Part shown: positions 1 to 64,000 of the stretch, in pieces | How the letters are laid out: every line of letters starts with the position of its first letter | Numbering within the stretch: the first letter of the stretch is position 1 | Source of the DNA: an uncultured Phycisphaerales bacterium | GTDB lineage: Bacteria; Planctomycetota; Phycisphaerae; Sedimentisphaerales; Anaerobacaceae | Reading direction: 5' to 3' | Assembly (NCBI GenBank): GCA_937927975.1 | Contig: CALEZT010000118.1 | Span: 30,756 to 94,755, forward strand | Length of the DNA stretch: 64,000 nt | Position numbers and translations under genes: made by a program | The notes under the pieces: model-generated | Databases searched by the model: none | What the model was told of the DNA's origin: nothing | Seen by the model: only the letters and a program-made list of their open reading frames with translations

Positions 1-1695
1 TGCCCGGTCCTGATCGGCTCGGATGGTTGGGGATGCGACTGGATCGGCGGGATCGACGATGTCAGGATCTACAACCATTGTCTGACCGCAGAGGAGCTCA
101 AGGGGATCCTTGCCGGCGCCGGCGTGGAGTTGGCCAAGGAACCCAGTCCTGAGGACAGAGAGACGGATGTGCTGTGCAGCACCGCCTTGAGCTGGACGGC
201 CGGGCAGTTCGCCGCGACGCACGATGTCTACTTCGGCACGGTCTTTGACGACGTCAACGAAGCCAGCCGGTCCGACTCGAAAGGCGTTCTCGTCAGCCAG
301 GATCAGGCGGACGCCCTGTACCAGCCGGCAGACGCCCTCGAATATGGCAAGACTTACTATTGGCGGGTGGACGAAGTCAACGCAGCCCCCGACAGCACGA
401 TCTTCAAAGGCCTGACCTGGAGCTTCACGGTCGAGCCCTACGCCTACCCGATCAAGAGCGTGACGGCCAAGGCCTCCAGCACGCAGCCGGGCCTGAACGT
501 GCAGAACATCGTCAACGGTGCGGGACTCAACGACCTGGACCAGCATTCGACCGAAGCGACGCAGATGTGGACGAGCACCAACGCCAAGCCGCATTGGGTC
601 CAGTTCGAATTCGCAAAGACCTACAAACTGCATGAGATGTGGGTCTGGAACTCCAACCAGTTGGTCGAGAGCATGATCGGCATGGGAGCCAGGAGCGTCC
701 GAATCGAGTACTCCGTCGATGGACAGACATGGACGCCGCTGGACGATGTGCCGGAGTTCGGCAGGGCAGACGGCACGCCGACCTATACCGCCAACACGAC
801 GGTTGATTTCGGCGGAGCCATGGCGAAGTTCGTCAAGCTCTCGATCGACAGCAACTGGGGCGGCATGGTCGCCCAGGCGGGTCTCAGCGAGGTGCGGTTC
901 TTCCACGTGCCATTGCAGGCCTACAGCCCTGAGCCAGCGGATGGAGTTGCGGACGTCAGCGTCGATGGCGATCTGAGCTGGCGGCCCGGCCGGGACGCGA
1001 CCTCGCACATGGTGTACATCGGCGCCGACAGCGCCGCGGTCGCCGGCGGCGCCGTCTCGGGCCAGAGCGTCAGTGATCGCAGTTACAGTCCCGCAGGCTT
1101 GATCCTCGGGACGAAGTACTTCTGGAAGGTCGATGAAGTCGGTCCCGCAGGAACCACGGCCGGCGACGTCTGGAGCTTCACGACGCAAGCGTTTCTCGTG
1201 GTTGACGACTTCGAAGGCTACACCGACAACATCGACGCCGAAGCGACGATCTGGCACGCCTGGATCGACGGTCTCACCGACGGCAAGAGCGGCTCGCAGG
1301 TCGGGTACACGGAAGCTCCATTCGCCGAGAAGACGATCGTTCATGGCGGCAGGCAGTCGATGCCGCTTCAGTACGGCAACACGTCCTTCGCGTTCTCGGA
1401 GGCCACGACGACCTTCGACTCGGTCCAGGACTGGACCGCCCACGGCGTCAAGACCCTGGCGGTCTGGTTCGCCGGCGCCGCGGACAACGGCGGGCAATTG
1501 TACGCGAAGATCAACGGGGTGAAGGTTGCCTACGACGGTGCCCCGGCAGACCTGGCCAGCGCAGAATGGCGTGCATGGAGCATCGATCTGTCCAAAGTCA
1601 GCGGCGTCAAGCAGGTCCGCACGTTGACGATCGGCGTCGAGGGCTCGGGAGCCAAGGGAGTCTTGTACTTCGACGACATCCGGCTCCTGCCGTAG
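1..1695 (+). CDS. LamG / F5/8-type C (discoidin) secreted protein, 5' truncated by window edge
   Basis: The reading frame is open from base 1, so the true start lies upstream of the window. The first ~40 codons read as the end of a LamG (concanavalin-like) domain (…DDVRIYNHCLTAEEL). A fibronectin-like module with the motif VYFGT follows, then a discoidin (F5/8 C) domain around 450-910 (HEMWVWNSNQ, LSEVRFFHVP), a second fibronectin-like module (MVYIGADS) and a C-terminal beta-sandwich beginning DDFEGYTDN. The same module order occurs in the 997-aa protein at 54816-57809, so the two are paralogues; this copy ends before the second LamG domain seen there. Such proteins are normally secreted and bind polysaccharide, but no catalytic motif is visible. 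A hairpin follows the stop. Confidence 0.85.
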   Translation, partial: CPVLIGSDGWGCDWIGGIDDVRIYNHCLTAEELKGILAGAGVELAKEPSPEDRETDVLCSTALSWTAGQFAATHDVYFGTVFDDVNEASRSDSKGVLVSQDQADALYQPADALEYGKTYYWRVDEVNAAPDSTIFKGLTWSFTVEPYAYPIKSVTAKASSTQPGLNVQNIVNGAGLNDLDQHSTEATQMWTSTNAKPHWVQFEFAKTYKLHEMWVWNSNQLVESMIGMGARSVRIEYSVDGQTWTPLDDVPEFGRADGTPTYTANTTVDFGGAMAKFVKLSIDSNWGGMVAQAGLSEVRFFHVPLQAYSPEPADGVADVSVDGDLSWRPGRDATSHMVYIGADSAAVAGGAVSGQSVSDRSYSPAGLILGTKYFWKVDEVGPAGTTAGDVWSFTTQAFLVVDDFEGYTDNIDAEATIWHAWIDGLTDGKSGSQVGYTEAPFAEKTIVHGGRQSMPLQYGNTSFAFSEATTTFDSVQDWTAHGVKTLAVWFAGAADNGGQLYAKINGVKVAYDGAPADLASAEWRAWSIDLSKVSGVKQVRTLTIGVEGSGAKGVLYFDDIRLLP

Positions 1696-1741
1696 TCGCT
1701 TCTTCTCGTCGAAGCGAAGTTGCCTGTGTTGAGTACGAAAT

Positions 1742-1783
1742 GATGCCGGCAGCCTAAGCTGCAAGAGCTTGGCTGCCGGCATC
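1742..1783. terminator. Bidirectional hairpin terminator between convergent genes
   Basis: A 13-bp perfect stem, GATGCCGGCAGCC (1742-1754) with GGCTGCCGGCATC (1771-1783). The loop contains a further AAGCT/AGCTT pairing. It lies between the stops of the LamG gene (plus) and the oxidoreductase operon (minus), so it can serve both. Confidence 0.6.
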
Positions 1784-1808
1784 CTCTATGGACACGTCGA
1801 TGATGCGG

Positions 1809-2372
1809 CTATGTCTGCTGGAGAGCGTACTGGGCTCCTCGGCGAAGGGCCTCTGCATTCATGGGGATTGTCTTGCGGTGACGTTCGGCCAGCACGTCGG
1901 GCAGGGCCTCGGCCGCCTGCTGGGGGTTGAGAAAACCCCGCTTGCCCAGGTACGCGCCGAGCATGACCATGTTGGCGCTCTTGGGAGAGCCCGCTTCGAT
2001 GGCGAGTTCCTCGGCCGGCACGCCGACGATTTCGATGCCGTCGGGGACCGAGTGCAGGCTCTGGATCAGCGAGCTGTTGAAAATGAGCAGGCCGCCGGGT
2101 TTGAGGCGCGGTGCAAACTTGCTGAGAGACGCCTTGTTGCAGATTACCAGGGAGTTCGGCGCGCCGACGATGGGGCAGGCGATCGGCCGGTTGGAGACGA
2201 CCACCATGCAGTTGGCTGTTCCACCGCGGACTTCGGCCCCGTAGGAGGGCATGTACGTCACCTCCAGGCCGGCCCGCATGGCCGTCTGCGCCAGAAGCTT
2301 GCCCGCCAGGACGATCCCCTGGCCGCCGAAACCGGCCAGGACCATTTCTTCATACAGGTAGTCCGTTGCCAT
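1809..2372 (-). CDS. 2-oxoacid:ferredoxin oxidoreductase gamma subunit
   Basis: 187 aa, the usual size for a separate gamma subunit of the pyruvate/ketoisovalerate/2-oxoglutarate:ferredoxin oxidoreductase family. The N-terminal motif GFGGQGIVLAGKLLAQ is the family hallmark, and MPSYGAEVRGGTANC follows. The subunit takes part in CoA-dependent oxidative decarboxylation of 2-oxoacids with ferredoxin as acceptor. The ATG overlaps the TAA of the beta subunit by one base (TAATG), implying translational coupling, and it is the last gene of the operon. The substrate (branched-chain oxoacids or 2-oxoglutarate) cannot be fixed from sequence. Confidence 0.92.
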   Translation of the reverse strand: MATDYLYEEMVLAGFGGQGIVLAGKLLAQTAMRAGLEVTYMPSYGAEVRGGTANCMVVVSNRPIACPIVGAPNSLVICNKASLSKFAPRLKPGGLLIFNSSLIQSLHSVPDGIEIVGVPAEELAIEAGSPKSANMVMLGAYLGKRGFLNPQQAAEALPDVLAERHRKTIPMNAEALRRGAQYALQQT

Positions 2373-3130
2373 TATCCTTTCATCCGTCCGATCGGGAAGA
2401 CCTTGCTCATGTGGTCCTCGATCCATTTCATCGCGTCGCCGGGGGCCATCCGCCAGTACGTCGGGCAGGGGGACAGGACTTCCACGAGCGAGAGTCCTTG
2501 AGCCCCCTGGACCTGTAGCTCGAAGGCGTGTTTGATCGCGGCCTTGGTCTGCTGGATTCGAGGCACGCTGCTCAGGGCGCACCGCTCCACATACACCGCC
2601 CCCGGAAGCAGGGCCATGATCTCCGAGATCTGCAGGGGGAATCCCTGGCCGTTGGATTGACGGCCCTGGGGCGTCGTCGCGGTGACTTGTCCCAGCATGG
2701 TGGTGGGGGCCATCTGGCCGCCGGTCATGCCGAAGACCGCGTTGTTGATGAAGACCACCGTGAGCTGTTCGGCCCGGTGGGCGGCGTGGATGATCTCCGC
2801 GGTGCCGATGGCCGCCAGATCGCCGTCGCCCTGATACGAGAAGACGATCTTGTCGGGATTCGTTCGCTTCATGCCGGTGGCGACGGCGGGGGCCCGACCG
2901 TGGGCGACTTCGATCATGTCCACGTCGAGGTAATTGTACATCAGGACCGCACAGCCGACCGGAGCGATTCCGATCGTGCGATCCCGGATGCCGAGCTCGT
3001 CGATCACTTCCGCGACGAGGCGGTGGGCGATGCCATGGCCGCAGCCCGGACAATAGTGCGTCGGGCAGTCCTTCAGGACGGAGGTCCGCTTGAATACCAT
3101 TTTCATAGTCGCTTGTGCCATCACTTCCAT
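2372..3130 (-). CDS. 2-oxoacid:ferredoxin oxidoreductase beta subunit (TPP-binding)
   Basis: 252 aa from the chosen start. The beta subunit binds thiamine pyrophosphate. HYCPGCGHG near the N-terminus and GDGDLAAIG followed by FINNAVFGMTGGQ form the TPP/Mg signature. The sequence resembles the beta chains encoded beside VorB-type alpha chains. The reading frame stays open upstream into the alpha gene, but family alignment begins at about MKMVFKR, so ATG 3130 (or ATG 3121, nine bases in) is preferred. It starts 22 bases after the alpha stop. The enzyme is cytoplasmic and oxygen sensitive in known relatives, which suggests anaerobic or fermentative metabolism. Confidence 0.92.
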   Translation of the reverse strand: MEVMAQATMKMVFKRTSVLKDCPTHYCPGCGHGIAHRLVAEVIDELGIRDRTIGIAPVGCAVLMYNYLDVDMIEVAHGRAPAVATGMKRTNPDKIVFSYQGDGDLAAIGTAEIIHAAHRAEQLTVVFINNAVFGMTGGQMAPTTMLGQVTATTPQGRQSNGQGFPLQISEIMALLPGAVYVERCALSSVPRIQQTKAAIKHAFELQVQGAQGLSLVEVLSPCPTYWRMAPGDAMKWIEDHMSKVFPIGRMKG

Positions 3131-3152
3131 GCCTGTTCTGCGTTGGCCGCGG

Positions 3153-4226
3153 TCAGGCCTGTTCTTGTTTGCTGTTGACCGTGAGTTGTCGAATCCTGTC
3201 CAGGATCTCGTCGACGGTCGGGATGCCGCCGCCCGGTCGGCCGTGAAGCAGGACAGGGGCTTTGCCCGCAACCGCGAGCTTCACGTCCTCGACCATCTGG
3301 CCCGCGCTCATTTCCACAGTCAGGAAGATCGGAAATCGCTCCGCGGCCCGGCTGATCTGCTCCGAAGGGAACGGCCAGAGGGTGATCGGCCGGATCAGGC
3401 CGGCGGGGATGCCCTCGTCCCGGGCTCGGTCCACCGCGGACCTGACGATCCGGGCCGCGACTCCGTACGCGATCGTCACGATCTCCGCGTCGTCCACGCG
3501 GTACTCTTCACAGAGGACCTCCTGCTTCTGGATCTGTCGGTATCGGGCCTGGAGCTTGTTGTTGTGGGCTTCGAGCGCTCCGTCGGCCAGCCACAGCGAG
3601 CGGACGATGTTCTGAGGCCTGTCTTTGGCGCCCGTCAGGGCCCACTCCTTGGCCGGCAATTCCCGGCGGGGCTTGGGCTCCAGCGAGATCGGCTCCATCA
3701 TCTGTCCGAGCACGCCGTCCGCAAGGATCATCACCGTGATCAAATACTGGTCGGCCAGGTCGAACGCCAGGGGCATGCAGTCGGCCATCTCCTGCACGCT
3801 GGCCGGGCCCAGCACGATGGATCGATAATCTCCATGCCCGCCGCCGCGAGTGGCCTGGAAGTAGTCCGCCTGGGAAGGGGCGATGTTCCCGAGTCCGGGC
3901 CCGCCGCGCATGACGTTGATCACGACCGCCGGCAGTTCCGCCCCGGCCATGTAGCTGAGGCCCTCCTGCATCAGGCTGACGCCGGGACTGGAGGAACTGG
4001 TCATCGCGCGCTTTCCGGTCGCGGAGGCCCCGAAGACCATGTTGATGGCCGCCAGCTCGCTTTCGCTCTGAATGAACACCCTGCCCTCCTCGGGCATTCG
4101 CCTGGCCATATAGGCGGAGATTTCGTTCTGCGGCGTGATCGGGTAGCCGAAATAGGCGTCGCAGCCGGCGATGATCGCCGCTTCCGCCATCGCCTCATTC
4201 CCGCACATCAGAATCCGTTCGTTCAC
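3153..4226 (-). CDS. vorB: 3-methyl-2-oxobutanoate/2-oxoglutarate:ferredoxin oxidoreductase alpha subunit (VorB-like)
   Basis: 357 aa. Starts like VorB proteins (ERILMCGNEAMAEAAIIAGC, then YFGYPITPQNEI) and carries TSSSSPGVSLMQEG, INVMRGGPGLGNI and ADGVLGQMMEP, all typical of the alpha chain. The chosen start is GTG 4226, preceded by AGAGGAAAG as ribosome-binding site; longer in-frame extensions read through the remnant described next and are not VorB-like. The GTG overlaps the TGA of that remnant (GTGA). VorB is known for valine-derived oxoacids and KorA for 2-oxoglutarate; sequence alone does not separate them reliably. Confidence 0.9.
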   Translation of the reverse strand: MNERILMCGNEAMAEAAIIAGCDAYFGYPITPQNEISAYMARRMPEEGRVFIQSESELAAINMVFGASATGKRAMTSSSSPGVSLMQEGLSYMAGAELPAVVINVMRGGPGLGNIAPSQADYFQATRGGGHGDYRSIVLGPASVQEMADCMPLAFDLADQYLITVMILADGVLGQMMEPISLEPKPRRELPAKEWALTGAKDRPQNIVRSLWLADGALEAHNNKLQARYRQIQKQEVLCEEYRVDDAEIVTIAYGVAARIVRSAVDRARDEGIPAGLIRPITLWPFPSEQISRAAERFPIFLTVEMSAGQMVEDVKLAVAGKAPVLLHGRPGGGIPTVDEILDRIRQLTVNSKQEQA

Positions 4227-4461
4227 GTTCTTTCCTCTTGCTCCATCCATCGATCGAGGTAGCTCTTCACCTTCTCCACGAAATCCCGTGCCGTGTTCAG
4301 CAGGTCCTCTGCCTCTTCCCGAGCACGTCAACATCTGAGTCCTTTGTCGCCTCGCCCCTGGCGTACGAGCCGTAGAGGATGACCCGCCTGATGCTCTCGC
4401 CGTAAGTCTCATGCAGATGAGCCTTTACGCGATCCACCAAACGTTTCGCCTTCGGGTCCAT
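4223..4461 (-). pseudogene. Deleted HEPN/MNT toxin-antitoxin remnant (MNT N-terminus joined to HEPN C-terminus)
   Basis: From ATG 4461 the minus strand encodes a 54-aa peptide whose first 47 residues match the N-terminus of MNT-type nucleotidyltransferase antitoxins, including YGSYARGEATKDSDVDVL (GSxARGxAxxxSDxD). The frame then runs into GKRQRTC and a TGA at 4297-4299. In another frame, from about 4330 to 4223, the sequence reads AREEAEDLLNTARDFVEKV and continues KSYLDRW, like the last helix of HEPN toxins. The simplest reading is that a deletion removed the MNT C-terminus and most of the HEPN gene. The remnant starts 4 bases after the ferredoxin subunit stop and its final TGA overlaps the alpha-subunit GTG. 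The MNT motif is clear; the HEPN tail is short and less certain. Confidence 0.65.
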
Positions 4462-4465
4462 GCTT

Positions 4466-4744
4466 TCACCAGTTCTCCTGGACGGGATGTTCAGTGCTCT
4501 TCCTGATGGCTGCGGCTACGTCGCGGATGCGGCTGGCTTCTTCGCGGGAGACTTCGATGACCCCCTCCGGGCAAATGATCGCACATCGGCTGCACCCGGT
4601 GCAGTCGGCGTTTCTGGCAATCGCGGGATAGTACCCGTTCTTGTTCGATTCCGTCGAAATTTCGATGCTGTGTTTCGGGCAGACCGCCACGCAAAGACCG
4701 CAGCCCTTGCATCGTTCTGCGTCGATGACCACTTTGCCTGCCAT
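4466..4744 (-). CDS. 2-oxoacid:ferredoxin oxidoreductase delta (2x[4Fe-4S] ferredoxin) subunit
   Basis: 92 aa with two bacterial-ferredoxin motifs, CKGCGLCVAVCP and CTGCSRCAIICP, each able to hold a [4Fe-4S] cluster. This is the usual delta subunit that passes electrons from the TPP subunit to ferredoxin, and it is the first gene of the minus-strand operon delta - remnant - alpha - beta - gamma. The ATG follows AGGAA. No strong promoter was recognised in the 350 bases upstream. Confidence 0.92.
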   Translation of the reverse strand: MAGKVVIDAERCKGCGLCVAVCPKHSIEISTESNKNGYYPAIARNADCTGCSRCAIICPEGVIEVSREEASRIRDVAAAIRKSTEHPVQENW

Positions 4745-5043
4745 TTCCTACGTCCCTGGCACTTGTCCAACCCTAAAATTCGCCCGGACGACCAAACGTG
4801 ACGGGCCGCGCCTCTCCGTTCCATCTGCATCATGAATATGCTAACAGTCTGCTTCCGCACTGTAAAGAACAAAACGAGTCCATCCCGGCAGTGGGATCGT
4901 CCGTGGGCGGCGCCTGCGGGATTCGCCGCAAGTGCTTGATCCTACTGAGATTACGCGGCGTGTGGCGATGGCGTGCGAAGCTGAAGTGGCGGACGGCTGG
5001 TCGCACGCGGACAGTGGGGAGCTGAGGTGTGCGTAAACGAAGA
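4745..5043. other. Intergenic region upstream of the oxidoreductase operon
   Basis: About 300 bases between the ferredoxin subunit start and the terminator of the next minus-strand gene. Short open frames exist on both strands but show no recognisable protein. The operon promoter is probably here, but no convincing -35/-10 pair was seen. Confidence 0.4.
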
Positions 5044-5073
5044 AGGACGGGGTCCCATGGGGAGCCCCGTCCT
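5044..5073 (-). terminator. Hairpin terminator of the PEP-CTERM gene
   Basis: Inverted repeat AGGACGGGG (5044-5052) / CCCCGTCCT (5065-5073) just past the stop of the minus-strand gene ending at 5095. In the minus direction it is followed by a T-rich stretch (TTCTTCGTTT), fitting intrinsic termination. Confidence 0.6.
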
Positions 5074-5094
5074 TTGGTTCGATAAGAAGGAAGA

Positions 5095-5601
5095 TCAGAG
5101 TGCTCTCTTCCTGCGGAGCCAGTTCACCAGGCCGGCACCGAGGCTGCCGAGCAGAATCGCTCCCGGAGCGGGAACCGCCGGGCAAGGAGCGCTCGTCAGT
5201 TGGGTATAGAAACCGGCGGCACTGAAACCTGCTCCACCGTCCCCTTGAATCGTCAGCTCATGGGAGCCGATGGCCAAAAGGATCTCTCCACCCGAGTAGC
5301 TGGGATCCAGCCATTGCGACTCCCCCGGATCGCCGAAGCCGGTCGGCATGCCGGCGTAGGGGGCGCTGGTCGTCAGGATGAGCGAGCCAAAATCGTACAC
5401 GGAGTAATTGTCGCCCACCACGAAAGCATCGGTAATCCTGAAACAGGCGGGGCTCGTCAGGCTGAAAACGTACGGCGAACCGACTGAGTCGGCGAAAGAC
5501 AGATCGACCTGATCATAACTCCAGCCTGCGTCCAGGACCGGCGCTGCCGAAGCCGTACCGGCAATCATTGCGAACAAACAGAGAACCGCTACTTTCTTCA
5601 T
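5095..5601 (-). CDS. PEP-CTERM sorting domain protein
   Basis: 168 aa. N-terminal signal peptide (MKKVAVLCLFAMIAGTASAA), a short beta-rich body, and a C-terminal VPAPGAILLGSLGAG followed by a hydrophobic stretch and RRKRAL. That is the PEP-CTERM arrangement (here VPAP), recognised by exosortase and linked to exopolysaccharide-producing Gram-negatives. Three ATGs stand in a row (5607, 5604, 5601). The ribosome-binding site GAGGAG directly abuts the first, so the third is chosen for normal spacing. The body function is unknown. No exosortase gene is in the window. Confidence 0.85.
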   Translation of the reverse strand: MKKVAVLCLFAMIAGTASAAPVLDAGWSYDQVDLSFADSVGSPYVFSLTSPACFRITDAFVVGDNYSVYDFGSLILTTSAPYAGMPTGFGDPGESQWLDPSYSGGEILLAIGSHELTIQGDGGAGFSAAGFYTQLTSAPCPAVPAPGAILLGSLGAGLVNWLRRKRAL

Positions 5602-5794
5602 CATCATCTCCTCAAAAAACCTTGACAGAACGATTCATCCGGCCCAACTGGCGACGTGCAACAGAGCTGCCAGGGCCATTACAATCTTTCGGGTTTGCCC
5701 GCCCCAAGCGGTGTTCTTCGAAAGGCCTCTTCTTCGTTCACTGATGTCTCGAACGGCCCCCGATCCCAAGTCTCTTCCATGAATGATAAAGCGA

Positions 5795-5823
5795 ATTCTA
5801 TCATTTCGGTGTCCCTTTGTCAA
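5795..5823 (-). promoter_or_regulatory. Sigma-70-type promoter of the PEP-CTERM gene
   Basis: On the minus strand TTGACA (5823-5818), 17 bases, then TAGAAT (5800-5795). The -35 is perfect and the -10 differs from consensus at one position. Transcription would start near 5788 and leave a leader of about 185 bases before the ATG at 5601. Confidence 0.6.
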
Positions 5824-6134
5824 GAGTAAACTGACGCAAGATCAAAGAGAACGCGTGTCGGGCCGATAATCCAGCGGATGCGATTGCGGTCTTCGAGACG
5901 AAACTGCGACTTGTCGGTCCGCTGTTTTTGTGCTTGAATTGTGCGACATGAAGAGCCTACTGTTTAGCTCGACCGATCTCGCGGGGTTCACCCCGGTCTC
6001 ATTTGGAGTCAGTCACACACATGCACAACGCAACCATCGGAAAACCTCGGATGAAGCTCAACGGAAACAGAATGCGTATGCAGCACCTACCACTGCGACG
6101 TCCTCGATCGAGTGATGGGCGACGTACAGACAGG
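5824..6134. other. Intergenic region between divergent genes
   Basis: About 310 bases between the PEP-CTERM promoter and the isochorismatase-ThuA gene. In-frame ATGs at 6003 and 6051 could extend the latter, but the added residues are basic and do not look like a signal peptide. Nothing else recognised. Confidence 0.35.
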
Positions 6135-7688
6135 ATGGACCGCGCACTTTGTGTCGTGATTGCCCTGCTGATTCTTGCTTGCGGGCAGGCTCTGGCGGGA
6201 CAGACTCTCTCGGTTCCCCTGCGAAGCCGGGTTGCGATCCCCGATGCGCAGGGGCAGTTTCGCGTCGTCTACGAGAGCCGTCAGTGGGACCCCTGCGAGA
6301 CGGCCATTATCATCTGCGACATGTGGGACCAGCACTGGTGCAAAGGAGCGACCGAGCGGGTAGGTGAACTGGCCCCGATGGTGAATCGAGTAGTCTGCGC
6401 CGCACGGGACAAGGGCGTGCTGATTGTCCACGCCCCCAGCGGCGTCATCGACCACTACAAGGACCACCCGGCCCGCCGAAGGGCCATGCAGGCTCCCAAC
6501 GCCACGAATCTGCCCCCTGGCATCCGCTCCTGGCGCCAGTGGAAGGACGACGCAGAGAGGTCCGCCGGCTACCCCATCGACCACTCCGACGGCGGCTGCG
6601 ATTGTCAGCCCGCTTGCCAGGTGGCTTCGCCCTGGACGAGCCAGATCGGCATCATCGAAATCGAGGATCAGGATGCGATCAGCGATTCCGGCGTGGAGGT
6701 CTGGAATCTGCTGGAGGCGAGAGGCATCGAGAACGTGATCCTGATGGGAGTGCACACGAACATGTGCGTGCTCGGCAGGCCGTTCGGGCTCCGCAATCTG
6801 GCGAGCGCCGGAAAGAATGTGGTCCTGATGCGTGACCTGACGGACACCATGTACAATTCCCGAAAGTCGCCCCAGGTGAGCCATTTCACCGGCACGGACC
6901 TGGTCGTCGAGCACGTCGAGCAGTACGTTTGCCCCACGACCACATCGAACGCCTTCACAGGCGAGCCAGCGTTTCGATTCAAGGAGGACAAAAGACCCTT
7001 GGTGGTGTTCCTCTCGGCGGAGAACGAATACAAGGCCGCTGAGACGTTGCCCCAGTTCGCTCGTGAACTCGAACTCAAGCACGGCCTGGATTGCGAGATC
7101 CTCCAGGCCAGCACCGAATCAAGGGGCGATGCGATCCACACCATCAGCGGAACGGAGATCCTCAGCGACGCCGACCTGGTCGTGGTCTACGCGAGGCGCA
7201 GGGGATTCCCAGCCGAGCAGATGAAGCACCTGCGGGAGTTCCTCGATCGCGGCGGACCTCTGATCGGGCTTCGCACAGCCAGTCACGCCTTCGATTCGCG
7301 AGGCGCAGCGCCGAAGGGCCGCGACGAATGGCCCAGATTCGACGCGGAGGTCCTCGGCGGCAATTATCGTGGTCACTATGCCGCCGGTCCTGTGGCGACG
7401 ATCACGGCCGCCGCTGGTGCGACGGATCATCCGATTCTCAAGGGCGTCGAGTTGCCGCTCCTGAGCAATGGCTCGCTCTATCGGCCCAGTCCGCTGGCCG
7501 CCGGCACGCAGTTGCTTCTGGTCGGCACGATCCCGGATCAACCGCCCGAGCCGGCTGCCTGGACGAATCGCTACAAGAACTCGCGGGTGTTCTACACCTC
7601 GCTCGGTCATCCGGATGATTTCAAAGATTCGCAGTTTCGCAAGCTGCTGGTCAATACGGTTTTCTGGGCGATGGGCAAGAGCGAATAG
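6135..7688 (+). CDS. Secreted isochorismatase-family hydrolase fused to a ThuA-like domain
   Basis: 517 aa from ATG 6135, chosen because MDRALCVVIALLILACGQ begins a signal peptide; upstream ATGs at 6003 and 6051 are alternatives. Residues ~45-270 are isochorismatase/cysteine-hydrolase-like: the Asp of IICDMWDQHW and the Cys of GVHTNMCVLG fit the Asp-Lys-Cys triad. Residues ~285-515 are ThuA-like (class I amidotransferase fold): YKAAETLPQFA near the start, LREFLDRGGPLIGLRTASHAF, and a C-terminal RVFYTSLGHPDDF. ThuA domains are linked to sugar metabolism; the substrate here is unknown. Both domains appear complete. Confidence 0.85.
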   Translation: MDRALCVVIALLILACGQALAGQTLSVPLRSRVAIPDAQGQFRVVYESRQWDPCETAIIICDMWDQHWCKGATERVGELAPMVNRVVCAARDKGVLIVHAPSGVIDHYKDHPARRRAMQAPNATNLPPGIRSWRQWKDDAERSAGYPIDHSDGGCDCQPACQVASPWTSQIGIIEIEDQDAISDSGVEVWNLLEARGIENVILMGVHTNMCVLGRPFGLRNLASAGKNVVLMRDLTDTMYNSRKSPQVSHFTGTDLVVEHVEQYVCPTTTSNAFTGEPAFRFKEDKRPLVVFLSAENEYKAAETLPQFARELELKHGLDCEILQASTESRGDAIHTISGTEILSDADLVVVYARRRGFPAEQMKHLREFLDRGGPLIGLRTASHAFDSRGAAPKGRDEWPRFDAEVLGGNYRGHYAAGPVATITAAAGATDHPILKGVELPLLSNGSLYRPSPLAAGTQLLLVGTIPDQPPEPAAWTNRYKNSRVFYTSLGHPDDFKDSQFRKLLVNTVFWAMGKSE

Positions 7689-7693
7689 GACTC

Positions 7694-7734
7694 ATAGGAC
7701 GCGAGCCTGACCGGGGGATTGGCTCGCGTCCTAT
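7694..7734 (+). terminator. Hairpin terminator after the isochorismatase-ThuA gene
   Basis: A 14-bp perfect stem, ATAGGACGCGAGCC (7694-7707) with GGCTCGCGTCCTAT (7721-7734), directly after the stop. It may be part of a repeat unit, because three near-copies of a GTCCCAT-containing 9-mer follow immediately. Confidence 0.5.
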
Positions 7735-7735
7735 A

Positions 7736-7762
7736 GGTCCCATAAGTCCCATTCGTCCCATT
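7736..7762. repeat. Tandem 9-bp repeat (three GTCCCAT units)
   Basis: Three near-copies of a 9-mer containing GTCCCAT run head to tail. On the minus strand a frame reads NGT-NGT-YGT-YRT, a composition seen repeatedly in predicted proteins of repeat-rich planctomycete genomes. It is probably a short dispersed repeat and not a coding sequence. Confidence 0.5.
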
Positions 7763-7839
7763 GCGGCTTTTTTCTTTCGACCTTGTCAACCGTCTCGCTA
7801 CGATGCTCGTCTAAGGGAGTAGTTGGAGTCGTGGCCTTG

Positions 7840-8427
7840 ATGGCACATTCGGATGAGAATCTGATCGCCGCGCACCTCAAGGGTGATCCGACGGCGTTTC
7901 GTGAGCTTGTCTGCCGCTATGGCGACGGCGTGTTGGGGTATTTGGTTCACATGACGGGCAATCGCGACCAGGCCGAAGACCTTTTTCAGGAGACCTTCAA
8001 ACGGGTCCACGAGAAAGCCCACACCTTCCGAGGCGGCGGCTTCAAGAGCTGGCTGTTCACCATCGCCACGCGAGTCACGATCGACGGCGTCCGGCGCAAC
8101 AAACGTCAAGTGACGATCGCCAACGAGCCCCAGACCGACTGCGGCGAGGAAGACAATTCGCAGCTTGCGCGCCTCGCCGATGAGAACGCGCCGAGCCCGC
8201 CGGAGGAACTGGTCCGCCGGGAACAGAAGGAGCAGGTCCGCAAGGCGATCGAGTCGCTCCCGCCGGGCCAGAGAGCCACGCTGGTCCTTGCCTATTATCA
8301 GCAGCTCAGTTATCGCGAGGTCGCCGAGGTGCTGGGCTGTTCCGTCGGGGCGGTCAAGACCCAGATGTCCAGAGCGCTGGCGACGTTGGCCCAGAGACTG
8401 CCGGATTCGATAGGTGCAACGAAATGA
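7840..8427 (+). CDS. ECF-family RNA polymerase sigma factor
   Basis: 195 aa from ATG 7840 (a GTG at 7831 is an alternative). Region 2 is clear: FRELVCRYGDGVLGYLVHMT, then AEDLFQETFKRV and FKSWLFTIATRVTIDGVRR. Region 4 helix-turn-helix: LPPGQRATLVLAYYQ, then LSYREVAEVLGCSVGAVKTQ. It would direct RNA polymerase to promoters controlled by its partner anti-sigma factor. Its TGA overlaps the ATG of the next gene (ATGA), the usual arrangement for a sigma/anti-sigma pair. The targets may include the DUF4139 genes downstream. Confidence 0.93.
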   Translation: MAHSDENLIAAHLKGDPTAFRELVCRYGDGVLGYLVHMTGNRDQAEDLFQETFKRVHEKAHTFRGGGFKSWLFTIATRVTIDGVRRNKRQVTIANEPQTDCGEEDNSQLARLADENAPSPPEELVRREQKEQVRKAIESLPPGQRATLVLAYYQQLSYREVAEVLGCSVGAVKTQMSRALATLAQRLPDSIGATK

Positions 8428-10391
8428 ACACGCATCTGACAGATCAGCAGCTTATCGATTACCATTTCGACCTGGCCTCCGAGGCGGACGCGAAGGAAGC
8501 CCGCATTCACCTGGAGGGCTGTGATGCCTGCCGACGACGGCTGCACGAGCTGGGCCGAAAGCTCAACGCTTTGGATCTCATTCGCGACGACGTCAAAGCC
8601 TCCCGCACGTTGCTGTCCCAGACGATCCACAACGCGCAGAAGGCTGGCCGGTGGCGGAGGCTGCTGCTTCATAGACTGCCTTGGGCCGGCGCGGTGGCCG
8701 CGGCGGTTGTCGTCGGCATCGCATTGCTGGCCATTCCGGACCGGGGCAGCAAGAGCGTGCGGGATCTCTCGACAAACGCCCAGGTCCATCAGGAAATGCA
8801 CGTGGCGAAGGACACCGCCGAAGAGGTTCCGATGCTGGCGAGGGCGCCGTCTCCGACCGGCAGCGCCATGGTTGAAAGCCTTCGTGGCGAGGGCGTCCCG
8901 CCCTTGCGTCCCGACGGCATCCTGCCGTCGGAAGACGAAGGAGGGCGATATGCCCTCGCCATGCAAGACAAGGGCAAGATGCCCTCGCCACTGGGAGACC
9001 GTCGCCAAGCTGCGCTTGACGCTGCCGTCCAGACAGCAACGGCGCAGCCGGACAAGGCAATCGGCGATCAGCCTCCGTTCGCCCCGGCCAGTGCGATCGA
9101 ACTGGTCGTGCTGCCGCGCCGGGAGAACGTGCAACTGACGATCTACAACGCCGCGGACCTGACGCTTGTGCGTGAGAAACGCAACCTCACGCTCAAACGC
9201 GGCTGGAACTGGCTCCAGTTCATGTGGGCCGGCACGCTGATCGATCCGACCTCGCTCAGTCTGGAACCCCTGGAGCACAAGAGCAAGGTCCAGGTCCAGC
9301 AACTGGTCTTCCCGCCCAGATTGAAGGATCTCGGCCGCTGGTTGATCCGCTCGGAGATCGACGGCCCGGCGCCGTTCGAACTGACCTATTTCACCAGCGG
9401 CCTTTCGTGGCGGGCCTTCTACATGGGCACGCTCTCGCACGATGAGACAACGATGCGTCTGGAAGGCTACGTCCGCGTCAGCAACAACAGCGGCGAAGAC
9501 TACGAAGACGCCCAGACGCGTCTGGTTGTCGGTCGCATCCATCTCCTCGATCAAATCGCCGAACTTGCACGACGCCAACATCCCTATGGCAGCCCATCCA
9601 CGGTCCGCACGCTTTTCGAACTGAACACTGCTCTTGAAGACAAGGGGCTCCAAGTCGAGCACACGTACGGCTTCGGTGGAAGGTTCAATGAGTCCCTGAG
9701 ACGCAAGGATGTTCAGAAGGAGGGGCTCAGCGAGTACTTCCTCTATACGATCGAAGGGACGGAGACGATCCCGAACGAATGGGGCAAGCGGCTGATGTCC
9801 TTCCAGACCGACGACATTCCGGTCGCGAGCCTGTGCAAGTACGACGAGCAGCGGTGGGGGGATCGGACGATTCGCTTCCTGACCTTCGCAAACGACAAGG
9901 AGCACAAGCTCGGCGAGACCCCGCTGCCGGATGGAATGGTCCGAATCTACGGCCGAGCGGACGAGCAGGGACATTTGTCCTATGTCGGCGGGATGAGCGT
10001 GAAGTACATCCCTGTGGGCGACGAGGTCGAACTGGAGTTGGGCTCGGCCCGGCTGGTCGAGGTCAAGCCTTCGCTGATGGACTATCGAACCGCGAATCAC
10101 TCGTTCGACGCCAAGGGCAACGTCAACGGCAGGGACGAGGTCCGGACCTGGAAGGTCGAGGTCGTCAATGCCCGCACGCTGCCGGTGCAGGTCGAGGTGA
10201 CCCGTGGATTCGAGACGCCGTACTGGACGCTCAGGGTGACGGATGGCAGCCCAGCCTATCGCAAACACGACGCGACGCACGCCCGCTTCGAGCTGACCGT
10301 GCCGCCGCGACAGACGCAAGTTTTCGAGTACGAAGTGACGACATATCATGGTGTTCGCGAGCAGTCGTTCGTGAATAAGGAATTGAACTGA
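8424..10391 (+). CDS. Membrane anti-sigma factor fused to a periplasmic DUF4139-like domain
   Basis: 655 aa. Residues 1-45 form a zinc-finger anti-sigma domain (H29-x3-C33-x2-C36, HLEGCDAC). A transmembrane helix spans ~86-104 (WAGAVAAAVVVGIALLAI). Residues ~154-190 are encoded by an in-frame palindromic repeat (8884-8991) and form a low-complexity linker. From ~224 to the end is the domain shared with the proteins at 11762 and 13295: VQLTIYNAADLTLVRE, SGLSWRAFYMGTLS, NNSGEDYEDAQTRLVVG, EGLSEYFLYTIEGTETIP. The arrangement puts the zinc finger in the cytoplasm and the DUF4139-like domain outside, suggesting an envelope sensor that releases the sigma factor. The domain's biochemical role is not known. 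Confidence 0.88.
   Translation: MNTHLTDQQLIDYHFDLASEADAKEARIHLEGCDACRRRLHELGRKLNALDLIRDDVKASRTLLSQTIHNAQKAGRWRRLLLHRLPWAGAVAAAVVVGIALLAIPDRGSKSVRDLSTNAQVHQEMHVAKDTAEEVPMLARAPSPTGSAMVESLRGEGVPPLRPDGILPSEDEGGRYALAMQDKGKMPSPLGDRRQAALDAAVQTATAQPDKAIGDQPPFAPASAIELVVLPRRENVQLTIYNAADLTLVREKRNLTLKRGWNWLQFMWAGTLIDPTSLSLEPLEHKSKVQVQQLVFPPRLKDLGRWLIRSEIDGPAPFELTYFTSGLSWRAFYMGTLSHDETTMRLEGYVRVSNNSGEDYEDAQTRLVVGRIHLLDQIAELARRQHPYGSPSTVRTLFELNTALEDKGLQVEHTYGFGGRFNESLRRKDVQKEGLSEYFLYTIEGTETIPNEWGKRLMSFQTDDIPVASLCKYDEQRWGDRTIRFLTFANDKEHKLGETPLPDGMVRIYGRADEQGHLSYVGGMSVKYIPVGDEVELELGSARLVEVKPSLMDYRTANHSFDAKGNVNGRDEVRTWKVEVVNARTLPVQVEVTRGFETPYWTLRVTDGSPAYRKHDATHARFELTVPPRQTQVFEYEVTTYHGVREQSFVNKELN
8884..8991. 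repeat. GTGGCGAGGGC palindromic repeat inserted in frame in the anti-sigma gene
   Basis: 108 bp (36 codons) bounded by GTGGCGAGGGC and its inverse GCCCTCGCCAC. A related intact copy lies at 49014-49134 and a degenerate one near 62725. The central part contains further short palindromes (GACGGCATCCTGCCGTC). It preserves the reading frame. Confidence 0.75.
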
Positions 10392-10404
10392 AGAATAAGA
10401 GTGT

Positions 10405-10550
10405 CTTGCCACAGAGGACACAGAGGGCACAGAGAAAAATGAAGATGGGAATCAAAGTAGATGAGAAGGAAAGAGCTGAAGACCGGCCTTCTTGCGTTCT
10501 CGTCTCTTTTCCTTTCATTTCTCTGTGATCTCTGTGCCCTCTGTGGCCAA
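10405..10550. repeat. Inverted-repeat element (CACAGAG type)
   Basis: Left arm 10405-10440 (TTGCCACAGAGGACACAGAG, then GGCACAGAGA) and right arm 10516-10550 (CTCTGTGATCTCTGTGCCC, then TCTGTGGCCAA) are near-perfect inverse copies around ~75 bases of AG-rich spacer. The element fills the space between the anti-sigma gene and the next gene, and its right end stops about 10 bases before the ribosome-binding site. Confidence 0.7.
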
Positions 10551-10570
10551 CTTTCTTTCAGGAGATGATT

Positions 10571-11725
10571 ATGAACGCAAAACGTGTTGCTGTAGTTGGT
10601 GTTCTGGTTCTGCTGTGCATCGCGGCGGGGGCGCAGGCGAGGATCAAGCTGGTGGCGCTGCCCGAGCGGGCGGCGACCGTGATCCGTCTGGACAACCCCA
10701 AGGCGACTCTGATCGAAGAGGAACGCGTGCTCACGCTCCAGAAGGGCCTCAACAAGGTCGATTTCTCGTGGAAGGGCGTGCAGATCGATGAGGATTCCAT
10801 CCGACTGGAACCCATCGGGCATCCGGGCGAAGTGACCCTGCTGAGCATCAGCTACCCGCCGGGCGAATCGGCCCTGGTGTGGGAGATCAGCAGCGCAGGC
10901 GACTTCGCGGAGACCGTCCGCATCAGCTACCTGCTGAGCAACATCGACCGGCTCATCACCTACAAGGCCGTCGCCAATAAGGCCGAGACATTCGTGGACC
11001 TCAAGAGCTACCTGGTCCTCCGCAACTTTTCCGGCGAGGACTTCGACAAGGCCCGCGTGCTGCTCGATTACGGCGAGGCCTTCGAGCAGGGCATCGACCA
11101 CGAGGAGACCAAGCAGATGCTGTTCCTGAGCGAGCCCAACGTCCCGGTCCGCAAGATCTGGACGTTCGACGCAGCGAATCTGCCCTGGGACCCCGAGCAG
11201 CTCAACAACCAGAACGTGGGCATCCCGGTCAGCTATGAAGTCGCGAATAGCCAGCAGAGCGGCCTGGGCAAGTTCGCCCTCTGGGGCGGCAAGGCGCGGC
11301 TCTTCCAGCAGGACGGCCACGGCTCGACGATCTTTCTGGGCGAGGACAACGCTTCGCTCGTGCCGGTCGGGGAGAAGATGGAACTCTACATCGGCGACAG
11401 CCGGGACATCGTCGTCACCCAGCGGAAGATGACGGACGCCCAGATCAACCTTCGCAAGAACAACGACGGCGTCGTCGTCCTGTTTGACACCGATGAGATC
11501 ATCAAGGCCAAGATCGAGAACTTCAAGGATAGCCCTGCGGTCCTGACGATGATCCAGCACATCCCCGGCCAATGGGACATGGAGGAGTGCAACCTCAAGT
11601 ACGTAAAGAAGGACGCCTCGACGCTCAAGTTCGAGATCGAGCTTCCGGCGCGGACCGAGAAGGGCCCCGGCGTCAAAGAACTGACGATGCGTTATCACCG
11701 CCGCAACGTTCAACCCGGCCGATGA
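10571..11725 (+). CDS. Secreted protein distantly related to the DUF4139 neighbours
   Basis: 384 aa from ATG 10571, placed 6-7 bases after AGGAG. A signal peptide (MNAKRVAVVGVLVLLCIAAG…AQA) is followed by IKLVALPERAATVIRLDNPK and LTLQKGLNKVDFSWKGVQID, which align with the start of the DUF4139-like domains on both sides; the remainder diverges (LWGGKARLFQQDG, VTQRKMTDAQINLRKN). It is shorter than its neighbours and lacks the SGLSWRAFYMGTL motif. Position and orientation suggest one operon with the sigma/anti-sigma pair, although the 180-base gap holding an inverted repeat could carry a separate signal. Biochemical function unknown. Confidence 0.8.
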   Translation: MNAKRVAVVGVLVLLCIAAGAQARIKLVALPERAATVIRLDNPKATLIEEERVLTLQKGLNKVDFSWKGVQIDEDSIRLEPIGHPGEVTLLSISYPPGESALVWEISSAGDFAETVRISYLLSNIDRLITYKAVANKAETFVDLKSYLVLRNFSGEDFDKARVLLDYGEAFEQGIDHEETKQMLFLSEPNVPVRKIWTFDAANLPWDPEQLNNQNVGIPVSYEVANSQQSGLGKFALWGGKARLFQQDGHGSTIFLGEDNASLVPVGEKMELYIGDSRDIVVTQRKMTDAQINLRKNNDGVVVLFDTDEIIKAKIENFKDSPAVLTMIQHIPGQWDMEECNLKYVKKDASTLKFEIELPARTEKGPGVKELTMRYHRRNVQPGR

Positions 11726-11761
11726 CGATCCCGAAGACACGAACTTGAGAGGAGCAATCCT

Positions 11762-13114
11762 ATGAAACGCATAGCTGTACTACTGACGATACTCGCAATC
11801 GCGGGAGCGACCGCGACGGCCAAGGTGGACTTGACCACGCTGCCTTCGCGCGACACCGTGCAACTGACGATCTACAACTCCGCGGACATGACGCTCGTTC
11901 GCGAGAGCCGGGCCTTGACCCTCAAAGAGGGCAAGAACGCCCTGCAGTTCTCCTGGGAGAATACGCTGATCGACCCGACGAGTCTGGAGATGCTGGCGAA
12001 GGCCCAGGCCGACAAGATCGACATCGCCGAGCTGGTGTATCCGCCGCGGGTGAAGAATCTCGGTTTGTGGAACGTCCAGAGCGAGATCAGCGGTCCAATC
12101 CCTGTCGAGATCACGTATCTGACCAGCGGCCTGACCTGGCGGGCTTTTTACATGGGCACGCTGGCCAAGGACGAAAAGACCATGCGGCTCCAGGGCTACG
12201 TCCGCGTCACGAACAACAGCGGCGAGGACTACGAGAACGCCCAGACCCGTCTGATCGTGGGCAAGGTCCACATCCTCGATCAGATCGCCGAACTGGCCCG
12301 GCGGGAGTATCCCTATGGCCGGCCGGGGCAGGTCGTTGCGCCGGCTGCCATGCCCGCGCCGGCTATGCTGGGAAGGGGTTTTGACGGACGTGCGAGGGGT
12401 GAAATCATGGCGATGTCCGTTGCCAAGCCCAAGGAGATCGTGAAGGAAGGGCTCAGCGAGTACTTCCTCTATACGATCGAAGGCACCGAGACGATCCCGA
12501 CCGGATGGTCCAAACGCCTGGCGAGCTTCGACGTCGAGGGCGTGCCCGTCATCAATCTGTACAAATTCGAGGAAGAGCGGTACGGCCCGCAGGTCGTGCG
12601 GTTCCTGAGCTTCAAGAACGACCAGGAGCACAAGCTTGGCCAGACTCCGATTCCCGACGGCAATCTGAAGGTCTATCGATCCGTCGATGACGCCAAGCAC
12701 CTGTCCTACGAAGGCCAGTCCGCCTTCAAGTACATCCCCGTCAACGACGAGGTCGAGCTGAACCTCGGGACGGTCGCCGACGTGGTCGTCGAGCCCAAGC
12801 TCATGGACTACAAGACCGAGAACTACCGCTTCGACAACAAGGGGAACATCAGCGGCTCCGACACGGTCCAGGTGTTCTCGGTCGAGGTCCGCAACACGCG
12901 CGACGTCCCGGCCAAGATCGAAATCATTCGCAACTTCCGCACGCCGTCCTGGGACCTCAAGCGGGCCGGCGACGAGGTCGCCTACGAGAAGGTCGATCTG
13001 GACACGGTGAAGTTCACGGTCGAGATGCCGCCGCAGTCGAAGAAAACGTTCGAGTACACCCTGACGACCTACCAGGGCGCCCGGGTCGAGGACTGGAGCA
13101 GGCGGACCAGATGA
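11762..13114 (+). CDS. Secreted DUF4139-like protein
   Basis: 450 aa, with signal peptide MKRIAVLLTILAIAGATATA and AGGAG 8 bases before the ATG. It shares long stretches with the anti-sigma factor's extracytoplasmic half and with the next gene: VQLTIYNSADMTLVRES, SGLTWRAFYMGTLAK, NNSGEDYENAQTRLIVGKVH, EGLSEYFLYTIEGTETIP. DUF4139 proteins are predicted to be beta-rich; no enzyme activity is established. A Pro/Ala/Met-rich insert around residues 190-220 (where the anti-sigma protein has a different insert) is probably a surface loop. Tandem duplication with 13295 is likely. Confidence 0.88.
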   Translation: MKRIAVLLTILAIAGATATAKVDLTTLPSRDTVQLTIYNSADMTLVRESRALTLKEGKNALQFSWENTLIDPTSLEMLAKAQADKIDIAELVYPPRVKNLGLWNVQSEISGPIPVEITYLTSGLTWRAFYMGTLAKDEKTMRLQGYVRVTNNSGEDYENAQTRLIVGKVHILDQIAELARREYPYGRPGQVVAPAAMPAPAMLGRGFDGRARGEIMAMSVAKPKEIVKEGLSEYFLYTIEGTETIPTGWSKRLASFDVEGVPVINLYKFEEERYGPQVVRFLSFKNDQEHKLGQTPIPDGNLKVYRSVDDAKHLSYEGQSAFKYIPVNDEVELNLGTVADVVVEPKLMDYKTENYRFDNKGNISGSDTVQVFSVEVRNTRDVPAKIEIIRNFRTPSWDLKRAGDEVAYEKVDLDTVKFTVEMPPQSKKTFEYTLTTYQGARVEDWSRRTR

Positions 13115-13151
13115 TGAAAATTGTGGCAGCCTTATGGTAAGAAGTGAATCT

Positions 13152-13262
13152 GTCATCCTGAGCGGCAGCGAAGGATCTGGCCGGGGAATTCAGTGTGCGT
13201 TGCGGCTTCATACCGACTTTCCTTGTCCATGGGCCGGATGCTTCACTTCGTTCAGCATGACA
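13152..13262. repeat. GTCAT(C/G)CTGAGCG palindromic repeat, copy 1
   Basis: The left arm begins GTCATCCTGAGCGGCAGCG and ends AAGGATCTGGCC; the right arm is GGCCGGATGCTTCACTTCG followed by TTCAGCATGAC. The arms face each other. Each arm can also fold alone (ATCC…GGAT; ATGC…GCAT). It sits between two DUF4139 genes. Related to copy 2 at 45901 and to a repeat found in many bacterial phyla. Confidence 0.75.
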
Positions 13263-13294
13263 AGAGGGACCCGAGTCCTTTTTCCGGAGCTACA

Positions 13295-14665
13295 ATGAAA
13301 CGCCTCTGTAAGATGCTTATGATTGTGTTGTTCGTCTCTGCAGCCCAGGCCAAGGTCGATCTGGTGACGCTGCCGGTGCGGGACACGGCGCAACTGACGA
13401 TCTACAACTCCGCGGACATGACGCTCGTGCGGGATGGACGCTCGCTGACGCTCAAAGAGGGCGAGAACGCCTTGCAGTTCTCCTGGGCCGAGACGCTGAT
13501 CGACCCCACGAGTCTCGATATGCTCCCCAGAGCCAGGCCAGGCGAGGTCGAGATCGCCCGATTGACGTATCCCGCTCGCGTGCGGAACGTCGGCCTCTGG
13601 AACGTTCGCAGCCGGATCAGCGGCAAGGTCCCTGTCGAAATCAGCTATCTGACCAGCGGCCTGTCGTGGCGGGCGTTCTACATGGGCACGCTCTCTCCCG
13701 ACGAAAAGACCATGCGCCTGGAGGGCTACGTCCGCGTCACCAACAACAGCGGCGAAGACTACGAAAACGCCCAGGTCCGGCTGATCGTCGGCAAGGTCCA
13801 CATCCTCGACCAGATCGCGGAACTGGCTCAGCGTGAGTACCCCTATGGCCGGCCGGAGGGAGTCCAGCCCCCGCGTCCCGTACGCGCCCTGATGTTCAAG
13901 GCCGAGATGGAGAGGTTCGATGTGGCCGACGCCATGGCGCCGATGGCGACAGGTTTCGAGGGACCGAAAGAGATCGTCAAGGAAGGACTCAGCGAGTACT
14001 TCCTGTACACGATCGAGGGGACCGAGACGATCCCTACCGGCTGGTCAAAGCGGCTCAAGAGCTTCGACGTGGCGGAGGTGCCGGTGACCAATCTGTACAA
14101 GTTCGAAGAGGACCGTTACGGCCCATCGGTCACGCGATATCTGAGCTTCAAGAACGACAAGGAACACAAGCTCGGCGCCACGCCCATCCCGGACGGCACG
14201 ATGCGGGTCTTTCGCAAGGCCGACGCCCGGGGGCATCTGTCCTATGAAGGCGAGTCCTCGTTCCTGTACATCCCGGTCGATCAGGATGTAGAACTCGATC
14301 TCGGACCGGTCGAGAACGTCGTGGCCGAGCCCACGCTTATGGAATACCGGTCCGAGAACTATCGCTTCGACCGAAACAGAGACGTCGCGGGCTGGGACGA
14401 GATCCAGACGTTCGAGGTCAAGGTCAAGAACACGCGAGACGTCCCGGTCAAAGTCGAGATCCGCCGGAACTTCGAGACAACGTATTGGACGCTCGCGCGC
14501 AGCGGCCAGATCGACGAGTTTGAGAAGGTGGACGCCGACACGGTCGAGTTCACCATGCTCCTACAGCCGCGATCGGAACGGACGTTCCAGTACACTCTGA
14601 CAACCTATCAGGGCACGCGAGCCGAGGATTGGCCCGGTGCGTCCAAGCAGACGTTGACGCCGTAA
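13295..14665 (+). CDS. Secreted DUF4139-like protein (tandem paralogue)
   Basis: 456 aa from ATG 13295, which has GGAG 5 bases upstream and begins a signal peptide (MKRLCKMLMIVLFVSAAQA). The frame is open further upstream through the repeat at 13152-13262, but that part is not a signal peptide. The body is very close to the 11762 product: VQ/AQLTIYNSADMTLVRDG, SGLSWRAFYMGTLSPDEKT, NNSGEDYENAQVRLIVGK. It most likely arose by tandem duplication. The 180-base gap holds a palindromic repeat that could act as a transcript-processing or termination signal. Function unknown. Confidence 0.88.
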   Translation: MKRLCKMLMIVLFVSAAQAKVDLVTLPVRDTAQLTIYNSADMTLVRDGRSLTLKEGENALQFSWAETLIDPTSLDMLPRARPGEVEIARLTYPARVRNVGLWNVRSRISGKVPVEISYLTSGLSWRAFYMGTLSPDEKTMRLEGYVRVTNNSGEDYENAQVRLIVGKVHILDQIAELAQREYPYGRPEGVQPPRPVRALMFKAEMERFDVADAMAPMATGFEGPKEIVKEGLSEYFLYTIEGTETIPTGWSKRLKSFDVAEVPVTNLYKFEEDRYGPSVTRYLSFKNDKEHKLGATPIPDGTMRVFRKADARGHLSYEGESSFLYIPVDQDVELDLGPVENVVAEPTLMEYRSENYRFDRNRDVAGWDEIQTFEVKVKNTRDVPVKVEIRRNFETTYWTLARSGQIDEFEKVDADTVEFTMLLQPRSERTFQYTLTTYQGTRAEDWPGASKQTLTP

Positions 14666-14677
14666 CACGTCTGGTCG

Positions 14678-15637
14678 CTAGATCGTTGCGGCCGGGGGCT
14701 CATTGTCGGCCGGGCCAAACACGTCGAGTTCGCGTCCGTACTGGGCGAGGTAATAGAGGCTGTACGAACGCGTGAAGACGTGCACCGGCAGCAGGATCAC
14801 CGTCCCGACATAGGGGAGGGCGAACAGGCACGCGGCGCACAGGCACGTGCAGCAGACGCCCATCATGATCATCGCGCCCAGCGCGATCCCGATCGCGATC
14901 TGGACCAAAAGGTACAAAACGAACCGCGCCCGGTTGACGGACAGCAGGGGCAGGAGGATCTGCCATGCGGCCACGGCGCTGTTGGTGTGCAGGTACATGA
15001 TAGGCACGATGAAGTCCTTCGTGAACTTGGCAATGACCGCCGAGACGATCAGGATCGCGACGAAGAACAGAATGCCCGAGGTCAGGCCGATGACCGTCAG
15101 GGGATTGAAGCCGAAGGCCGCTGTGGATACTGAGGCGACGACGATGCCCAGCGCCAGGACCGCGATGACCGCGGCGAGCGAGATCAATCCGAGGATGGCC
15201 CGGAACGCGAACAGGCTGTTGGCGTGGCGGTCGAACTGAAGCCAGGGATGGCTCACTTCCGCTTTGTTCTTGGCGACGCAGTGAAGAAAGAGGAATCGAC
15301 CGTGGCTGCTCAGCCAGATCAGGAGCAGCCACACGGCGACAAAGACCGCAAGGCCCAGGACCGCCACCGGGACGATCCAGCCCAGGTTCTGGATTACATA
15401 GTCCTTGGCCTGGCCGAACTGATGCTGGATATTCTCACGACTGACGTTGTACCGAGTCCCGTCGCCTCCGCCTCCGCCGCTGCCTGGCCCGGAGCCCAAC
15501 TGCGCCAGCCAGGCGCAGAAGCCGATGATGGCCCATTTGCCCAGGTCGAACGGGCGAAACAGGATCGTTCGCACCCGCTCGATCGCCGGGCTGATCGGAT
15601 CGACCACGCTGATGTTGACCGCCTGCGGCTCGTTCAT
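14678..15637 (-). CDS. Multi-spanning membrane protein of unknown function
   Basis: 319 aa with six or so hydrophobic segments: near 33-48, 87-110 (IVPVAVLGLAVFVAVWLLLI), 145-175, 185-215, 235-260 and 265-290. A Gly-rich loop (GSGPGSGGGGG) follows the first segment, and a Cys cluster (GVCCTCLCAAC) lies in the penultimate one. GGGAG precedes the ATG by ~10 bases. It converges with the DUF4139 gene, 12 bases apart. The plan resembles membrane proteins of the DUF4013/DUF975 type, but assignment is weak. No transport or enzyme motif seen. Confidence 0.75.
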   Translation of the reverse strand: MNEPQAVNISVVDPISPAIERVRTILFRPFDLGKWAIIGFCAWLAQLGSGPGSGGGGGDGTRYNVSRENIQHQFGQAKDYVIQNLGWIVPVAVLGLAVFVAVWLLLIWLSSHGRFLFLHCVAKNKAEVSHPWLQFDRHANSLFAFRAILGLISLAAVIAVLALGIVVASVSTAAFGFNPLTVIGLTSGILFFVAILIVSAVIAKFTKDFIVPIMYLHTNSAVAAWQILLPLLSVNRARFVLYLLVQIAIGIALGAMIMMGVCCTCLCAACLFALPYVGTVILLPVHVFTRSYSLYYLAQYGRELDVFGPADNEPPAATI

Positions 15638-15770
15638 TTGAACGTTGGCTCCCTTGATCCGTGGATACGCGGTGCGGCCACGCGGCTACGCCTACGCATC
15701 TCCTGTCATAGACGCCCTCCGAACCGCTTTATTCACGAAAAAACAGGCCCCGCGTGCAGGCTTTTCACGC

Positions 15771-18068
15771 CTACTTGCGGCCAAGCTCTGCGATCGCCCG
15801 GGCGACGCGGTCCCGATGCTCTTCGACGGGGCCGGGGTCTTTCGTGAAGGTCGTCATGTCCGTGGTCACGTCGGCCGGAACGTCCAGCAACGCGGTGTAG
15901 CGGTCCTTTGTCGCTGCGTCGAGCTTGTCGCCCCTGGCTGCGATCCGCTTCTTCAGGATCACGAAATACTCGTAGTCCTCGATCCCGTCGCGGAGCATCT
16001 CCCAGCGGATGCTGTCGACCGGGCCTTCGAGCACCGGCGCCGCAGGCCGACCGTCGGCGGCCTTGACCGGCGGATAAACGAACCGGCCGTCGCCGTTGCC
16101 CCAGGGAAGCTTCTTGCCGGCGGGCGTGCTGTAGCCGCTCGTCCAGCCCATCGGGTCCTCGTACGGATTCTGGGGACGATCCCGGTCAGGATAGGCGGCC
16201 GAACTGGTCCAGTAGTTGGTCTCCCAGACGAGGATGCCGTCGATCTTCCGCTGCCAGGTCTGCCAGAGCCAAACCCGCATTTCGGTGCCTGGGTGGTCGA
16301 TGAAGAGCGTGCAGTAGGGGGCCTTCGGGCCGGTGCAGACGTACCACCAGAACTTCTCGCCGTGCTCGCGACGCTGCTCGGCCAGGTCGTGACGATAGTG
16401 GTCGGAGATCGGGCACCAGATGTTCGGCCCGCCCAGCAGCGCGGGCTCGACCTGCTCGGTGAGCATGCGGTTGATGTCGGGCGCGGCGGCCTTGAGCTTG
16501 GCGAAGCCGTTGTTCACGAAGGCGTAGTCCTTCGGATCGGGTTCGTCGAACCAGTAGACGAACGCCTCATCGAGCCAGCCCTTGGCCCGCAGGTGCTCCT
16601 GGATCTGCGAGCAGTAGCTTTGGAACATGGCCTTGTAGTGTGGGGTGTCCTCGCCGAAGCCGAGCAGATCGGGCTCGTTACGGGAGTGGAAGGTCCCGCC
16701 TCCCAGGCCGGGGATGCCCAGGCGGAAGGAGTTGAAGCCGTAATGATCGATGGCCCGCTCCATGGCCTTGTCCCAGGCGGTGAAGTCGAACTTCACCTGG
16801 AGTCTGGCCTGGTCGACCGGCGGCAGCTCCGGCGGCTCGAACCCGCCGTCTTCGATGAGTTCTTTGCCGGTGGCGGGATCGGTCAGCGAGACGTCGTCGA
16901 ACCAGACCAGTCCGGTGCCCTCGCCTTCGTCGGTCCAGCGGGCGGCCCGCAGACGAAGCTGCACGAACCTGGCGCCGTTCGGGAAGCTCTTGATGACGCG
17001 GTCGAACTCCTGCCAGTGACCGTTGCCGTCGAGGGCCATGTCGTTGTTGCCGCCGGAGATCCACTTGCCCTCGCTGTCGTGGTGGTTCAGCGTCACGAGG
17101 AACACCTGCTCAGGCACCGCGGTGCGGTACCAGAATCGCAGTCGCAGGCCGGCTTCGGGGATCGGCACGAGCGGCTCGTAGGACGCGTCCACGTTCAGGT
17201 CCGCGCGGTCGTCGAAGATCAGCAGGGATCGTCGGCCGCTGTGTTTTTCGTTCGTGACCGGTTTTCCGCCTTGCCATTTGGGCTTGGGCGGCCGGACGTC
17301 GGGCCAGGTCACTCGGATCGGGTCCAGCGGAGCCAGATCGTAAGGGGAGATGTGGTGGGCGCTGTAGTTGGCCAGGTACTTCTCCAGGACCTGGCGTTTC
17401 TCTTGGGGATCGGTGACGCCGTGGTAGCGGTAAGCCAGATCGTCGTTGAACCCGAACGCCGTAACGCACGTCATCCGCTGGGGCAACTCGAAATCATAGA
17501 CCTCGACCCGCAGGGGCGCCGTGACGCTGAGATCCGCAGCAGTGACTCTGAGTTCACCGTCATACACGCCGGGCTTGGCGTCGCGAGGCACGCGGACGCG
17601 AACCCAGAACGGCTGGTTCTTGCCCGCTTCGAGGTCCACAGGCCGATCGATGGGCGGCAGGGGATCGGGCCAGGAGCCCGCCACGGCGCTCTTGTCCGTC
17701 GGTCGCGTTACGTTGACGTATCGCACCTCCAGGATTTCGACGCACGTCGCGGGAAGCGTCGCTCCCGACGGACCGGTCAAGGTCCCGGGGGTGATCGTCA
17801 GACCCCTGACGGCCGCTCCCGGCCGGATCACCAGTTGCGCTGCTTCGACTTCGTTCTTCGCCGCTCGGATCGTGACGGCCTGGCCTTGCGTTCGCGGAAC
17901 CGCCATGTCCCGGCCGACCTTCCAGCCTGATGATGCCCACCACAAACCGACCTGTTCGCTCGATCCCTGCAGCCTCTGGCCCTTGACCGAGTTCAGGTAG
18001 TCCTCAGCCCCTCCGCAGACCGCGCATCCGCACATCAGGACCGCCACGCAGAACACTCGTGCCCACAT
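15771..18068 (-). CDS. Secreted DUF4091-domain protein (glycoside-hydrolase-like)
   Basis: 765 aa, with signal peptide (MWARVFCVAVLMCGCAVCGG) and GAGAGGG before the ATG. An N-terminal beta domain (VTIRAAKNEVEAAQLVIRPG) is typical of DUF4091 proteins. A carbohydrate-binding-like insert spans about residues 275-415 (GKPVTNEKHSGRRSLLI, LVWFDDVSL), then a TIM-barrel-like part (VYWFDEPDPKDYAFV) and the C-terminal DUF4091 region (DGILVWETNYW, RWEMLRDGIEDYEYFVIL). Such proteins are frequent in planctomycete and Bacteroidetes polysaccharide loci; substrates are mostly unproven. FDEPDP could include a catalytic acid. Confidence 0.85.
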   Translation of the reverse strand: MWARVFCVAVLMCGCAVCGGAEDYLNSVKGQRLQGSSEQVGLWWASSGWKVGRDMAVPRTQGQAVTIRAAKNEVEAAQLVIRPGAAVRGLTITPGTLTGPSGATLPATCVEILEVRYVNVTRPTDKSAVAGSWPDPLPPIDRPVDLEAGKNQPFWVRVRVPRDAKPGVYDGELRVTAADLSVTAPLRVEVYDFELPQRMTCVTAFGFNDDLAYRYHGVTDPQEKRQVLEKYLANYSAHHISPYDLAPLDPIRVTWPDVRPPKPKWQGGKPVTNEKHSGRRSLLIFDDRADLNVDASYEPLVPIPEAGLRLRFWYRTAVPEQVFLVTLNHHDSEGKWISGGNNDMALDGNGHWQEFDRVIKSFPNGARFVQLRLRAARWTDEGEGTGLVWFDDVSLTDPATGKELIEDGGFEPPELPPVDQARLQVKFDFTAWDKAMERAIDHYGFNSFRLGIPGLGGGTFHSRNEPDLLGFGEDTPHYKAMFQSYCSQIQEHLRAKGWLDEAFVYWFDEPDPKDYAFVNNGFAKLKAAAPDINRMLTEQVEPALLGGPNIWCPISDHYRHDLAEQRREHGEKFWWYVCTGPKAPYCTLFIDHPGTEMRVWLWQTWQRKIDGILVWETNYWTSSAAYPDRDRPQNPYEDPMGWTSGYSTPAGKKLPWGNGDGRFVYPPVKAADGRPAAPVLEGPVDSIRWEMLRDGIEDYEYFVILKKRIAARGDKLDAATKDRYTALLDVPADVTTDMTTFTKDPGPVEEHRDRVARAIAELGRK

Positions 18069-18261
18069 GCTTTGACCCTCTCAATCGAGTACCTGTTTCA
18101 GTCGCCGCCCATATTGTCCGTCGAGGACAGGCGGGCGTCAAGGAGATTGGTCGTCGCATCACCGTCAATGTCGTCGCAACCGTCGGCTTGCCTGACGCGG
18201 GGCATTGCGATACAGTGGGCACGATGGCGGGGGAGGAAGGTCGTTTGCGAAGGGGATCGGA

Positions 18262-19632
18262 ATGCGGTGGTTGTTGTGCGTTGTGTGCGTCGGGGCGATG
18301 GGACTGACGCCGGCGGGGGCGGCCCAAACCTACTATGTCGATGCGGCGACAGGCAGCGATGCGGCGGACGGCGCGACGTTGGAGACGGCGTGGCGGTCGC
18401 TGGAGAAGGTCAACGCAGCCAGGCTGGGGCCGGGGGACAGCGTGCTGTTTCGACGGGGGCAGATCTGGCGCGGGACGCTCAAACCTCAGAGCGGCGACGC
18501 GACGGCGCCCGTGATGTATGGCGCGTTCGGCAGGGGGGCGAGCCCCACGCTGCTCGGGTCGGTCGCGGCGGATTCGCCGAAGGACTGGGTCGGCATGGGC
18601 GGGGACATCTGGGCCACGGCGGGGCTCGATCTGCCGGTGGACGTCGGCAATATCATTTTCGATGAGGGCGCTGCCGTCGGCGTGAAGAAATGGAGCGAGG
18701 CGGACCTGAAGCAGGCCGGCGACTACTATTATGACGCCAAGGCCAGGCAGGTGAAGCTCCGCTCGAAGGGCAATCCCGCCGAGGGACATCGCAGCGTCGA
18801 GCTGGCGCTGCGGCGGCACATCATCGATCAATCCGGCAAGAGCTACGTCCTGTATAAGGGCCTTGCCCTTCGGTACGGGGCCGCCCATGGCGTCGGCGGC
18901 TCGTCCGTGCGCGGGATCGTCGTTCGCGACTGCGACCTCTCGTACATCGGCGGCGGGCACCAGCATACGCGCGATGACGGCAAGCCCGTGCGGTTCGGCA
19001 ACGGCGTCGAGTTCTGGTCGAGCGCGCGGGACTGCCTCGTCGAGGATTGCCGGCTGTGGGAGATCTACGACGCCGCGCTGACCAACCAAGGCGACGGGAC
19101 GAACGTGCAGGAGAACATCGTCTATCGCCGCAACGTGATCTGGAACTGCGAGTATTCGTTCGAGTACTGGAACCGCAACGAGACGAGCCGCACGAGCAAT
19201 ATCCTCTTCGAGCACAACACCTGCGTGGACGCGGGGTTCGGCTGGGGCCACGCCCAGCGGCCGGACCGCAACGGGCGGCATCTGATGTTCTACGACAACA
19301 CCGCCGCGACCTCGGGCGTCGTCGTGCGGTACAACATTTTCAGCAATGCGACCGACAGCCTGCTGTGGCTGCACGGCCGGGATTGGACGAGCGGCCTGAC
19401 GATGGATTATAATTGCTGGCACCAGCCGACGGGCGCAGTCTGGCTGTGGGGCCGGACGAGCCTCGTTGCCTCGCAGTTCGACGAGTTCCGGCGGCAGCGG
19501 GGATTCGATCGGCACTCGATTGTTGTCGAGCCGGGATTCATCGACGCCAAGGCACGCGACTATCGACTGACGTCGGAGAGCCCGGCGCGAAAGCTCCTGG
19601 TCAGCGGCTTGCCCGCCGGGGCGCTGCCGTGA
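18262..19632 (+). CDS. Secreted right-handed parallel beta-helix protein (pectate-lyase-like fold)
   Basis: 456 aa from ATG 18262, chosen because it starts a signal peptide (MRWLLCVVCVGAMGLTPAGA) and follows AGGGGATCGG. The mature N-terminus TYYVDAATGSDAADG is the typical opening of secreted beta-helix proteins. Repeated turns follow, such as VRGIVVRDCDLSYIGGG, RDCLVEDCRLWEIYDAAL and TSNILFEHNTCVDAG. The fold is shared by polysaccharide lyases and hydrolases, but no specific catalytic triad can be assigned. Divergent from the DUF4091 gene; both probably serve polysaccharide breakdown. Confidence 0.85.
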   Translation: MRWLLCVVCVGAMGLTPAGAAQTYYVDAATGSDAADGATLETAWRSLEKVNAARLGPGDSVLFRRGQIWRGTLKPQSGDATAPVMYGAFGRGASPTLLGSVAADSPKDWVGMGGDIWATAGLDLPVDVGNIIFDEGAAVGVKKWSEADLKQAGDYYYDAKARQVKLRSKGNPAEGHRSVELALRRHIIDQSGKSYVLYKGLALRYGAAHGVGGSSVRGIVVRDCDLSYIGGGHQHTRDDGKPVRFGNGVEFWSSARDCLVEDCRLWEIYDAALTNQGDGTNVQENIVYRRNVIWNCEYSFEYWNRNETSRTSNILFEHNTCVDAGFGWGHAQRPDRNGRHLMFYDNTAATSGVVVRYNIFSNATDSLLWLHGRDWTSGLTMDYNCWHQPTGAVWLWGRTSLVASQFDEFRRQRGFDRHSIVVEPGFIDAKARDYRLTSESPARKLLVSGLPAGALP

Positions 19633-19670
19633 TGACGACATGCGATGGACTGTATTGAAAGGGGGGCTGC

Positions 19671-20294
19671 ATGAGCAGACGATGGGTCGCACTGGCGGCG
19701 TGTATTGCGGCGGGGCTGGCGGCTGCGGCGCGGGCGCAGGATTTGAAGAGCGTTGAAATCACGCCGTTCTTCGGCTACGGCTTCAGCGGCGGGTTCGAGG
19801 ATGCCGACACAGGCGCAGACTACGACGTCGATGATACGGCCTGTTACGGCGGAATGATCGATGTCCGCGTCAGCGAGAACAAGCAGATCGAGTTCTTTCT
19901 GAGTCGCCAGAAGACCGAGCTCCAGGCCGACGAGGGCCTGTTCGGCGGCCCGACGCTCTTGGACCTCGACCTCGACTATTATCACCTCGGCGGCACGTAC
20001 ATCCTGACCGGCAACTGGTGGCAGCCGTTCGTCGTCGCGACCGTCGGGGCCACGCACATCGACCCCGACGTCTCCGGCTCGAACTCGCTCACACGGTTCT
20101 CGCTGGGCATCGGCGGCGGCGTGCGGCTCTTCCCGACGGAGAACTTCGGTCTGTACCTTGCGGGTCGCGGCCTGTTCACGTTCCTCGGCGGCGACACGCT
20201 GATCCAGAGCGAGGACGGCACCCTCACCGTCGAGATCGCCGGCGACACCTTCTGGCAGACGCAGCTTCAAGCAGGCGTGATCTTCGCGTTCTGA
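19671..20294 (+). CDS. Outer-membrane beta-barrel-like protein
   Basis: 207 aa with signal peptide (MSRRWVALAACIAAGLAAAA) and a strong GGGG ribosome-binding site. Alternating polar/aromatic strands (VEITPFFGYGFSGGF, DLDYYHLGGTYIL, FSLGIGGGVRLF, FGLYLAGRGLF) end in a C-terminal phenylalanine (AGVIFAF), as in OmpA-like 8-strand barrels. It probably sits in the outer membrane. It lies 38 bases after the beta-helix gene and may be co-transcribed. Confidence 0.8.
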   Translation: MSRRWVALAACIAAGLAAAARAQDLKSVEITPFFGYGFSGGFEDADTGADYDVDDTACYGGMIDVRVSENKQIEFFLSRQKTELQADEGLFGGPTLLDLDLDYYHLGGTYILTGNWWQPFVVATVGATHIDPDVSGSNSLTRFSLGIGGGVRLFPTENFGLYLAGRGLFTFLGGDTLIQSEDGTLTVEIAGDTFWQTQLQAGVIFAF

Positions 20295-20310
20295 CGAATG
20301 GATGGGCCGC

Positions 20311-21471
20311 TCACCGCTCGCGGACGGGCGTGAGTTTCCATTCCTTGTTGTTGAACTCCGGTTGCGCGTTGGGATTGAAGCCGTACTGGTTCGTGTAGAT
20401 CATGTCGCCGCCCTCGGTGGTCCAGCGGTATTTGTACTCGGACGTGTCGCGCTCGACCTCCTTGGTGTAGGGATTGACGTAGTCCTCCTGGCCGGTGAGC
20501 ATCAGGTAGTCTTCGTAGCGGATCTCGGCCTGGGTCTTGCTGCGATGCTCGGCGATCTGCTGATCGACCGATTGAATGTACCGCATCGTTTCCTGCGACA
20601 ATCGAGCCCGCTCGGCGCCGGCCCGGGACGCGCGGGCGAACCACTCGGGATTCAGACGCACCGACTGGCAGATGATGTCCAGCACCGGCTTCCACTGCTT
20701 GACCTCCCTGGCGGGCGACCGCAGCATCTGCGTGTGCTGGTTGTTCCACATGGCCGCCGCGGACCGCATGTCCACCAGGCAGGTGACCAGCCCCTCGCGG
20801 AATCGCACGCCGCCTTCGGTGTACTCGACGATCATTCCGCCTGCGTCGTACCGGGTCGCGCCCAGGCCGAGCATCCGGATCTGCTCATCGACCCCTTGAT
20901 TGATCTTTCGCATGACTTCGCTCAACTCCGGCATCGGCTTGACCTCGACGATATTGACGTCGGTGGCCGTCGGATGCAGAGTGCGAAAGAGCCCTTGCAG
21001 AAAACCGGCGTAGTCCGGCATGGGCCGGACCTCCATGCCCTGATACCGCGATCCGACGGGAAAGAGACTTGCGGTCATGCTGAACTGGGGATTGCGACTC
21101 ATGTCGCAGTAGTTCCAGCCGGGGAGCCAGCGGAACATGACGGTGCCCGCAGGGTCCTTCTTGACCGCCAGGTCGCACTTGCCGTCGATGGAGTTGGCGG
21201 ACCCGCCGGCCTGCATCGGATCGACGTGGAACAGGCCGCCTTCGACGATCCAGCCCGAGGGGACCAGGAAGGAATACGCGCGTTCTCTCGGCTCCCATTG
21301 CCGTTGGAACTGAACCATCGCGGCGCCGGCGTCCTTGTCGTTCGCGGACTCCTGGCCTGTGGTGGGCGTCGCGGGTTTGTTGCCTCGCAGGCGCGAGAAC
21401 ATGCCTGTCTGCGCAGGACCGACCGATGTCAGGAGCAGCACGCACGTCAGTACACGAACTCTCGTCGTCAT
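20311..21471 (-). CDS. Secreted protein of unknown function
   Basis: 386 aa from ATG 21471 (GGAGG 6 bases upstream). A signal peptide (MTTRVRVLTCVLLLTSVGPA) is followed by a linker and a domain beginning YSFLVPSGWIVEGGLFHVDP, a pattern shared by proteins with an N-terminal PsbP/TpsD-like or stress-sensor beta fold. The C-terminal part is charged and helical (VRLNPEWFARASRAGAERAR) and ends in a Tyr/Asn-rich stretch (YTNQYGFNPNAQPEFNN) reminiscent of substrate-wrapping tails. No catalytic motif identified. It converges with the beta-barrel gene. Confidence 0.75.
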   Translation of the reverse strand: MTTRVRVLTCVLLLTSVGPAQTGMFSRLRGNKPATPTTGQESANDKDAGAAMVQFQRQWEPRERAYSFLVPSGWIVEGGLFHVDPMQAGGSANSIDGKCDLAVKKDPAGTVMFRWLPGWNYCDMSRNPQFSMTASLFPVGSRYQGMEVRPMPDYAGFLQGLFRTLHPTATDVNIVEVKPMPELSEVMRKINQGVDEQIRMLGLGATRYDAGGMIVEYTEGGVRFREGLVTCLVDMRSAAAMWNNQHTQMLRSPAREVKQWKPVLDIICQSVRLNPEWFARASRAGAERARLSQETMRYIQSVDQQIAEHRSKTQAEIRYEDYLMLTGQEDYVNPYTKEVERDTSEYKYRWTTEGGDMIYTNQYGFNPNAQPEFNNKEWKLTPVRER

Positions 21472-21618
21472 TCTCAACCTCCGGTTTTACAGGGCAATGT
21501 GGCCACTGGCCAACACCATTCGACGCAAGAGTATGACAAGTCCTGTTGGAATAGGCAAGCGGCGATTCTCAGGGGGATGGCAGCGTAGACGTGCCTTCGT
21601 CTGCTCCGGCCAGGGCGT

Positions 21619-22755
21619 TCAGAACGCCCATGCCGACAGGCCGATCACGGCTCCGCCGAGGATGAGCCAGGTGGAGTTGATCCTGTAGCGGATGAGCAGG
21701 ACCAGGGACGCTAGGGCGATCCCGATCGTGACGACGTCGAAGACCGAGGCCCGGCCCAGTTGCCACGCGACCGCAGCCATCAGGCCCAGGGAGGCGGCGT
21801 TGACGCCGTCGAGCAGGCTGCTGATCCAGGGCGATTTGCGGATTCGCGGGATCAGCGGATTGGAGATTGCCACGAAGACGAACGAGGGCAGGAAGATGCC
21901 GAGCGTCGCCAGCAGGGCGCCGGGCGTACCGGCGATGAGATAGCCGATGAAGGTCGCGGTCGTGAAGACCGGGCCCGGCGTGACTTGTCCGATCGCGACC
22001 GCGTCGAGCAGTTGTTGGTCGGTGAGCCAGCCCAGACGCAGGACGAAGTCCGAGCGGAGGAAGGCCAGGAGGACGTAGCCGCTGCCGTAGAGGACCGAGC
22101 CGATCTTGAGGAAGGTGAAAAAGAGCACCGAGAGACTGGTGGCCGTCGTGATCTGGGTCGCTCCGGCGGCGCCGAGCGGCAGCAGCAGGACGCCCATCGT
22201 GCGACCCGCAAGCCGTCGAGCGTTCGAGAGCAAAGTGACGGCCAGTCCGCCGGCGATGAGCAGAACGATTTCGTTGATGCCGAGGAAGTACAGCGCGACG
22301 ACAATTGTTGTGACCGTCGCCAGGACGGGCCCGCGAATTGCCTTGCGCCCCAGGCTCACGAGGGCTTGGACGATGATTGCGATCACGACGGGCTTGACGC
22401 CGTAAAGGAGCCATTCCGCCTGGGGCAGGGCGCCGAACCGCACGTAGACCCACGCCAGAAACAGCACGATGAGCATGGCCGGGGCGATGAAGCAGGCTCC
22501 ACCGACGATCAGTCCGAGCCATCCGGTTTGTCGAAAGCCGATGTGAATGGCCATCTCGGTGGAGTTTGGGCCGGGGATCAGGTTCGTGGCGCCGACGAGG
22601 TCGAGGAATTCCTGGTCGCTGAGCCACTGACGGCGTTTGACCGTCTCGTCGTGCATCATGGCGATGTGGGCGGCCGGCCCGCCGAACGCGGTGACGCCCA
22701 GTCTGAGGAACAACCTCGCCACTTCCCCCAGTCTGTTTGAAGAATGCTGATTCAT
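21619..22755 (-). CDS. chrA: Chromate transporter (ChrA-family) membrane protein
   Basis: 378 aa from ATG 22755 with GGGGGA just upstream. It contains two CHR halves: LGVTAFGGPAAHIAMMHDE with GATNLIPGPNSTEMAIHIGF in the first, and IGSVLYGSGYVLLAF with DAVAIGQVTPGPVFTTATFI in the second. These paired GGP/PGP motifs are the family signature. It is a long-type (two-domain) ChrA, predicted to have about ten membrane helices. Characterised members extrude chromate or take part in sulfate-linked anion transport. The natural role here is unknown. Confidence 0.92.
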   Translation of the reverse strand: MNQHSSNRLGEVARLFLRLGVTAFGGPAAHIAMMHDETVKRRQWLSDQEFLDLVGATNLIPGPNSTEMAIHIGFRQTGWLGLIVGGACFIAPAMLIVLFLAWVYVRFGALPQAEWLLYGVKPVVIAIIVQALVSLGRKAIRGPVLATVTTIVVALYFLGINEIVLLIAGGLAVTLLSNARRLAGRTMGVLLLPLGAAGATQITTATSLSVLFFTFLKIGSVLYGSGYVLLAFLRSDFVLRLGWLTDQQLLDAVAIGQVTPGPVFTTATFIGYLIAGTPGALLATLGIFLPSFVFVAISNPLIPRIRKSPWISSLLDGVNAASLGLMAAVAWQLGRASVFDVVTIGIALASLVLLIRYRINSTWLILGGAVIGLSAWAF

Positions 22756-22957
22756 ATTCCCCCGAAAGCAACACCATTGTCGGGGCTGGTTTCTACCACA
22801 GACCCTTGCGGGTGTCCAGAGGGGAAGGTCCGCAATTGCGGGTCCCATGAACCCCATGGAAGACTCCTGGATGATATTGACGCCCGACGGCGGGCAGGTG
22901 ATAATCCCCAGGTCCAAGACAGCCAACAGCAATCAGGCACGTGTCGTCGGAGAGAAG

Positions 22958-23971
22958 ATGAAAGCAAGCCTCGGCATGTTGCTCTCGGTCGTTCTGATCA
23001 GCGGAGTCCTTTGCGTGTCGACCTGCGGGACGGCGCAGGCGAGCGAGGACTTCACCTTCTTCGCGATCGGCGATCCCCAGGTCAACCTGGTCAAGTGGGG
23101 GACTGCGGGGACGGAAGCCACGATCGATGTCATGAACCAGCTTCCCGGCCGGCCTTTCCCGGCGGGCGGCGTCGTCGAAGAGCCTCGGGGCGTGCTGGTG
23201 CTGGGCGATCTGGTTGACGACGTCCGCAATCCCGCCAACTGGGTGCGGTACAAGGAGTTGTTCGACGTCCGGGGCGGGGGACGCCTGCGATACAAGGTCT
23301 ATGAACTGCTCGGCAATCACGACCTCGGCGGCGAGCCGGGTAACGAAGGATTCAATTCTCTGCAACGGGAGTTCATCGAGCGCAACCGGTCGCGCACGGA
23401 CTCGTTCCACTACGATCCTCACGGCTATCACTACTCCTGGGACTGGGGTCGGGTGCACTTCGTGAACCTCAGCGTCTTCCCGGGCAACGAGTCCCGGCCC
23501 GTCTACGACCGCGTCGCGGCGTGGAACGATCCGAGGCAAAGTCTCGATTTCCTGCGTGCGGATCTGGCCGAACGAGTGGGCGACAGCGGCAGGCCGGTGG
23601 TGCTGAGCTGGCACTATGGGCTCGAAGGCTGGGGCCTGGAGAAATGGTGGACGGTGCAGGACTTGGAGAATCTCAAGCGAACGATCCAGCCGTACCATGT
23701 CGTCCTGATCTTGCATGGACACGAGCATGCCTACAAGCGATACGAATGGGAGGGCTACGACGTGGTCATGGCGCCGGCTCCCCAGGTGGACCCGGTCGAG
23801 GCCCGGGGCGAGAAGGAGGGACGGCCCGAAGGGTTCCTGGTCGTTCGCTTCGAGGGCGATCGAATGGACGTCGCGCATTGGATGGCGGGCGATTGGCGGG
23901 AGCATTGGAGCAAGAGCATCGTTCGCTCGGTCGAAATGGGAAAGAGAGGCTCAGATGAAGGCAGAGAATAG
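22958..23971 (+). CDS. Secreted metallophosphoesterase
   Basis: 337 aa from ATG 22958 (GGAGA 7 bases upstream). A signal peptide (MKASLGMLLSVVLISGVLCV…) is followed by the calcineurin-like metal-binding motifs FFAIGDPQVN, VLGDLVDD, LGNHDLGG, VLSWHYG and LHGHEHAYKR. All five metal-ligand blocks are present, so it should be an active phosphoesterase, periplasmic or surface-exposed. The substrate is unknown. Its TAG lies 17 bases inside the next gene, suggesting translational coupling with the GH53 enzyme. Confidence 0.9.
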   Translation: MKASLGMLLSVVLISGVLCVSTCGTAQASEDFTFFAIGDPQVNLVKWGTAGTEATIDVMNQLPGRPFPAGGVVEEPRGVLVLGDLVDDVRNPANWVRYKELFDVRGGGRLRYKVYELLGNHDLGGEPGNEGFNSLQREFIERNRSRTDSFHYDPHGYHYSWDWGRVHFVNLSVFPGNESRPVYDRVAAWNDPRQSLDFLRADLAERVGDSGRPVVLSWHYGLEGWGLEKWWTVQDLENLKRTIQPYHVVLILHGHEHAYKRYEWEGYDVVMAPAPQVDPVEARGEKEGRPEGFLVVRFEGDRMDVAHWMAGDWREHWSKSIVRSVEMGKRGSDEGRE

Positions 23972-25007
23972 GCTTGCGGTTCTGGCGTGCGTTGGGTTGG
24001 GGCTGATGGCCTTTCTGTCGGCGACGGTACGGGCCGGCGACTATGCGATCGGAGCGGACCTGTCGTTTCTGAGGCAAGCCGAACAGCAGGGGACGGTGTT
24101 CAAAGACGAAGGGCAGGCCAGGCCGGGCTTGCAGATCTTCAAGGACCATGGCTACAACTGGGTTCGGCTTCGTTTGTTCCACACGCCGACGCGACTTCCG
24201 AACAATCTCGAATACACGATCGCGCTGGCCCAGGACGCCAAGAAGCTGGGCTTCAAATTCCTGCTGAACTACCATTATTCCGACACCTGGGCCGACCCCG
24301 GCAAGCAGTTCATCCCCAAGGTCTGGGAGGGCAAGTCACACGAAGAGCTCGTGAAGGCGGTCTTCGAGTACACGCGCGACACCATCCAGGCGTTCGTCGA
24401 CGCCAACGCGATGCCCGAGATGGTTCAGATCGGCAACGAGATCAGCAACGGCATGCTCTGGCCCGACGGCAAGCTGCCCGACAATTGGGACAACCTCGCG
24501 GATCTGCTGCACGCCGGGATCGAAGGCGTCGAGGAAGGGCGAGGAGAGGCGCCTCATCCGCTCATCATGATCCACATCGACAAGGGCGGCAACCAGAAGA
24601 CGACGAAGTGGTTCTTCGACAAGTGGCACTCGTACGGCATCCACTACGATGTGATCGGCCAATCCTATTATCCCTGGTGGCACGGGTCGCTCCTGGACCT
24701 GCGCGAGAACCTCATCTTCATGGCCAAGGAATACAAGAAGGACATCATGCTCGTGGAGGTCGCGTACAACTGGCGGCCGGCGGAGTACCGCAAGAAGCTG
24801 CCGCCGTTCCCCGAGAGCCCCGAGGGCCAGAGGCAGTTCCTCGACGAGGTTCAGCGGTTGGTCCTGGCCACGCCGGACAATCGCGGCAAAGGCGTCTTCT
24901 GGTGGGAGCCCGCGGTCCAGGGCGGCCTGCGAAGCCGCGGCTTCTTCGACGACGAAGGCAACGCGCTGCCGGTGATCACGGTCTTCGACCGCTTCACGCG
25001 GCATTGA
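23955..25007 (+). CDS. Arabinogalactan endo-beta-1,4-galactanase (GH53)
   Basis: 350 aa, full length for GH53. Signal peptide MKAENRLAVLACVGLGLMAF. Family motifs: GADLSFLRQAEQQG, GYNWVRLRLFHTP, LLNYHYSDTWADPGKQ, the acid/base glutamate E162 in QIGNEISNG, and the nucleophile E268 in MLVEVAYNWRP. The enzyme cleaves beta-1,4-galactan side chains of type I arabinogalactan or pectin outside the cytoplasm. It overlaps the phosphoesterase gene by 17 bases and has GAGAGG upstream of its ATG. Confidence 0.93.
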   Translation: MKAENRLAVLACVGLGLMAFLSATVRAGDYAIGADLSFLRQAEQQGTVFKDEGQARPGLQIFKDHGYNWVRLRLFHTPTRLPNNLEYTIALAQDAKKLGFKFLLNYHYSDTWADPGKQFIPKVWEGKSHEELVKAVFEYTRDTIQAFVDANAMPEMVQIGNEISNGMLWPDGKLPDNWDNLADLLHAGIEGVEEGRGEAPHPLIMIHIDKGGNQKTTKWFFDKWHSYGIHYDVIGQSYYPWWHGSLLDLRENLIFMAKEYKKDIMLVEVAYNWRPAEYRKKLPPFPESPEGQRQFLDEVQRLVLATPDNRGKGVFWWEPAVQGGLRSRGFFDDEGNALPVITVFDRFTRH

Positions 25008-25493
25008 GGATTCGCAAGAGCGTCTGGCAAGCGCAGTCTGTCTGATGAGTTTTTTAACAGACAAGTTCGGTAGCGCGTACCACCGCTCTCGCGGACTCCG
25101 TGCGCCTGGTACGGAGTTCCTTCAGCCGACAGGAATGTAGCCCAGCCGCCCCCGGCTGGGAGCGCCGGGATCACCCCCGAGGGCGGGGGTGCCACACGGT
25201 TCGTTTGCCGATCTTGCTCTTCAGAACTCATCAGGGTGCTCCGCAAGGGCATATCCTGTCTTCATCCGAGAGAGGAGAAGATAACGCCTTACGGCGTCAC
25301 TACAAACGCGATCCCCGATCAACGCGCTTGGCAATACGTGGCGGTTGTGGTAGAATTCCCACATTGCCGACGATGGTTGGGGCTGCCGATTGACAAGCAT
25401 CCCGCTTCTTCACTCCTTCATGGAATCGTGTTGGTAGAGAGCCGTCGTGCGTTTCGTGAGAAAGCAGCGTTTGTGAGAGATAACGACCTCGAT
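25008..25493. other. Non-coding region with palindromic repeats
   Basis: 486 bases before the MFS gene. It contains CGTACCA/TGGTACG (about 25076-25117), CCCAGCCG…CGGCTGGG (25141-25160) and ACCCCCGAGGGCGGGGGT (25173-25190). The last two form a GC-rich dispersed repeat that looks like others in planctomycete genomes. The MFS frame is open through part of it, but that stretch is not membrane-like. TTGACA is present at about 25390 without a matching -10. Confidence 0.5.
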
Positions 25494-26723
25494 ATGAAAT
25501 CGAATGGAAGGTCTTGGTACGTCGTGTTCCTGGCGGGGATCGCGGCGGTGCCTGCGATGGCGACCGACATGTACCTGGCGGCGATGCCGGTCCTGGCCAA
25601 GCAGTGGGGCGTGCCGGACAGCCGGGTCGCGCTGTCGCTGGTGCTGTGGTTCGTCGCGTTCAGCGTGTTTCTGCTGGTCTGTGGTCCGCTGTCGGACAAG
25701 CACGGCCGGCGGCCGGTCCTGCTGGCGGGCCTGGGCCTGTTCACCGTCGGAACGGTGGCTTGCTCTTTGGCGACGAGCGTTTGGCAGTTGATCGCGTTCC
25801 GCATCCTGCAGGGGATCGGGGCGGCGGGTCCGTCCTCGATGTGCATGGCGATCTGTCGGGACCGGTACGAGGGCATACAACGAAAGCACGTTCTGGCCTG
25901 GATCGGGATCATTCTGGGCCTGATGCCGATGATCGCGCCGAGCATCGGCGCGGCCATGCTGCGATTCGCCAGTTGGCGAGGGATCTTCATCACGCAGGCG
26001 ATCCTGGCCGCCGCGGCGCTGCTGGTCTCTTGGCGACTCTATCGCGAGACCGCGGTCGAGCGGGTCAGCGGTCGTTTCCTGGCGTTGATGGCTCGCTACG
26101 GCCGGCTGGCGAAGAACACCCGCTACGTCCTGGCGGTCACCGTGATGGGCCTGATCGTCGGGCCGTTCTTCGGCTTCATCGGATTCGCCTCCTTCGTTTA
26201 TACCAGGATCTACGGACTCTCGAACGAGGTCTTCGGGCTGCTGTTCGGGCTCAACGCCCTGATGGGCATGTCCGGCGCGTTCGCCTCCACGCGCATCACC
26301 AAGTGGATGTCGGACACGGCTCTGCTGACGGTCTGCATGATCGGCGGCCTGCTCGGCGGGGCGGTCATCCTGCTCTGGGGCGGCTGGCACTATGCGACTT
26401 TCGCCGCCGGGATGTGTCTGGTGACGTTCTTCTGCGGGATGAGCCGGCCTTTGAGCAACCACCTGATCCTGGAACAGGTCCGCACGGACATCGGCTCGGC
26501 CTCCTCGTTCATCGTCTTCTACCATTTCATGGTGGGCGCCGTCTGCATGAAGATCGTGACGGCGCCATGGCGCGATCCGGTCCGGGCCTTCGGCGTGCTG
26601 GCGGTGGCGATGCCGATCGTGATCCTGACGATCTGGCCGCTGCTGCTGCGGCTGCTCAATACGCGCCGCGAAGTGGCGGTCGCGTCGCATCCGGCCTTTG
26701 ACAATGGCGTGCAGCGAACATAG
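25494..26723 (+). CDS. MFS drug-resistance exporter, Bcr/CflA type
   Basis: 409 aa from ATG 25494; the upstream in-frame sequence is not membrane-like. About twelve hydrophobic segments. Motifs: ATDMYLAAMPVLAKQWG at the first helix, the MFS loop motif GPLSDKHGRRPVLL, and RILQGIGAAGPSSMCMAIC with the expected Arg and Gly residues, all characteristic of the Bcr/CflA 12-helix family. It would be an inner-membrane proton antiporter exporting small hydrophobic compounds. No adjacent regulator. Confidence 0.9.
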   Translation: MKSNGRSWYVVFLAGIAAVPAMATDMYLAAMPVLAKQWGVPDSRVALSLVLWFVAFSVFLLVCGPLSDKHGRRPVLLAGLGLFTVGTVACSLATSVWQLIAFRILQGIGAAGPSSMCMAICRDRYEGIQRKHVLAWIGIILGLMPMIAPSIGAAMLRFASWRGIFITQAILAAAALLVSWRLYRETAVERVSGRFLALMARYGRLAKNTRYVLAVTVMGLIVGPFFGFIGFASFVYTRIYGLSNEVFGLLFGLNALMGMSGAFASTRITKWMSDTALLTVCMIGGLLGGAVILLWGGWHYATFAAGMCLVTFFCGMSRPLSNHLILEQVRTDIGSASSFIVFYHFMVGAVCMKIVTAPWRDPVRAFGVLAVAMPIVILTIWPLLLRLLNTRREVAVASHPAFDNGVQRT

Positions 26724-26802
26724 ACTGTCGGTTCGACCTAGAGAGCAGAAGCCCGAGTGGGTTCGCGGCAGCCAATAATCCATGATTTCTCATCGATCAT
26801 CC

Positions 26803-27396
26803 ATGTTGAATCGCGTTTGTGTCTATTGCGGCAGCGGGGTGGGCGGGCATGACGGCTATGCCGACGCCGCCCGGGCGTTGGGGCGTGCGCTCGTCGAGCG
26901 GAAGATCGGACTGGTTTTCGGCGGCGGGCGGATCGGAATGATGGGCGTCGTGGCTGAGACGGTCCTGGCCGGCGGCGGCGAGGCCATCGGCGTGATCCCA
27001 AGGCATCTGGAGGAAAAGGGCCTGGCCCTGACGAGCGTAACCTCGCTGCACGTCGTCGAGACCATGCACGTGCGAAAGGCTCTCATGGCCGAGATGGCGG
27101 ACGCCTTCATCGCCATGCCCGGCGGGTACGGCACCGCGGAAGAATTCTTCGAAGCCCTGACCTGGGCCCAGCTCTCGCTGCACATCAAGCCCTGCGCCCT
27201 GCTCAACACCAAGGGCTACTTCGACCACCTGATCCGCTTCGTCGACCACGCGGTGCAGGAAGGATTCATCCACCCGACCCACCGCGAGCTGATGCTCGTG
27301 GCGGACTCGCCGGAAACGCTCCTGGATCGCCTCGCAAGCTACGAGCCGCCTTCCATCGACAAAGTCGCCTGGGCGACGAAGCTGATGAAGCCCTGA
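26803..27396 (+). CDS. LOG-family protein (cytokinin riboside 5'-monophosphate phosphoribohydrolase-like)
   Basis: 197 aa from ATG 26803; an ATG at 26782 would add seven residues and neither has a clear ribosome-binding site. It begins NRVCVYCGSGVG and contains FGGGRIGMMG, the catalytic arginine region ETMHVRKALMAEMADAFI and the nucleotide-binding motif MPGGYGTAEEFFE. Characterised LOG proteins release N6-modified adenine from the riboside monophosphate; others act on AMP-like nucleotides. Cytoplasmic. Length matches the family. Confidence 0.92.
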   Translation: MLNRVCVYCGSGVGGHDGYADAARALGRALVERKIGLVFGGGRIGMMGVVAETVLAGGGEAIGVIPRHLEEKGLALTSVTSLHVVETMHVRKALMAEMADAFIAMPGGYGTAEEFFEALTWAQLSLHIKPCALLNTKGYFDHLIRFVDHAVQEGFIHPTHRELMLVADSPETLLDRLASYEPPSIDKVAWATKLMKP

Positions 27397-27582
27397 AGTC
27401 TGCGAGAGCGATGTTCGGATGCTCCCGCCGTCTTGGCGAGGTCCATGGATCATCCACGCTGTCAGTCACGTGTGCCGACGTGCGTTTCTGAAGAAGACGG
27501 TCGGCAAAGAGGCAGCAGTTGTCTGATCCGTCGAACCCCGCGTCCTGCGGTCGCTCTTGCCCATTCCCTGCCGTTCTTGTGG

Positions 27583-27588
27583 TATAAT
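27583..27588 (+). promoter_or_regulatory. Extended -10 promoter upstream of the DUF486 gene
   Basis: TGGTATAAT (27580-27588) is an extended -10 with a perfect TATAAT, 68 bases before the ATG at 27657. The -35 region is weak (TTGCCC 20 bases away), as is common with extended -10 promoters. Confidence 0.45.
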
Positions 27589-27656
27589 GCCCAGGCAGTT
27601 GGCGGCCGGGGTGTATCGCCGGCGGGTGCAGGGTGCGTTTTGTGCAAAGGGCGTGT

Positions 27657-28013
27657 ATGCGCGTGATTGCGACGACGACGTTTCTCTTGTGTTGCAGCAA
27701 TGTGTTCATGACGTTTGCCTGGTATGGGCATTTGAAGAACCTCTCGCACAGGCCCTGGATCCTGGCGGCCCTGGTCAGTTGGGGCATCGCGTTCTTCGAG
27801 TACATGATCCAGGTGCCCGCCAACCGGATCGGGCACGAGGCCCTCAACGTCGGCCAGCTCAAGATCCTCCAGGAGGTCATCACGCTGGCGATCTTCGTGC
27901 CGTTCTCGGTGCTGTACATGAAGGAGCCGCTCCGCTGGGATTACCTCTGGGCGGGTCTGTGCATCCTGGGAGCCGTGTTCTTCATCTTCCGAGAGAAACT
28001 GTTCGGCACCTGA
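27657..28013 (+). CDS. DUF486 small membrane protein
   Basis: 118 aa from ATG 27657, after AAAGGGC. Four hydrophobic segments. The conserved features are FMTFAWYGHLKN near the N-terminus, FFEYMIQVPANRIGHE in the middle and LKILQEVITLAIFVPFSVLYMKE-like residues later, as in DUF486 proteins, which belong to the drug/metabolite transporter superfamily. Transport substrate unknown. Length is normal for the family. Confidence 0.88.
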   Translation: MRVIATTTFLLCCSNVFMTFAWYGHLKNLSHRPWILAALVSWGIAFFEYMIQVPANRIGHEALNVGQLKILQEVITLAIFVPFSVLYMKEPLRWDYLWAGLCILGAVFFIFREKLFGT

Positions 28014-28074
28014 GGGGCCGGCGACGCCTTGTCGGCAATCGGGGCCGCAATCAGATTCCTGCGCCGCCAACGTC

Positions 28075-28103
28075 TTTACCTCGCAGAGCATAGGGGCTAT
28101 GAT
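28075..28103 (+). promoter_or_regulatory. Candidate promoter of the RiPP operon
   Basis: TTTACC (28075-28080), 17 bases, TATGAT (28098-28103). It lies about 55 bases before the PqqD-like start and is the best match in the gap after the DUF486 gene. Confidence 0.45.
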
Positions 28104-28156
28104 GCCCCGGCAGTCGTTGGACGGAATCGATCGCGTGCAGTTTGAGGATGGACAAG

Positions 28157-28438
28157 ATGGACGAACAGGTGCTTCTGCGGCGGGCGGAGGATGTCACGTA
28201 TCAGTCGCTCGGGCCGGGCGAGGATACGGTGATCCTGTGCCTGCGGACCGGACAGCTTCACACCTGCAACGAAACCACGCGGGCGTTCCTTGACGCGCTC
28301 GAACAGCCGCAGACGTTCGAGGCGGTGTTCGACCGTCTGTACGGCCAGTACGAGGTTTCGCCGGAGAAGCTCAAGGCCGACATGATGCATTTGCTGGAGA
28401 ACCTGATTCAAGAGGGAATCGTTGTCGCCGATGCGTGA
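28157..28438 (+). CDS. PqqD-like RiPP recognition element protein (lasso B1 type)
   Basis: 93 aa from ATG 28157 (GAGG 9 bases upstream; ATG 28148 is an alternative). The fold signature is clear: VILCLRTGQLHTCNETTRAFLDAL, split by a Cys/Asn turn, then FEAVFDRLYGQYEVSPEKLKAD-like residues and a final LIQEGIVVADA. Discrete PqqD-like proteins bind leader peptides of RiPPs, in lasso systems through the YxxP motif; all three precursors here have YxEP. Its TGA lies 8 bases inside the B2 gene, so the pair is translationally coupled. Role: hand the precursor to the modifying enzymes. Confidence 0.88.
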   Translation: MDEQVLLRRAEDVTYQSLGPGEDTVILCLRTGQLHTCNETTRAFLDALEQPQTFEAVFDRLYGQYEVSPEKLKADMMHLLENLIQEGIVVADA

Positions 28439-28991
28439 CCAGTCCGTTCCTGCCTCTGTCGTATCCGACGCGAATCCCTCGATTGGGAGGCTCGCCGGGG
28501 CGGTACTGGCGACCCACGTCACGTTCGTCGCGGCGGTCATCCCGCTGCTGGACAAGTTCCTGACTCTTGAACGCATGCTCCGATGGCTGACCCCCAGGCG
28601 ACCGTCGCGGCTGTACGAGGGGACGGACCTCGTTCTGATCAGCCGGATTGTGCATCGTCGTCTGCGAAGACCGATCCACATGCGCCGACGGGCGTGCCTG
28701 CGGCTCAGTCTCGTCATCTACCATTTCGCCCGTCTGGCCGGCGCGGAGGCGGTCTTTCACGTCGCGGTCTTTCCGCCCTCGACAGACCCCAAGCGTCTCC
28801 ACGCGCACAGTTGGGTGACGGTGGGGGGGGCCTGCCTGTGCGAGGCGCCCAAGGGGCAGTCGGCCGAGATCGTCCGCTACGGAAGGACATCGGCTCTTCC
28901 ATCGGGGCATGAGTCGATCGCGGAAGGGTTTCAAAGGCAACTGCAGAACTTGACGGATAGTGGGTGGACACATCGTGGCCCACGTGTATAA
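28431..28991 (+). CDS. Lasso-type B2 leader peptidase (transglutaminase-like)
   Basis: 186 aa from ATG 28431. An N-terminal hydrophobic stretch (LAGAVLATHVTFVAAVIPLL) and LTLERMLRWLTP lead to the transglutaminase-like core: RRRACLRLSLVIYHFARLAG supplies C89 and LHAHSWVTVGG supplies H126, as in McjB. Twelve residues after the His, where McjB has its third catalytic residue, stands E138 (CLCEAP) rather than Asp; this alignment is by eye. The protein would remove the leader from the precursors. Directly coupled to the PqqD-like gene, as B1-B2 pairs are. The stop codon TAA is part of the -10 box of the next promoter. Confidence 0.85.
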   Translation: MRDQSVPASVVSDANPSIGRLAGAVLATHVTFVAAVIPLLDKFLTLERMLRWLTPRRPSRLYEGTDLVLISRIVHRRLRRPIHMRRRACLRLSLVIYHFARLAGAEAVFHVAVFPPSTDPKRLHAHSWVTVGGACLCEAPKGQSAEIVRYGRTSALPSGHESIAEGFQRQLQNLTDSGWTHRGPRV

Positions 28992-28992
28992 T
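28965..28992 (+). promoter_or_regulatory. Promoter of precursor peptide 1
   Basis: TGGACA (28965-28970), 16 bases, TATAAT (28987-28992). The -10 overlaps the TAA stop of the B2 gene. The same elements with the same 16-base spacing precede precursor 3. Confidence 0.7.
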
Positions 28993-29039
28993 CGTCGGTC
29001 ATTGGTATCAGACTGCGGTGTATTGACAAGGAGACTGCA

Positions 29040-29174
29040 ATGAAAGACGAACGCAAGGGCAGCGAAGAGACGGCCAGGAAGGTCTATAGTGAGCCCACTT
29101 TGGAGAAAACGCAGAAGCTCCAGAACGTGACGGAAGGCCCTGTGCCGGTTGTCACGGGCGCTGTTGCGCCGTAA
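29040..29174 (+). CDS. RiPP precursor peptide 1
   Basis: 44 aa. AAGGAG precedes the ATG. The leader contains SEETARKVYSEPTLEKTQKL with the YxEPxLEK motif, then NVTEG and a C-terminal PVPVVTGAVAP. The YxxPxL motif and a Thr shortly before the presumed Gly1 are as in lasso leaders. If cleavage is before the Gly after TE, the core is GPVPVVTGAVAP, which has no Asp or Glu to close a lasso ring. It is the first of three paralogues and has its own promoter. Not detected by usual length cut-offs. Confidence 0.82.
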   Translation: MKDERKGSEETARKVYSEPTLEKTQKLQNVTEGPVPVVTGAVAP

Positions 29175-29279
29175 TCGAACGGTTGCCTCCGTGTGGTTGA
29201 TGATCGTGGCGCGCGACAGATGCCAGGGTCGTCTCCCGATGAGGCGGGTGTTCTCCAGGTTTCATGAATAGGAGACGAA

Positions 29280-29399
29280 ATGATGAGCGGCCAGGTGGAG
29301 AAGAAGACATACGTCGAGCCGGAGTTGAAGAAGGCCCAGACGCTGGAGGATGTCACCGAAGGCGGATTGCCGGTGGTGACCGGGGCCGTGCCGGAGTAG
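29280..29399 (+). CDS. RiPP precursor peptide 2
   Basis: 39 aa (38 from the second ATG, 29283, which is better spaced from AGGAG at 29270-29274). The leader KKTYVEPELKKAQTLEDVTE matches precursors 1 and 3 in YVEPxL and DVT; the C-terminus is GGLPVVTGAVPE. It lacks the SEET-type N-terminal segment of the other two. A possible core from Gly has Glu only at the last position, too far for a 7-9-residue ring. The 105 bases upstream show no strong promoter, so it may be read from the precursor 1 promoter. Confidence 0.8.
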   Translation: MMSGQVEKKTYVEPELKKAQTLEDVTEGGLPVVTGAVPE

Positions 29400-29671
29400 G
29401 AAGCAAGACAGTCGGAATTGTGGGTCGCCAGGCGGATCTTGTTCATCCTCGGCCGGATTCGTGTCAGGATCGCATCCGATTCGGTTGCTTCGTTTGGCCC
29501 GGTCCGGTGCGTGCTCCGGCCCTGCTTGGACGGCGGTTTGGGCGATCCTTTCAGCTTGCACTTTCGGTAAGGTCCAGAGCCTTCCGGCTGAAGCATTGAA
29601 TCGCTTCGCTCGTTCTGGAACGGCCCAAAGCGAGGGGGCGTTGCACGCCAATCCCACGCGGACGCCGGGTG
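29400..29671. other. Spacer between precursor 2 and the B2 fragment
   Basis: About 270 bases with no recognisable gene or clear hairpin. The short open frames here do not resemble any protein of the cluster. Confidence 0.4.
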
Positions 29672-29859
29672 TGGAAGCGGTCTTTCACGTCGCAGTGCTT
29701 CCGCCCTCGACAGACCCCAGATGTCTCCACGCACACAGTGGGGTGACGGTGGGGGACGTCTGTCTGTGCGATCCACCCCAGGGATCGGCGGCCGAGATGA
29801 TGCAATATGGGGCTGGACACCCGCGGAGGAACGCATATAATTCCTTCAAAGTTGTATGA
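29672..29859 (+). pseudogene. Duplicated fragment of the B2 peptidase gene
   Basis: From about 29672 the plus strand reads VEAVFHVAVLPPSTDPRCLH, then AHSGVTVGDVCLCDPP, closely matching residues ~106-140 of the B2 protein (AEAVFHVAVFPPSTDPKRLH…). The catalytic Cys segment is absent, and the Trp of HSWV is Gly here. After MMQYG about 70 bases are missing compared with the intact gene, and the copy joins the duplicated promoter. The residue at the third catalytic position is Asp here and Glu in the intact gene. It is not functional as a peptidase. Confidence 0.8.
29814..29841 (+). promoter_or_regulatory. Promoter of precursor peptide 3
   Basis: TGGACA (29814-29819), 16 bases, TATAAT (29836-29841). 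Identical boxes and spacing to the promoter of precursor 1, lying at the end of the duplicated B2 fragment, 46 bases before the ATG. Confidence 0.7.
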
Positions 29860-29887
29860 TCTGAACCTGTTGGTAAGGAGAAACCGA

Positions 29888-30022
29888 ATGAATCCAACGC
29901 ACAAGAGCACCGAAGAGACAGCCAAGAAGGTCTATGTCGAACCCATCCTGGAAAAGGCTCAGAAGCTCCAGGACGTAACGCAAGGCGAGGTGCCGGTTGT
30001 GACAGGGGCGGTGCCGGTCTAA
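29888..30022 (+). CDS. RiPP precursor peptide 3
   Basis: 44 aa. AAGGAG stands 7 bases before ATG 29888; the frame is open 27 codons upstream but through promoter and duplicated DNA. Leader KSTEETAKKVYVEPILEKAQ followed by KLQDVTQ; C-terminus GEVPVVTGAVPV. It is more like precursor 1 (same length, EET-A-KKVY) than precursor 2, in keeping with a duplication of the B2-tail/promoter/precursor unit. The only acidic core residue is Glu2. PVVTGAV is invariant in all three peptides. Confidence 0.82.
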   Translation: MNPTHKSTEETAKKVYVEPILEKAQKLQDVTQGEVPVVTGAVPV

Positions 30023-30067
30023 TCGGGCGGTGGCTCTCTGGGCAGAGCGAATATCTGCTGGGAAGTG

Positions 30068-30092
30068 AATGCCCGGGCCGGCCCCGGGCATT
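30068..30092 (+). terminator. Hairpin after the precursor genes
   Basis: AATGCCCGGG (30068-30077), 5-base loop, CCCGGGCATT (30083-30092), a perfect 10-bp GC-rich stem but with only a short T run. It lies between precursor 3 and the kinase gene, so it may give high precursor and lower enzyme expression by partial termination or mRNA stabilisation. Confidence 0.55.
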
Positions 30093-30138
30093 TGCATATT
30101 CTCTCCATCGTGGGCCAGGAAGGAAGATCATCGGGATC

Positions 30139-31140
30139 GTGGATTGTCTGTCGGATCACTTCACTATCGGCCGAATCTCCGTCAAAGTCACATCTGATTC
30201 CGCTCGATTGCTGGGGCCGGTGCAGGACGTCCTTCGCCCACGGAACCCCCTGGGCCATGAACACCCGTTTCATCTTCTTCTGCGGTATGGCTCAGAGCCC
30301 TCGGGCTGGAAGACCGACTCCCTGCGTCTGTTCTGGAGCGGCCTGCTTCGCGGGGACATCGCGAGCGAGCTTCACACAGACTCGACGGGTCGGGTGACGC
30401 GCGTTCCGGGGCGGGCCTGGGGCCGTTTGGATTTCGAACGCAGGACGATGGAAATCGTGTGTCGGCCGGGCCAGGAAGGCTGCGTCTACGACGGCTGCCT
30501 GATCCCCTTGCTGTGCGAACTCCTGGCGCACCTGGGGCATTTCGTGATTCACGGCGCATCTCTGGCGACGGACCGGCGGGGCGACAAGGCAGGGGTTCTC
30601 CTGGCCGGCGTCAGCGGAGCCGGCAAGACGACCACGTCGCTGGCCTTGGCCCATTCGGGAATGACCCTGCTGGCCGACGATATGAGCTTCATCGAAGCCT
30701 GCGATGCGAACGCCGACCGCGTGAAGCTCTGGGGCCTGCTGCTGACCTGCAAGGTCCACGACAACACCCGCCGGCTTTTGCCCTGGCTGCGAGAGTTCCC
30801 TGGTGGGCCGTCGCGAATGGAAGGGGAGACCTGCGTCGATGTGGTCGACGCGGTGGGGGATTCGGCCGGCGTGGTTGCGGACCCGCGTCTGCTGCTGTTG
30901 CTGGGACCTCGAACCCAGGGAAGTCACGTCCTAATGCCCTTGGACAAGACGCAGGCGATGACGACGCTGACTCGCGAGAACCTCCGCGCCTACGAGCATC
31001 GCGCTCAGGGGCCCGCGGGCAACGCGTTTCGCGCCATCGGGCGGCTCGTCGCCCAGTGCGACGTCTATCGTCTGTGCGTGGGCGAGCCGCTCTCGACCCT
31101 TGCCGACCGAATTGGCGGTCTTCTGGAGAGCCCGGCATGA
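30139..31140 (+). CDS. HPr-kinase-like RiPP kinase (lasso K type)
   Basis: 333 aa from GTG 30139 with GGAAGA upstream. The C-terminal half has the P-loop GVSGAGKTTT (157-166) followed by GMTLLADDMSFIE, the order found in HPr kinase/phosphorylase and in the lasso peptide kinases that phosphorylate a C-terminal Ser/Thr. The N-terminal half (~1-140) is a variable domain without recognised motif. Plausible target here: the invariant Thr of PVVTGAV, but this is inference. Its TGA overlaps the next ATG (ATGA). Confidence 0.8.
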   Translation: MDCLSDHFTIGRISVKVTSDSARLLGPVQDVLRPRNPLGHEHPFHLLLRYGSEPSGWKTDSLRLFWSGLLRGDIASELHTDSTGRVTRVPGRAWGRLDFERRTMEIVCRPGQEGCVYDGCLIPLLCELLAHLGHFVIHGASLATDRRGDKAGVLLAGVSGAGKTTTSLALAHSGMTLLADDMSFIEACDANADRVKLWGLLLTCKVHDNTRRLLPWLREFPGGPSRMEGETCVDVVDAVGDSAGVVADPRLLLLLGPRTQGSHVLMPLDKTQAMTTLTRENLRAYEHRAQGPAGNAFRAIGRLVAQCDVYRLCVGEPLSTLADRIGGLLESPA

Positions 31141-32162
31141 AAGTCGGCCTTTTACACGCATGGCTGCTCGCGCTGTCGGACCCGGATGGCCGACGGGAGG
31201 CTCCCTCGCAACCGTTGGAGGCTGCGCGTTGGGCGACCCTCTGGGAACGGGCGGACTATCACGGCGTGTTGTCGGCGGCGGTCGCCAACGCCAGGCGAAT
31301 TCTGACAACGCAGGGTGAGAGTCGGCTTGCCTCCATGGGAGCGTCGCTTGCCGGCGCGAGGGAACGCCTGATCGGCCGCGCGGCGCTGAGCATGGCGATC
31401 CGCTCGCAGATTCGTCAGATTGCCGACGAGTTCCAGACTCATGGCGTTGCCGCCGCGGTGCTCAAGGGGGCGGATTTCGCCGATCGGCTGTATCCCGATC
31501 CGTCGTTGCGGCCTTTCACGGACCTGGATTTGCTGGTGCCCGAGCAAAGGGTCGCGGAGGCAGAGGCAGCCATGTCTCGGCTGGGGTATACGCCGTGCGA
31601 GGCCTCGATGAAATACCACGGCGGGTACGGCGAGCGAAGCTGGGTCCGCACGGGGCGGCGGGAAGGCACCGTCGAGATCCATTGGAATCTCGTCAATTCT
31701 CCGACGATTCGCAGGGGGCTGAGCGTGGCGTGGGAGGACCTGGCGTTCGAGGAGGGCTCTGGGACGGACGACAGTCTCTGCCGACCGACGCCTGCGGCCC
31801 GCCTGCTGATCGCGGCTGTGCATGCAGCCGCCAGCCATGGATTCGACCGGCTCGGCCCTTTGTACGACGTTTGCCTGGCGGCCCGTCGGTGCGAGAGCCC
31901 GACCGACGGGCAATGGCTGGTTCAGGCGTCTCGACGCACGGGCGCCGAGCTGTCGCTGGCGGCTTCGTTGGCCCTGGCCCGGCGTCTGTTCGACGATCCT
32001 GCATGCTCTCGTCTCCAGGCGGCGATGCACCTGCCCCGTCGGGGGGCCTGGAGCCTTTTGTTGACGCCCGATGTGGTCCTGCGCGGCCACTGGCGTCTGG
32101 ATTCGCCACGACGACAGTTGTTTCGGGAGTTGCTCAAGAGACGATGCGGATCTTGCTCATAG
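31137..32162 (+). CDS. Nucleotidyltransferase-fold protein (NTP_transf_5 type)
   Basis: 341 aa starting at the ATGA overlap with the kinase gene; the frame is open far upstream, but only as a shadow of the kinase. The core is AAAVLKGADFADRLYPDPSL followed by RPFTDLDLLVPEQRVAEAE, giving the paired acids D129 and D131, and GTVEIHWNL later, as in the uncharacterised nucleotidyltransferases of lasso/PqqD clusters. It presumably transfers a nucleotide or sugar phosphate to the peptide or to the group added by the kinase. Target unknown. Confidence 0.8.
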   Translation: MKVGLLHAWLLALSDPDGRREAPSQPLEAARWATLWERADYHGVLSAAVANARRILTTQGESRLASMGASLAGARERLIGRAALSMAIRSQIRQIADEFQTHGVAAAVLKGADFADRLYPDPSLRPFTDLDLLVPEQRVAEAEAAMSRLGYTPCEASMKYHGGYGERSWVRTGRREGTVEIHWNLVNSPTIRRGLSVAWEDLAFEEGSGTDDSLCRPTPAARLLIAAVHAAASHGFDRLGPLYDVCLAARRCESPTDGQWLVQASRRTGAELSLAASLALARRLFDDPACSRLQAAMHLPRRGAWSLLLTPDVVLRGHWRLDSPRRQLFRELLKRRCGSCS

Positions 32163-33625
32163 TACCGGTTCCCCCGAGGACCAGTTGGCCCAAGGGGCTC
32201 TATCGCGATTGGATGTTCGACACGGAATTGGCGTGCGCCGCGACGACCTTGCGACGCGCCGGACACGACGTTCGGACGTTCCGACGGGAGGAGCAGCTTG
32301 TCAAGCTGGGGTTCGACTGGGACCGGGCCGAAGCCGATGTGCGGAATCTGATCGAGCAGTTTCGCCCGACTCTCGTCGTGCAGTCGGTCGTGACGCCCGC
32401 CATGCCGGAGGCGGCGCGGATCGCCCGGTGGGTCAAGGAGATCGCGGGAACCCACACGGTCAACGTGCTGTGCGGAACGCATCCTTCCGGCGTGCCGGAA
32501 CTTGTGTTGTCCGAGAGCGCGGACGTGGACGCGGTCGCGGTCGGCGAGTTCGAAGAGACTCTGCGGGACGTGGCGGACAAGGGACCCTCGCCTGAGGTCT
32601 CCGGACTCGTCGTGCGGCACGACGGCCGATTCGTCCGCACGCCGCAACGGCCCACGACGCACGATTTGGACACGCTTGGGCCGCCGGCATACGATCTGCT
32701 GGATATGGAGTTCCAGAAGCGGCGCAATCCCTGGATGATTCGCTATTTGAGCCTCTCCAGTCTCAACATCCGCACCTCGCGGGGTTGTCCCAACCGCTGC
32801 GCGTTTTGCGCCGAGCACCTGGTCGGGGGCCTGGGCGTTCGGTTCCATTCGCTCGATTACGTCATGCAGCAGGTGGGCTATGCCTGCGAGCAGGGCTTCG
32901 AGGCAGTGCACTTCGAGGACGAGACTTTCGCAGCGGACCCCGGTCGGCTGCTGGAGATCTGCGAGGCGATGCAGCAGCGCGGGTTCCACAAGAAACTCAA
33001 GTGGGATTGCCTGATGCGGGTGGATCAGGCTCAGCCGGAGTTGCTGGCGGCGATGAAGGCGGCCGGCTGCATTCAGATCGAGTACGGCTTCGAAAGCGGC
33101 TCGGACAGGGCCCTGCGAGGCGTGGGCAAGAACGCCACGGTCGAGCAGAACCGCAGGGCGGTGAGTCTGACGCGCCAGGCGGGGATCCGCATCTTTGCCG
33201 ACATCATGGTGGGCCTGCCCGGCGAGACACGCGAGGACCTGGACGCGACCGTGCGATTCCTCCGCTGGGCCAGGCCCGAGATCCTCAGCGCCGGCCGGCT
33301 GCTGCCGATGCCGGGGACCGCGATCTACAACCGACTGTCCGAGCACGTTCGGGCCTCCCTGTCGTGGGAAGGCTACAGCTACACGCCGCAGCCGGGTTTT
33401 GCGATCAACTTCACCGACGTGCCCGACGTCCAGTTCGAGCGGTGGTATCGCGACTTCTTCAAGTACATCGTCAAGCCGCACAACACGCTGGCTCTGCTGC
33501 GAGACACCGGTCTGACCGACGACAAGGCCCGCGGGGAATACCGCCGTACCCTGCGTCGTTTCGCCTGGCATCATCCGCTTCGGGCCCTGCGTCTACCCAT
33601 CCGGCGCGAAGCCTACTCGACATAG
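32144..33625 (+). CDS. B12-binding radical SAM enzyme
   Basis: 493 aa from ATG 32144, overlapping the nucleotidyltransferase gene by 19 bases. Residues ~1-140 form a cobalamin-binding Rossmann domain (MRILLIVPVPPRTSWPKGLY, later VDAVAVGEFEETL). The radical SAM core follows with C215-x3-C219-x2-C222 in SRGCPNRCAFC, IEYGFESGSD, and IMVGLPGETREDL. Class B relatives methylate unactivated carbons or rearrange them, and several act on RiPP precursors; others act on lipids or cofactors. Tight overlap with the cluster suggests peptide modification. No extra SPASM-type Cys cluster is seen. Confidence 0.88.
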   Translation: MRILLIVPVPPRTSWPKGLYRDWMFDTELACAATTLRRAGHDVRTFRREEQLVKLGFDWDRAEADVRNLIEQFRPTLVVQSVVTPAMPEAARIARWVKEIAGTHTVNVLCGTHPSGVPELVLSESADVDAVAVGEFEETLRDVADKGPSPEVSGLVVRHDGRFVRTPQRPTTHDLDTLGPPAYDLLDMEFQKRRNPWMIRYLSLSSLNIRTSRGCPNRCAFCAEHLVGGLGVRFHSLDYVMQQVGYACEQGFEAVHFEDETFAADPGRLLEICEAMQQRGFHKKLKWDCLMRVDQAQPELLAAMKAAGCIQIEYGFESGSDRALRGVGKNATVEQNRRAVSLTRQAGIRIFADIMVGLPGETREDLDATVRFLRWARPEILSAGRLLPMPGTAIYNRLSEHVRASLSWEGYSYTPQPGFAINFTDVPDVQFERWYRDFFKYIVKPHNTLALLRDTGLTDDKARGEYRRTLRRFAWHHPLRALRLPIRREAYST

Positions 33626-34008
33626 GTGTCGTAAACGCGGACGGTCTTCCAGTTCGACTTGTTCTCTTCGATGAACTTCAGGTGATCGGGGGCCTTCTGA
33701 TAGCGGTCGTGGTCTTGCTTGCTCGCGAAGACGACATGCAGGCCGACGTCCCAATCACGGACGTTGACCTCGCGGGCGTGCTCCTCGACGAGGGTCCCGG
33801 CGGCGAAGAAGGTGACGCCGGGATGATCTCGCAGATACTCGTAGCAGTCGGCGACGAGCTTCTCACGTGCGGCCTGCGAGTCGTCGTTCAGGGTGAAGTA
33901 GACGTTATGGGCCAGGGCAGGGGTCTTCGCCTGCCGGCGGACTTGTTCCTGGCTGCATCCGCACATCGCCAGAGCCGCCGCCGCGAAGAACACCATATGA
34001 TTTCTCAT
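33613..34008 (-). CDS. Dabb-domain (stress-responsive A/B barrel) secreted protein
   Basis: 131 aa from ATG 34008 (GGAGG 7 bases upstream). The signal peptide MRNHMVFFAAAALAMCGCS has a possible lipidation Cys. The mature part begins LAHNVYFTLNDDSQAAREKL, then HPGVTFFAAGTL, WDVGLHVVFASKQDHDRYQ and ends with WKTVRVYDTYVE, the Dabb dimeric alpha-beta barrel pattern. Function of such secreted Dabb proteins is unclear. Its 3' end overlaps that of the radical SAM gene by 13 bases on the opposite strand. Confidence 0.85.
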   Translation of the reverse strand: MRNHMVFFAAAALAMCGCSQEQVRRQAKTPALAHNVYFTLNDDSQAAREKLVADCYEYLRDHPGVTFFAAGTLVEEHAREVNVRDWDVGLHVVFASKQDHDRYQKAPDHLKFIEENKSNWKTVRVYDTYVE

Positions 34009-34244
34009 AGCGCACCTCCAGAAATGTCCCCATGATACGGACTTGCCGCTGCGGGTCAAGCGAAAAGGCGCCGGCAGTCGGTGGGGGGGCATAGCGAGTC
34101 TCGGACATCAAGCGGCTCTGCCTCAATGCAGCGGTTGTCGCGGTTTGTCATGGCGTTGGCGCGGCATCCCTGGTAGGATATGCGTATGGCATCGAAGCGG
34201 CGATGCGGTGACGAGATCCGGCGAACCGTTGTGGAGACGCGAGC

Positions 34245-35579
34245 ATGGCGACGAGAAGGACAACCAGTCTCTTGTTGGCGAGAGAGCGATTGGCCACATG
34301 GGTTCTTGCGATCGTTTGTCTGCTCCCGGCGACGCGATGTGCGGCCGGGGGAACGACAGGCGGCGAAAGTCCCGGCCTGACGAGCCGCCAGCACGCGATA
34401 GAGGATGTGGATTTTCTCATCCGGCAACTCCGCGAGAAGCACCCAAACCCCTTTGGTCGGGTCTCCGAGGCCCGCTTCCTGCAGGAGGCGGAGCAGCTCA
34501 AAGAGGGTTTGCCCGAGCGGGTGGCCATTCGCGAGTTCTCTTTGTCCATTGCGGCCCTGCTGGCCCTGGTGGAGGACGATCACACCCGCCATCGCGATCT
34601 GTCGTCGTACTACGAGCACATCAACCGCGGCGGCCGGCTCTTCCCCGTGAAGTTGCGATGCCAGGAACGCCAGATGGTTGTCGAAGCCTGGTCGCCGCAG
34701 GTGATCCCCGCCCGCGTAGGCGTCGGCGATGCCATTGTGGCCGTCAACGGCGAAGCCACCGAGTCGATCGTGACGCGCTACGGCCGATACCTCTCTCTCG
34801 ATACGGATCAACAGCGTCGCTGGGCTTGGGAGTGGTGGTTTGACAAGTACCAGGTGCTTCTGGGCGATGCACGCGACGAATACCGATTGCGATTGCGCGA
34901 CGGGCAAGGTCGGGAGTATGAGGAGACTCTTCCGGCGGCGCCCCCATGGCTGGCACAGTATGAGGACTCGAAGCGGTCGGGACCGGCATTTCAGTACGAG
35001 CTCCACCACGGCGGGCAGACGTGCCTGTTCCGCATTCGCCATTTCAGCAGAAACGCGCAGCAGGAGTATGAGGATTCCGTGCGGGGCCTTCTGGACGCGA
35101 TGCGGCGCAGGGGCACGGGATGCCTGATCCTGGACCTGCGGGGCAATGGCGGCGGAGACAGCGGGCTGGGCATGGGATTGCTGCGGATGGTGATAGACAG
35201 GCCGTACGCGGAGGATCTGAAACCTGCTTCCGACGGCGGGTGTCCCGTCAAGCTCGCTCTGCTCTGCGACAGGTCGAGCTACTCGGCCGCCAGTTGGCTG
35301 GCGATGGTGGTCAAGGACTGCAAGGCAGGAATCATCGCGGGGGAGGAGACGGGCGGCAGGGCGTCCTTCTTCGGGGACATCGTGCACGTCTCGCTGCCGC
35401 ACACGGGCTTGTCGTGCGGCATCGCCACGAGGTTCTTCATGCGGCGGGCGGGTTATGATGACAGACGAGGCGTCCTGCCCGATCTGGCCCTCGATGTGAC
35501 GCAGCCTGATGGAAAGCTCGTGGACGAGATCCGCGCGTTCCTGTGCCGGACGGAGGGCCAGGGGATGTCGTCGTGGTGA
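34245..35579 (+). CDS. S41-family (C-terminal processing) peptidase
   Basis: 444 aa with GGAG 8 bases before the ATG and a signal sequence (TWVLAIVCLLPATRCAAG). An N-terminal helical part (EDVDFLIRQLREKHPNPF) leads to a PDZ-like segment (ARVGVGDAIVAVNGEATES) and the peptidase core: LILDLRGNGGGDSG, the nucleophile region DRSSYSAASWLA (Ser347) and IIAGEETGGRASFFGD. The catalytic Lys normally some 25 residues after the Ser is not obvious, since GEETGG takes its usual place, so activity is likely but not certain. Exported; substrate unknown. Confidence 0.85.
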   Translation: MATRRTTSLLLARERLATWVLAIVCLLPATRCAAGGTTGGESPGLTSRQHAIEDVDFLIRQLREKHPNPFGRVSEARFLQEAEQLKEGLPERVAIREFSLSIAALLALVEDDHTRHRDLSSYYEHINRGGRLFPVKLRCQERQMVVEAWSPQVIPARVGVGDAIVAVNGEATESIVTRYGRYLSLDTDQQRRWAWEWWFDKYQVLLGDARDEYRLRLRDGQGREYEETLPAAPPWLAQYEDSKRSGPAFQYELHHGGQTCLFRIRHFSRNAQQEYEDSVRGLLDAMRRRGTGCLILDLRGNGGGDSGLGMGLLRMVIDRPYAEDLKPASDGGCPVKLALLCDRSSYSAASWLAMVVKDCKAGIIAGEETGGRASFFGDIVHVSLPHTGLSCGIATRFFMRRAGYDDRRGVLPDLALDVTQPDGKLVDEIRAFLCRTEGQGMSSW

Positions 35580-35786
35580 TCCCGGCTCGCGGCTTTTTCG
35601 TTCGTGGCTGCAGGCGAGTATCGCGAGGGCCTTGACAACGTCGGGCACAGGGTGTGAGATGCCTGTGAGAAAGCCCCGTGCAGGCCGATGTCGAAGTTGT
35701 TTGCCTGTCGGGACGGACGTTTCGTCGAGTCTTCAGCGGATGTCGATCCAATCGCTTTGTCGGTGCTGGAATGAAAGGGAACCCTC

Positions 35787-36263
35787 ATGGTGAGCAGCGA
35801 GGTTGCTGAGTGTTGTCCGCGATTCGATCCGGGGCCTTGGGATGGGACGGAGCTGACCTGGCAGGACAAGCGGTTCGTGAAGGACCGTGTGAGGAGCTTT
35901 CTGCACATTCCTCTGAACTTCGGAGCGGTGATGGTGCGGAACATGCGGAAGATCGAGGCCGCCGGCGCCAAGTCCAGCGACACGATCGTGCTGTGCGACG
36001 AGAACTCGCTCTGGGGGGCGGACGTCTACATCAGCGTCCCGACGGAGATCCCGGACTCCCGGAACGTCACCATCTCCGGCACGTTCGTCAGCAGGGTCTT
36101 CGAGGGGCCGTACCAGAACGTCCGCAAGTGGATCCCCGAGACCCGGCAGTTCGTCGCATCGAAGGGCAAGCAGATCCAGAGGCTGTTCTGCTACTACACC
36201 ACCTGCCCGACGTGCGCGAAGAAGCACGGCAAGAACTATGTCGTGATCCTGGCCCAGGTATAG
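35787..36263 (+). CDS. Conserved small protein with C-terminal CxxC (often annotated 'hydrolase')
   Basis: 158 aa; AGGGAA precedes the ATG. The sequence WDGTELTWQDKRFVKDRVRS followed by FLHIPLNFGAV belongs to a widespread family of ~150-aa cytoplasmic proteins with no proven function. The C-terminus carries CYYTTCPTCAKKHGKNYVVI, a CxxC pair that could bind a metal or be redox active. It stands 17 bases before the next gene and is probably co-transcribed with it. Confidence 0.8.
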   Translation: MVSSEVAECCPRFDPGPWDGTELTWQDKRFVKDRVRSFLHIPLNFGAVMVRNMRKIEAAGAKSSDTIVLCDENSLWGADVYISVPTEIPDSRNVTISGTFVSRVFEGPYQNVRKWIPETRQFVASKGKQIQRLFCYYTTCPTCAKKHGKNYVVILAQV

Positions 36264-36280
36264 AGGACAGAGGGACGAGA

Positions 36281-36901
36281 ATGGCCGACTGGTTTCGAAA
36301 TACGACGTGGTCCAAGGAAATCGAAGAAGAGTTCTTTCGGCGATTGGCGAGGGCTCGGTCTCAACGGGATCAATACCTTTTTGTCCAAGCTCTCATGTTG
36401 GCACGCACCCGGCCGGAAGTCAGCCTTCGTCTCGTAGACCTCTATTTCGACACGCGGTCGAACGAGTTTTTCGACATCTGTGCCTTGCAGGCCAGAGCAG
36501 AGGCATTCGTCGCAGTGGAGGACCTTCCACGAGCAGCGGAGGCGTATCGAGCCATGTTGGAACGCGAGAAGGCGCACCCGGGTCACATGACCAGCGCGTA
36601 TTTGGACTATCCACTCCTGATTGCCACCGAATGCCTGGAATCCGAATATGAATATGCTCTATCTGTTCTGGAGGATCATAGGAGTTCTGCGGCGTTTCCG
36701 CTGGGACGTTTCATGTGGAATGCGGCCTATGCGCTGATCCTCAGCGCCACGGGCGACGTGAATGCCGCTCGTTCCTACGCCTTGGCCGCAGTTGAGGCTT
36801 CGGAGGAGCAGTCATCGGAGTTCCGCAATCATCGCAAGTTGGGCCTTGTCAATGCGTCATACGAGCCGCTCATCAGACGTCTGGAGGGGCTGTGTCTTTA
36901 A
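36281..36901 (+). CDS. TPR-like helical protein of unknown function
   Basis: 206 aa from ATG 36281 (the frame continues upstream only as a shadow of the previous gene). It begins MADWFRNTTWSKEIEEEFFR and shows repeated helix pairs (QRDQYLFVQALMLARTRPEV, SLRLVDLYFDT, AFVAVEDLPRAAEAYRAML, LILSATGDVNAARSYALAA) typical of tetratricopeptide proteins. The opening MxDWFRNTxW is shared with a family found in many bacteria. It probably mediates protein contacts. GC content is lower than in neighbouring genes. Confidence 0.8.
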   Translation: MADWFRNTTWSKEIEEEFFRRLARARSQRDQYLFVQALMLARTRPEVSLRLVDLYFDTRSNEFFDICALQARAEAFVAVEDLPRAAEAYRAMLEREKAHPGHMTSAYLDYPLLIATECLESEYEYALSVLEDHRSSAAFPLGRFMWNAAYALILSATGDVNAARSYALAAVEASEEQSSEFRNHRKLGLVNASYEPLIRRLEGLCL

Positions 36902-36949
36902 CTACATGGCAAGGGCATCGCGCACCGCACGAGACTTTGCAGTGAGGAG

Positions 36950-37888
36950 TCAGGCTCCTTCTGCGTTTGTCACGTTCGTGTCGAGTGCTGGTTTGCGGAC
37001 GGCGGCCGAGCCCAGCAGCAGCGGCAACTGGACCACCATCAGGCCCGCGAACATCAAGGCCGAGCCCAGAAGTCCTCGCGGCGTGTACCCTTCTTGCAGG
37101 ATCAGGTAGCCCGCCAGGGAGGCGAAGACCGTTTCGAGGCTCATCAGGATCGCTGCGTGCGAGGGCGGCGAAGTCCGCTGGCAGACGACCTGGAGCGTGA
37201 AGGCGACGCCGGCTGAGAAGACCCCGGCGTAGAGGATCGGAATCGTGGCTTCAATGATGGAGGACAGAGCGATTCGCTCGGACGCCAAAGCGGCCGCCAG
37301 GCTCAGGGCCGAGCAGGCGAGGAACTGCAGGCAGGCGATGTGCAGGGGATGGGCCCGTTTGGCGAGGTGATCGATCAGGAGCACGTGCAGCGTCCAGAAG
37401 AAGGCCCCGATCAGGACCAGCAGATCGCCTCGGCCGATCGTCAGCGACTCGTTGACGCTGAGCAGGTACAGGCCCGCGACCGCCAGTGCCGCGCCGATCC
37501 AGACCGCCACGCCGCAACGATGCCCCAGGAACAGGCCTGCGATCGGCACGAGCACGACGTACAGGCTGGTGATGAAGCTGGCCTTGCCGGCGGTCGTGTA
37601 GACCAATCCCATCTGTTGCATCGAGGCCCCGCCGAACAGGGCCAGGCCCGCCAGGAGGCTGCCCCAGAGCAGGAGTCGCCGACTGCCGCCTGTGTTCCGG
37701 GGCCTGTCGCCGCGTCGGGACAAGAGGATGATGGGCAGCACGGTCACGGCTCCCACCGCGAAACGCAGCGCGTTGTACGTCATCGGGCCGAGGTGCTCCA
37801 TGCCCATCCGCTGGGCGACGAAGGTCGTGCCCCAGAAGAAGGCCGCCACGAGCAGGAGCGAGTCGCTTTTGAGAGTCTTTGTCTGCAT
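36950..37888 (-). CDS. EamA/DMT-family transporter
   Basis: 312 aa with ten predicted membrane helices in two EamA halves. Start LLLVAAFFWGTTFVAQRMGM and middle TAGKASFITSLYVVLVPIAG are typical; the second half begins LLVLIGAFFWTLHVLLIDHL. Family members export metabolites or amino acids; no substrate is indicated. The ATG has no clear ribosome-binding site. Confidence 0.9.
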   Translation of the reverse strand: MQTKTLKSDSLLLVAAFFWGTTFVAQRMGMEHLGPMTYNALRFAVGAVTVLPIILLSRRGDRPRNTGGSRRLLLWGSLLAGLALFGGASMQQMGLVYTTAGKASFITSLYVVLVPIAGLFLGHRCGVAVWIGAALAVAGLYLLSVNESLTIGRGDLLVLIGAFFWTLHVLLIDHLAKRAHPLHIACLQFLACSALSLAAALASERIALSSIIEATIPILYAGVFSAGVAFTLQVVCQRTSPPSHAAILMSLETVFASLAGYLILQEGYTPRGLLGSALMFAGLMVVQLPLLLGSAAVRKPALDTNVTNAEGA

Positions 37889-37924
37889 AAACGCGGATCG
37901 AGAGCCGCCGGCGGCTCGGGTTTC

Positions 37925-39892
37925 CTATCCTGCCCGTCGTTCGTAGGCTCGGTAGAGCAGGTCGAGTTCGGATTGCCGGGCCGCGTAGGACTGCTGGAGG
38001 TCGGCCAGGCGGTCGGGGTTCTTGTAGACCTCCGCGTTGCCGAACTGCTGCTTCATCGCGTCGATCTCCTGCTCGATCTCCATGATCATGCTCTCGATCT
38101 GGTCCACCGTGTACTTGTTGAATCGCTTGAGCTCGTCCGGCGCCTTGTTGGCCGAGGCGGCCATTTGAGATTTCAAATTAGAGATCTGAGATTGCTTCTT
38201 CTTCGCCTCGGCGGCCTGGGCTTCCTTCTGCTCTCTCTCTTCGGTCCGTCGGCGGATCGTGTCGGCGTAGACCGAGTAGGCGGGTTCGCCCACGATGAAC
38301 TCGGTCCGGCCGAGCTGTCGTTGGCCGAACTCGTCGGTGCCGACCACGAGCAGCTTGTCCGCGACGCGATCGAGGAAGTAGCGGTCGTGACTGACGGTGA
38401 CGATCGTGCCTGTGAACTCGTCGAGGGCATCCTCGAGCATCTCCCGGCTGGCGATGTCCAGGTGGTTCGTCGGCTCGTCCATGATCAGCACGTCGGGGGC
38501 CGAGAGCACGAGCTTGCAGAGCATCAGCCGGCTGCGCTGGCCGCCGCTGAGCTCGCCGCAGAGCTTGTAGACGTCGTCGCCTGAGAGCAGGAACGCGCCC
38601 AGTCGCCTGCGGACCTCTTCCGGCACGAGCTCGGGATTCGCGCTCCAGGCTTCGTCCAGGACGCTGCGGTTGGGGTCGAGGACTTCGCCGTGCTGGTCGA
38701 GGTAGCCCACGCGGAGGGTTTCGCCCATGCGGATCTTGCCTGTCGTGGGTTCGGTCCGGCCCAGCGCCAGCTCGATCAGCGTGGTCTTTCCCGTGCCGTT
38801 GGGACCGGTGATGCCGAGCCGCTCGCCGTTGAGGACGTCGAACGTGAGGCCCTCGAACAGCGTCAGGTCGCCGTAGGACTTGCCCAGGTCTTCGCAGCGG
38901 ACGATGATCTCGCTGGCTTTGCCCGTCTTGCCGAAGGAGAACGCGATGGTCCGCTGGCTGTCGGGCTTCTCCAGGAAATCGGGGTTCTCCTTGAGCAGGC
39001 GGTTCAGGCGGGTCTTGCGCCCCTTGGCAGTGCCGCGCATGCCTTCCTGGTCCTTGTTTCGGGCGATGAAGTCCCTCGTCCGCTCGACCATCTCGACCCG
39101 TCGGACGTACTCGCGCTCCTCCTGGAGCCGGACGGTCTCTTTCGTCTCGACGAAGTTCGTGTAGTTGCCCGGCCAGACCTTGGCCTGGCCCTTGCCGATC
39201 TCGATGATCTTGCAGGCGACGCGGTCCAGCAGGTAACGGTCGTGACTGATGACGACCGCGGCCCCGCGATAGTTGGCCAGGAACCGTTCGAGCCATTCGG
39301 TGGCCTGGAGGTCCAGGTGGTTCGTGGGCTCGTCGAGCAGGAGCAGGTCGGTCTGGAGCATGAGAACCTGCGCCAGGCCCAGTCGCGAGAGCTGACCGCC
39401 GCTTAGCGACGAGGTGTTCACGTGGTGCAGCTCCGGCTCGAAGCCCAGGGCCGCCAGGGTCATCTGGATGCGGGTCTCGTATTCGTAGCCGCCGGCGAGC
39501 TCGAATTCGTGGTTCAGGCGGTCGTAGTGACGCATCTTGGCCTGGAGTTCGGGACCGGTCAGACGCTCCATCTCGTGCGAGACCTCGTGGATCGCCTCCT
39601 GGAGCCGGAAGATCTCCTCGACGCCGGCGTGCATCTCCTGGAGAACGGTTCGCTCGCCGCTGAAGGAGGCCTCCTGGGGCAGATAGCCGATGCGAAGGCC
39701 TTTCTGCCGGATGACCTGGCCCATGTCCTGGCGGACCTGGCCGGTGATGAGCCGAAGGATGGTCGTCTTGCCCGAGCCGTTGGCGCCGACCATGCCGACC
39801 TTCTCGCCGGGGTGGAGCTGGAGGTCCAGATGGTCCAGCACGATCTCCGGGCCGAACGCCACGTGTATGTCCTGCAATGTTACGATCGCCAT
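37925..39892 (-). CDS. ABC-F family ATPase (Uup/EttA-like)
   Basis: 655 aa, two ABC domains in one chain and no membrane segment. Domain 1: Walker A GANGSGKTT, signature LSGGQLSRL, Walker B LLLLDEPTNHLDL. Between them a linker with EYVRRVEMVERTRDFIARNK. Domain 2: GPNGTGKTT, LSGGQRSRL, LIMDEPTNHLDI. The C-terminal coiled coil (residues ~575-655) is like that of Uup. Such proteins act on the ribosome or on branched DNA. The stretch KKKQSQISNLKSQM between domain 2 and the coiled coil is encoded by a palindromic repeat (38164-38193), a later insertion that kept the frame. Confidence 0.93.
   Translation of the reverse strand: MAIVTLQDIHVAFGPEIVLDHLDLQLHPGEKVGMVGANGSGKTTILRLITGQVRQDMGQVIRQKGLRIGYLPQEASFSGERTVLQEMHAGVEEIFRLQEAIHEVSHEMERLTGPELQAKMRHYDRLNHEFELAGGYEYETRIQMTLAALGFEPELHHVNTSSLSGGQLSRLGLAQVLMLQTDLLLLDEPTNHLDLQATEWLERFLANYRGAAVVISHDRYLLDRVACKIIEIGKGQAKVWPGNYTNFVETKETVRLQEEREYVRRVEMVERTRDFIARNKDQEGMRGTAKGRKTRLNRLLKENPDFLEKPDSQRTIAFSFGKTGKASEIIVRCEDLGKSYGDLTLFEGLTFDVLNGERLGITGPNGTGKTTLIELALGRTEPTTGKIRMGETLRVGYLDQHGEVLDPNRSVLDEAWSANPELVPEEVRRRLGAFLLSGDDVYKLCGELSGGQRSRLMLCKLVLSAPDVLIMDEPTNHLDIASREMLEDALDEFTGTIVTVSHDRYFLDRVADKLLVVGTDEFGQRQLGRTEFIVGEPAYSVYADTIRRRTEEREQKEAQAAEAKKKQSQISNLKSQMAASANKAPDELKRFNKYTVDQIESMIMEIEQEIDAMKQQFGNAEVYKNPDRLADLQQSYAARQSELDLLYRAYERRAG
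38164..38193. repeat. Short palindromic repeat inside the ABC-F gene
   Basis: TTTGAGATTTCAAATTAGAG followed by ATCTGAGATT is largely self-complementary and lies in the ABC-F gene linker, where it encodes QISNLKSQM. Peptides such as QISNLKSQI recur in predicted proteins of unrelated genomes and mark this repeat type. Confidence 0.55.
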
Positions 39893-40046
39893 GTATTCTC
39901 GAACAAACCCATATTATAGCCGGACTTATGTTACCCGGTCGGAGGGCCGGATTCAAGCGCCGTTACCGGAGGTGATCATCTTCATCCGGATCGCGAGGGT
40001 GCACGATCGTTCCTCTGATCCCCCCGCGTCGGGCGTGTTCTGGCGA

Positions 40047-40339
40047 ATTCGAGAGGCGCGCTTATCGCTTTGCGGGTACCGATGGGGAGCTTGCCCATGG
40101 ATGTCATGGGAGGTAGACTGGCAATGCCGACTCGGAGGATAGGGCAGGGACCCCGCTTGCGATGAATCGCAAGTGGGAATCCGCAACGCGGGCGAGCGAC
40201 CCGAGCGCCGCGGCCGGTGGTATACGGTGGGGAGGGCCCGGCCTCTCGTCGGGCCTTCTACGCCCTGCAGACCTGTTGTCGGCCCTTCGCTACCCTGTCC
40301 CCGCCGGTACCCGCAAAGCCATAAACGCACCTTTAGAAT
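40047..40339. mobile_element. 293-bp MITE-like element with 42-bp terminal inverted repeats
   Basis: The left end 40047-40088 and the inverse of the right end 40298-40339 match at 35 of 42 positions, with GCTTTGCGGGTACCG identical in both. The interior encodes no recognisable protein (short frames on both strands are Arg/Pro rich). Size and termini fit a non-autonomous element or a large structured RNA repeat. No target-site duplication was confirmed by eye. Confidence 0.6.
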
Positions 40340-40631
40340 GGCACCAATCTGCGACGCGCGAGCCACTGCGGTCATTCACCGCGACTGCGAATTGCAGCCC
40401 CGCTGGAAAACAGCTTGCAATCGCCGCTCGAACGTGGTTTATTCGTCAATAATCCGTTATTAGCGAACGTCTTATCGTGCGTATGGCCCATGAAACAGCA
40501 CAGAGGGCGGGCCGGCTTGGCCCTGTCTTTGGCACACCAGTCCTGTCGGACCCGCAACCGCTTCGTTTGCAGATCATGCCGTTGAGTACGACGGAGGTAC
40601 CCCGTACACGTAGCATTGGAGAAACCAGATT
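40340..40631. other. Upstream region of the Gfo/Idh/MocA pair
   Basis: About 290 bases between the MITE-like element and the first oxidoreductase. It contains AT-rich TCAATAATCCGTTATTAGCG around 40446-40465, a possible promoter or operator, but no convincing -35/-10 pair. No gene recognised. Confidence 0.35.
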
Positions 40632-41924
40632 ATGGTGAAAAGAAGAAATTGGACTAGACGAGAACTCCTGCGGAGTTCGGCAATGGCGGCCGGGACCCTG
40701 GTCTTGTCCGGGGCGGCCAGTCCTCTGGCTTACGCGCAGGGCAGCGATGAGATCCGCGTCGGCGTCGTCGGCTGCGGCGGACGCGGCTCGGGCGCGGCCC
40801 ACGACTGCGTCAATTCCTCGCCCGGCGTGAAGATCGTCGCCCTGGCCGACGCCTTCAAGGACCGGCTCGGCGGCCTCAAGAAGGACTTCAACGTCCCGGA
40901 CGACCGCTGCTTCGTCGGGCTCGACGCCTACAAGAAGCTGATGGCCCTGGACGACATCAACATGGTCATTCTGGCCACGCCGCCGGGATTCCGACCGCCG
41001 CAGTTCGCCGAGGCGATTCGCCGGGGCAAGCACGTGTTCATGGAAAAGCCTGTGGCCGTCTGTCCGGCGGGGGCCAAGATGGTGATCGAAGCCTCCGAAC
41101 TGGCGACCCAGAAGGGTCTGGGCGTCGTCGCCGGCACGCAGCGCCGTCACCAGCCCGAGTACGTCGAGACGATGAAACGCATTCACGACGGCGCGATCGG
41201 CGAGATCGTGTCCGCCCAGTGCTACTGGAACATGGGCGGCCTCTGGGTCAGCGAGCGCCAGCCGGGCCAGAGCGACGTGGACTGGCAGATCCGCAACTGG
41301 CTGTACTTCACGTGGGCCTCGGGCGACCACATCTGCGAGCAGCACGTGCACAACATCGACGTGATCAACTGGGCCTTCAAGGATGTCCAGCCGGAGAGCG
41401 TCTACGCCGTGGGAGGCCGGCAGTACCGAACCGATCCCAAGTACGGCAACATCTTCGACCATTTCGGCGTCGAATTCAGCTATCCGGGCGACGTGCGGAC
41501 CATCAGCACCTGCCGCCAGATCGAAGGCACAGCCAACAACGTCAGCGAGCGCGTCGTCGGCACCAAGGGCTGGAGCGATTGCTGTGGCACGATCGTCGGC
41601 GAGAACGCCTGGCGATATCGCGGCCCGCGCGCCAACGCCTACGTTCAGGAGCACACCGACCTGATCAAGAGCATCCGCGACGGCAAGCCCCTCAACGAGG
41701 GCGAGCGGATCGCCGAGAGCACGCTGTGCGCGATCATGGGACGCGAGTCGGCCTATTCCCGCCAGCAGTTCACGCGGTCGTGGTTCATGAACCGCTGCAC
41801 GCTGAACCTGGTGCCTGCGGATGACCTCAAGCTCAGCGACGCGATGCCCGTTCCTGCGGTGGCGATCCCCGGTCAGTACCAACTGCCCGGCTTCGTTCGG
41901 GAAGGACAAAGGGGACGCGGCTAA
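40632..41924 (+). CDS. Tat-exported Gfo/Idh/MocA-family oxidoreductase
   Basis: 430 aa. Twin-arginine signal WTRRELLRSSAMAAGTLVLS. The Rossmann domain begins IRVGVVGCGGRGSG, then MVILATPPGFR and the family motif GKHVFMEKPVAV (active-site Lys of EKP). AGTQRRHQPEYVETMKRIHD and DHICEQHVHNIDVINWAF follow, a pattern specific to the large planctomycete subgroup. It would be a periplasmic NAD(P)-dependent sugar or glycoside oxidoreductase folded before export. Substrate unknown. The paralogue downstream is 60 bases away, same strand. Confidence 0.9.
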   Translation: MVKRRNWTRRELLRSSAMAAGTLVLSGAASPLAYAQGSDEIRVGVVGCGGRGSGAAHDCVNSSPGVKIVALADAFKDRLGGLKKDFNVPDDRCFVGLDAYKKLMALDDINMVILATPPGFRPPQFAEAIRRGKHVFMEKPVAVCPAGAKMVIEASELATQKGLGVVAGTQRRHQPEYVETMKRIHDGAIGEIVSAQCYWNMGGLWVSERQPGQSDVDWQIRNWLYFTWASGDHICEQHVHNIDVINWAFKDVQPESVYAVGGRQYRTDPKYGNIFDHFGVEFSYPGDVRTISTCRQIEGTANNVSERVVGTKGWSDCCGTIVGENAWRYRGPRANAYVQEHTDLIKSIRDGKPLNEGERIAESTLCAIMGRESAYSRQQFTRSWFMNRCTLNLVPADDLKLSDAMPVPAVAIPGQYQLPGFVREGQRGRG

Positions 41925-41984
41925 GCAAGGACAGAAGGCGCAGGAAACGGTTCGACGACATCCAACTCGAAGGAGATTTCGAAT

Positions 41985-43325
41985 ATGTCATCACAGACGA
42001 ACAACACATCCGGGATGAACGGCGGCGTGCTCGCCGGAGCGGCGGCCACAGCGGCCGTGCTCGGGCAGATGGCCTATGCCCAGGGTTCCGACAGGATCAA
42101 AGTGGGCATGCTCGGCTGCGGCGGACGCGGCCGGGGCGCCATGCAGAACTGCCTCGACGCCGATCCCGCGGTCGAGATTATCGCGGTGGCCGACCTGTTC
42201 GAGCGACAGGTGAAGAGCGCCCGCGACGGCCTGATGAGGCGAGAGGGGAACAAAGACCGCGTCAAGATCAACGACGATCACATGTTCTGGGGTTTCGATT
42301 GCCACGAGAAGCTGGCGGCCTGCGAGGCGGACCTGCTGCTGATGGCGACCGCGCCGGCGTTTCGCGGCCGGCAGTTGATGGCCGCGGTCAAGGCCGGAAA
42401 GCACGTCTTCACCGAGAAGCCCATCGCCACCGACGTGGCCGGCTGCAAAGAGGTGATGGCGGCCTCGAAGCTGGCGAAGGAGAAAGGGCTGGCCATCGTC
42501 GCCGGCACGCAGCGCCGTCATCAGGGCTCGTATGTCGCGACGATGCAGCGGATCCACGACGGCGCGATCGGCGAGCTGGTCGGCGGCCAGTGCTACTGGT
42601 ACGGCGGCGGCATCTGGTTCAAGGGCGCCGAGAAGGACATGAACGAGCTGCAGTGGCAGTGCCACAACTGGTATCACTTCACCTGGCTCTCCGGCGACCA
42701 GATCTGTGAGCAGCACATTCACAATATCGACGTGATGAACTGGTGCTTCAACGGCCCGCCGGCGAAGATCATGGCGGTCGGCGGCCGCCAGTGGCGGGAC
42801 TCGAACGCCGAACAGGTCAACACCGCCAAGGCGGTCTGCCGGCAGTTCAACAACGGCAGCGAGGACGGCTGGGAGAAGTACAACGGCGACATCTGGGACC
42901 ATATCTACGCGGAATTCGAGTATCCCAACGGCGCCCGCTGCCTGAGCTTCAGCGGCCACAGCCCGGGCACCCAGCGCGTCAGCGAGAAGATCGTCGGCAC
43001 CAAGGGCACCAGCGACTGCCACAACAGCATTCGCGGCGTGAATGCCTGGACCTATCAGGGCAAGGACATCGATCCGATGGTGCAGGAGCACATCGACCTG
43101 ATCGCGAGCATCCGCAGCGGCAAGCCGCTGAACGAGGGCCAGCGGGTCGCCGAGAGCACCCTGACCGCCATCGGGGCTCGTATGGCCGCCTGTACCGGCC
43201 AGGTCGTCAACTGGGATTGGCTGATGAACGAGTGCAAGCAGTCGCTCGTTCCCAGCCAGGCGGAGCTGATGGCGGGCAAGCCGCTCTACCATCCGATCGC
43301 CACCGGTCGCGATCCGCTGGTGTGA
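41985..43325 (+). CDS. Gfo/Idh/MocA-family oxidoreductase (paralogue without twin arginine)
   Basis: 446 aa; AAGGAG precedes the ATG. It follows the neighbouring paralogue closely (IKVGMLGCGGRGRG, GKHVFTEKPIATD, AGTQRRHQGSYVATMQRIHD, EQHIHNIDVMNWCF). The N-terminus MSSQTNNTSGMNGGVLAGAA is hydrophobic and ends in AYAQG like the paralogue, but it has no Arg-Arg, so Tat export is doubtful; it could be cytoplasmic or travel with its partner. The pair probably acts on the same or related sugars. Confidence 0.9.
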   Translation: MSSQTNNTSGMNGGVLAGAAATAAVLGQMAYAQGSDRIKVGMLGCGGRGRGAMQNCLDADPAVEIIAVADLFERQVKSARDGLMRREGNKDRVKINDDHMFWGFDCHEKLAACEADLLLMATAPAFRGRQLMAAVKAGKHVFTEKPIATDVAGCKEVMAASKLAKEKGLAIVAGTQRRHQGSYVATMQRIHDGAIGELVGGQCYWYGGGIWFKGAEKDMNELQWQCHNWYHFTWLSGDQICEQHIHNIDVMNWCFNGPPAKIMAVGGRQWRDSNAEQVNTAKAVCRQFNNGSEDGWEKYNGDIWDHIYAEFEYPNGARCLSFSGHSPGTQRVSEKIVGTKGTSDCHNSIRGVNAWTYQGKDIDPMVQEHIDLIASIRSGKPLNEGQRVAESTLTAIGARMAACTGQVVNWDWLMNECKQSLVPSQAELMAGKPLYHPIATGRDPLV

Positions 43326-43382
43326 AGAATTGGTGATGGATGATCGCAGCGATTGGCTGCGACCGTCATTTGCAAGACGGCA

Positions 43383-43422
43383 AAGGCCCGATGGTTGGAC
43401 GAACTTCCGACCGTCGGGCCTT
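43383..43422 (+). terminator. Terminator after the oxidoreductase pair
   Basis: AAGGCCCGATGGTTGG (43383-43398), 8-base loop, CCGACCGTCGGGCCTT (43407-43422): a 16-bp stem with two G-U pairs, 58 bases after the stop. It separates the oxidoreductases from the hydrolase gene. Confidence 0.65.
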
Positions 43423-43450
43423 CGCTATTGTCGACCGACGGAGGCAGGAT

Positions 43451-44590
43451 ATGGCACGGGCAATCGGAGTGATTCTGATCTTCTCGGCCGCAGGCCCTCT
43501 GTGCCTGGCGGAGACTCTTCCTGACGTCCTTCAGTCGTCCTTCTCGCCGCCGGCCCGGTTCGTCGGCGACGATGGGAACTACCGGTCGCCGCTGCGGTTC
43601 GACGACGGCTCGCCTGTCGCGACGCCCGCCGATTGGACGAAGCGCAGAGAGCAGATTCTCGAAACGTGGTGGGAGTTAATCGGCCGCTGGCCTCCGCGGA
43701 TCGAGAAGCCCGAGATGCGCCGTCTGGAACAGACACGCCGGGACCACTTCACCCAACAGAAGGTCTCGGTCGAGATCGCGCCGAATGGCCAGAGGGTCGC
43801 CGGATACCTGCTGACCCCGGAGGCTTCTGTCTCCAGGCTGCCCGCGGTGCTCGTCGTCTACTATGATCCGGAGACCGGGGCCGGCCTGAACGACAAGGAA
43901 CTCCGCGACTTCGGCTATCAGTTGGCCAGGCGGGGTTTCGTGGTCCTCTCGATCGGGACGCCGGAGTTTTGCAGTCTCGATCCGCCGTACAAGCCGCTCT
44001 GGGAGGCGCCGTCGGGACAACCGCCGCTACAGCCGCTCTCGGCCCTGGCGTACGTCGCCGCCAACTGCCACACGGCCCTGGCGAACCTGCCCAACGTCGA
44101 TCCCAACCGCATCGGGATCGTCGGCCACTCCTACGGCGGCAAATGGGCCCTGTTCGCCTCCTGCCTGTATGAGAAGTTCGCCTGCGCCGTCTGGTCCGAT
44201 CCCGGCATCGTCTTCGACGAGACGCGTCCCAACGTCAACTACTGGGAGCCCTGGTACCTGGGCTGGGACGCGAACGTGACGCGAAAGCGGGGCGTCCCGA
44301 GCGATGCGAACCCGCGCACGGGTCCTTACAGGACGATGATCGAAACGGGCCGGGACCTACACGAGTTGCACGCCTTGATGGCTCCTCGGCCGTTCCTGGT
44401 CTCCGGCGGCGCCGAAGACCCGCCCCAGCGCTGGCAGGCCCTCAACCACACGCTCGCGGTCAACAAGCTCCTGGGCCGCAGCCACCGCGTCGCCATGACC
44501 AACCGCGCCACCCACAGCCCCACTCCCGAGTCCAACGACCAGATCTACGCCTTCTTCGAGCACTTCCTGAAGGAAGGTGACATTCGCTGA
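43451..44590 (+). CDS. Secreted alpha/beta hydrolase (esterase/dienelactone-hydrolase-like)
   Basis: 379 aa from ATG 43451, which starts the signal peptide MARAIGVILIFSAAGPLCLA. The catalytic serine lies in IGIVGHSYGGKWALFAS (GxSxGG); PRPFLVSGGAEDPPQRW likely carries the acid, and ATHSPTPES the His. An N-terminal part (WTKRREQILETWWELIGRWP) resembles acetyl-xylan-esterase-like proteins from planctomycetes. A deacetylase acting on sugar or cell-wall esters is plausible, but substrate is unproven. Confidence 0.85.
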   Translation: MARAIGVILIFSAAGPLCLAETLPDVLQSSFSPPARFVGDDGNYRSPLRFDDGSPVATPADWTKRREQILETWWELIGRWPPRIEKPEMRRLEQTRRDHFTQQKVSVEIAPNGQRVAGYLLTPEASVSRLPAVLVVYYDPETGAGLNDKELRDFGYQLARRGFVVLSIGTPEFCSLDPPYKPLWEAPSGQPPLQPLSALAYVAANCHTALANLPNVDPNRIGIVGHSYGGKWALFASCLYEKFACAVWSDPGIVFDETRPNVNYWEPWYLGWDANVTRKRGVPSDANPRTGPYRTMIETGRDLHELHALMAPRPFLVSGGAEDPPQRWQALNHTLAVNKLLGRSHRVAMTNRATHSPTPESNDQIYAFFEHFLKEGDIR

Positions 44591-44610
44591 TCTGACTGAG
44601 CGGTGTGTTC

Positions 44611-45456
44611 TCACGGCGCGTGGGCGCCTTTGATGATGTAGCCGCCGGACTTCTCTTCCGCCTCCAGGTCGAGGATGCCCTGGGCCTGGGCCTCCTCCAG
44701 CAGTTGGCCGAAGGAGCGGAAGCCGTAATAGGATTCGCTGAATCCCGGCCGGCGTCGTTTGAGCGTCTGCTTGAGCATGGAGCTCCAGATCTTCTCGCCC
44801 TCGCCTCGCTCCTCGACCAGGGCCTCATAGGTCTGGACGATCAGGTCCCAGGCTTCCTGCTTCTTGTCCTTCTCCTTCTCTTCGGGGGGCTTGGCGGCCT
44901 TGGGAGTCTGGCCTTTGGCGTGTCTGCGCGACTGCTGCGTTTGCTGCTCTTTGGCGGGCTCTCTCCTGCGGGCCGGCGGACGCCGGACCAGATCGTCGTA
45001 GTAGATGAACTCGTCGCAGTTGGCGATCAGCAGGTCGGACGTGGAGTTCTTGACCCCGATGCCGATGACGATCTTGTCGTTCTCGCGCAGCTTGCTGACC
45101 AGGGGCGAGAAGTCCGAGTCGCCGCTGAGGATCACGAACGTGTCCAGGTGCTCCTTCGTGTAGCACAGGTCCAGCGCGTCGACCACCATGCGGATGTCCG
45201 CGGAGTTCTTGCCCGACATCCGCACGTGCGGGATCTCGATCATTTCGAACGACGCCTCGTGCATCGTCGGCTTGTATTCCTTGTACCGCTCCCAGTCGCA
45301 ATAGGCCTTCTTCACGACGATGTTGCCCTTGAGCAGCAGCCGTTCGAGCACCTTGCCGATGTCGAACTGGGTGTAATTGGCGTCGCGAACGCCCAGCGCG
45401 ATGTTCTCAAAGTCGCAGAACAGGGCCATGTTCTTGGTGTCAGCCCGATTGCTCAT
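44611..45456 (-). CDS. NYN-domain protein with C-terminal OST-HTH/LOTUS domain
   Basis: 281 aa from ATG 45456 (AAGGA upstream; the track start ten codons earlier lacks one). The N-terminal NYN (PIN-like) nuclease domain has MALFCDFENIALGVRD, then SADIRMVVDALDL and VILSGDSDFSPLVSKLRE, whose acidic residues (D, D, D) fit the metal site. A Lys/Arg/Gln-rich linker leads to an OST-HTH domain (WSSMLKQTLKRRRPGFSESY). This pairing is known for predicted RNA-binding or RNA-cleaving proteins. Target RNA unknown. Confidence 0.88.
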   Translation of the reverse strand: MSNRADTKNMALFCDFENIALGVRDANYTQFDIGKVLERLLLKGNIVVKKAYCDWERYKEYKPTMHEASFEMIEIPHVRMSGKNSADIRMVVDALDLCYTKEHLDTFVILSGDSDFSPLVSKLRENDKIVIGIGVKNSTSDLLIANCDEFIYYDDLVRRPPARRREPAKEQQTQQSRRHAKGQTPKAAKPPEEKEKDKKQEAWDLIVQTYEALVEERGEGEKIWSSMLKQTLKRRRPGFSESYYGFRSFGQLLEEAQAQGILDLEAEEKSGGYIIKGAHAP

Positions 45457-45483
45457 CGCATGGTTCCTTCCATCCAGAAACAC

Positions 45484-45900
45484 TCTTCATAAGGGGCCCG
45501 GCACTCATCCTGTCTGGGCGTCGACGGGCAACTCCGATAATCTATCGGCCTAATCCTACCGCGACTTTGGCCTTGATTCCAGCAGGATTGTGCACCAACA
45601 GGATCGACGCCCCGGCGTGAACCCGTTGAACGATCGGGGAACGGCCTTTTCAAGGTCCTGCTGGAAGCCCCGTATGCGGTAAACGCAATCCCTACGCATG
45701 CAGAGCCGACGTTCGAAGAGCAGGCGAACCGAAGCGAAGAGGGGTAGAACAACAGGGGCCGCAGGCCCTCCATAGAAAACGCCGTTCGTCCCATAAAGTG
45801 GTTGCGGTCGTCGAAGTCGGGCCGATCAACGGAAATTGCCCCGGCAGCCGGCGGCCGTCCGGTGTGCGACCAGATTTCGTGGGGGCCTCATGAGCATTTT
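45484..45900. other. Intergenic region
   Basis: About 420 bases upstream of the NYN gene. No recognisable gene, although short open frames exist on both strands. The NYN promoter is presumably here. Confidence 0.35.
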
Positions 45901-45995
45901 GTCATGCTGAGCGCAGCGAAGCATCTGGCCTTCGGATGCAGCGAATGTACGCCCGCGTTCTATGCCCGGATCCTTCGCTTCGCTCAGGATGACAG
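45901..45995. repeat. GTCAT(C/G)CTGAGCG palindromic repeat, copy 2
   Basis: The left arm is GTCATGCTGAGCGCAGCG then AAGCATCTGGCC; the right arm is CGGATCCTTCGCTTCGCTC then AGGATGACAG. On the minus strand it can be read as SVILSEAKDPG, a peptide that recurs in mis-annotated proteins across many phyla. Compare copy 1 at 13152. Confidence 0.75.
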
Positions 45996-46258
45996 AGTGG
46001 GCGCCCGCACGCCACACGAAACCCAGTCGCACGCGCCGCCGGGGCACGTTTTTCGCATTGTGGGGTGCCAGCGGAGAGGGGAGAAGGTCCGTTGTTTGTC
46101 GAGCCCCTTCCGCTGTGTACCCGCGGGCTTTGTCGCTCGGGTTGCTCGCTGGTGTTGCCGGTTGCCCCTTGCGGTCTATCGCAGGCGGGGGCACCTCCCT
46201 ATTCTCCAAGCGGCGGCCGGGTCGCTGTCATTGTCGCATTGCGCGGCGAAGGCCAGCG
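45996..46258. other. Intergenic region
   Basis: About 260 bases with no recognised gene. A minus-strand frame through this stretch and the preceding repeat is not protein-like. Confidence 0.35.
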
Positions 46259-47569
46259 TTAGCCCGTTGATTTCGGCGTACTTGCGGTCGTTGTCCTTCC
46301 GAGCCCGGTCCCTTGGAGGGCGGATTCGTGCACCCTGAATTCCAACGGTGGATTGCCGCCGCCCGGAATGTCCTCTGTGCGGCTGCGCAGGATGAATCCC
46401 TCCTCTGTGACTTCATAATCGAAGCTCTCGCCCGTGAGAGGATCGCGGGGCCAATCGTCGGCAAGTCGCTGCGGGAGACGCCCCGTCTCCGCGACCACAA
46501 GGTAGATCTCGATCGCGACGTCCAGCAGCGTCCGGAGAGCGCGATCCTTCGCCCAGAGATTGTTGTGAACGGAGTTCGCACAAGCCATGATGACCTGGCG
46601 CGCCGCTGGATCGTTGCCGTAGTTCTCCTTCAGGTCGTCAGCCAGTTTCTGCAATCTGGCGTAGACCTCGGTATACGGCATATCGCTGTGTACGATTTCG
46701 ATCGCCGAGTCCAGGAAAGAAGCATACGGCCGGCGAGCGCGAGCGATCAGTTCCTCGTCGGTCAGATTCGCCATGGCCTGTTGCTCGACCGGATCGGCAG
46801 CCCGCAGCACGAGTTGGTCTCTGATGATCTTGAGCAGGCCGGGACTGTTGCGGAGCGACACCATTGCGAGTTCGAAGTCCATCCGCCAGGCGTGCGCGGG
46901 CGACGACGGCGCGCCGTTTACCGTCGGGAGTTCCTGTTTGAGCCAGCGAAGGGTCTCGGCGTCCGGAGGCACCCGCCCCAGGACGTGCTGGATGGAAAGA
47001 AGGGCCATTCGATCCATAATATGCGAACTGGCATAGAGAAGCAGCATGTCCTCTCCGATTTGGCCGGCCATCTGCCGCATCATAAGGCACCTGGTCAGGG
47101 CGCCACGGCAGTCGCCGTCGACGGCCAGCATCTGTGCGTGAGCGGAGAGGTCGCGGGCGAGAGATCGGATTCCCTGTACCTGAGGCAGACGGCAACTGAA
47201 GCCCCGCGAGTACTGAATCCCCCAATCGCACTTGGCCAGTTTCACCGCATCATCTGCCAGCGTGATCGTGTCGCCGATGCGCCACAGATATCTCCTGACC
47301 GAATTGGTCAACTCACCTCCCTGCACGAACTCGTCGTACTTTGTCAGGGTGTCGCCCGCGGGTTCCGAACGGAGAAGGAACGCCTGGTAGTACAAGAACG
47401 CCGCATTGTCCGGGTCCGCCGGCAGTGAGGGGGTTTGTGCTCCAATCGCCCAGGGGGGCAGTAATCCAGCAATTGCGACGACGACAACGAGGGTTCCACG
47501 AGTTACAGGGTTCACGTTCGTTTCTCCGATTGTCGGTACAGTCTTCAGTGCGATTTCGCCCAGGTTCAT
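46259..47569 (-). CDS. Secreted or membrane-anchored helical protein of unknown function
   Basis: 436 aa from ATG 47569 (GGAG 8 bases upstream). A hydrophobic segment (GTLVVVVAIAGLLPPWAIGA) 20-40 residues from the start acts as signal or anchor. The rest is helical: ADPDNAAFLYYQAFLLRSEP opens it, with a Cys-containing middle (CDWGIQYSRGFSCRLPQVQG, RGALTRCLMMRQMAG). It ends in a type-II-secretion-like segment (GRLPQRLADDWPRDPLTGES, FDYEVTEEGFILRS) like that found in planctomycete proteins. No catalytic motif recognised. Confidence 0.75.
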   Translation of the reverse strand: MNLGEIALKTVPTIGETNVNPVTRGTLVVVVAIAGLLPPWAIGAQTPSLPADPDNAAFLYYQAFLLRSEPAGDTLTKYDEFVQGGELTNSVRRYLWRIGDTITLADDAVKLAKCDWGIQYSRGFSCRLPQVQGIRSLARDLSAHAQMLAVDGDCRGALTRCLMMRQMAGQIGEDMLLLYASSHIMDRMALLSIQHVLGRVPPDAETLRWLKQELPTVNGAPSSPAHAWRMDFELAMVSLRNSPGLLKIIRDQLVLRAADPVEQQAMANLTDEELIARARRPYASFLDSAIEIVHSDMPYTEVYARLQKLADDLKENYGNDPAARQVIMACANSVHNNLWAKDRALRTLLDVAIEIYLVVAETGRLPQRLADDWPRDPLTGESFDYEVTEEGFILRSRTEDIPGGGNPPLEFRVHESALQGTGLGRTTTASTPKSTG

Positions 47570-47650
47570 GGTCGTTCTCCCGATTTCCTCAGAAACCTGA
47601 TCTTCGGACAAGTCCTTCGTAATACAGAGACGCTCAGGTCGGGCAAATCA

Positions 47651-48301
47651 TCATGGAATCCGACACCGTGATTTATTGAATCTTCGGTCGGGGATGGGCA
47701 CGAGACAGAGGCCGATTCTCGCCTTTGGGCGGCTCGGGTTGGTCGTTAGAACTCGCCCCGTTTCGCTGCTTCGGACGTTCCGGTGAAACAGTCCGTCCGC
47801 ATTCCGCGGACACTTTCGGGCCACTGAGGCTACGCGATAGGACGGACGCGCTGGGCCGTCAGGCGATCGGGGCAGCGTTCGCGTCCGTGCGTCCTCGGGA
47901 CGGCCGACCGGGGAAGGAGGCGGTGTTTCCGAAGTCGTCGTCCCGCGGATTTCCTCCACGAGAGGCGGCAGGGAAGGACACAGGGACAGCGCCTCGGCGT
48001 ATGCCCGACTCTCCCAACGCCAACGGCCTCCCAACGCGTCGAACGTCAACACGAGAAGGGCCGCACTGAAGGCCAGGGCGACGGCCATCCGGTAAGGCAT
48101 TCGGCCGAAGGCCGGCTGCCGGTCCCGCGTCGAAAGCCACAGCAACGCCCAGAAGGCCGACCAGATCGCCAGGATGGGAATGCCTCGGGACCATCCCGAG
48201 AAGCCGCCCGTCCCGAAGAAGTCACTGTTGCTGATCGAGAGAATGATCACGCCGACGAGCACGGCAAGAAGGCCGATCCATACTATCGTTCCTCGTTGCA
48301 C
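47651..48301 (-). CDS. Small membrane protein with a disordered C-terminal tail
   Basis: 216 aa from GTG 48301, supported by GGAGG 5 bases upstream; no ATG is suitably placed. Three hydrophobic segments (IVWIGLLAVLVGVIILSIS, IPILAIWSAFWALLWLS, MAVALAFSAALLVLTF) are followed by ~100 residues rich in Arg, Pro and Ser with no recognisable fold. The tail may be genuine or the gene may once have ended earlier. Function unknown. Confidence 0.6.
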   Translation of the reverse strand: MQRGTIVWIGLLAVLVGVIILSISNSDFFGTGGFSGWSRGIPILAIWSAFWALLWLSTRDRQPAFGRMPYRMAVALAFSAALLVLTFDALGGRWRWESRAYAEALSLCPSLPPLVEEIRGTTTSETPPPSPVGRPEDARTRTLPRSPDGPARPSYRVASVARKCPRNADGLFHRNVRSSETGRVLTTNPSRPKARIGLCLVPIPDRRFNKSRCRIP

Positions 48302-48531
48302 AGGACCTCCGCAGCACAGATTTTTCTCACTTCCGATTGACGAGTCACCTTCCGGGGGACGCTCCGGGGCCCCGGATTCCCGTGCATCGTAGCGGGGATT
48401 GCCGTCCCTGGCAAGAGGCTCGTGGTTTTCGGCTTCTGTCTGGCCGGGCTCGCGGGTAGAATCGGCGTTCGTATGGGTGGTTCGGACGCTACGCCATCAA
48501 CCATTGAGTGGGGACAAAGCAAGGGGACGAT

Positions 48532-48993
48532 ATGGGCAAGACATTCGGGAGTGTGAACGAGGTTCTGGATTTTGCGATTGCTCGGGAGATCGAGGCCAGC
48601 GAGTTCTACGCCGCTCTGGCGGGCAGAATGGACGCGCCTGCGATGAAGAAGGCGTTTCTCGACTTCGCCAGGGAAGAGCAGGGACATCGGGCCAAGCTCG
48701 AGGCGGTCAAGCGGGGCGAGTACTCCTTCGGGTCCGGAGCAAAGCAGCTCATGGGACTCGGACTGGCGGAGTACCTCGTGGACGAGACGCCTGCTGCGGA
48801 CATGAGCTACGCCGAGGCTCTGGTCCTGGCGATGAAGAAAGAGAAAGCCGCGTTCAAGCTGTATTCGGATCTGGCGGAGATGGCTGAAGGCGAGTCGCTT
48901 CGGAACCTGTTCCTCTCGCTGGCGTCCGAGGAGGCCAAGCACAAGCTGCGGTTCGAGGTCGAGTACGACGATCACGTGATGAAGGAAAACTAG
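48532..48993 (+). CDS. Rubrerythrin-like ferritin-family protein
   Basis: 153 aa from ATG 48532 (AGGGGAC upstream). It is a four-helix ferritin-like domain with di-iron ligands: EIEASEFYAALA, then REEQGHRAKLE in the first pair, and EKAAFKLYSDLA with SEEAKHKLRFEVEYDDHV in the second (ExxH twice). The rubredoxin domain of classical rubrerythrins is missing. Relatives protect against peroxide and are frequent in anaerobes, matching the oxygen-sensitive oxidoreductase operon. Confidence 0.9.
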   Translation: MGKTFGSVNEVLDFAIAREIEASEFYAALAGRMDAPAMKKAFLDFAREEQGHRAKLEAVKRGEYSFGSGAKQLMGLGLAEYLVDETPAADMSYAEALVLAMKKEKAAFKLYSDLAEMAEGESLRNLFLSLASEEAKHKLRFEVEYDDHVMKEN

Positions 48994-49013
48994 CCGTCGC
49001 GGCCGCCGCCTTC

Positions 49014-49134
49014 GTGGCGAGGGCATCTTGCCCTTGCGTCCCGAGGGCGTCCCGCCCTCGTTTGTGTTGCCCGAAAGAGAGCAAGAGCAGGGGCAGGACG
49101 CCCCCGCCACGCAAGGGCGGGACGCCCTCGCCAC
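49014..49134. repeat. GTGGCGAGGGC palindromic repeat, intergenic copy
   Basis: 121 bp bounded by GTGGCGAGGGC (49014) and GCCCTCGCCAC (ending 49134). It contains internal palindromes (GAGGGCGTCCCGCCCTC). Same family as the in-frame copy at 8884-8991. On the minus strand it reads RGRDALGTQGQDALATK-like peptides, familiar from planctomycete annotation. Confidence 0.75.
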
Positions 49135-49185
49135 GATGGGCGGCAGCGTTTCCGTCATTTGGATTTGGTCCTTTGGGAATTGCTG

Positions 49186-51396
49186 ATGTGGACGACTATC
49201 ATAGCTGTTGCTCTCAACATTTGCGGTTTGGCGCACGCCGCTCCGGTCTATCCCGGCCGGGAGTGGGCGACGAAGCCGCCGGCGGAGGCGGGGCTCTCGG
49301 CCGATGCGCTCAAGGCCTTCAGCGGCCGCGTCGGCGGGTCTGGTTGCGTCGTTCGGCACGGAACCATGGTCTACTCCTGGGGCGATCCCGCCCGGCGGAC
49401 GGACGTCGCCTCCGCGGCCAAGCCGATCTACGCTCACTTTCTCTTCAAGGCGATCGAGGACGGACGAATTCAGGATGTCAATCAGCCGGTTTGCGAGTGG
49501 GAGCCGCGACTCAGGGAGATCAACGCCGGACTGGGCTACAATGACTCCCGCATCACATGGCGTCACATGGCCAACCAGATCTCCTGCTACGGCCTGGCGG
49601 AGCAGCCTGGGACCGCGTACGCCTACAACGACTGGCAGATGGCCCTGCTCTTCGACACGCTGTTCACGAAGGTCTACGGCGCGACCCACGCGACGGTCGA
49701 TGCGAAGGTGCTGCATCCCTTGCTGACGGATGCGATCGGGTGCCAGGACGATCCGACGTTTCTGGCCTTTGGCGAGGACGACCGCGCGGGTCGGACAGCG
49801 ATCTCGCCTCGCGACTTCGCGCGTTTCGGCCTGCTCTATCTTCGCGGCGGCAAGTGGGGCGAGAGGCAACTGCTGAGTCCGGACCATGCGAGACTGGCGG
49901 TGACAAGCCCGGTCCCGAACTCCATCCCGAGGGCGGGGGACAAAGCCGCCGAGATGATCCGCGGTCAGCGAAGCATCGGCTCTCGCCAGATCCCCGACAA
50001 CCAGACCGACCACATGGGAAGCTATAGCTGGCTCTGGTGGATCAACGGCCTGGACCGCGAGGGCAAGCGTCACTGGCCCGATGTCCCCGCCGACGCCTTC
50101 GGCTGTTTCGGTCACGGCGGCAAGCGGGCGATGATCGTCCTGCCGAGCCTGGACCTGATCGTGAGCTGGAACGATGCCCGCGTGGACGGCCGGGACCAGG
50201 AGAACGGAGCGATTCGGCTCCTTCTCGACGCGGTCGCCAAGCCGGAGACAACGGCTGTCTCGCCCGGCAGTCCGTTCTTCCTGTGCGGGCCGGGCGACCC
50301 CGAGGGGTTCCTCTACCGCGGGACGCTCAACCCCGACGGCACGCGGACCGGCGATCAGATGGCGTTGATCGAGAAGCTCGCGCCCACCGGCGCCAACTGC
50401 ATCTACCTGATGGCCGTCCGCTCCCACGGCGGCGACGGCGACGCCACGCACAATCCCTTCCTCGACCACGATCCCGCCAAGGGCGTGAACCCCAAGGTCC
50501 TGGATCAGTGGGAGCAGTGGTTCGAGGCGATGGACCGCCACGGGATCGTCATCTACCTCTTCATCTACGACGACGACGCCCTCGTCTGGAAGACCGGGGA
50601 CGAAGTGGGAGACTCGGAACGCGAGTTCATCAAAACGCTGGTGAATCGGTTCGAGCATCACAAACACCTCGTCTGGTGCGTCGCGGAAGAGTATGCGGAA
50701 AAGCTCAGCGTCGAGCGGGTCCGTCGGATCGCGGCCCTGATCCGATCGGAGGACGACAACCGCCATCCGATCGCGGTGCACAAGAACCACGGTCTGGACT
50801 TCACCGAGTTCGCGGACGATCCGGACATCGATGAGTTCGCGATCCAGTACAACGTCGCAACCGCCGAGGAGCTGCACGCCGGCGTCGTCCAGGCCAGACG
50901 CCAGGCGAAAGGGCGGTACAGCCTCAACCTCTCCGAGGCCGCCGACTGGGGCACAGGGGCCGAGTCCCGCAGAAAATGTTGGGCCTGCGCGATGGGCGGG
51001 GCGTCCGTGATGGTCCTGGGCATGGACATCGCGAGCACCGCGGCGAGCGATCTGCGCGACTGCGGCAACGTGGTTCGCTTCTTCCAGAAGGTCGATTGGC
51101 AGGGCCTGGAGCCGCACGACGAACTGGCGTGCGGCGCGACGACGTTCGTGCTGGCCGAGCCGGGCGAGCGGTACGTCGCCTATTCCTGGGCTCCGGATGG
51201 GCCCATCGGGCTCAGGCAGGTGCCGGCGGGTCGGTACTCCTTCGAGTGGTTCGACTGCGTCGCAGGCACGTTCGTCTCGCAGGCTTCGCTTCAAGTTGCC
51301 TCCGGAGATCGCCTCTGGCATCGCCCCGCGGGCTTCGGCGTCGAGGTCGTGGTCAGCATCCGTCGAGATGGATCGTCAGCGGGCGGGGCTCGCTGA
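49186..51396 (+). CDS. Serine beta-lactamase-like domain fused to a glycosidase-like domain, secreted
   Basis: 736 aa from ATG 49186 with a signal peptide (MWTTIIAVALNICGLAHAAP). Residues ~20-345 are class C beta-lactamase/esterase-like: the SxxK of DVASAAKPIYAH, the YxN of YAYNDWQMA and the HGG of FGHGGKRAMI. Residues ~350-735 are a TIM-barrel-like region (FFLCGPGDPEGFLYRGTL, HHKHLVWCVAEEYAEKLS) with a C-terminal beta domain (YVAYSWAPDGP), like secreted putative apiosidase/DUF4038 proteins. An esterase plus glycosidase acting on one polysaccharide is plausible. The 3' end overlaps the next gene by 21 bases. Confidence 0.82.
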   Translation: MWTTIIAVALNICGLAHAAPVYPGREWATKPPAEAGLSADALKAFSGRVGGSGCVVRHGTMVYSWGDPARRTDVASAAKPIYAHFLFKAIEDGRIQDVNQPVCEWEPRLREINAGLGYNDSRITWRHMANQISCYGLAEQPGTAYAYNDWQMALLFDTLFTKVYGATHATVDAKVLHPLLTDAIGCQDDPTFLAFGEDDRAGRTAISPRDFARFGLLYLRGGKWGERQLLSPDHARLAVTSPVPNSIPRAGDKAAEMIRGQRSIGSRQIPDNQTDHMGSYSWLWWINGLDREGKRHWPDVPADAFGCFGHGGKRAMIVLPSLDLIVSWNDARVDGRDQENGAIRLLLDAVAKPETTAVSPGSPFFLCGPGDPEGFLYRGTLNPDGTRTGDQMALIEKLAPTGANCIYLMAVRSHGGDGDATHNPFLDHDPAKGVNPKVLDQWEQWFEAMDRHGIVIYLFIYDDDALVWKTGDEVGDSEREFIKTLVNRFEHHKHLVWCVAEEYAEKLSVERVRRIAALIRSEDDNRHPIAVHKNHGLDFTEFADDPDIDEFAIQYNVATAEELHAGVVQARRQAKGRYSLNLSEAADWGTGAESRRKCWACAMGGASVMVLGMDIASTAASDLRDCGNVVRFFQKVDWQGLEPHDELACGATTFVLAEPGERYVAYSWAPDGPIGLRQVPAGRYSFEWFDCVAGTFVSQASLQVASGDRLWHRPAGFGVEVVVSIRRDGSSAGGAR

Positions 51397-53322
51397 CGCA
51401 TCGAGGAGCATCGGTCCGGCCGGCGCTTTCCAGACCCGGCACAGGGGTCTCTCGCTGCGGGTCCAGCCTGCCCGATCCGGTTGGGCCTGCGTCGAGTACC
51501 GCAGCCGGCCCGAGTCGTCCTGGCGGTATTCGTAGAGCGAGACGACGCTTTCGTTCTTCGCTTCCGGCTCCGCTGGGGGCAGGGCGAGGAACAGCGGCCT
51601 GGCCGAAGCCTCGCGGGGTTCTGTCGTCAGACGCGTGCCTCCTTCGGCCTGCCTCTCGGCGTAGACAGGGATCAGATCCTTGCCGCCCCGGCTTGGCTCG
51701 ACCGCGCAAAACCCCACGGATTCCACGCGGTCCCACAGGTCGCCCTCGGCCACCGCGGAGCCCGGCAGGTATCTCTGTTCTCCCTGTACTCGATAGATCG
51801 CCACAGGCAGGACCATACGCGGGTCGCCCAGGTCCAGGCGGTACATGATCTGGTTGTAGTCGTATCGCGGCGTGGCGCGCTCCTCCGAGCCCGAGAAGGT
51901 CCACGTGTAGGTGCCTTCGAGGTAGATCGTCCGATCGCCGTCCTGGTCGAAGAGCGGATGGTGCTTGGGGTTGTAGAACGAGTACTTGTTGTGCGTTATG
52001 ATCTTGCGGGCGTAGCCCCACGGCCCGACCGGCGTATCGGCCTCGGCGCACCAGATCTCGCCCAGGGCGGAGGACTGGCCATAAAGTTGCCCGAAGACAG
52101 CGATCCAACGCCCGCGATATGCATTGAAGTACAGCGTCCCGTTGTGCGGCACGATCTCCCGGCCCGACTCGACATCGAAGACCTTCACCCCCTTGGCCTC
52201 CGCTTCCAGGGCCTCGATCGCAGCGGGTTTGTCGCCGCCCCGCGAAGCCAGCACCTCGCCGAACTTGGCCCAGCGGGGCTCCGAACGATCCTTGGCCGCC
52301 AGGGCGGTGAAGACCTCATACTGGTTGGCGTCGAGGATCGCATCCCACTGGGCCGGGACGCGCAGCCGCACGCCCATGGGCGAGGGGGAGGTGAAGTAGT
52401 AGTACCGCCGGCCCGCGGCCTGGACGGGGAACGCGTGACCGGTGTTTCGGTAGGGCAGGAACTCCAGGCCCGGTCGAACGAGGGGCTCGAAGGTGCTCGT
52501 GTCGTCCTTGAAGACCATCAGGCCGCGTTCGAGCGTTTCCGTGAGACCTTTGAGTCGGGCGAACTTCGCGACCATCCGCTCGTTGCCCTGCGGGTCCTGC
52601 ACGGTGAGCAACCCGTCGAGCCAGACCAGGCCGGACTCCTTCAGCGGGGCCATCTTCCGGCTGAATCCGTCTTCGCCGACGAAGTATTCCAGATCGACGC
52701 CGACCGCAGGGTCCAATCCGCCGCGACCGGGAGGGTCCGAGACCGCGCCGGACATGGCGAAGTTCCCCAGCGGATAGGAGGGCTTGCTTGTGTCGCCCCA
52801 CATCCAGAACACCCGGCCTCGATAGAGGCAGGTGAACACCGAGTCCTGGCCCATGACCTGGCCGTTGAGGACGGGGTTCTTCAGGGGGACGGGCCGGCCC
52901 AGCAGGACGCTGTCGCGATAGATCCCCTGGCCGGTGACGCGATACAGCCGCTCGGCGACGTTGACGCGGTCGATCGGGACGACCGCTGATGCGCCCGGCG
53001 TGGTCCGCAGGCGGACGCCTCGGTATCCGAAGCCGTCCTGGGGGACTTCATAGCCGTGGCTCTCGACGAGGAAAAAGACCTCGCGGTCCATCAGGCCGGG
53101 TTCGAGGAAGGCGATGAAGCCGTGGCTGTCGGTGACGTAGCGGATGAGGTTGGTGGTCCGCAGTTCCACCAGCGGCACGCCCCGACCGCTCTGGCGGTCC
53201 ACGACCTGGATCGCGAAGTAGTCGCCGGGTCGATCTTGGTCGCCGGCCGCGACGTTCCCGCCTGCGAACGCGATCCCGAGTATCGTTGCCGCTATCGCGA
53301 CCGACAGGCCCTTGCGCGTCAT
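51376..53322 (-). CDS. Secreted beta-propeller-like protein of unknown function
   Basis: 648 aa from ATG 53322 (GGAG 8 bases upstream; ATG 53343 is seven codons further up). Signal peptide MTRKGLSVAIAATILGIAFA. The first ~120 residues read as a carboxypeptidase-regulatory-like beta domain (FAIQVVDRQSGRGVPLVELR). The remainder has repeated Trp/Gly/Asp strands (RVFWMWGDTSKPSYPLGNF, WIAVFGQLYGQSSALGEIWC, DRTIYLEGTYTWTFSG) like the five-bladed propellers of GH43/DUF4185-type proteins. Catalytic acids not assigned. Confidence 0.75.
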   Translation of the reverse strand: MTRKGLSVAIAATILGIAFAGGNVAAGDQDRPGDYFAIQVVDRQSGRGVPLVELRTTNLIRYVTDSHGFIAFLEPGLMDREVFFLVESHGYEVPQDGFGYRGVRLRTTPGASAVVPIDRVNVAERLYRVTGQGIYRDSVLLGRPVPLKNPVLNGQVMGQDSVFTCLYRGRVFWMWGDTSKPSYPLGNFAMSGAVSDPPGRGGLDPAVGVDLEYFVGEDGFSRKMAPLKESGLVWLDGLLTVQDPQGNERMVAKFARLKGLTETLERGLMVFKDDTSTFEPLVRPGLEFLPYRNTGHAFPVQAAGRRYYYFTSPSPMGVRLRVPAQWDAILDANQYEVFTALAAKDRSEPRWAKFGEVLASRGGDKPAAIEALEAEAKGVKVFDVESGREIVPHNGTLYFNAYRGRWIAVFGQLYGQSSALGEIWCAEADTPVGPWGYARKIITHNKYSFYNPKHHPLFDQDGDRTIYLEGTYTWTFSGSEERATPRYDYNQIMYRLDLGDPRMVLPVAIYRVQGEQRYLPGSAVAEGDLWDRVESVGFCAVEPSRGGKDLIPVYAERQAEGGTRLTTEPREASARPLFLALPPAEPEAKNESVVSLYEYRQDDSGRLRYSTQAQPDRAGWTRSERPLCRVWKAPAGPMLLDASASPAR

Positions 53323-53416
53323 CGAAGTCACTCCATACGCCATGCGCCACCCCTTCTTTCTCAGGCCGACTCATGCGGCCTCTCTCCGGCAACAGCGCCG
53401 GCCGGCCAAGTCACAC

Positions 53417-54280
53417 CTATACCACACTTCGCGTGGGAATCGAAGCGTCAACTGTCTCTTCGCGCGACAGCGCACGGCCGCCCGCCGGAATTGGGTTCGT
53501 TTCGCGCGACGCTGGCGCGAGTTTCAAGTGTGAAGTTTGAAGTGTGAAGTCGGAGCCGTCGCCAGAGACCGGCCCCTGCTCACTTGAAACTTGACACTTC
53601 AAACTTGCAACTCCTTCGCCAAACGAAGCCAATTCCGCGGGGATTGGGGGCTCTTGATCGACTGCGAGGTTGCCCTTCGAACGCGGAGTGAGGACCTCAT
53701 TGACCTGATTGACCTTGTTGACCTTATTGACCGCGGGATTGCCCTGCGAATGCGGGACTTCTGCCGCCTTGCGGGCCTCCTGCTCCCGGCGCAGCTCGCG
53801 CATCGTGCGGTAGAGGCTGTTCTCGATGCGCCGTTCGTGGACCAGCAGTCGGTCCAGGACCTGGGCGCGGGCGAAGTCGGTCATCACCACCTGGCCCAGG
53901 ATCACCGCTTCCTCGTCGGGCTTCGGTTCGATCGGCAATCCGTGCCTGGGCCAGAGCACGATATCGCCCGCGTTCTCGCGGTAGACGGTCGCGAAGACGG
54001 CGCTGTGCAGCCGCTCGGCCCGCCGCAATCGCCAGGCCAGACTCACCGCCCGCTCGGCCAGCATTTCCTCCACCGCCCCCACCGGCGCCAACTCCGCCAG
54101 CATCCCCTCGCGGTAGAGATCGAACTGGGCGGGGTCCTCTCCATGAATGACCACCTGCTCGGCCAAAAGCCCATGCTTGACGGCATTCTGCGAAGCAACC
54201 GCCTTGCCTTGGGCCGTCCGCGGCCCGGTGGACTTCTGCGCGTTCGAACGATTCGCCTGGATCTGAGCAACACTCGCCAT
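53417..54280 (-). CDS. Planctomycete repeat-associated protein with an N-terminal STGPRT motif
   Basis: 287 aa; GGAGGG precedes the ATG. It opens ANRSNAQKSTGPRTAQGK, then NAVKHGLLAEQVVIHGEDP, a family present in several copies in many planctomycete and related genomes; function unknown. The middle is helical and charged (LAWRLRRAERLHSAVFATVY, HERRIENSLYRTMRELRREQ). The last ~90 residues look like translated repeat DNA (NKVNKVNQVNEV; FTLQTSHLKLAP, from the palindrome at 53519-53610). The conserved domain probably ends near residue 175. Confidence 0.7.
   Translation of the reverse strand: MASVAQIQANRSNAQKSTGPRTAQGKAVASQNAVKHGLLAEQVVIHGEDPAQFDLYREGMLAELAPVGAVEEMLAERAVSLAWRLRRAERLHSAVFATVYRENAGDIVLWPRHGLPIEPKPDEEAVILGQVVMTDFARAQVLDRLLVHERRIENSLYRTMRELRREQEARKAAEVPHSQGNPAVNKVNKVNQVNEVLTPRSKGNLAVDQEPPIPAELASFGEGVASLKCQVSSEQGPVSGDGSDFTLQTSHLKLAPASRETNPIPAGGRALSREETVDASIPTRSVV
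53519..53610. repeat. Palindromic repeat in the 3' part of the 53.4 kb gene
   Basis: GTTTCAAGTGTGAAGTTTGA followed by AGTGTGAAG faces CACTTGAAACTTGACACTTC followed by AAACTTGCAAC. It contains direct repeats of TGAAGT(T/G)T and forms a long imperfect hairpin. Confidence 0.6.
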
Positions 54281-54815
54281 GATGAACCCTCCGAATCAAC
54301 GATCGACCAGTTACGATTCACAATCCGTCGCCGCTCGCGGGGCGACACATATGGACATTATACCATAGGCCACAAGGAGCTTCAACACAAATCCAACAAA
54401 CACGCAGATATTTTCTATTTGTCTAACTCCTTGTCCGGCCGGGACTAACGAAACGCCCCGAAAGAATCTCCGGCCATGGAGGGCCGAACCGGTTTTTCCT
54501 CTTCGCCACATACCTGTGAGAAATGCGGGTCACGCCGGTTGCAGGAGTGTGGCGGGCGAAATCGCATTCTGCTTGATTCTGCAGGGCGGCGTATCATAGA
54601 ATAGCGGTAGGAAGTCCCGTGGCATGTGTTTGGTTTCGAACCGCGGGAGTGGCGTTCTTTCATTTGAAGAGGAGTTGCCGAGGCTCAGAGGATAGTCACA
54701 CAATCGGAAGGATGCAGTCCCTTTGCCATTCCGACAACCAGGCGGATAGGTGTTCTTCGCGTTCGGATGCAGCGTATTCGTGTGCATTTGCGATATGTTC
54801 TGAAGGAGGACGACC
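54281..54815. other. Non-coding region upstream of the LamG gene
   Basis: About 535 bases, AT-richer than the surroundings, between divergent genes. No protein-like frame and no clear promoter was identified. The last bases hold AAGGAGG, the ribosome-binding site of the LamG gene. Confidence 0.4.
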
Positions 54816-57809
54816 ATGGGCAAGAAGTTGACGGCATTGACACTGTGTGCGTTTCTGGCGAGCATGACGACCGGCCCGGCGGTGCAGGCAGGCGATCCCT
54901 CACTGGCAGGTTGGTGGAGGTTCGATGAGGGGGCGGGGACGACGGTTCGGGATTCGAGCGGCTACGGTCATGAGGGCGTCCTGGTGGGCGATCCGCAGTG
55001 GGCGGCGGGCAAGATCGGTCCGGGCGCTCTGAGTTTCGACGGTTCCGGCTGCCTGGTCCAAGTGCCCGAGAGTCCGGCGCTGGACGCCGGCAGCGCGTTG
55101 ACCCTCGCCGCTTGGGTGCATCTGAACAACCTTTCGACCTATTACTTCGTGGCGTGCAAGGCCCCCAGCGGCACGGCGTCTTCGAACTATCCCGGCAACT
55201 ATGAGTTCCGTGTCGCTTCAGGGACGGGAATCCTGCAATTGCTTCACCAGACGTCTCAGGGCCAGGAGTTCTCCACATATGCGTCCACGACCCCGATCAC
55301 GGCGGGACAGTGGCGTCATGTGGCGGTGACGTTCCAGGTGGGTGGCCGCGTGGAGTTCTACGTCGACGGGACCTCGGCGGGCGGGGCCGCTCAGACTTCC
55401 AACTTTGGCATTCTCAATGACGAGCCGATCCGCATCGGCGGCCGCAAGGACAACTACTCCTACTTCAACGGACTGATCGACGACGTTCGCATCTACAGCC
55501 GGGTGCTGACGCCGGAGGAGCTGCCCGACGTGATTCTGGGCAAGGGTCCCAACGCGGAGCTGGCGGACGATCCGACCCCCGAGGACGGGGCGACGGACGT
55601 GCTGCAGGATACGACTCTGGCCTGGGAGGCAGGAGAATTCGCCGTCTCGCATGATGTGTATTTCGGGACCAGTCGTGCGGACGTGAACGACGCCAGCCGG
55701 GACGACGGGAGAGGCGTGCTCGTGAGCCAGGATCAGGCGGAGGCCGCGTACGACCCGGACGGCCTGCTCGAATTCGGGCGGACCTACTACTGGCGCGTCG
55801 ATGAGGTCAACGGGGCTCCCGACTACACGATCTTCAAAGGCGAGACCTGGAGTTTCACGGTGGAGCCGTATGCGTATCCGATCACCAGCCCGATAGCAGC
55901 AACCGCGTCGGCCTCCCAGGCCAACATGAGGCCTGAGAACACGGTCAACGGCTCCGGACTGGATGACTTGGACCAGCATTCCACCGACTCCACCCAGATG
56001 TGGTTGAGCGGCGTCAAGCCGGCCTGGATTCAGTACGAGTTCGACAGGGTGTACAAGCTGCACGAGATGCGGGTCTGGAATTCAAATCAGGTGGTCGAAG
56101 CCTTTCTGGGGTTCGGAGCCAAGGACGTCGCAGTCGAGTACTCCGCCGACGGTACAACGTGGGCGCCGCTGGAGGGCGTGCCCCCGTTCGCCCGAGCGAC
56201 CGGCATGCCGACCTACACGGCGAACACGACCGTCGAATTCGGCGGCGTCATGGCGAAGTTCGTCAAGCTGACGATCACCACCAACTGGGGCGGCCTTGCG
56301 GCGCAGACGGGCCTGAGCGAGGTCCGCTTCTTCCACGTTCCCGTGCAGGCGTTCTCGCCGGAGCCGGCGACGGGAGCGACGGGTGTGAGCGTCGAGACGG
56401 ATCTCCTCTGGCGCCCCGGTCGCGAGGCGACTTCCCACACGGTATACATCGGCACCGACAGCAACGCGGTGGCTGGCGGCCTGGTTTCGGGCGACAGCGT
56501 GACCTCGCACCGGTACACACCGGTGGACCTCTTGTTTGCCACAGAGTATTTCTGGAAGGTGAACGAGGTGGGTAATGCCGGCGTTCGTCCCGGCGACCTG
56601 TGGAGCTTCACGACCGAGGATTATGCCTCGGTTGACGACTTCGAGAGCTACACGGACGACATGGAGGCCGAGCAGACGATCTGGCAGACCTGGATCGACG
56701 GCCTGGCCGACGGCAAGAGCGGTTCGCAGGTGGGGCACGACACGGCGCCGTTTGCCGAGACGACCGTCGTTCACGGCGGGCGACAGTCGTTGCTGGTGGT
56801 CTACGACAACTCGGACTTTGCTTTCTCGGAAGCCACGCGGACCTTCGACGCGCCTCAGAACTGGACCGTCCGTGGCATCAAGACTCTCTCGCTCTACTTC
56901 GCGGGCGTCGCCGGCAACGGCGGGCGACTGTACTTGAAGATCAACGGCGCCAAGATCGCCTACAGCGGAGACCCGACAGACCTGGCGCGAACCGCCTGGC
57001 AGGCGTGGAACGTCGATCTATCCACGGTCGGCGGCGCCAACAGCGTTCGCTCGCTGACCCTCGGCGTAGAGGGCGCGGGAGCTGCCGGCACGCTGTACGT
57101 CGACGACATTCGTCTCTATGCCATGCCCGGCACGAAGACTTTGCCGACCGATCCCGGCACCACGGGTTTGGTCGCCCAGTATAAATTCGATGGAGACGCC
57201 AAGGACTCCGCAGGAACGCATCATGCGAAGCTCACCGGCTCGCCGACGTACGTTGCAGGCCAGGTTGGCCAGGCGCTCAACCTGCCTTTTGACGTGCAGT
57301 ACGCCACGGTAGACTACGCCGCAGATTTGGCGATGAACACGTTCACTGTAGCCGCGTGGGTCAATGTGGCGGACGTGAGCTCTTCCCGGGGCGTGCTCGG
57401 AACCCGCATCGGCGGCGAATATACCTTCGATCTGAAGGTCGAAGCCTCTCGCATACACGGGGACATCGGCAACGGCACCGCCTGGTTGAACACTTCCGTG
57501 GACATCACGGCGGCTCGGGGCGGCATCATCAGCCTCAATGAGTGGCATCACATCGCCTACGTGGTGGACGACGCCACCGACACCGCCGCGATGTTCCTGG
57601 ATGGCGTCCCGGCGGCGACCGTGACCTTCACCGGCACGCCGTTGTTCATGAAGTCCGGCCAGAGTCTTGGCATCGGCCGCGCCTATGATGGGGCCGCCGA
57701 GTACATGCACGGCATGATCGATGAGGTGTGCATCTATAATCGAACGCTGTCTGCCGCGGAGATCGCCTGGATGGCGGGTCGAAGGTTGCCGATCGATCAA
57801 CCGCTGTGA
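54816..57809 (+). CDS. Large secreted LamG / F5/8-type C (discoidin) multidomain protein
   Basis: 997 aa; AAGGAGG stands before the ATG. Signal peptide MGKKLTALTLCAFLASMTTG. Modules in order: LamG ~30-230 (LAGWWRFDEGAGTTVRDSSG, LIDDVRIYSRVLTPEEL), fibronectin-like ~247-345 (SHDVYFGTS), discoidin ~350-515 (HEMRVWNSNQV), second fibronectin-like ~518-610, carbohydrate-binding-like beta-sandwich ~615-770 (DDFESYTDDMEAEQTIWQTW), and a second LamG ~780-990 (AQYKFDGDAKDSAGTHHAKL, MIDEVCIYNRTLSAAEI). No catalytic motif. Paralogue of the partial gene at 1-1695. Likely surface protein for binding polysaccharide. Confidence 0.9.
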   Translation: MGKKLTALTLCAFLASMTTGPAVQAGDPSLAGWWRFDEGAGTTVRDSSGYGHEGVLVGDPQWAAGKIGPGALSFDGSGCLVQVPESPALDAGSALTLAAWVHLNNLSTYYFVACKAPSGTASSNYPGNYEFRVASGTGILQLLHQTSQGQEFSTYASTTPITAGQWRHVAVTFQVGGRVEFYVDGTSAGGAAQTSNFGILNDEPIRIGGRKDNYSYFNGLIDDVRIYSRVLTPEELPDVILGKGPNAELADDPTPEDGATDVLQDTTLAWEAGEFAVSHDVYFGTSRADVNDASRDDGRGVLVSQDQAEAAYDPDGLLEFGRTYYWRVDEVNGAPDYTIFKGETWSFTVEPYAYPITSPIAATASASQANMRPENTVNGSGLDDLDQHSTDSTQMWLSGVKPAWIQYEFDRVYKLHEMRVWNSNQVVEAFLGFGAKDVAVEYSADGTTWAPLEGVPPFARATGMPTYTANTTVEFGGVMAKFVKLTITTNWGGLAAQTGLSEVRFFHVPVQAFSPEPATGATGVSVETDLLWRPGREATSHTVYIGTDSNAVAGGLVSGDSVTSHRYTPVDLLFATEYFWKVNEVGNAGVRPGDLWSFTTEDYASVDDFESYTDDMEAEQTIWQTWIDGLADGKSGSQVGHDTAPFAETTVVHGGRQSLLVVYDNSDFAFSEATRTFDAPQNWTVRGIKTLSLYFAGVAGNGGRLYLKINGAKIAYSGDPTDLARTAWQAWNVDLSTVGGANSVRSLTLGVEGAGAAGTLYVDDIRLYAMPGTKTLPTDPGTTGLVAQYKFDGDAKDSAGTHHAKLTGSPTYVAGQVGQALNLPFDVQYATVDYAADLAMNTFTVAAWVNVADVSSSRGVLGTRIGGEYTFDLKVEASRIHGDIGNGTAWLNTSVDITAARGGIISLNEWHHIAYVVDDATDTAAMFLDGVPAATVTFTGTPLFMKSGQSLGIGRAYDGAAEYMHGMIDEVCIYNRTLSAAEIAWMAGRRLPIDQPL

Positions 57810-57903
57810 GGCGTCGTGAATCCGGATCATTAGCCGGGGCCGGCAACACGCCGCGATGATGTGCGTCCATGACATCTGCGTTGTGTTTTCCGATCTGGAC
57901 GAG

Positions 57904-57949
57904 GAAGTCAGTGGGGCTTATGTCGGATGGCATAAGCCCCACTGACTTC
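57904..57949. terminator. Perfect 19-bp hairpin between convergent genes
   Basis: GAAGTCAGTGGGGCTTATG (57904-57922), 8-base loop, CATAAGCCCCACTGACTTC (57931-57949). No mismatches. It lies between the LamG gene (plus) and the acylphosphatase gene (minus), so it is probably a bidirectional terminator; T runs are absent. Confidence 0.55.
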
Positions 57950-58026
57950 GTCGGGCCCCAGCGTGTCGCACGAGGCAGGCATGGCCGGCATCCCGGGCCC
58001 TGCTCGGGGGCCGCGGAGACTCTGGG

Positions 58027-58302
58027 CTACAGGACGATTCGGAAGTCCGTGTAGTGGGGGCTGAAGACGGCCGGCTCGATCTGGGTGTCGCGGACGTGGC
58101 CGGCGAATTCGCTCTGGATGTCCGCGATGCAGTTGTCGATCTCGTCGGGCTCGCCTTGGATGAACATCTCAACCGTGCCGTCGGGCACGTTTCGCACGAA
58201 CCCGGTCACCGCGTAATGGCTCGCGATCTGGCGCGTGGTGTAGCGGAAGCCCACGCCCTGGACCCGCCCTCGGAAGACGACATGTCGCGCTGTCTGGCCC
58301 AT
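58027..58302 (-). CDS. acyP: Acylphosphatase
   Basis: 91 aa from ATG 58302, the usual acylphosphatase size. The signature VFRGRVQGVGFRYTTRQIAS holds the phosphate-binding loop and catalytic Arg20; the Asn of GFVRNVPDGTVEMFIQG is the second catalytic residue (N38). It hydrolyses acyl phosphates in the cytoplasm. The frame is open further upstream, but with no family similarity. Divergent from the membrane protein gene. Confidence 0.93.
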   Translation of the reverse strand: MGQTARHVVFRGRVQGVGFRYTTRQIASHYAVTGFVRNVPDGTVEMFIQGEPDEIDNCIADIQSEFAGHVRDTQIEPAVFSPHYTDFRIVL

Positions 58303-58430
58303 ACGATTGACGATTGACGATCGACGACTTACTATTTGACTTCCGTGACGCCGCGAACGACCCGGCGTCCGAGCGATTATACGCCTTGCGCGGCAGGCCG
58401 TACACTGGAAGTTGGAGTTGTGCCCTCGGG

Positions 58431-60389
58431 ATGGAATCGGATCGAGGATTGAGCTGGGAAAGCACGGACGATGCACGACCGCGGATGGGGTCTGCGCGTT
58501 CGGGGTCGTCGATCCTTCGCGGCGCAGGGCGGCTCGCGGGTTCGAAGTACGTGCCGCTGGTCCTGGCGCTGGCGGCGATTGCCGTTTCACTTCCCGCCTT
58601 GAACGCGGGGTTTCTCAATGACGATTTCATGCATCGGGCGATCCTGGCGGGGCCTTCGGACGCTCTGGATCGCCTGGCCGACAGGGGGCTTGCGCCTCCG
58701 CGGTCCGGGGAACTGGGCTACGCCTTGTCACACACGTTCGTGGCGGTGTCGCCCGAGGAGAACCTGCGGTCCTTGAAGGACTACGGGGCTTTGCCCTGGT
58801 GGACCTATGAGGGTTTTCGCGTCGCCTTCTGGCGGCCGGTCGCCTCCTTCACCCACTGGCTGGACTATCGGCTCTTTCCCCAATCTCTCGCGATGATGCA
58901 TCTTCACAGCATCCTGTGGTTCGGCTTGGCCATGCTGGGCGTCGCCCTCCTGTATCGGCGGATTGCCTCGGTCGAACTGTCCGGTTCTTCGTCGTCGGTC
59001 AACCCCGCCTGGCTCGCGGCCTTGGCGGCTGTGATGTACCTGCTGGACGACAACGGCTACTTCCCGACTCTGTGGATTGCCAACCGCAACCTGCTGATCT
59101 CGCTGTTCTTCGGGACCCTGACCGTGCTGGCCCACGATCGGTGGCGAAGGCAGGGATGGGATCCCGGCGCGCTGGTCGCCCCGGCGTGTTTGTTGATCTC
59201 GGTGCTGGCCACCGAAGGCGGGATCGCCACCTTCGCCTACCTGTTCGCCTACGAGGTCGCCTTGGGCGAGGGACGCCTCTTGCGGCGGGTCCTGTCGCTG
59301 GTCCCGGCGGTCGCGGTGATCGTCCTGTGGCGGCTGGCCTACAATCTGCAGGGCTACGGCGCCAACGGGGGCGGGTTCTACTTCGACCCGGTTCGGGAGC
59401 CTGTGGATTACGCCATGGCGGTTCTTCTGAGGGCGCCGTTCTTCCTGGGCGGCCAGTGGACCAGCGCCCCGGCGGATCTGTACAACTACCTGCCGCCTGC
59501 GGGCAAGACGCAAGTGTGGGCTGTGCTGGCGGTCCTGACGATCCTGATCCCGGTCGTTTTGACGCCATTGTTGAAGGTGAACCGGCGGGCGAGATTCTGG
59601 CTGATCGGCATGTACCTGGCGGCCTTGCCTATCTGCGCGACGGTCCCGATGGGCCGGGCCATGCTGTTTGTCGGGATCGGGGCCTTCGGCATCATGGCCG
59701 AGTACGTCGCCGGCTGGATCGCGAAAGACGGCTGGCGGCCCGTCTGCGGCTGGACGCGGCATATCCCTGGGGCGCTCTTCGTGGTGTTCTTCGTCGCCCA
59801 TCTGCCCCTGGCGACGATCGGGCGGCTCGCAGCTCCCCGGGTGACCGCTTCTTTGCAGGAGAAGGTGGCTGAGACGACGGATCTCGGTCCGGCGGGGGAC
59901 CTGGAGAAGCAGGACCTGATCGTGGTCAACGCCCCGAATCCGGTCTCATTTTTGTACGATCCGTTCGGGCGGGCCACCGAAGGGCGTTCTCTGCCTCTGG
60001 GTGTTCGCGTTCTGGCTCCCGGCTTCAACTCGGTGGAGCTGACTCGCACCGGCCCCCGGCAAGTGACCGTCCGCGCGCTGTCGGACAGCCTGCTGGACTG
60101 CCAGCGGGGCAAGCGAACGGACTTCGTGTTCTTCTACCGGTATCTGGCGGACGTCCGCAGTCCCGCCCATCCGCTTCGCGTGGGCGACCGCATCTCGCTG
60201 CCTCGCATGGAGGTGGAGGTCCTGGCGGTCGACGGGCGGGGTTTCCCGACCGAGGCATCCTTCGCGTTCGACACGGCGCTGGAGGACGCATCCCTGAAAT
60301 GGCTGCTGTGGGACTGGGATGAGGATTGTTATCGGCCTTTCGTTCTGCCGCAAGTGGGGCGATCCCTGCGTCTGATGGGACCGTTCTAG
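58431..60389 (+). CDS. Multi-spanning membrane protein (glycosyltransferase-like) of unknown function
   Basis: 652 aa from ATG 58431; ATG 58485 is an alternative and upstream frame sequence is not protein-like. The first helix (YVPLVLALAAIAVSLPALNA) is followed by GFLNDDFMHRAIL, an Asp pair placed as in GT39/GT83-type lipid-sugar transferases, then about nine more helices (LHSILWFGLAMLGVALLYR; ALVAPACLLISVLA). The C-terminal ~130 residues are soluble and beta-rich (VELTRTGPRQVTVRALSDSL). The Asp pair suggests a C-type glycosyltransferase, but the rest of the family signature was not verified. Confidence 0.75.
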   Translation: MESDRGLSWESTDDARPRMGSARSGSSILRGAGRLAGSKYVPLVLALAAIAVSLPALNAGFLNDDFMHRAILAGPSDALDRLADRGLAPPRSGELGYALSHTFVAVSPEENLRSLKDYGALPWWTYEGFRVAFWRPVASFTHWLDYRLFPQSLAMMHLHSILWFGLAMLGVALLYRRIASVELSGSSSSVNPAWLAALAAVMYLLDDNGYFPTLWIANRNLLISLFFGTLTVLAHDRWRRQGWDPGALVAPACLLISVLATEGGIATFAYLFAYEVALGEGRLLRRVLSLVPAVAVIVLWRLAYNLQGYGANGGGFYFDPVREPVDYAMAVLLRAPFFLGGQWTSAPADLYNYLPPAGKTQVWAVLAVLTILIPVVLTPLLKVNRRARFWLIGMYLAALPICATVPMGRAMLFVGIGAFGIMAEYVAGWIAKDGWRPVCGWTRHIPGALFVVFFVAHLPLATIGRLAAPRVTASLQEKVAETTDLGPAGDLEKQDLIVVNAPNPVSFLYDPFGRATEGRSLPLGVRVLAPGFNSVELTRTGPRQVTVRALSDSLLDCQRGKRTDFVFFYRYLADVRSPAHPLRVGDRISLPRMEVEVLAVDGRGFPTEASFAFDTALEDASLKWLLWDWDEDCYRPFVLPQVGRSLRLMGPF

Positions 60390-60398
60390 GAAGAAAAC

Positions 60399-60545
60399 CC
60401 GAAATTCGAAGCACGAAATCCGAAACAAATCCAAATGAGCCAAAAGCCAAATGACCGAAACGCGGTCGCCCGGCCGGCGGAGTTGCTTTGAGCTTTGGAT
60501 TTCGTTCATTCGTGCTTGTTTCGGATTTCGAGTTTCGGATTTCGC
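60399..60545. repeat. Inverted-repeat element (CGAAATCCGAAAC type)
   Basis: The left arm begins near 60399 (CGAAATTCGAAGCACGAAAT, then CCGAAACAAATCC) and the right arm ends near 60545 (GTGCTTGTTTCGGATTTCG, then AGTTTCGGATTTCG). Arms are inverse copies separated by CGGTCGCCCGGCCGGCGG-like spacer. It fills the gap before the phosphatase gene. Confidence 0.65.
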
Positions 60546-60601
60546 GTTTGCGGCTTGCGCCGCAGCCCGCAAATTGCCTTCCCGAATTCCCCTGCGTCGC
60601 A

Positions 60602-60607
60602 TATAAT
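60602..60607 (+). promoter_or_regulatory. -10 promoter box before the SpoIIE phosphatase gene
   Basis: TATAAT at 60602-60607 with a weak TTCCCG 17 bases upstream (60579-60584). The ATG at 60606 lies inside this box, so translation probably starts at ATG 60642 or 60663. Confidence 0.4.
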
Positions 60608-60641
60608 GCCGCGGATTCGAAAAAGTCATTGTCTGGAACCT

Positions 60642-62039
60642 ATGCGAAGTATCAAGCGACAAATGGAGATCGACGAGCAGATCTACCAGCTCAGCACGCT
60701 GGTGGCGGGCGACTTCTCTCTGCAGGAAGTGCTCGACAAGCTGGCCGAGGCGGCGGTCAAGATCATCGGCGCCAAGGCCTGCTCGATCCGTCTGCTCGAC
60801 GAGGAGCAAAACGATCTGCGGATGCGGAGCACCTACGGGCTCAGCGAGGAGTACCGCAGCAAAGGGCCGGTCACCAAGGACGACGTGGTCATCAAGGCCG
60901 CCTTCGCGGGCCAGGCCATCGTGATCAACGACATGCGGATCGACGACCGCATTCAGTACAAGCAGGCGACCGAGAAAGAAGGGCTGGTCAGCCAGTTGAC
61001 GGTGGCGATGCAGTTTCGCAGCAAGTCGATCGGCGTCCTGCGGCTGTACAGCCCGCAGCCGAACGACTTCACGCCCAGCGACATCGTCGTGGCCCGCGCG
61101 GTCGCTTCGCAGTGCGCCGTGGCCATCACCAACGCCAAGCTGTACGCGGAGGCCATCGAGGCCCAGCGGTTCACCGAGCAGATGCGCCTGGCCGGGCTCA
61201 TCCAGCGTCGCATGATCCCGGAAAAGCCCCCGAAGATCGAGGGTCTGGACATCGCCGCGACGTATATCCCCTGTTTCGACGTGGGCGGGGACTTCTACGA
61301 TTTTCTGCCCATCAACAAGGACCGTTTGGTCATCACGATCGCCGACGTCATCGGCAAGGGCGTTCCCGCTGCGATCATGATGAGCTGGTTCCGCGGCGCG
61401 GTCCAGGCGTCCACCGAGGGCTTCCGGGAGGTGCTTCGCGACGTCGGTCCGATGGCGGGCGACCTCAACAGCGGCATGAGGAACGTCGTCCGCACGCGAA
61501 ACGCCATCGAGAACTTCAACAAGCTGGCGTCGATGGAGTGCCGGGAGGGGGAGTTCATCACGCTCTACTACGCGACGATCGACGCGGCGGAAAAGACCAT
61601 GACCTACTGCAACTGCGGCCACGAGCCGGCGGTGCTGATCCGCGACGGCCAGGTGCAGGACCTCTCGGCGGGGGGGCTCGTCCTGGGCGTGGACCCGCAC
61701 GCCAAGTACGACGTGGAGACGGTCGAACTCCGCGACGGCGACTGCCTGCTGTTCTACACGGATGGGCTGATCGACGCGATGGATTTCAACAACGACCTTT
61801 GGGGCCGCGAGCGGATGCTGGAGGCGGCCTCGCGATTCGTCGACTGCCCGGCCGATCATGTGGTGCGCAACGTGTTGGCCTTCCGTCGTCGGTTTGCGGG
61901 CCTGGCCCGACAAGTAGACGACACGAGCATCATCGCGGTCAAGGTTGGCGACCCTCGCCGGAGCGAGGGCTGCGGAGCCTGCATGTCCACAGAGACCGTC
62001 CACATCGCCGGGGAACGGTCAGAGGCCGAATCAATCTGA
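60642..62039 (+). CDS. GAF-domain SpoIIE/PP2C-type serine phosphatase
   Basis: 465 aa from ATG 60642 (60663 also possible). An N-terminal helix leads to a GAF-like sensor domain ~20-165 (IIGAKACSIRLLDEEQNDLR). The PPM/SpoIIE phosphatase domain follows: CFDVGGDFYDFLPI, ADVIGKGVPAAIMM, YCNCGHEPAVLIRDG, FYTDGLIDAMDFNND and QVDDTSIIAVKV carry the acidic metal ligands. Such phosphatases act on anti-sigma antagonists in partner-switching systems. No antagonist gene is adjacent. The TGA shares its A with the next ATG (TGATG). Confidence 0.92.
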   Translation: MRSIKRQMEIDEQIYQLSTLVAGDFSLQEVLDKLAEAAVKIIGAKACSIRLLDEEQNDLRMRSTYGLSEEYRSKGPVTKDDVVIKAAFAGQAIVINDMRIDDRIQYKQATEKEGLVSQLTVAMQFRSKSIGVLRLYSPQPNDFTPSDIVVARAVASQCAVAITNAKLYAEAIEAQRFTEQMRLAGLIQRRMIPEKPPKIEGLDIAATYIPCFDVGGDFYDFLPINKDRLVITIADVIGKGVPAAIMMSWFRGAVQASTEGFREVLRDVGPMAGDLNSGMRNVVRTRNAIENFNKLASMECREGEFITLYYATIDAAEKTMTYCNCGHEPAVLIRDGQVQDLSAGGLVLGVDPHAKYDVETVELRDGDCLLFYTDGLIDAMDFNNDLWGRERMLEAASRFVDCPADHVVRNVLAFRRRFAGLARQVDDTSIIAVKVGDPRRSEGCGACMSTETVHIAGERSEAESI

Positions 62040-63463
62040 TGGCGGATCTGGTAGTGACAATCGATGGTCCGGCCGGCAGCGGCAAGAGCACCATGGCCCG
62101 CCTGGTGGCCGAGCGGCTGGGAGCGACGTTCCTGGACACCGGCGCGATGTACCGCGCGGTCACCTTGGCCGCGGTCCGCGATGGGGTGGATCTGACCGAC
62201 GAAGAGCAGTTGCTCCGCGTCGTGCAGGGGCACCGATTCGAGTTCGAGGCCGCTGGCGGCAGGATGCTCGTCCGAATCGACGGCGGCGATGTCACGGACC
62301 TCATCCGCGATCCCGAGCTGACAGGCAAGGTCCGCCACGCGGCGGCTTCGACGGGGGTGCGCGAGCGGCTTGTGGCCATGCAACGGGCCTTCGCCGCCCG
62401 GCATGACAGGATCGTGACGGAAGGGCGGGACCAGGGCACGGTGGTGTTCCCCGACGCCCGCGTCAAGATCTTCCTGACCGCGGACCCCGCCGAGCGGGCC
62501 CGCAGGCGGGCGGAGGAACTCCAGGCCAAGGGCGACGCTGTGGACCTGGAGCAGATGCGCCGGGCCATCGAGGCCCGGGACCGCAGCGATGAGGAACGGA
62601 CGGTCGGGCCGCTCAAGCCGGCGCAGGACGCCGTCCGGATCGACACTACCGGATCGGCCATCGAGCAGTCCGTGGAGCGAATCTACCGCTGCGTCGAGGA
62701 ACGCGCCGGCCCCGCACTCCTGCGCGGCGAGGGCGTCCCTCCCTTGGCGGCGAAGGCGTCGGGCCCTCGTTCCTCCACGAAGGACAACCCCCACGAATCC
62801 CTCCAGGTGCCTCGTTCGCCGGCGGTGTGGTACTGGATCGCCCGCTTCCTGTGTCACGTCTTCACGATCGTCTTCTTTCGGTACCGCGCGTACGGCCGGG
62901 AGAACATCCCCACCGAGGGCGCGTTCGTCCTGGCCTGCAATCACCAGAGCTTCATGGACCCGGTCTTCTGCGGCATCTCGGTCAAGCGGCACGTGACCTA
63001 CATGGCTCGCGACACGCTGTTCAAGAACCGGCTCTTCGGCCCGCTGATCGCGTCGGTGAACGCCATCCCGATCAGCCGGGACAAGCCGGAGATCGCCGTG
63101 ATGCGACTGGTCATCGACCGCCTCCGCGAAGGCGCCGCGGTGTGCCTGTTCCCCGAGGGCACTCGGACGGAGGACGGTCGGATCGCGGCCTTCAAGCCGG
63201 GCTTCGGCCTGCTCTGTCGCCGCTCCAAGGCCGCGGTCGTCCCGGTCCTGGTCGAAGGCGCGTTCGAAGCCTGGCCGCGCCACAAGAAGCTGTTCCGTCC
63301 CGGCAGTCCGATCGTGGTCCAGTTCGGCAAACCCCTGGCCCCACCGCAGATCGCCGACATGACCAATGAGCAACTGGCCGACACGGTCACGCAAACCCTC
63401 CGCCAAATGCAGAACGAAGTCCGCCGCAAACAAGGCAAACCGCCGTACGACTATACGGGTTGA
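62039..63463 (+). CDS. Cytidylate kinase fused to a PlsC-type acyltransferase
   Basis: 474 aa, coupled to the phosphatase gene by TGATG. Residues 1-222 are cytidylate kinase: P-loop DGPAGSGKSTMARL (Lys16), LDTGAMYRAVTLAA, EGRDQGTVVFPDA and RRRAEELQAKG with RSDEERTVGPLKPA. Residues ~260-474 are a 1-acylglycerol-3-phosphate acyltransferase: NHQSFMD (H302…D307) and FPEGTRTEDG. Both sets of catalytic residues are intact. The linker 228-255 contains a degenerate copy of the GTGGCGAGGGC repeat. The kinase makes CDP; the acyltransferase makes phosphatidic acid at the membrane. cmk and plsC are neighbours in many bacteria; here they form one protein. Confidence 0.9.
   Translation: MADLVVTIDGPAGSGKSTMARLVAERLGATFLDTGAMYRAVTLAAVRDGVDLTDEEQLLRVVQGHRFEFEAAGGRMLVRIDGGDVTDLIRDPELTGKVRHAAASTGVRERLVAMQRAFAARHDRIVTEGRDQGTVVFPDARVKIFLTADPAERARRRAEELQAKGDAVDLEQMRRAIEARDRSDEERTVGPLKPAQDAVRIDTTGSAIEQSVERIYRCVEERAGPALLRGEGVPPLAAKASGPRSSTKDNPHESLQVPRSPAVWYWIARFLCHVFTIVFFRYRAYGRENIPTEGAFVLACNHQSFMDPVFCGISVKRHVTYMARDTLFKNRLFGPLIASVNAIPISRDKPEIAVMRLVIDRLREGAAVCLFPEGTRTEDGRIAAFKPGFGLLCRRSKAAVVPVLVEGAFEAWPRHKKLFRPGSPIVVQFGKPLAPPQIADMTNEQLADTVTQTLRQMQNEVRRKQGKPPYDYTG
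62725..62785. repeat. Degenerate GTGGCGAGGGC repeat in the Cmk-PlsC linker
   Basis: GCGGCGAGGGCGTCCCTCC, then CTTGG, resembles the start of the elements at 8884 and 49014 and encodes RGEGVPPLA, as the anti-sigma copy does (RGEGVPPLR). The right end is eroded. Confidence 0.55.
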
Positions 63464-63468
63464 TCTCG

Positions 63469-63498
63469 ACACGGATTCACACGGATGGACACGGATTT
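63469..63498. repeat. Three tandem 10-bp units (ACACGGATNN)
   Basis: ACACGGATTC, ACACGGATGG, ACACGGATTT follow one another directly after the Cmk-PlsC stop. Short dispersed repeat. Confidence 0.55.
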
Positions 63499-63506
63499 CG
63501 GGCTTT

Positions 63507-63533
63507 GTCATTCCCGCGAGGACGGGAATCCAG
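63507..63533. repeat. GTCATTCCCGCGA…CGGGAATCC hairpin repeat
   Basis: GTCATTCCCGCGAGGACGGG followed by AATCCAG, a stem ATTCCCG/CGGGAAT of a type common in many bacterial genomes. It lies 24 bases before the zeta-toxin-like gene. Confidence 0.6.
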
Positions 63534-63556
63534 TATCCTCAAGACGGTGCAGGACC

Positions 63557-63949
63557 ATGAAGATCGGCAAGAAAATCGTAATCATCGCCGGGCCCAATGG
63601 GGCAGGTAAGACGACCTTCGCCCGGGAGTTTCTGCCAAGAGAGGCTGACTGCCCGGACTTCGTCAACGTGGATCTGATTGCGGCGGGCTTGTCGCCATTC
63701 GATCCGGATCGGGCAGCGTTGCGGGCGGGGCGGATCATGCTTGAAGAAATCAAGCGACGTGTGCTTGCTGGTGAGAGTTTTGCCTTCGAGACAACGCTAT
63801 CCGGCCAGAACTATGCGAGGGCCATTCCCCGTTGGCGGGAGGCGGGCTACTACGTGAAACTGTTCTTCCTCAGCCTGCCCACTGCGGACTTGGCCGTCGC
63901 CAGGGTCGCGACGCGTGCAGCCCAGGGCGGGCATAACGTACCAGAATAA
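63557..63949 (+). CDS. Zeta-toxin-like P-loop kinase, 3' truncated
   Basis: 130 aa from ATG 63557. It begins KKIVIIAGPNGAGKTTFARE (Walker A), then FVNVDLIAAGLSPF, FAFETTLSGQNYARAI and VKLFFLSLPTADLAVARV, typical of zeta-toxin/AAA proteins. The family continues after RVxxGGHxVPE with a helical segment of ~60 residues; here TAA follows GGHNVPE at once and the next bases do not encode that segment in any frame seen. The gene is therefore truncated, perhaps by an insertion whose edge starts near 63950 (AGAAACTATCTCAAAAC). Probably inactive. Confidence 0.75.
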   Translation: MKIGKKIVIIAGPNGAGKTTFAREFLPREADCPDFVNVDLIAAGLSPFDPDRAALRAGRIMLEEIKRRVLAGESFAFETTLSGQNYARAIPRWREAGYYVKLFFLSLPTADLAVARVATRAAQGGHNVPE

Positions 63950-64000
63950 GAAACTATCTCAAAACAGTGTCTTTGGCCGATAACCATCCGTAGGAGCCAA

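What the first reader, a model, noticed from the sequence alone, without database searches (positions are those of the whole stretch)
28157..33625. Lasso-like RiPP locus without a lasso cyclase
The order PqqD-like protein, B2-type peptidase, three small peptides, HPr-like kinase, NTP_transf_5-type protein, B12 radical SAM is seen directly. The first two, the kinase and the nucleotidyltransferase match lasso peptide clusters of the paeninodin kind. The ring-forming asparagine-synthetase-like cyclase is missing: none is recognisable anywhere in the 64 kb. A radical SAM enzyme takes its place in the overlapping gene order. I infer a peptide product that is leader-cleaved and phosphorylated or otherwise decorated but not lassoed, and possibly C-modified by the radical SAM enzyme.
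Basis: partly seen in the sequence, partly recalled or inferred. Interest (0 to 1): 0.92.

Follow-up and report, generated by a model that had tools for sequence, protein, structure and literature searches.

The report
Cyclase-free lasso-like peptide gene cluster
A bacterial gene cluster carries most of the machinery for making knotted 'lasso' peptides but lacks the knot-tying enzyme beside it, and relatives in two bacterial phyla instead keep a kinase and a vitamin-B12 radical enzyme around very short conserved peptides, which suggests a distinct kind of linear, phosphorylated peptide product.

Summary
At 28157-33625 lie a PqqD-type recognition protein, a B2-type leader peptidase, three related 39-44 aa precursors, an HPrK-like kinase, an NTP_transf_5 protein and a B12-binding radical SAM enzyme. 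No cyclase-like ORF occurs in the window; its own genome is not held.

Seven other genomes (four Planctomycetota, three of the Pelobacter class) carry all or part of the set with the same radical SAM orthologue and no cyclase beside it. Strong kinase occurs in 7 and the radical SAM in 6 of 542 genomes, both in 5.

Precursors keep lasso leader spacing (Y-17, P-14, T-2). Predicted cores are short (median 12 aa); Ser/Thr stands at core 6-8 in 56 of 57, a lasso-type acceptor D/E at 7-9 in 13.

Best reading: a leader-cleaved, probably linear RiPP phosphorylated at that Ser/Thr, with unknown radical SAM chemistry. No product was observed. A cyclase-free phosphorylated family (LPP, Bacillota) was published in 2026 (PMC13381572); this differs in peptidase, core, phyla and radical SAM enzyme: a new variant of a known kind.

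The parts
28157..28438 (+). PqqD-type RiPP recognition element (B1-like)
   Evidence: PF05402 39.6 bits; nearest NCBIfam models lasso_PqqD at 30-31 bits, below their cut-offs of 70-80
28431..28991 (+). B2-type (transglutaminase-like, cysteine) leader peptidase
   Evidence: NF033537 38.8 bits over cut-off 33; PF13471; Cys89 and the His of H-x-W aligned in all 8 B2 rows
28965..28992 (+). promoter-like TGGACA-16-TATAAT before pep1
   Evidence: 5 promoter-like sites, 0.6 expected; exact pattern, chosen after seeing it, twice in 64 kb and 0 in 100 shuffles; also before the precursor of L001
29040..29174 (+). precursor peptide 1 (44 aa), predicted core GPVPVVTGAVAP
   Evidence: alignments A3/A5; cleavage site inferred from lasso leader spacing
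29280..29399 (+). precursor peptide 2 (39 aa), predicted core GGLPVVTGAVPE
29442..29666 (+). decayed copy of the kinase 5' end (two stops), left by tandem duplication
   Evidence: tblastn 48% over 75 aa, E 7e-18; blastn
29659..29811 (+). decayed copy of the B2 3' end, left by tandem duplication
   Evidence: tblastn 67% over 51 aa; 82-83% DNA identity to 28740-28870
29814..29841 (+). promoter-like TGGACA-16-TATAAT before pep3 (duplicated copy)
29888..30022 (+). precursor peptide 3 (44 aa), predicted core GEVPVVTGAVPV
30065..30095 (+). 13-bp hairpin between the precursors and the enzyme genes (possible attenuator, weak)
   Evidence: terminator-like sites are not above chance here (5 found, 4.1 expected) and the fold z-score is only -1.4
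30139..31140 (+). HPrK-like kinase (GTG start)
   Evidence: H138, G160, G162, K163, T164, D180, D181 invariant and G157 nearly so in 15 rows; profile matches to HPrK structures, E 3e-5
31137..32162 (+). NTP_transf_5 nucleotidyltransferase-fold protein
   Evidence: PF14907 123.7 bits; K110, G111, D129, D131, E180, H182 invariant in 8 rows; model pLDDT 87.5, nearest ANT(2'')-Ia, MenT1 and LnuA at E about 0.007-0.01, none at E<=0.001
32144..33625 (+). B12-binding radical SAM enzyme, CxxxCxxC from residue 215
   Evidence: PF04055 + PF02310; 45-85% identity to six relatives, Cys215/219/222 invariant; model (pLDDT 72) nearest TsrM, AprD4, MgmA, OxsB

Best explanation
A RiPP cassette that shares its front end with phosphorylated lasso-peptide pathways but makes a non-lasso product. 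Proposed steps: (1) the PqqD-type RRE binds the leader through YxxPxL (inferred from lasso and LPP precedent). (2) The HPrK-like kinase phosphorylates the conserved Ser/Thr at core position about 7, probably on the full-length precursor (inferred). (3) The NTP_transf_5 protein adds a sugar or nucleotidyl group to that phosphate, as reported for PsmN in pseudomycoidin (weak inference). (4) The B12 radical SAM enzyme modifies the short core, most likely by C-methylation near P-(V/I)-V-(S/T)-G (weak inference; rearrangement, or action on an attached sugar, is possible). (5) The B2 peptidase cuts two residues after leader Thr(-3+1), i.e. after the residue that follows T(-2), and releases a short peptide that stays linear for want of a cyclase. 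Gene content, order, conservation, catalytic residues and precursor motifs are shown; all chemistry is inferred.
For: The order PqqD-B2-precursors-kinase-NTase-radical SAM is read in L001, L002 and L042; L003 begins at the precursor (contig end); G441 (L046+L047), G154 (L099+L016) and G188 (L100+L067, kinase not seen, in the gap) show it split over two contigs. No Asn_synthase-like ORF in these or the other cassette loci, with the same profile finding L095 and L096 as positives. Class of G001: strong kinase in 4 of 298, radical SAM orthologue in 3 of 298, two genomes shared; class of G299: 3 of 244 each, the same three. Precursors: leader residue -2 is T in 52 of 63, V in 7, A in 4; S/T at core 6-8 in 56 of 57 distinct cores; D/E at 7-9 in 13 of 57; length 6-24, median 12. 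[ST]G stands at 6-8 in 51 of 57, as Ser in 26 and Thr in 25. Some cores end at the Ser (GNAPIVS, GAPPIVLS, GEPVVIS). Kinase motif residues and P-loop-to-DD spacing equal those given for BsfK. BsfK phosphorylates internal core Ser3, accepts Thr there, and is sped by B1. Control: L096 of the class of G001 has a cyclase-like gene (482 bits to the lasso cyclase model, cut-off 525) and a precursor with D9.
Against: No product, mass or activity is known. NCBIfam kinase, PqqD and radical SAM models are all matched below cut-off. The 61 database precursors, one of them the window's own pep3, were found with a profile that already holds the motif, so conservation in that set is partly ascertainment. 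13 of 57 cores do have D/E at 7-9; by eye 12 of them resemble three of the four G735 precursors. G136 and G301 have kinase cassettes without this radical SAM enzyme, and G220 only a fragment on another contig. Asn_synthase-type genes lie on other contigs of most carriers. MAG completeness is unknown. The third residue of a cysteine-peptidase triad is not obviously conserved in B2.
Confidence: 0.7

Rival explanations
1. A true lasso peptide cluster whose cyclase is encoded elsewhere in the genome and acts in trans.
For: Full-length Asn_synthase-type genes lie on other contigs of G001, G136, G154, G188, G220, G441 and G735, and a 128-residue piece of one in G299; the window's own genome cannot be searched; 13 of 57 cores have D/E at 7-9.
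Against: G300 and G301 give only matches of 26 bits or less to PF00733 and, with G299, none to the lasso cyclase model. The distant genes typed (G001, G136, G154) pass the cut-off for asparagine synthase and score best as that or as XrtA amidotransferase; those of the other genomes were not typed. 44 of 57 cores lack any acceptor at 7-9, and only 5 have one followed by four or more residues.
Confidence: 0.1
2. A branch of the LPP family (linear polyphosphorylated peptides) with a different leader peptidase, the radical SAM enzyme being an accessory. This overlaps with the best explanation.
For: Same core logic of RRE + HprK-like kinase + NTP transferase without cyclase; Thr at +15 from the leader Tyr and a hydrophobic residue at +11 in both (PMC13381572 sections 6, 7, 12; here Leu at +11 in 63 of 63).
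Against: LPP is reported as restricted to Bacillota, uses an SpI-like peptidase and MsbA-like transporter, has 35-200 aa precursors with variable C-termini and phosphorylates core Ser3 (S3T not phosphorylated). Here B2 is present, no transporter lies in the operon, the site would be S/T7 and the core is short and conserved. No LPP sequences were at hand for a tree.
Confidence: 0.25
3. A cofactor-like pathway (as PQQ or mycofactocin): PqqD plus radical SAM turn a short core into a small redox molecule.
For: PqqD plus radical SAM plus tiny conserved core; patchy but cross-phylum spread.
Against: Up to four differing precursors per genome (G735, G441), though G001 has one; Tyr in only 1 of 57 cores; kinase and NTase unexplained; B12-type rather than SPASM radical SAM enzyme.
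Confidence: 0.07
4. The radical SAM enzyme acts not on the peptide but on a sugar that the NTP_transf_5 protein puts on the phosphate. This overlaps with the best explanation.
For: Best NCBIfam match is HpnJ (163 bits of 578 needed) and the best PDB sequence match is AprD4, solved with its substrate paromamine; that HpnJ acts on a sugar-derived group is recalled. PsmN installs hexose on phospho-Ser (review passages).
Against: TsrM and MgmA, methyltransferases of amino-acid carbons, are equally close by fold; no sugar-supply gene lies between 28157 and 33625.
Confidence: 0.15

Closest known systems
LPP, linear polyphosphorylated peptides (Paenibacillus alginolyticus lpp; PMC13381572; outline and sections 6, 7, 12 read)
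   Same: Discrete RRE, HprK-like kinase, NTP transferase, no macrolactam cyclase, YxxP leader with Thr at +15, one to several precursors per cluster
   Different: B2 cysteine peptidase instead of SpI-like; no transporter in the operon; B12 radical SAM enzyme; short, mostly conserved cores; candidate site S/T7 rather than S3; Planctomycetota and the Pelobacter class rather than Bacillota
Paeninodin, pseudomycoidin and Bsf phosphorylated lasso peptides (PMC9266682 and PMC10368454, abstract and passages read)
   Same: B1, B2, HPrK-like kinase with the H-G-G-G-K-[S/T]-D-D motif, nucleotidyltransferase, leader Y-17/P-14/L-12/T-2
   Different: No cyclase beside the locus; no acceptor residue in most cores; no Gly at +9 from the leader Tyr (0 of 63; the Gly as lasso feature is recalled and seen in L096) and Leu at +11; radical SAM enzyme present
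Phospeptin (PMC9259500, passages read)
   Same: A poly-phosphorylated RiPP
   Different: By recall a LanM-like kinase pathway, not HPrK/PqqD/B2; different precursor
PQQ / mycofactocin (recalled)
   Same: PqqD-type RRE with a radical SAM enzyme and short precursor
   Different: Kinase, NTase and B2 peptidase; B12-type radical SAM; often several precursors

Membership tests
Lasso peptides | Asparagine-synthetase-like macrolactam cyclase in the cluster | tested here: not met
   None in window ORFs or in 16 loci of relatives, L095 and L096 being found as positives; several loci are cut by contig ends; own genome not held
Lasso peptides | Core with Asp/Glu at position 7-9 | tested here: not met
   13 of 57 distinct cores; 0 of the window's 3
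Lasso peptides | B1 RRE and B2 leader peptidase | tested here: met
   PF05402 and NF033537 over cut-off
Lasso peptides | Leader YxxPxL...T at -17, -14, -12, -2 | tested here: met
   Alignments A3/A5; T(-2) in 52 of 63, V in 7, A in 4
LPP | RRE + HprK-like kinase + NTP transferase, no cyclase | tested here: met
   against PMC13381572 section 6
LPP | SpI-like leader peptidase and MsbA-like transporter | tested here: not met
   B2 peptidase instead; no transporter among the eight genes; close neighbours are DMT_6, Dabb and S41 peptidase
LPP | Leader YxxPxVLxHQxIxFETxxS with phospho-acceptor Ser3 | tested here: not met
   Leader here YxxPxLxxxxxLxxVTxG; S/T at core 6-8
LPP | RRE in the LPP clade of the tree | not tested
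   No LPP sequences were at hand
Phosphorylated RiPP (any) | Kinase with intact catalytic residues | tested here: met
   against the motif
Phosphorylated RiPP (any) | Phosphate on the product | not testable with these tools
   needs expression and mass spectrometry
HPr-rel-A system (NCBIfam) | Kinase and PqqD over TIGR04352/TIGR04353 cut-offs | tested here: not met
   38.1 of 200 bits and 16.2 of 35 bits

The most novel reading that the evidence does not exclude
A separate RiPP class: a B12 radical SAM enzyme and an HPrK-like kinase work on the same conserved short core G-x-x-P-(V/I)-V-(S/T), giving a small C-modified (for example C-methylated) phosphopeptide, possibly capped on the phosphate by the nucleotidyltransferase-fold enzyme, in at least two phyla. 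The radical SAM enzyme, not a cyclase, is the class-defining enzyme.
Probability: 0.4. Interest if true: 0.8.

Novelty: new variant of a known kind. Interest (0 to 1): 0.62.

Why it matters
It would show that cyclase-free, phosphorylated relatives of lasso pathways are not a peculiarity of Bacillota, and that the lasso front end (RRE plus B2 peptidase) has been used with a B12 radical SAM enzyme for very short peptides. Genome-mining rules that require a cyclase, or that call any B1+B2+kinase locus a lasso cluster, would miss or misname it. Substrates with cores of about 7-16 residues make the enzymes unusually easy to test in vitro.

Tried and rejected
Own-genome search for the cyclase: not possible, no genome held.

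My first cyclase test (single-sequence phmmer) proved too insensitive: it missed an Asn_synthase gene beside the B2 gene of G098 (L095), which Pfam shows at 52.8 bits. I replaced it by a ten-sequence profile with leave-one-out control and by PF00733 searches of the carrier genomes. One search corrects what alone suggested: G299 has no match to the lasso cyclase model but does hold a piece of an Asn_synthase gene on another contig; for this I raised the trans-cyclase rival from 0.08 to 0.10. The NF033535 cut-off is not a sufficient test either: the control L096 stays below it (482 of 525 bits). On the G136 cassette contig PF00733 has one 21-bit match about 10 kb away, at the cut-off and over 121 model positions only; I take it for another ATP-pyrophosphatase-type gene, untested.

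Of 13 genomes of 298 with B2 over cut-off, six are cyclase-free cassettes (G001, G136, G154, G188, G220, G010), four have an Asn_synthase-like gene near (G067, G098, G140, G170) and three are undecided (G105, G130, G179; contig ends or weak match).

Weak kinase matches (L043, L044, L045, L048, L049, L050, L051, L052, L005, L006) were looked at in maps and left out of the family: they lack B2 or a like precursor, or sit beside glycosyltransferase or asparagine-synthase genes; L051 is told under noticed. L007 had no match to any window protein. A kinase tree separates the two cyclase-bearing rows L093 and L096 from the rest at 99/99 but leaves most cassette rows unresolved with long branches; I do not claim one clade. 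A link of the V-[ST]-G motif to the radical SAM enzyme is not clean: one G188 precursor lacks it and the radical-SAM-free G136 has V-S. Rfam scan of the window: nothing. PDB sequence search with the NTase profile: nothing at E<=0.1.


Full report
WHAT IS THERE. Pfam and NCBIfam give PqqD (PF05402), lasso B2 peptidase (NF033537, over cut-off), NTP_transf_5 (PF14907) and B12-binding plus radical SAM domains; the kinase matches HPr-kinase models only below cut-off but keeps H138, G157, G160, G162, K163, T164, D180 and D181, with the P-loop-to-DD spacing given for the lasso kinase BsfK (abstract and passages of PMC10368454). NTase residues K110, G111, D129, D131, E180 and H182 are invariant in eight rows; its model resembles ANT(2'')-Ia, MenT1 and LnuA nucleotidyltransferases only weakly (E about 0.007-0.01, none at E<=0.001). 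The radical SAM CxxxCxxC and B12 domain are present; its fair model (pLDDT 72) is nearest TsrM, AprD4, MgmA and OxsB.

THE PRECURSORS. Three peptides of 44, 39 and 44 aa share YxxPxLxxxxxLxxVTxG and a core with PVVTGAV. Counting back from the predicted core, Y is at -17, P at -14, L at -12 and T at -2, the lasso positions given in PMC10368454. Of 63 precursors none has Gly at +9 from that Tyr and all have Leu at +11; Gly at +9 is what I recall for lasso leaders and what the control L096 has. Each window precursor has a Shine-Dalgarno. Two have a TGGACA-16-TATAAT promoter-like site just upstream, seen first; the exact pattern occurs twice in 64 kb and in none of 100 shuffles, and L001 has it before its one precursor. 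Between precursors 2 and 3 lie decayed pieces of the kinase 5' end (29442-29666) and of the B2 3' end (29659-29811), so a precursor was gained by tandem duplication of a [B2 end - precursor - kinase start] unit.

NO CYCLASE BESIDE IT. A profile of ten Asn_synthase-type proteins finds each of them when left out (weakest 68 bits), finds nothing among the window's ORFs of 60 aa or more, and among 18 loci finds only the two positives L095 and L096, not the 16 of relatives; several of those 16 are cut short by contig ends. Genes from 22.8 to 39.9 kb of the window that were scanned belong to other families or to none. The window's genome is not held. In carrier genomes PF00733 finds full-length Asn_synthase-type genes on other contigs in G001, G136, G154, G188, G220, G441 and G735, a 128-residue piece in G299, and only matches of 26 bits or less in G300 and G301. 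None of 15 genomes searched has a match over the lasso-cyclase cut-off, the cyclase-bearing controls G140 and G067 included, so that cut-off proves little; G299, G300, G301 and G304 have no match at all. The distant genes of G001, G136 and G154 pass the asparagine synthase cut-off; the others were not typed.

RELATIVES. The cassette is found in a Phycisphaerae MAG (L001/G001, one precursor), Pelobacter sp. UBA5610 (L002/G299, two), a Desulfuromonadaceae MAG (L003/G300, contig begins at the precursor), G735 (L042, four), G441 (L046 + L047, three plus one between NTase and radical SAM), G154 (L099 + L016) and G188 (L100 + L067, kinase not seen). Related cassettes without the radical SAM enzyme alongside: G136 (L015), G220 (L017; a C-terminal fragment lies at the edge of another contig, L068), G301 of Rhizobiales (L004) and, weakly, G010 (L101). 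Kinase matches: 4 of 298 genomes of the class of G001 at E<=1e-20; 6 of 392 of its phylum and 6 of 244 of the class of G299 at E<=1e-15, of which two and three are strong. Radical SAM orthologues at E<=1e-90: 3 of 298 and 3 of 244. Over these 542 genomes strong kinase is in 7, radical SAM in 6, both in 5. G001, G299 and G300 were reached through the kinase, so their kinase presence is not independent.

THE CORE. A profile of 21 precursors drew 61 proteins from the large database, one being the window's pep3. With the window's peptides 1 and 2 that makes 63 precursors and 57 distinct predicted cores: length 6-24, median 12; S/T at position 6-8 in 56; D/E at 7-9 in 13, at 7-8 in 4; [ST]G at 6-8 in 51, Ser 26 and Thr 25. 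The database set was found with a motif-bearing profile, which inflates conservation; the Ser/Thr exchange and the cores that stop at that residue are not forced by it. [quoted passage not shown] The control locus L096/G140, with a cyclase-like gene, has a 19-aa core with D9.

HOW IT MOST LIKELY WORKS. The RRE binds the leader; the kinase phosphorylates the core Ser/Thr; the NTase-fold protein may cap the phosphate; the B12 radical SAM enzyme modifies the core; B2 releases a short linear peptide. The RRE, kinase and peptidase steps follow from lasso and LPP pathways (PMC9266682 passages, PMC10368454 abstract and passages, PMC13381572 sections 6, 7, 12). The NTase and radical SAM steps are weak inference: LppN gave no visible change in its heterologous host, PsmN adds hexose in pseudomycoidin.

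WHAT IS KNOWN. LPP (PMC13381572, 2026) is the closest described system and takes away the claim that a cyclase-free phosphorylated lasso relative is unheard of. This locus differs from it in peptidase, transporter, leader and site, and in having a radical SAM enzyme. The RRE-Finder authors noted that only about 4,000 of almost 8,000 discrete lasso-type RREs sit with a peptidase and cyclase, and that about 300 of the rest go with radical SAM enzymes (PMC7470986 passages); the passages seen do not describe this set. Searches of the open-access library showed no other paper on it, judged from titles and abstract starts of lists that were capped (20 of 89, 8 of 173); subscription papers are mostly not held. 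Verdict: observation confirmed, interpretation supported, a new variant of a known kind.

Noticed in passing
window 29442-29811: Decayed copies of the kinase 5' end and the B2 3' end between precursors 2 and 3, i.e. tandem duplication of the precursor unit with its promoter-like site.
   Followed up: yes
window 28965-28992 and 29814-29841; L001 1693-1720: Promoter-like sequence at the end of the peptidase gene or its remnant, directly before precursors, suggesting separate expression of the peptides.
   Followed up: partly
L051 2239-8912 (G388): PqqD, B2, NTP_transf_5 and HPrK-like kinase with a SPASM-type radical SAM gene beside PqqD and no Asn_synthase match: perhaps another cyclase-free variant with a different radical SAM enzyme.
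   Followed up: partly
L042 13419-17882: MacB-type permeases, ABC ATPase and HlyD-type fusion protein upstream of the G735 cassette: possible exporter, absent from the window's operon.
   Followed up: no
L004 1516-4655 (G301): Rhizobiales MAG with PqqD-B2-kinase-NTase, three tiny precursors (cores VPSSKQPV, VPSSKPVG, LTGSKVK), no Asn_synthase-like ORF in the locus and no close radical SAM orthologue: a further cyclase-free variant.
   Followed up: partly
L045 4007-11720 (G808): PqqD, HPrK-like kinase, NTP_transf_5-like, asparagine-synthase-like and a radical SAM-like gene in a row without a B2 match: a different use of the same parts.
   Followed up: no
window 27633-28013: DMT_6 (DUF486) membrane protein directly upstream, also upstream in L001; no match in L002 or L042, so probably only shared descent.
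   Followed up: partly
window 63485-63946: ORF with a P-loop (GPNGAGKTTFAREFL) near the window end, zeta-toxin-like by eye only (recalled motif).
   Followed up: no
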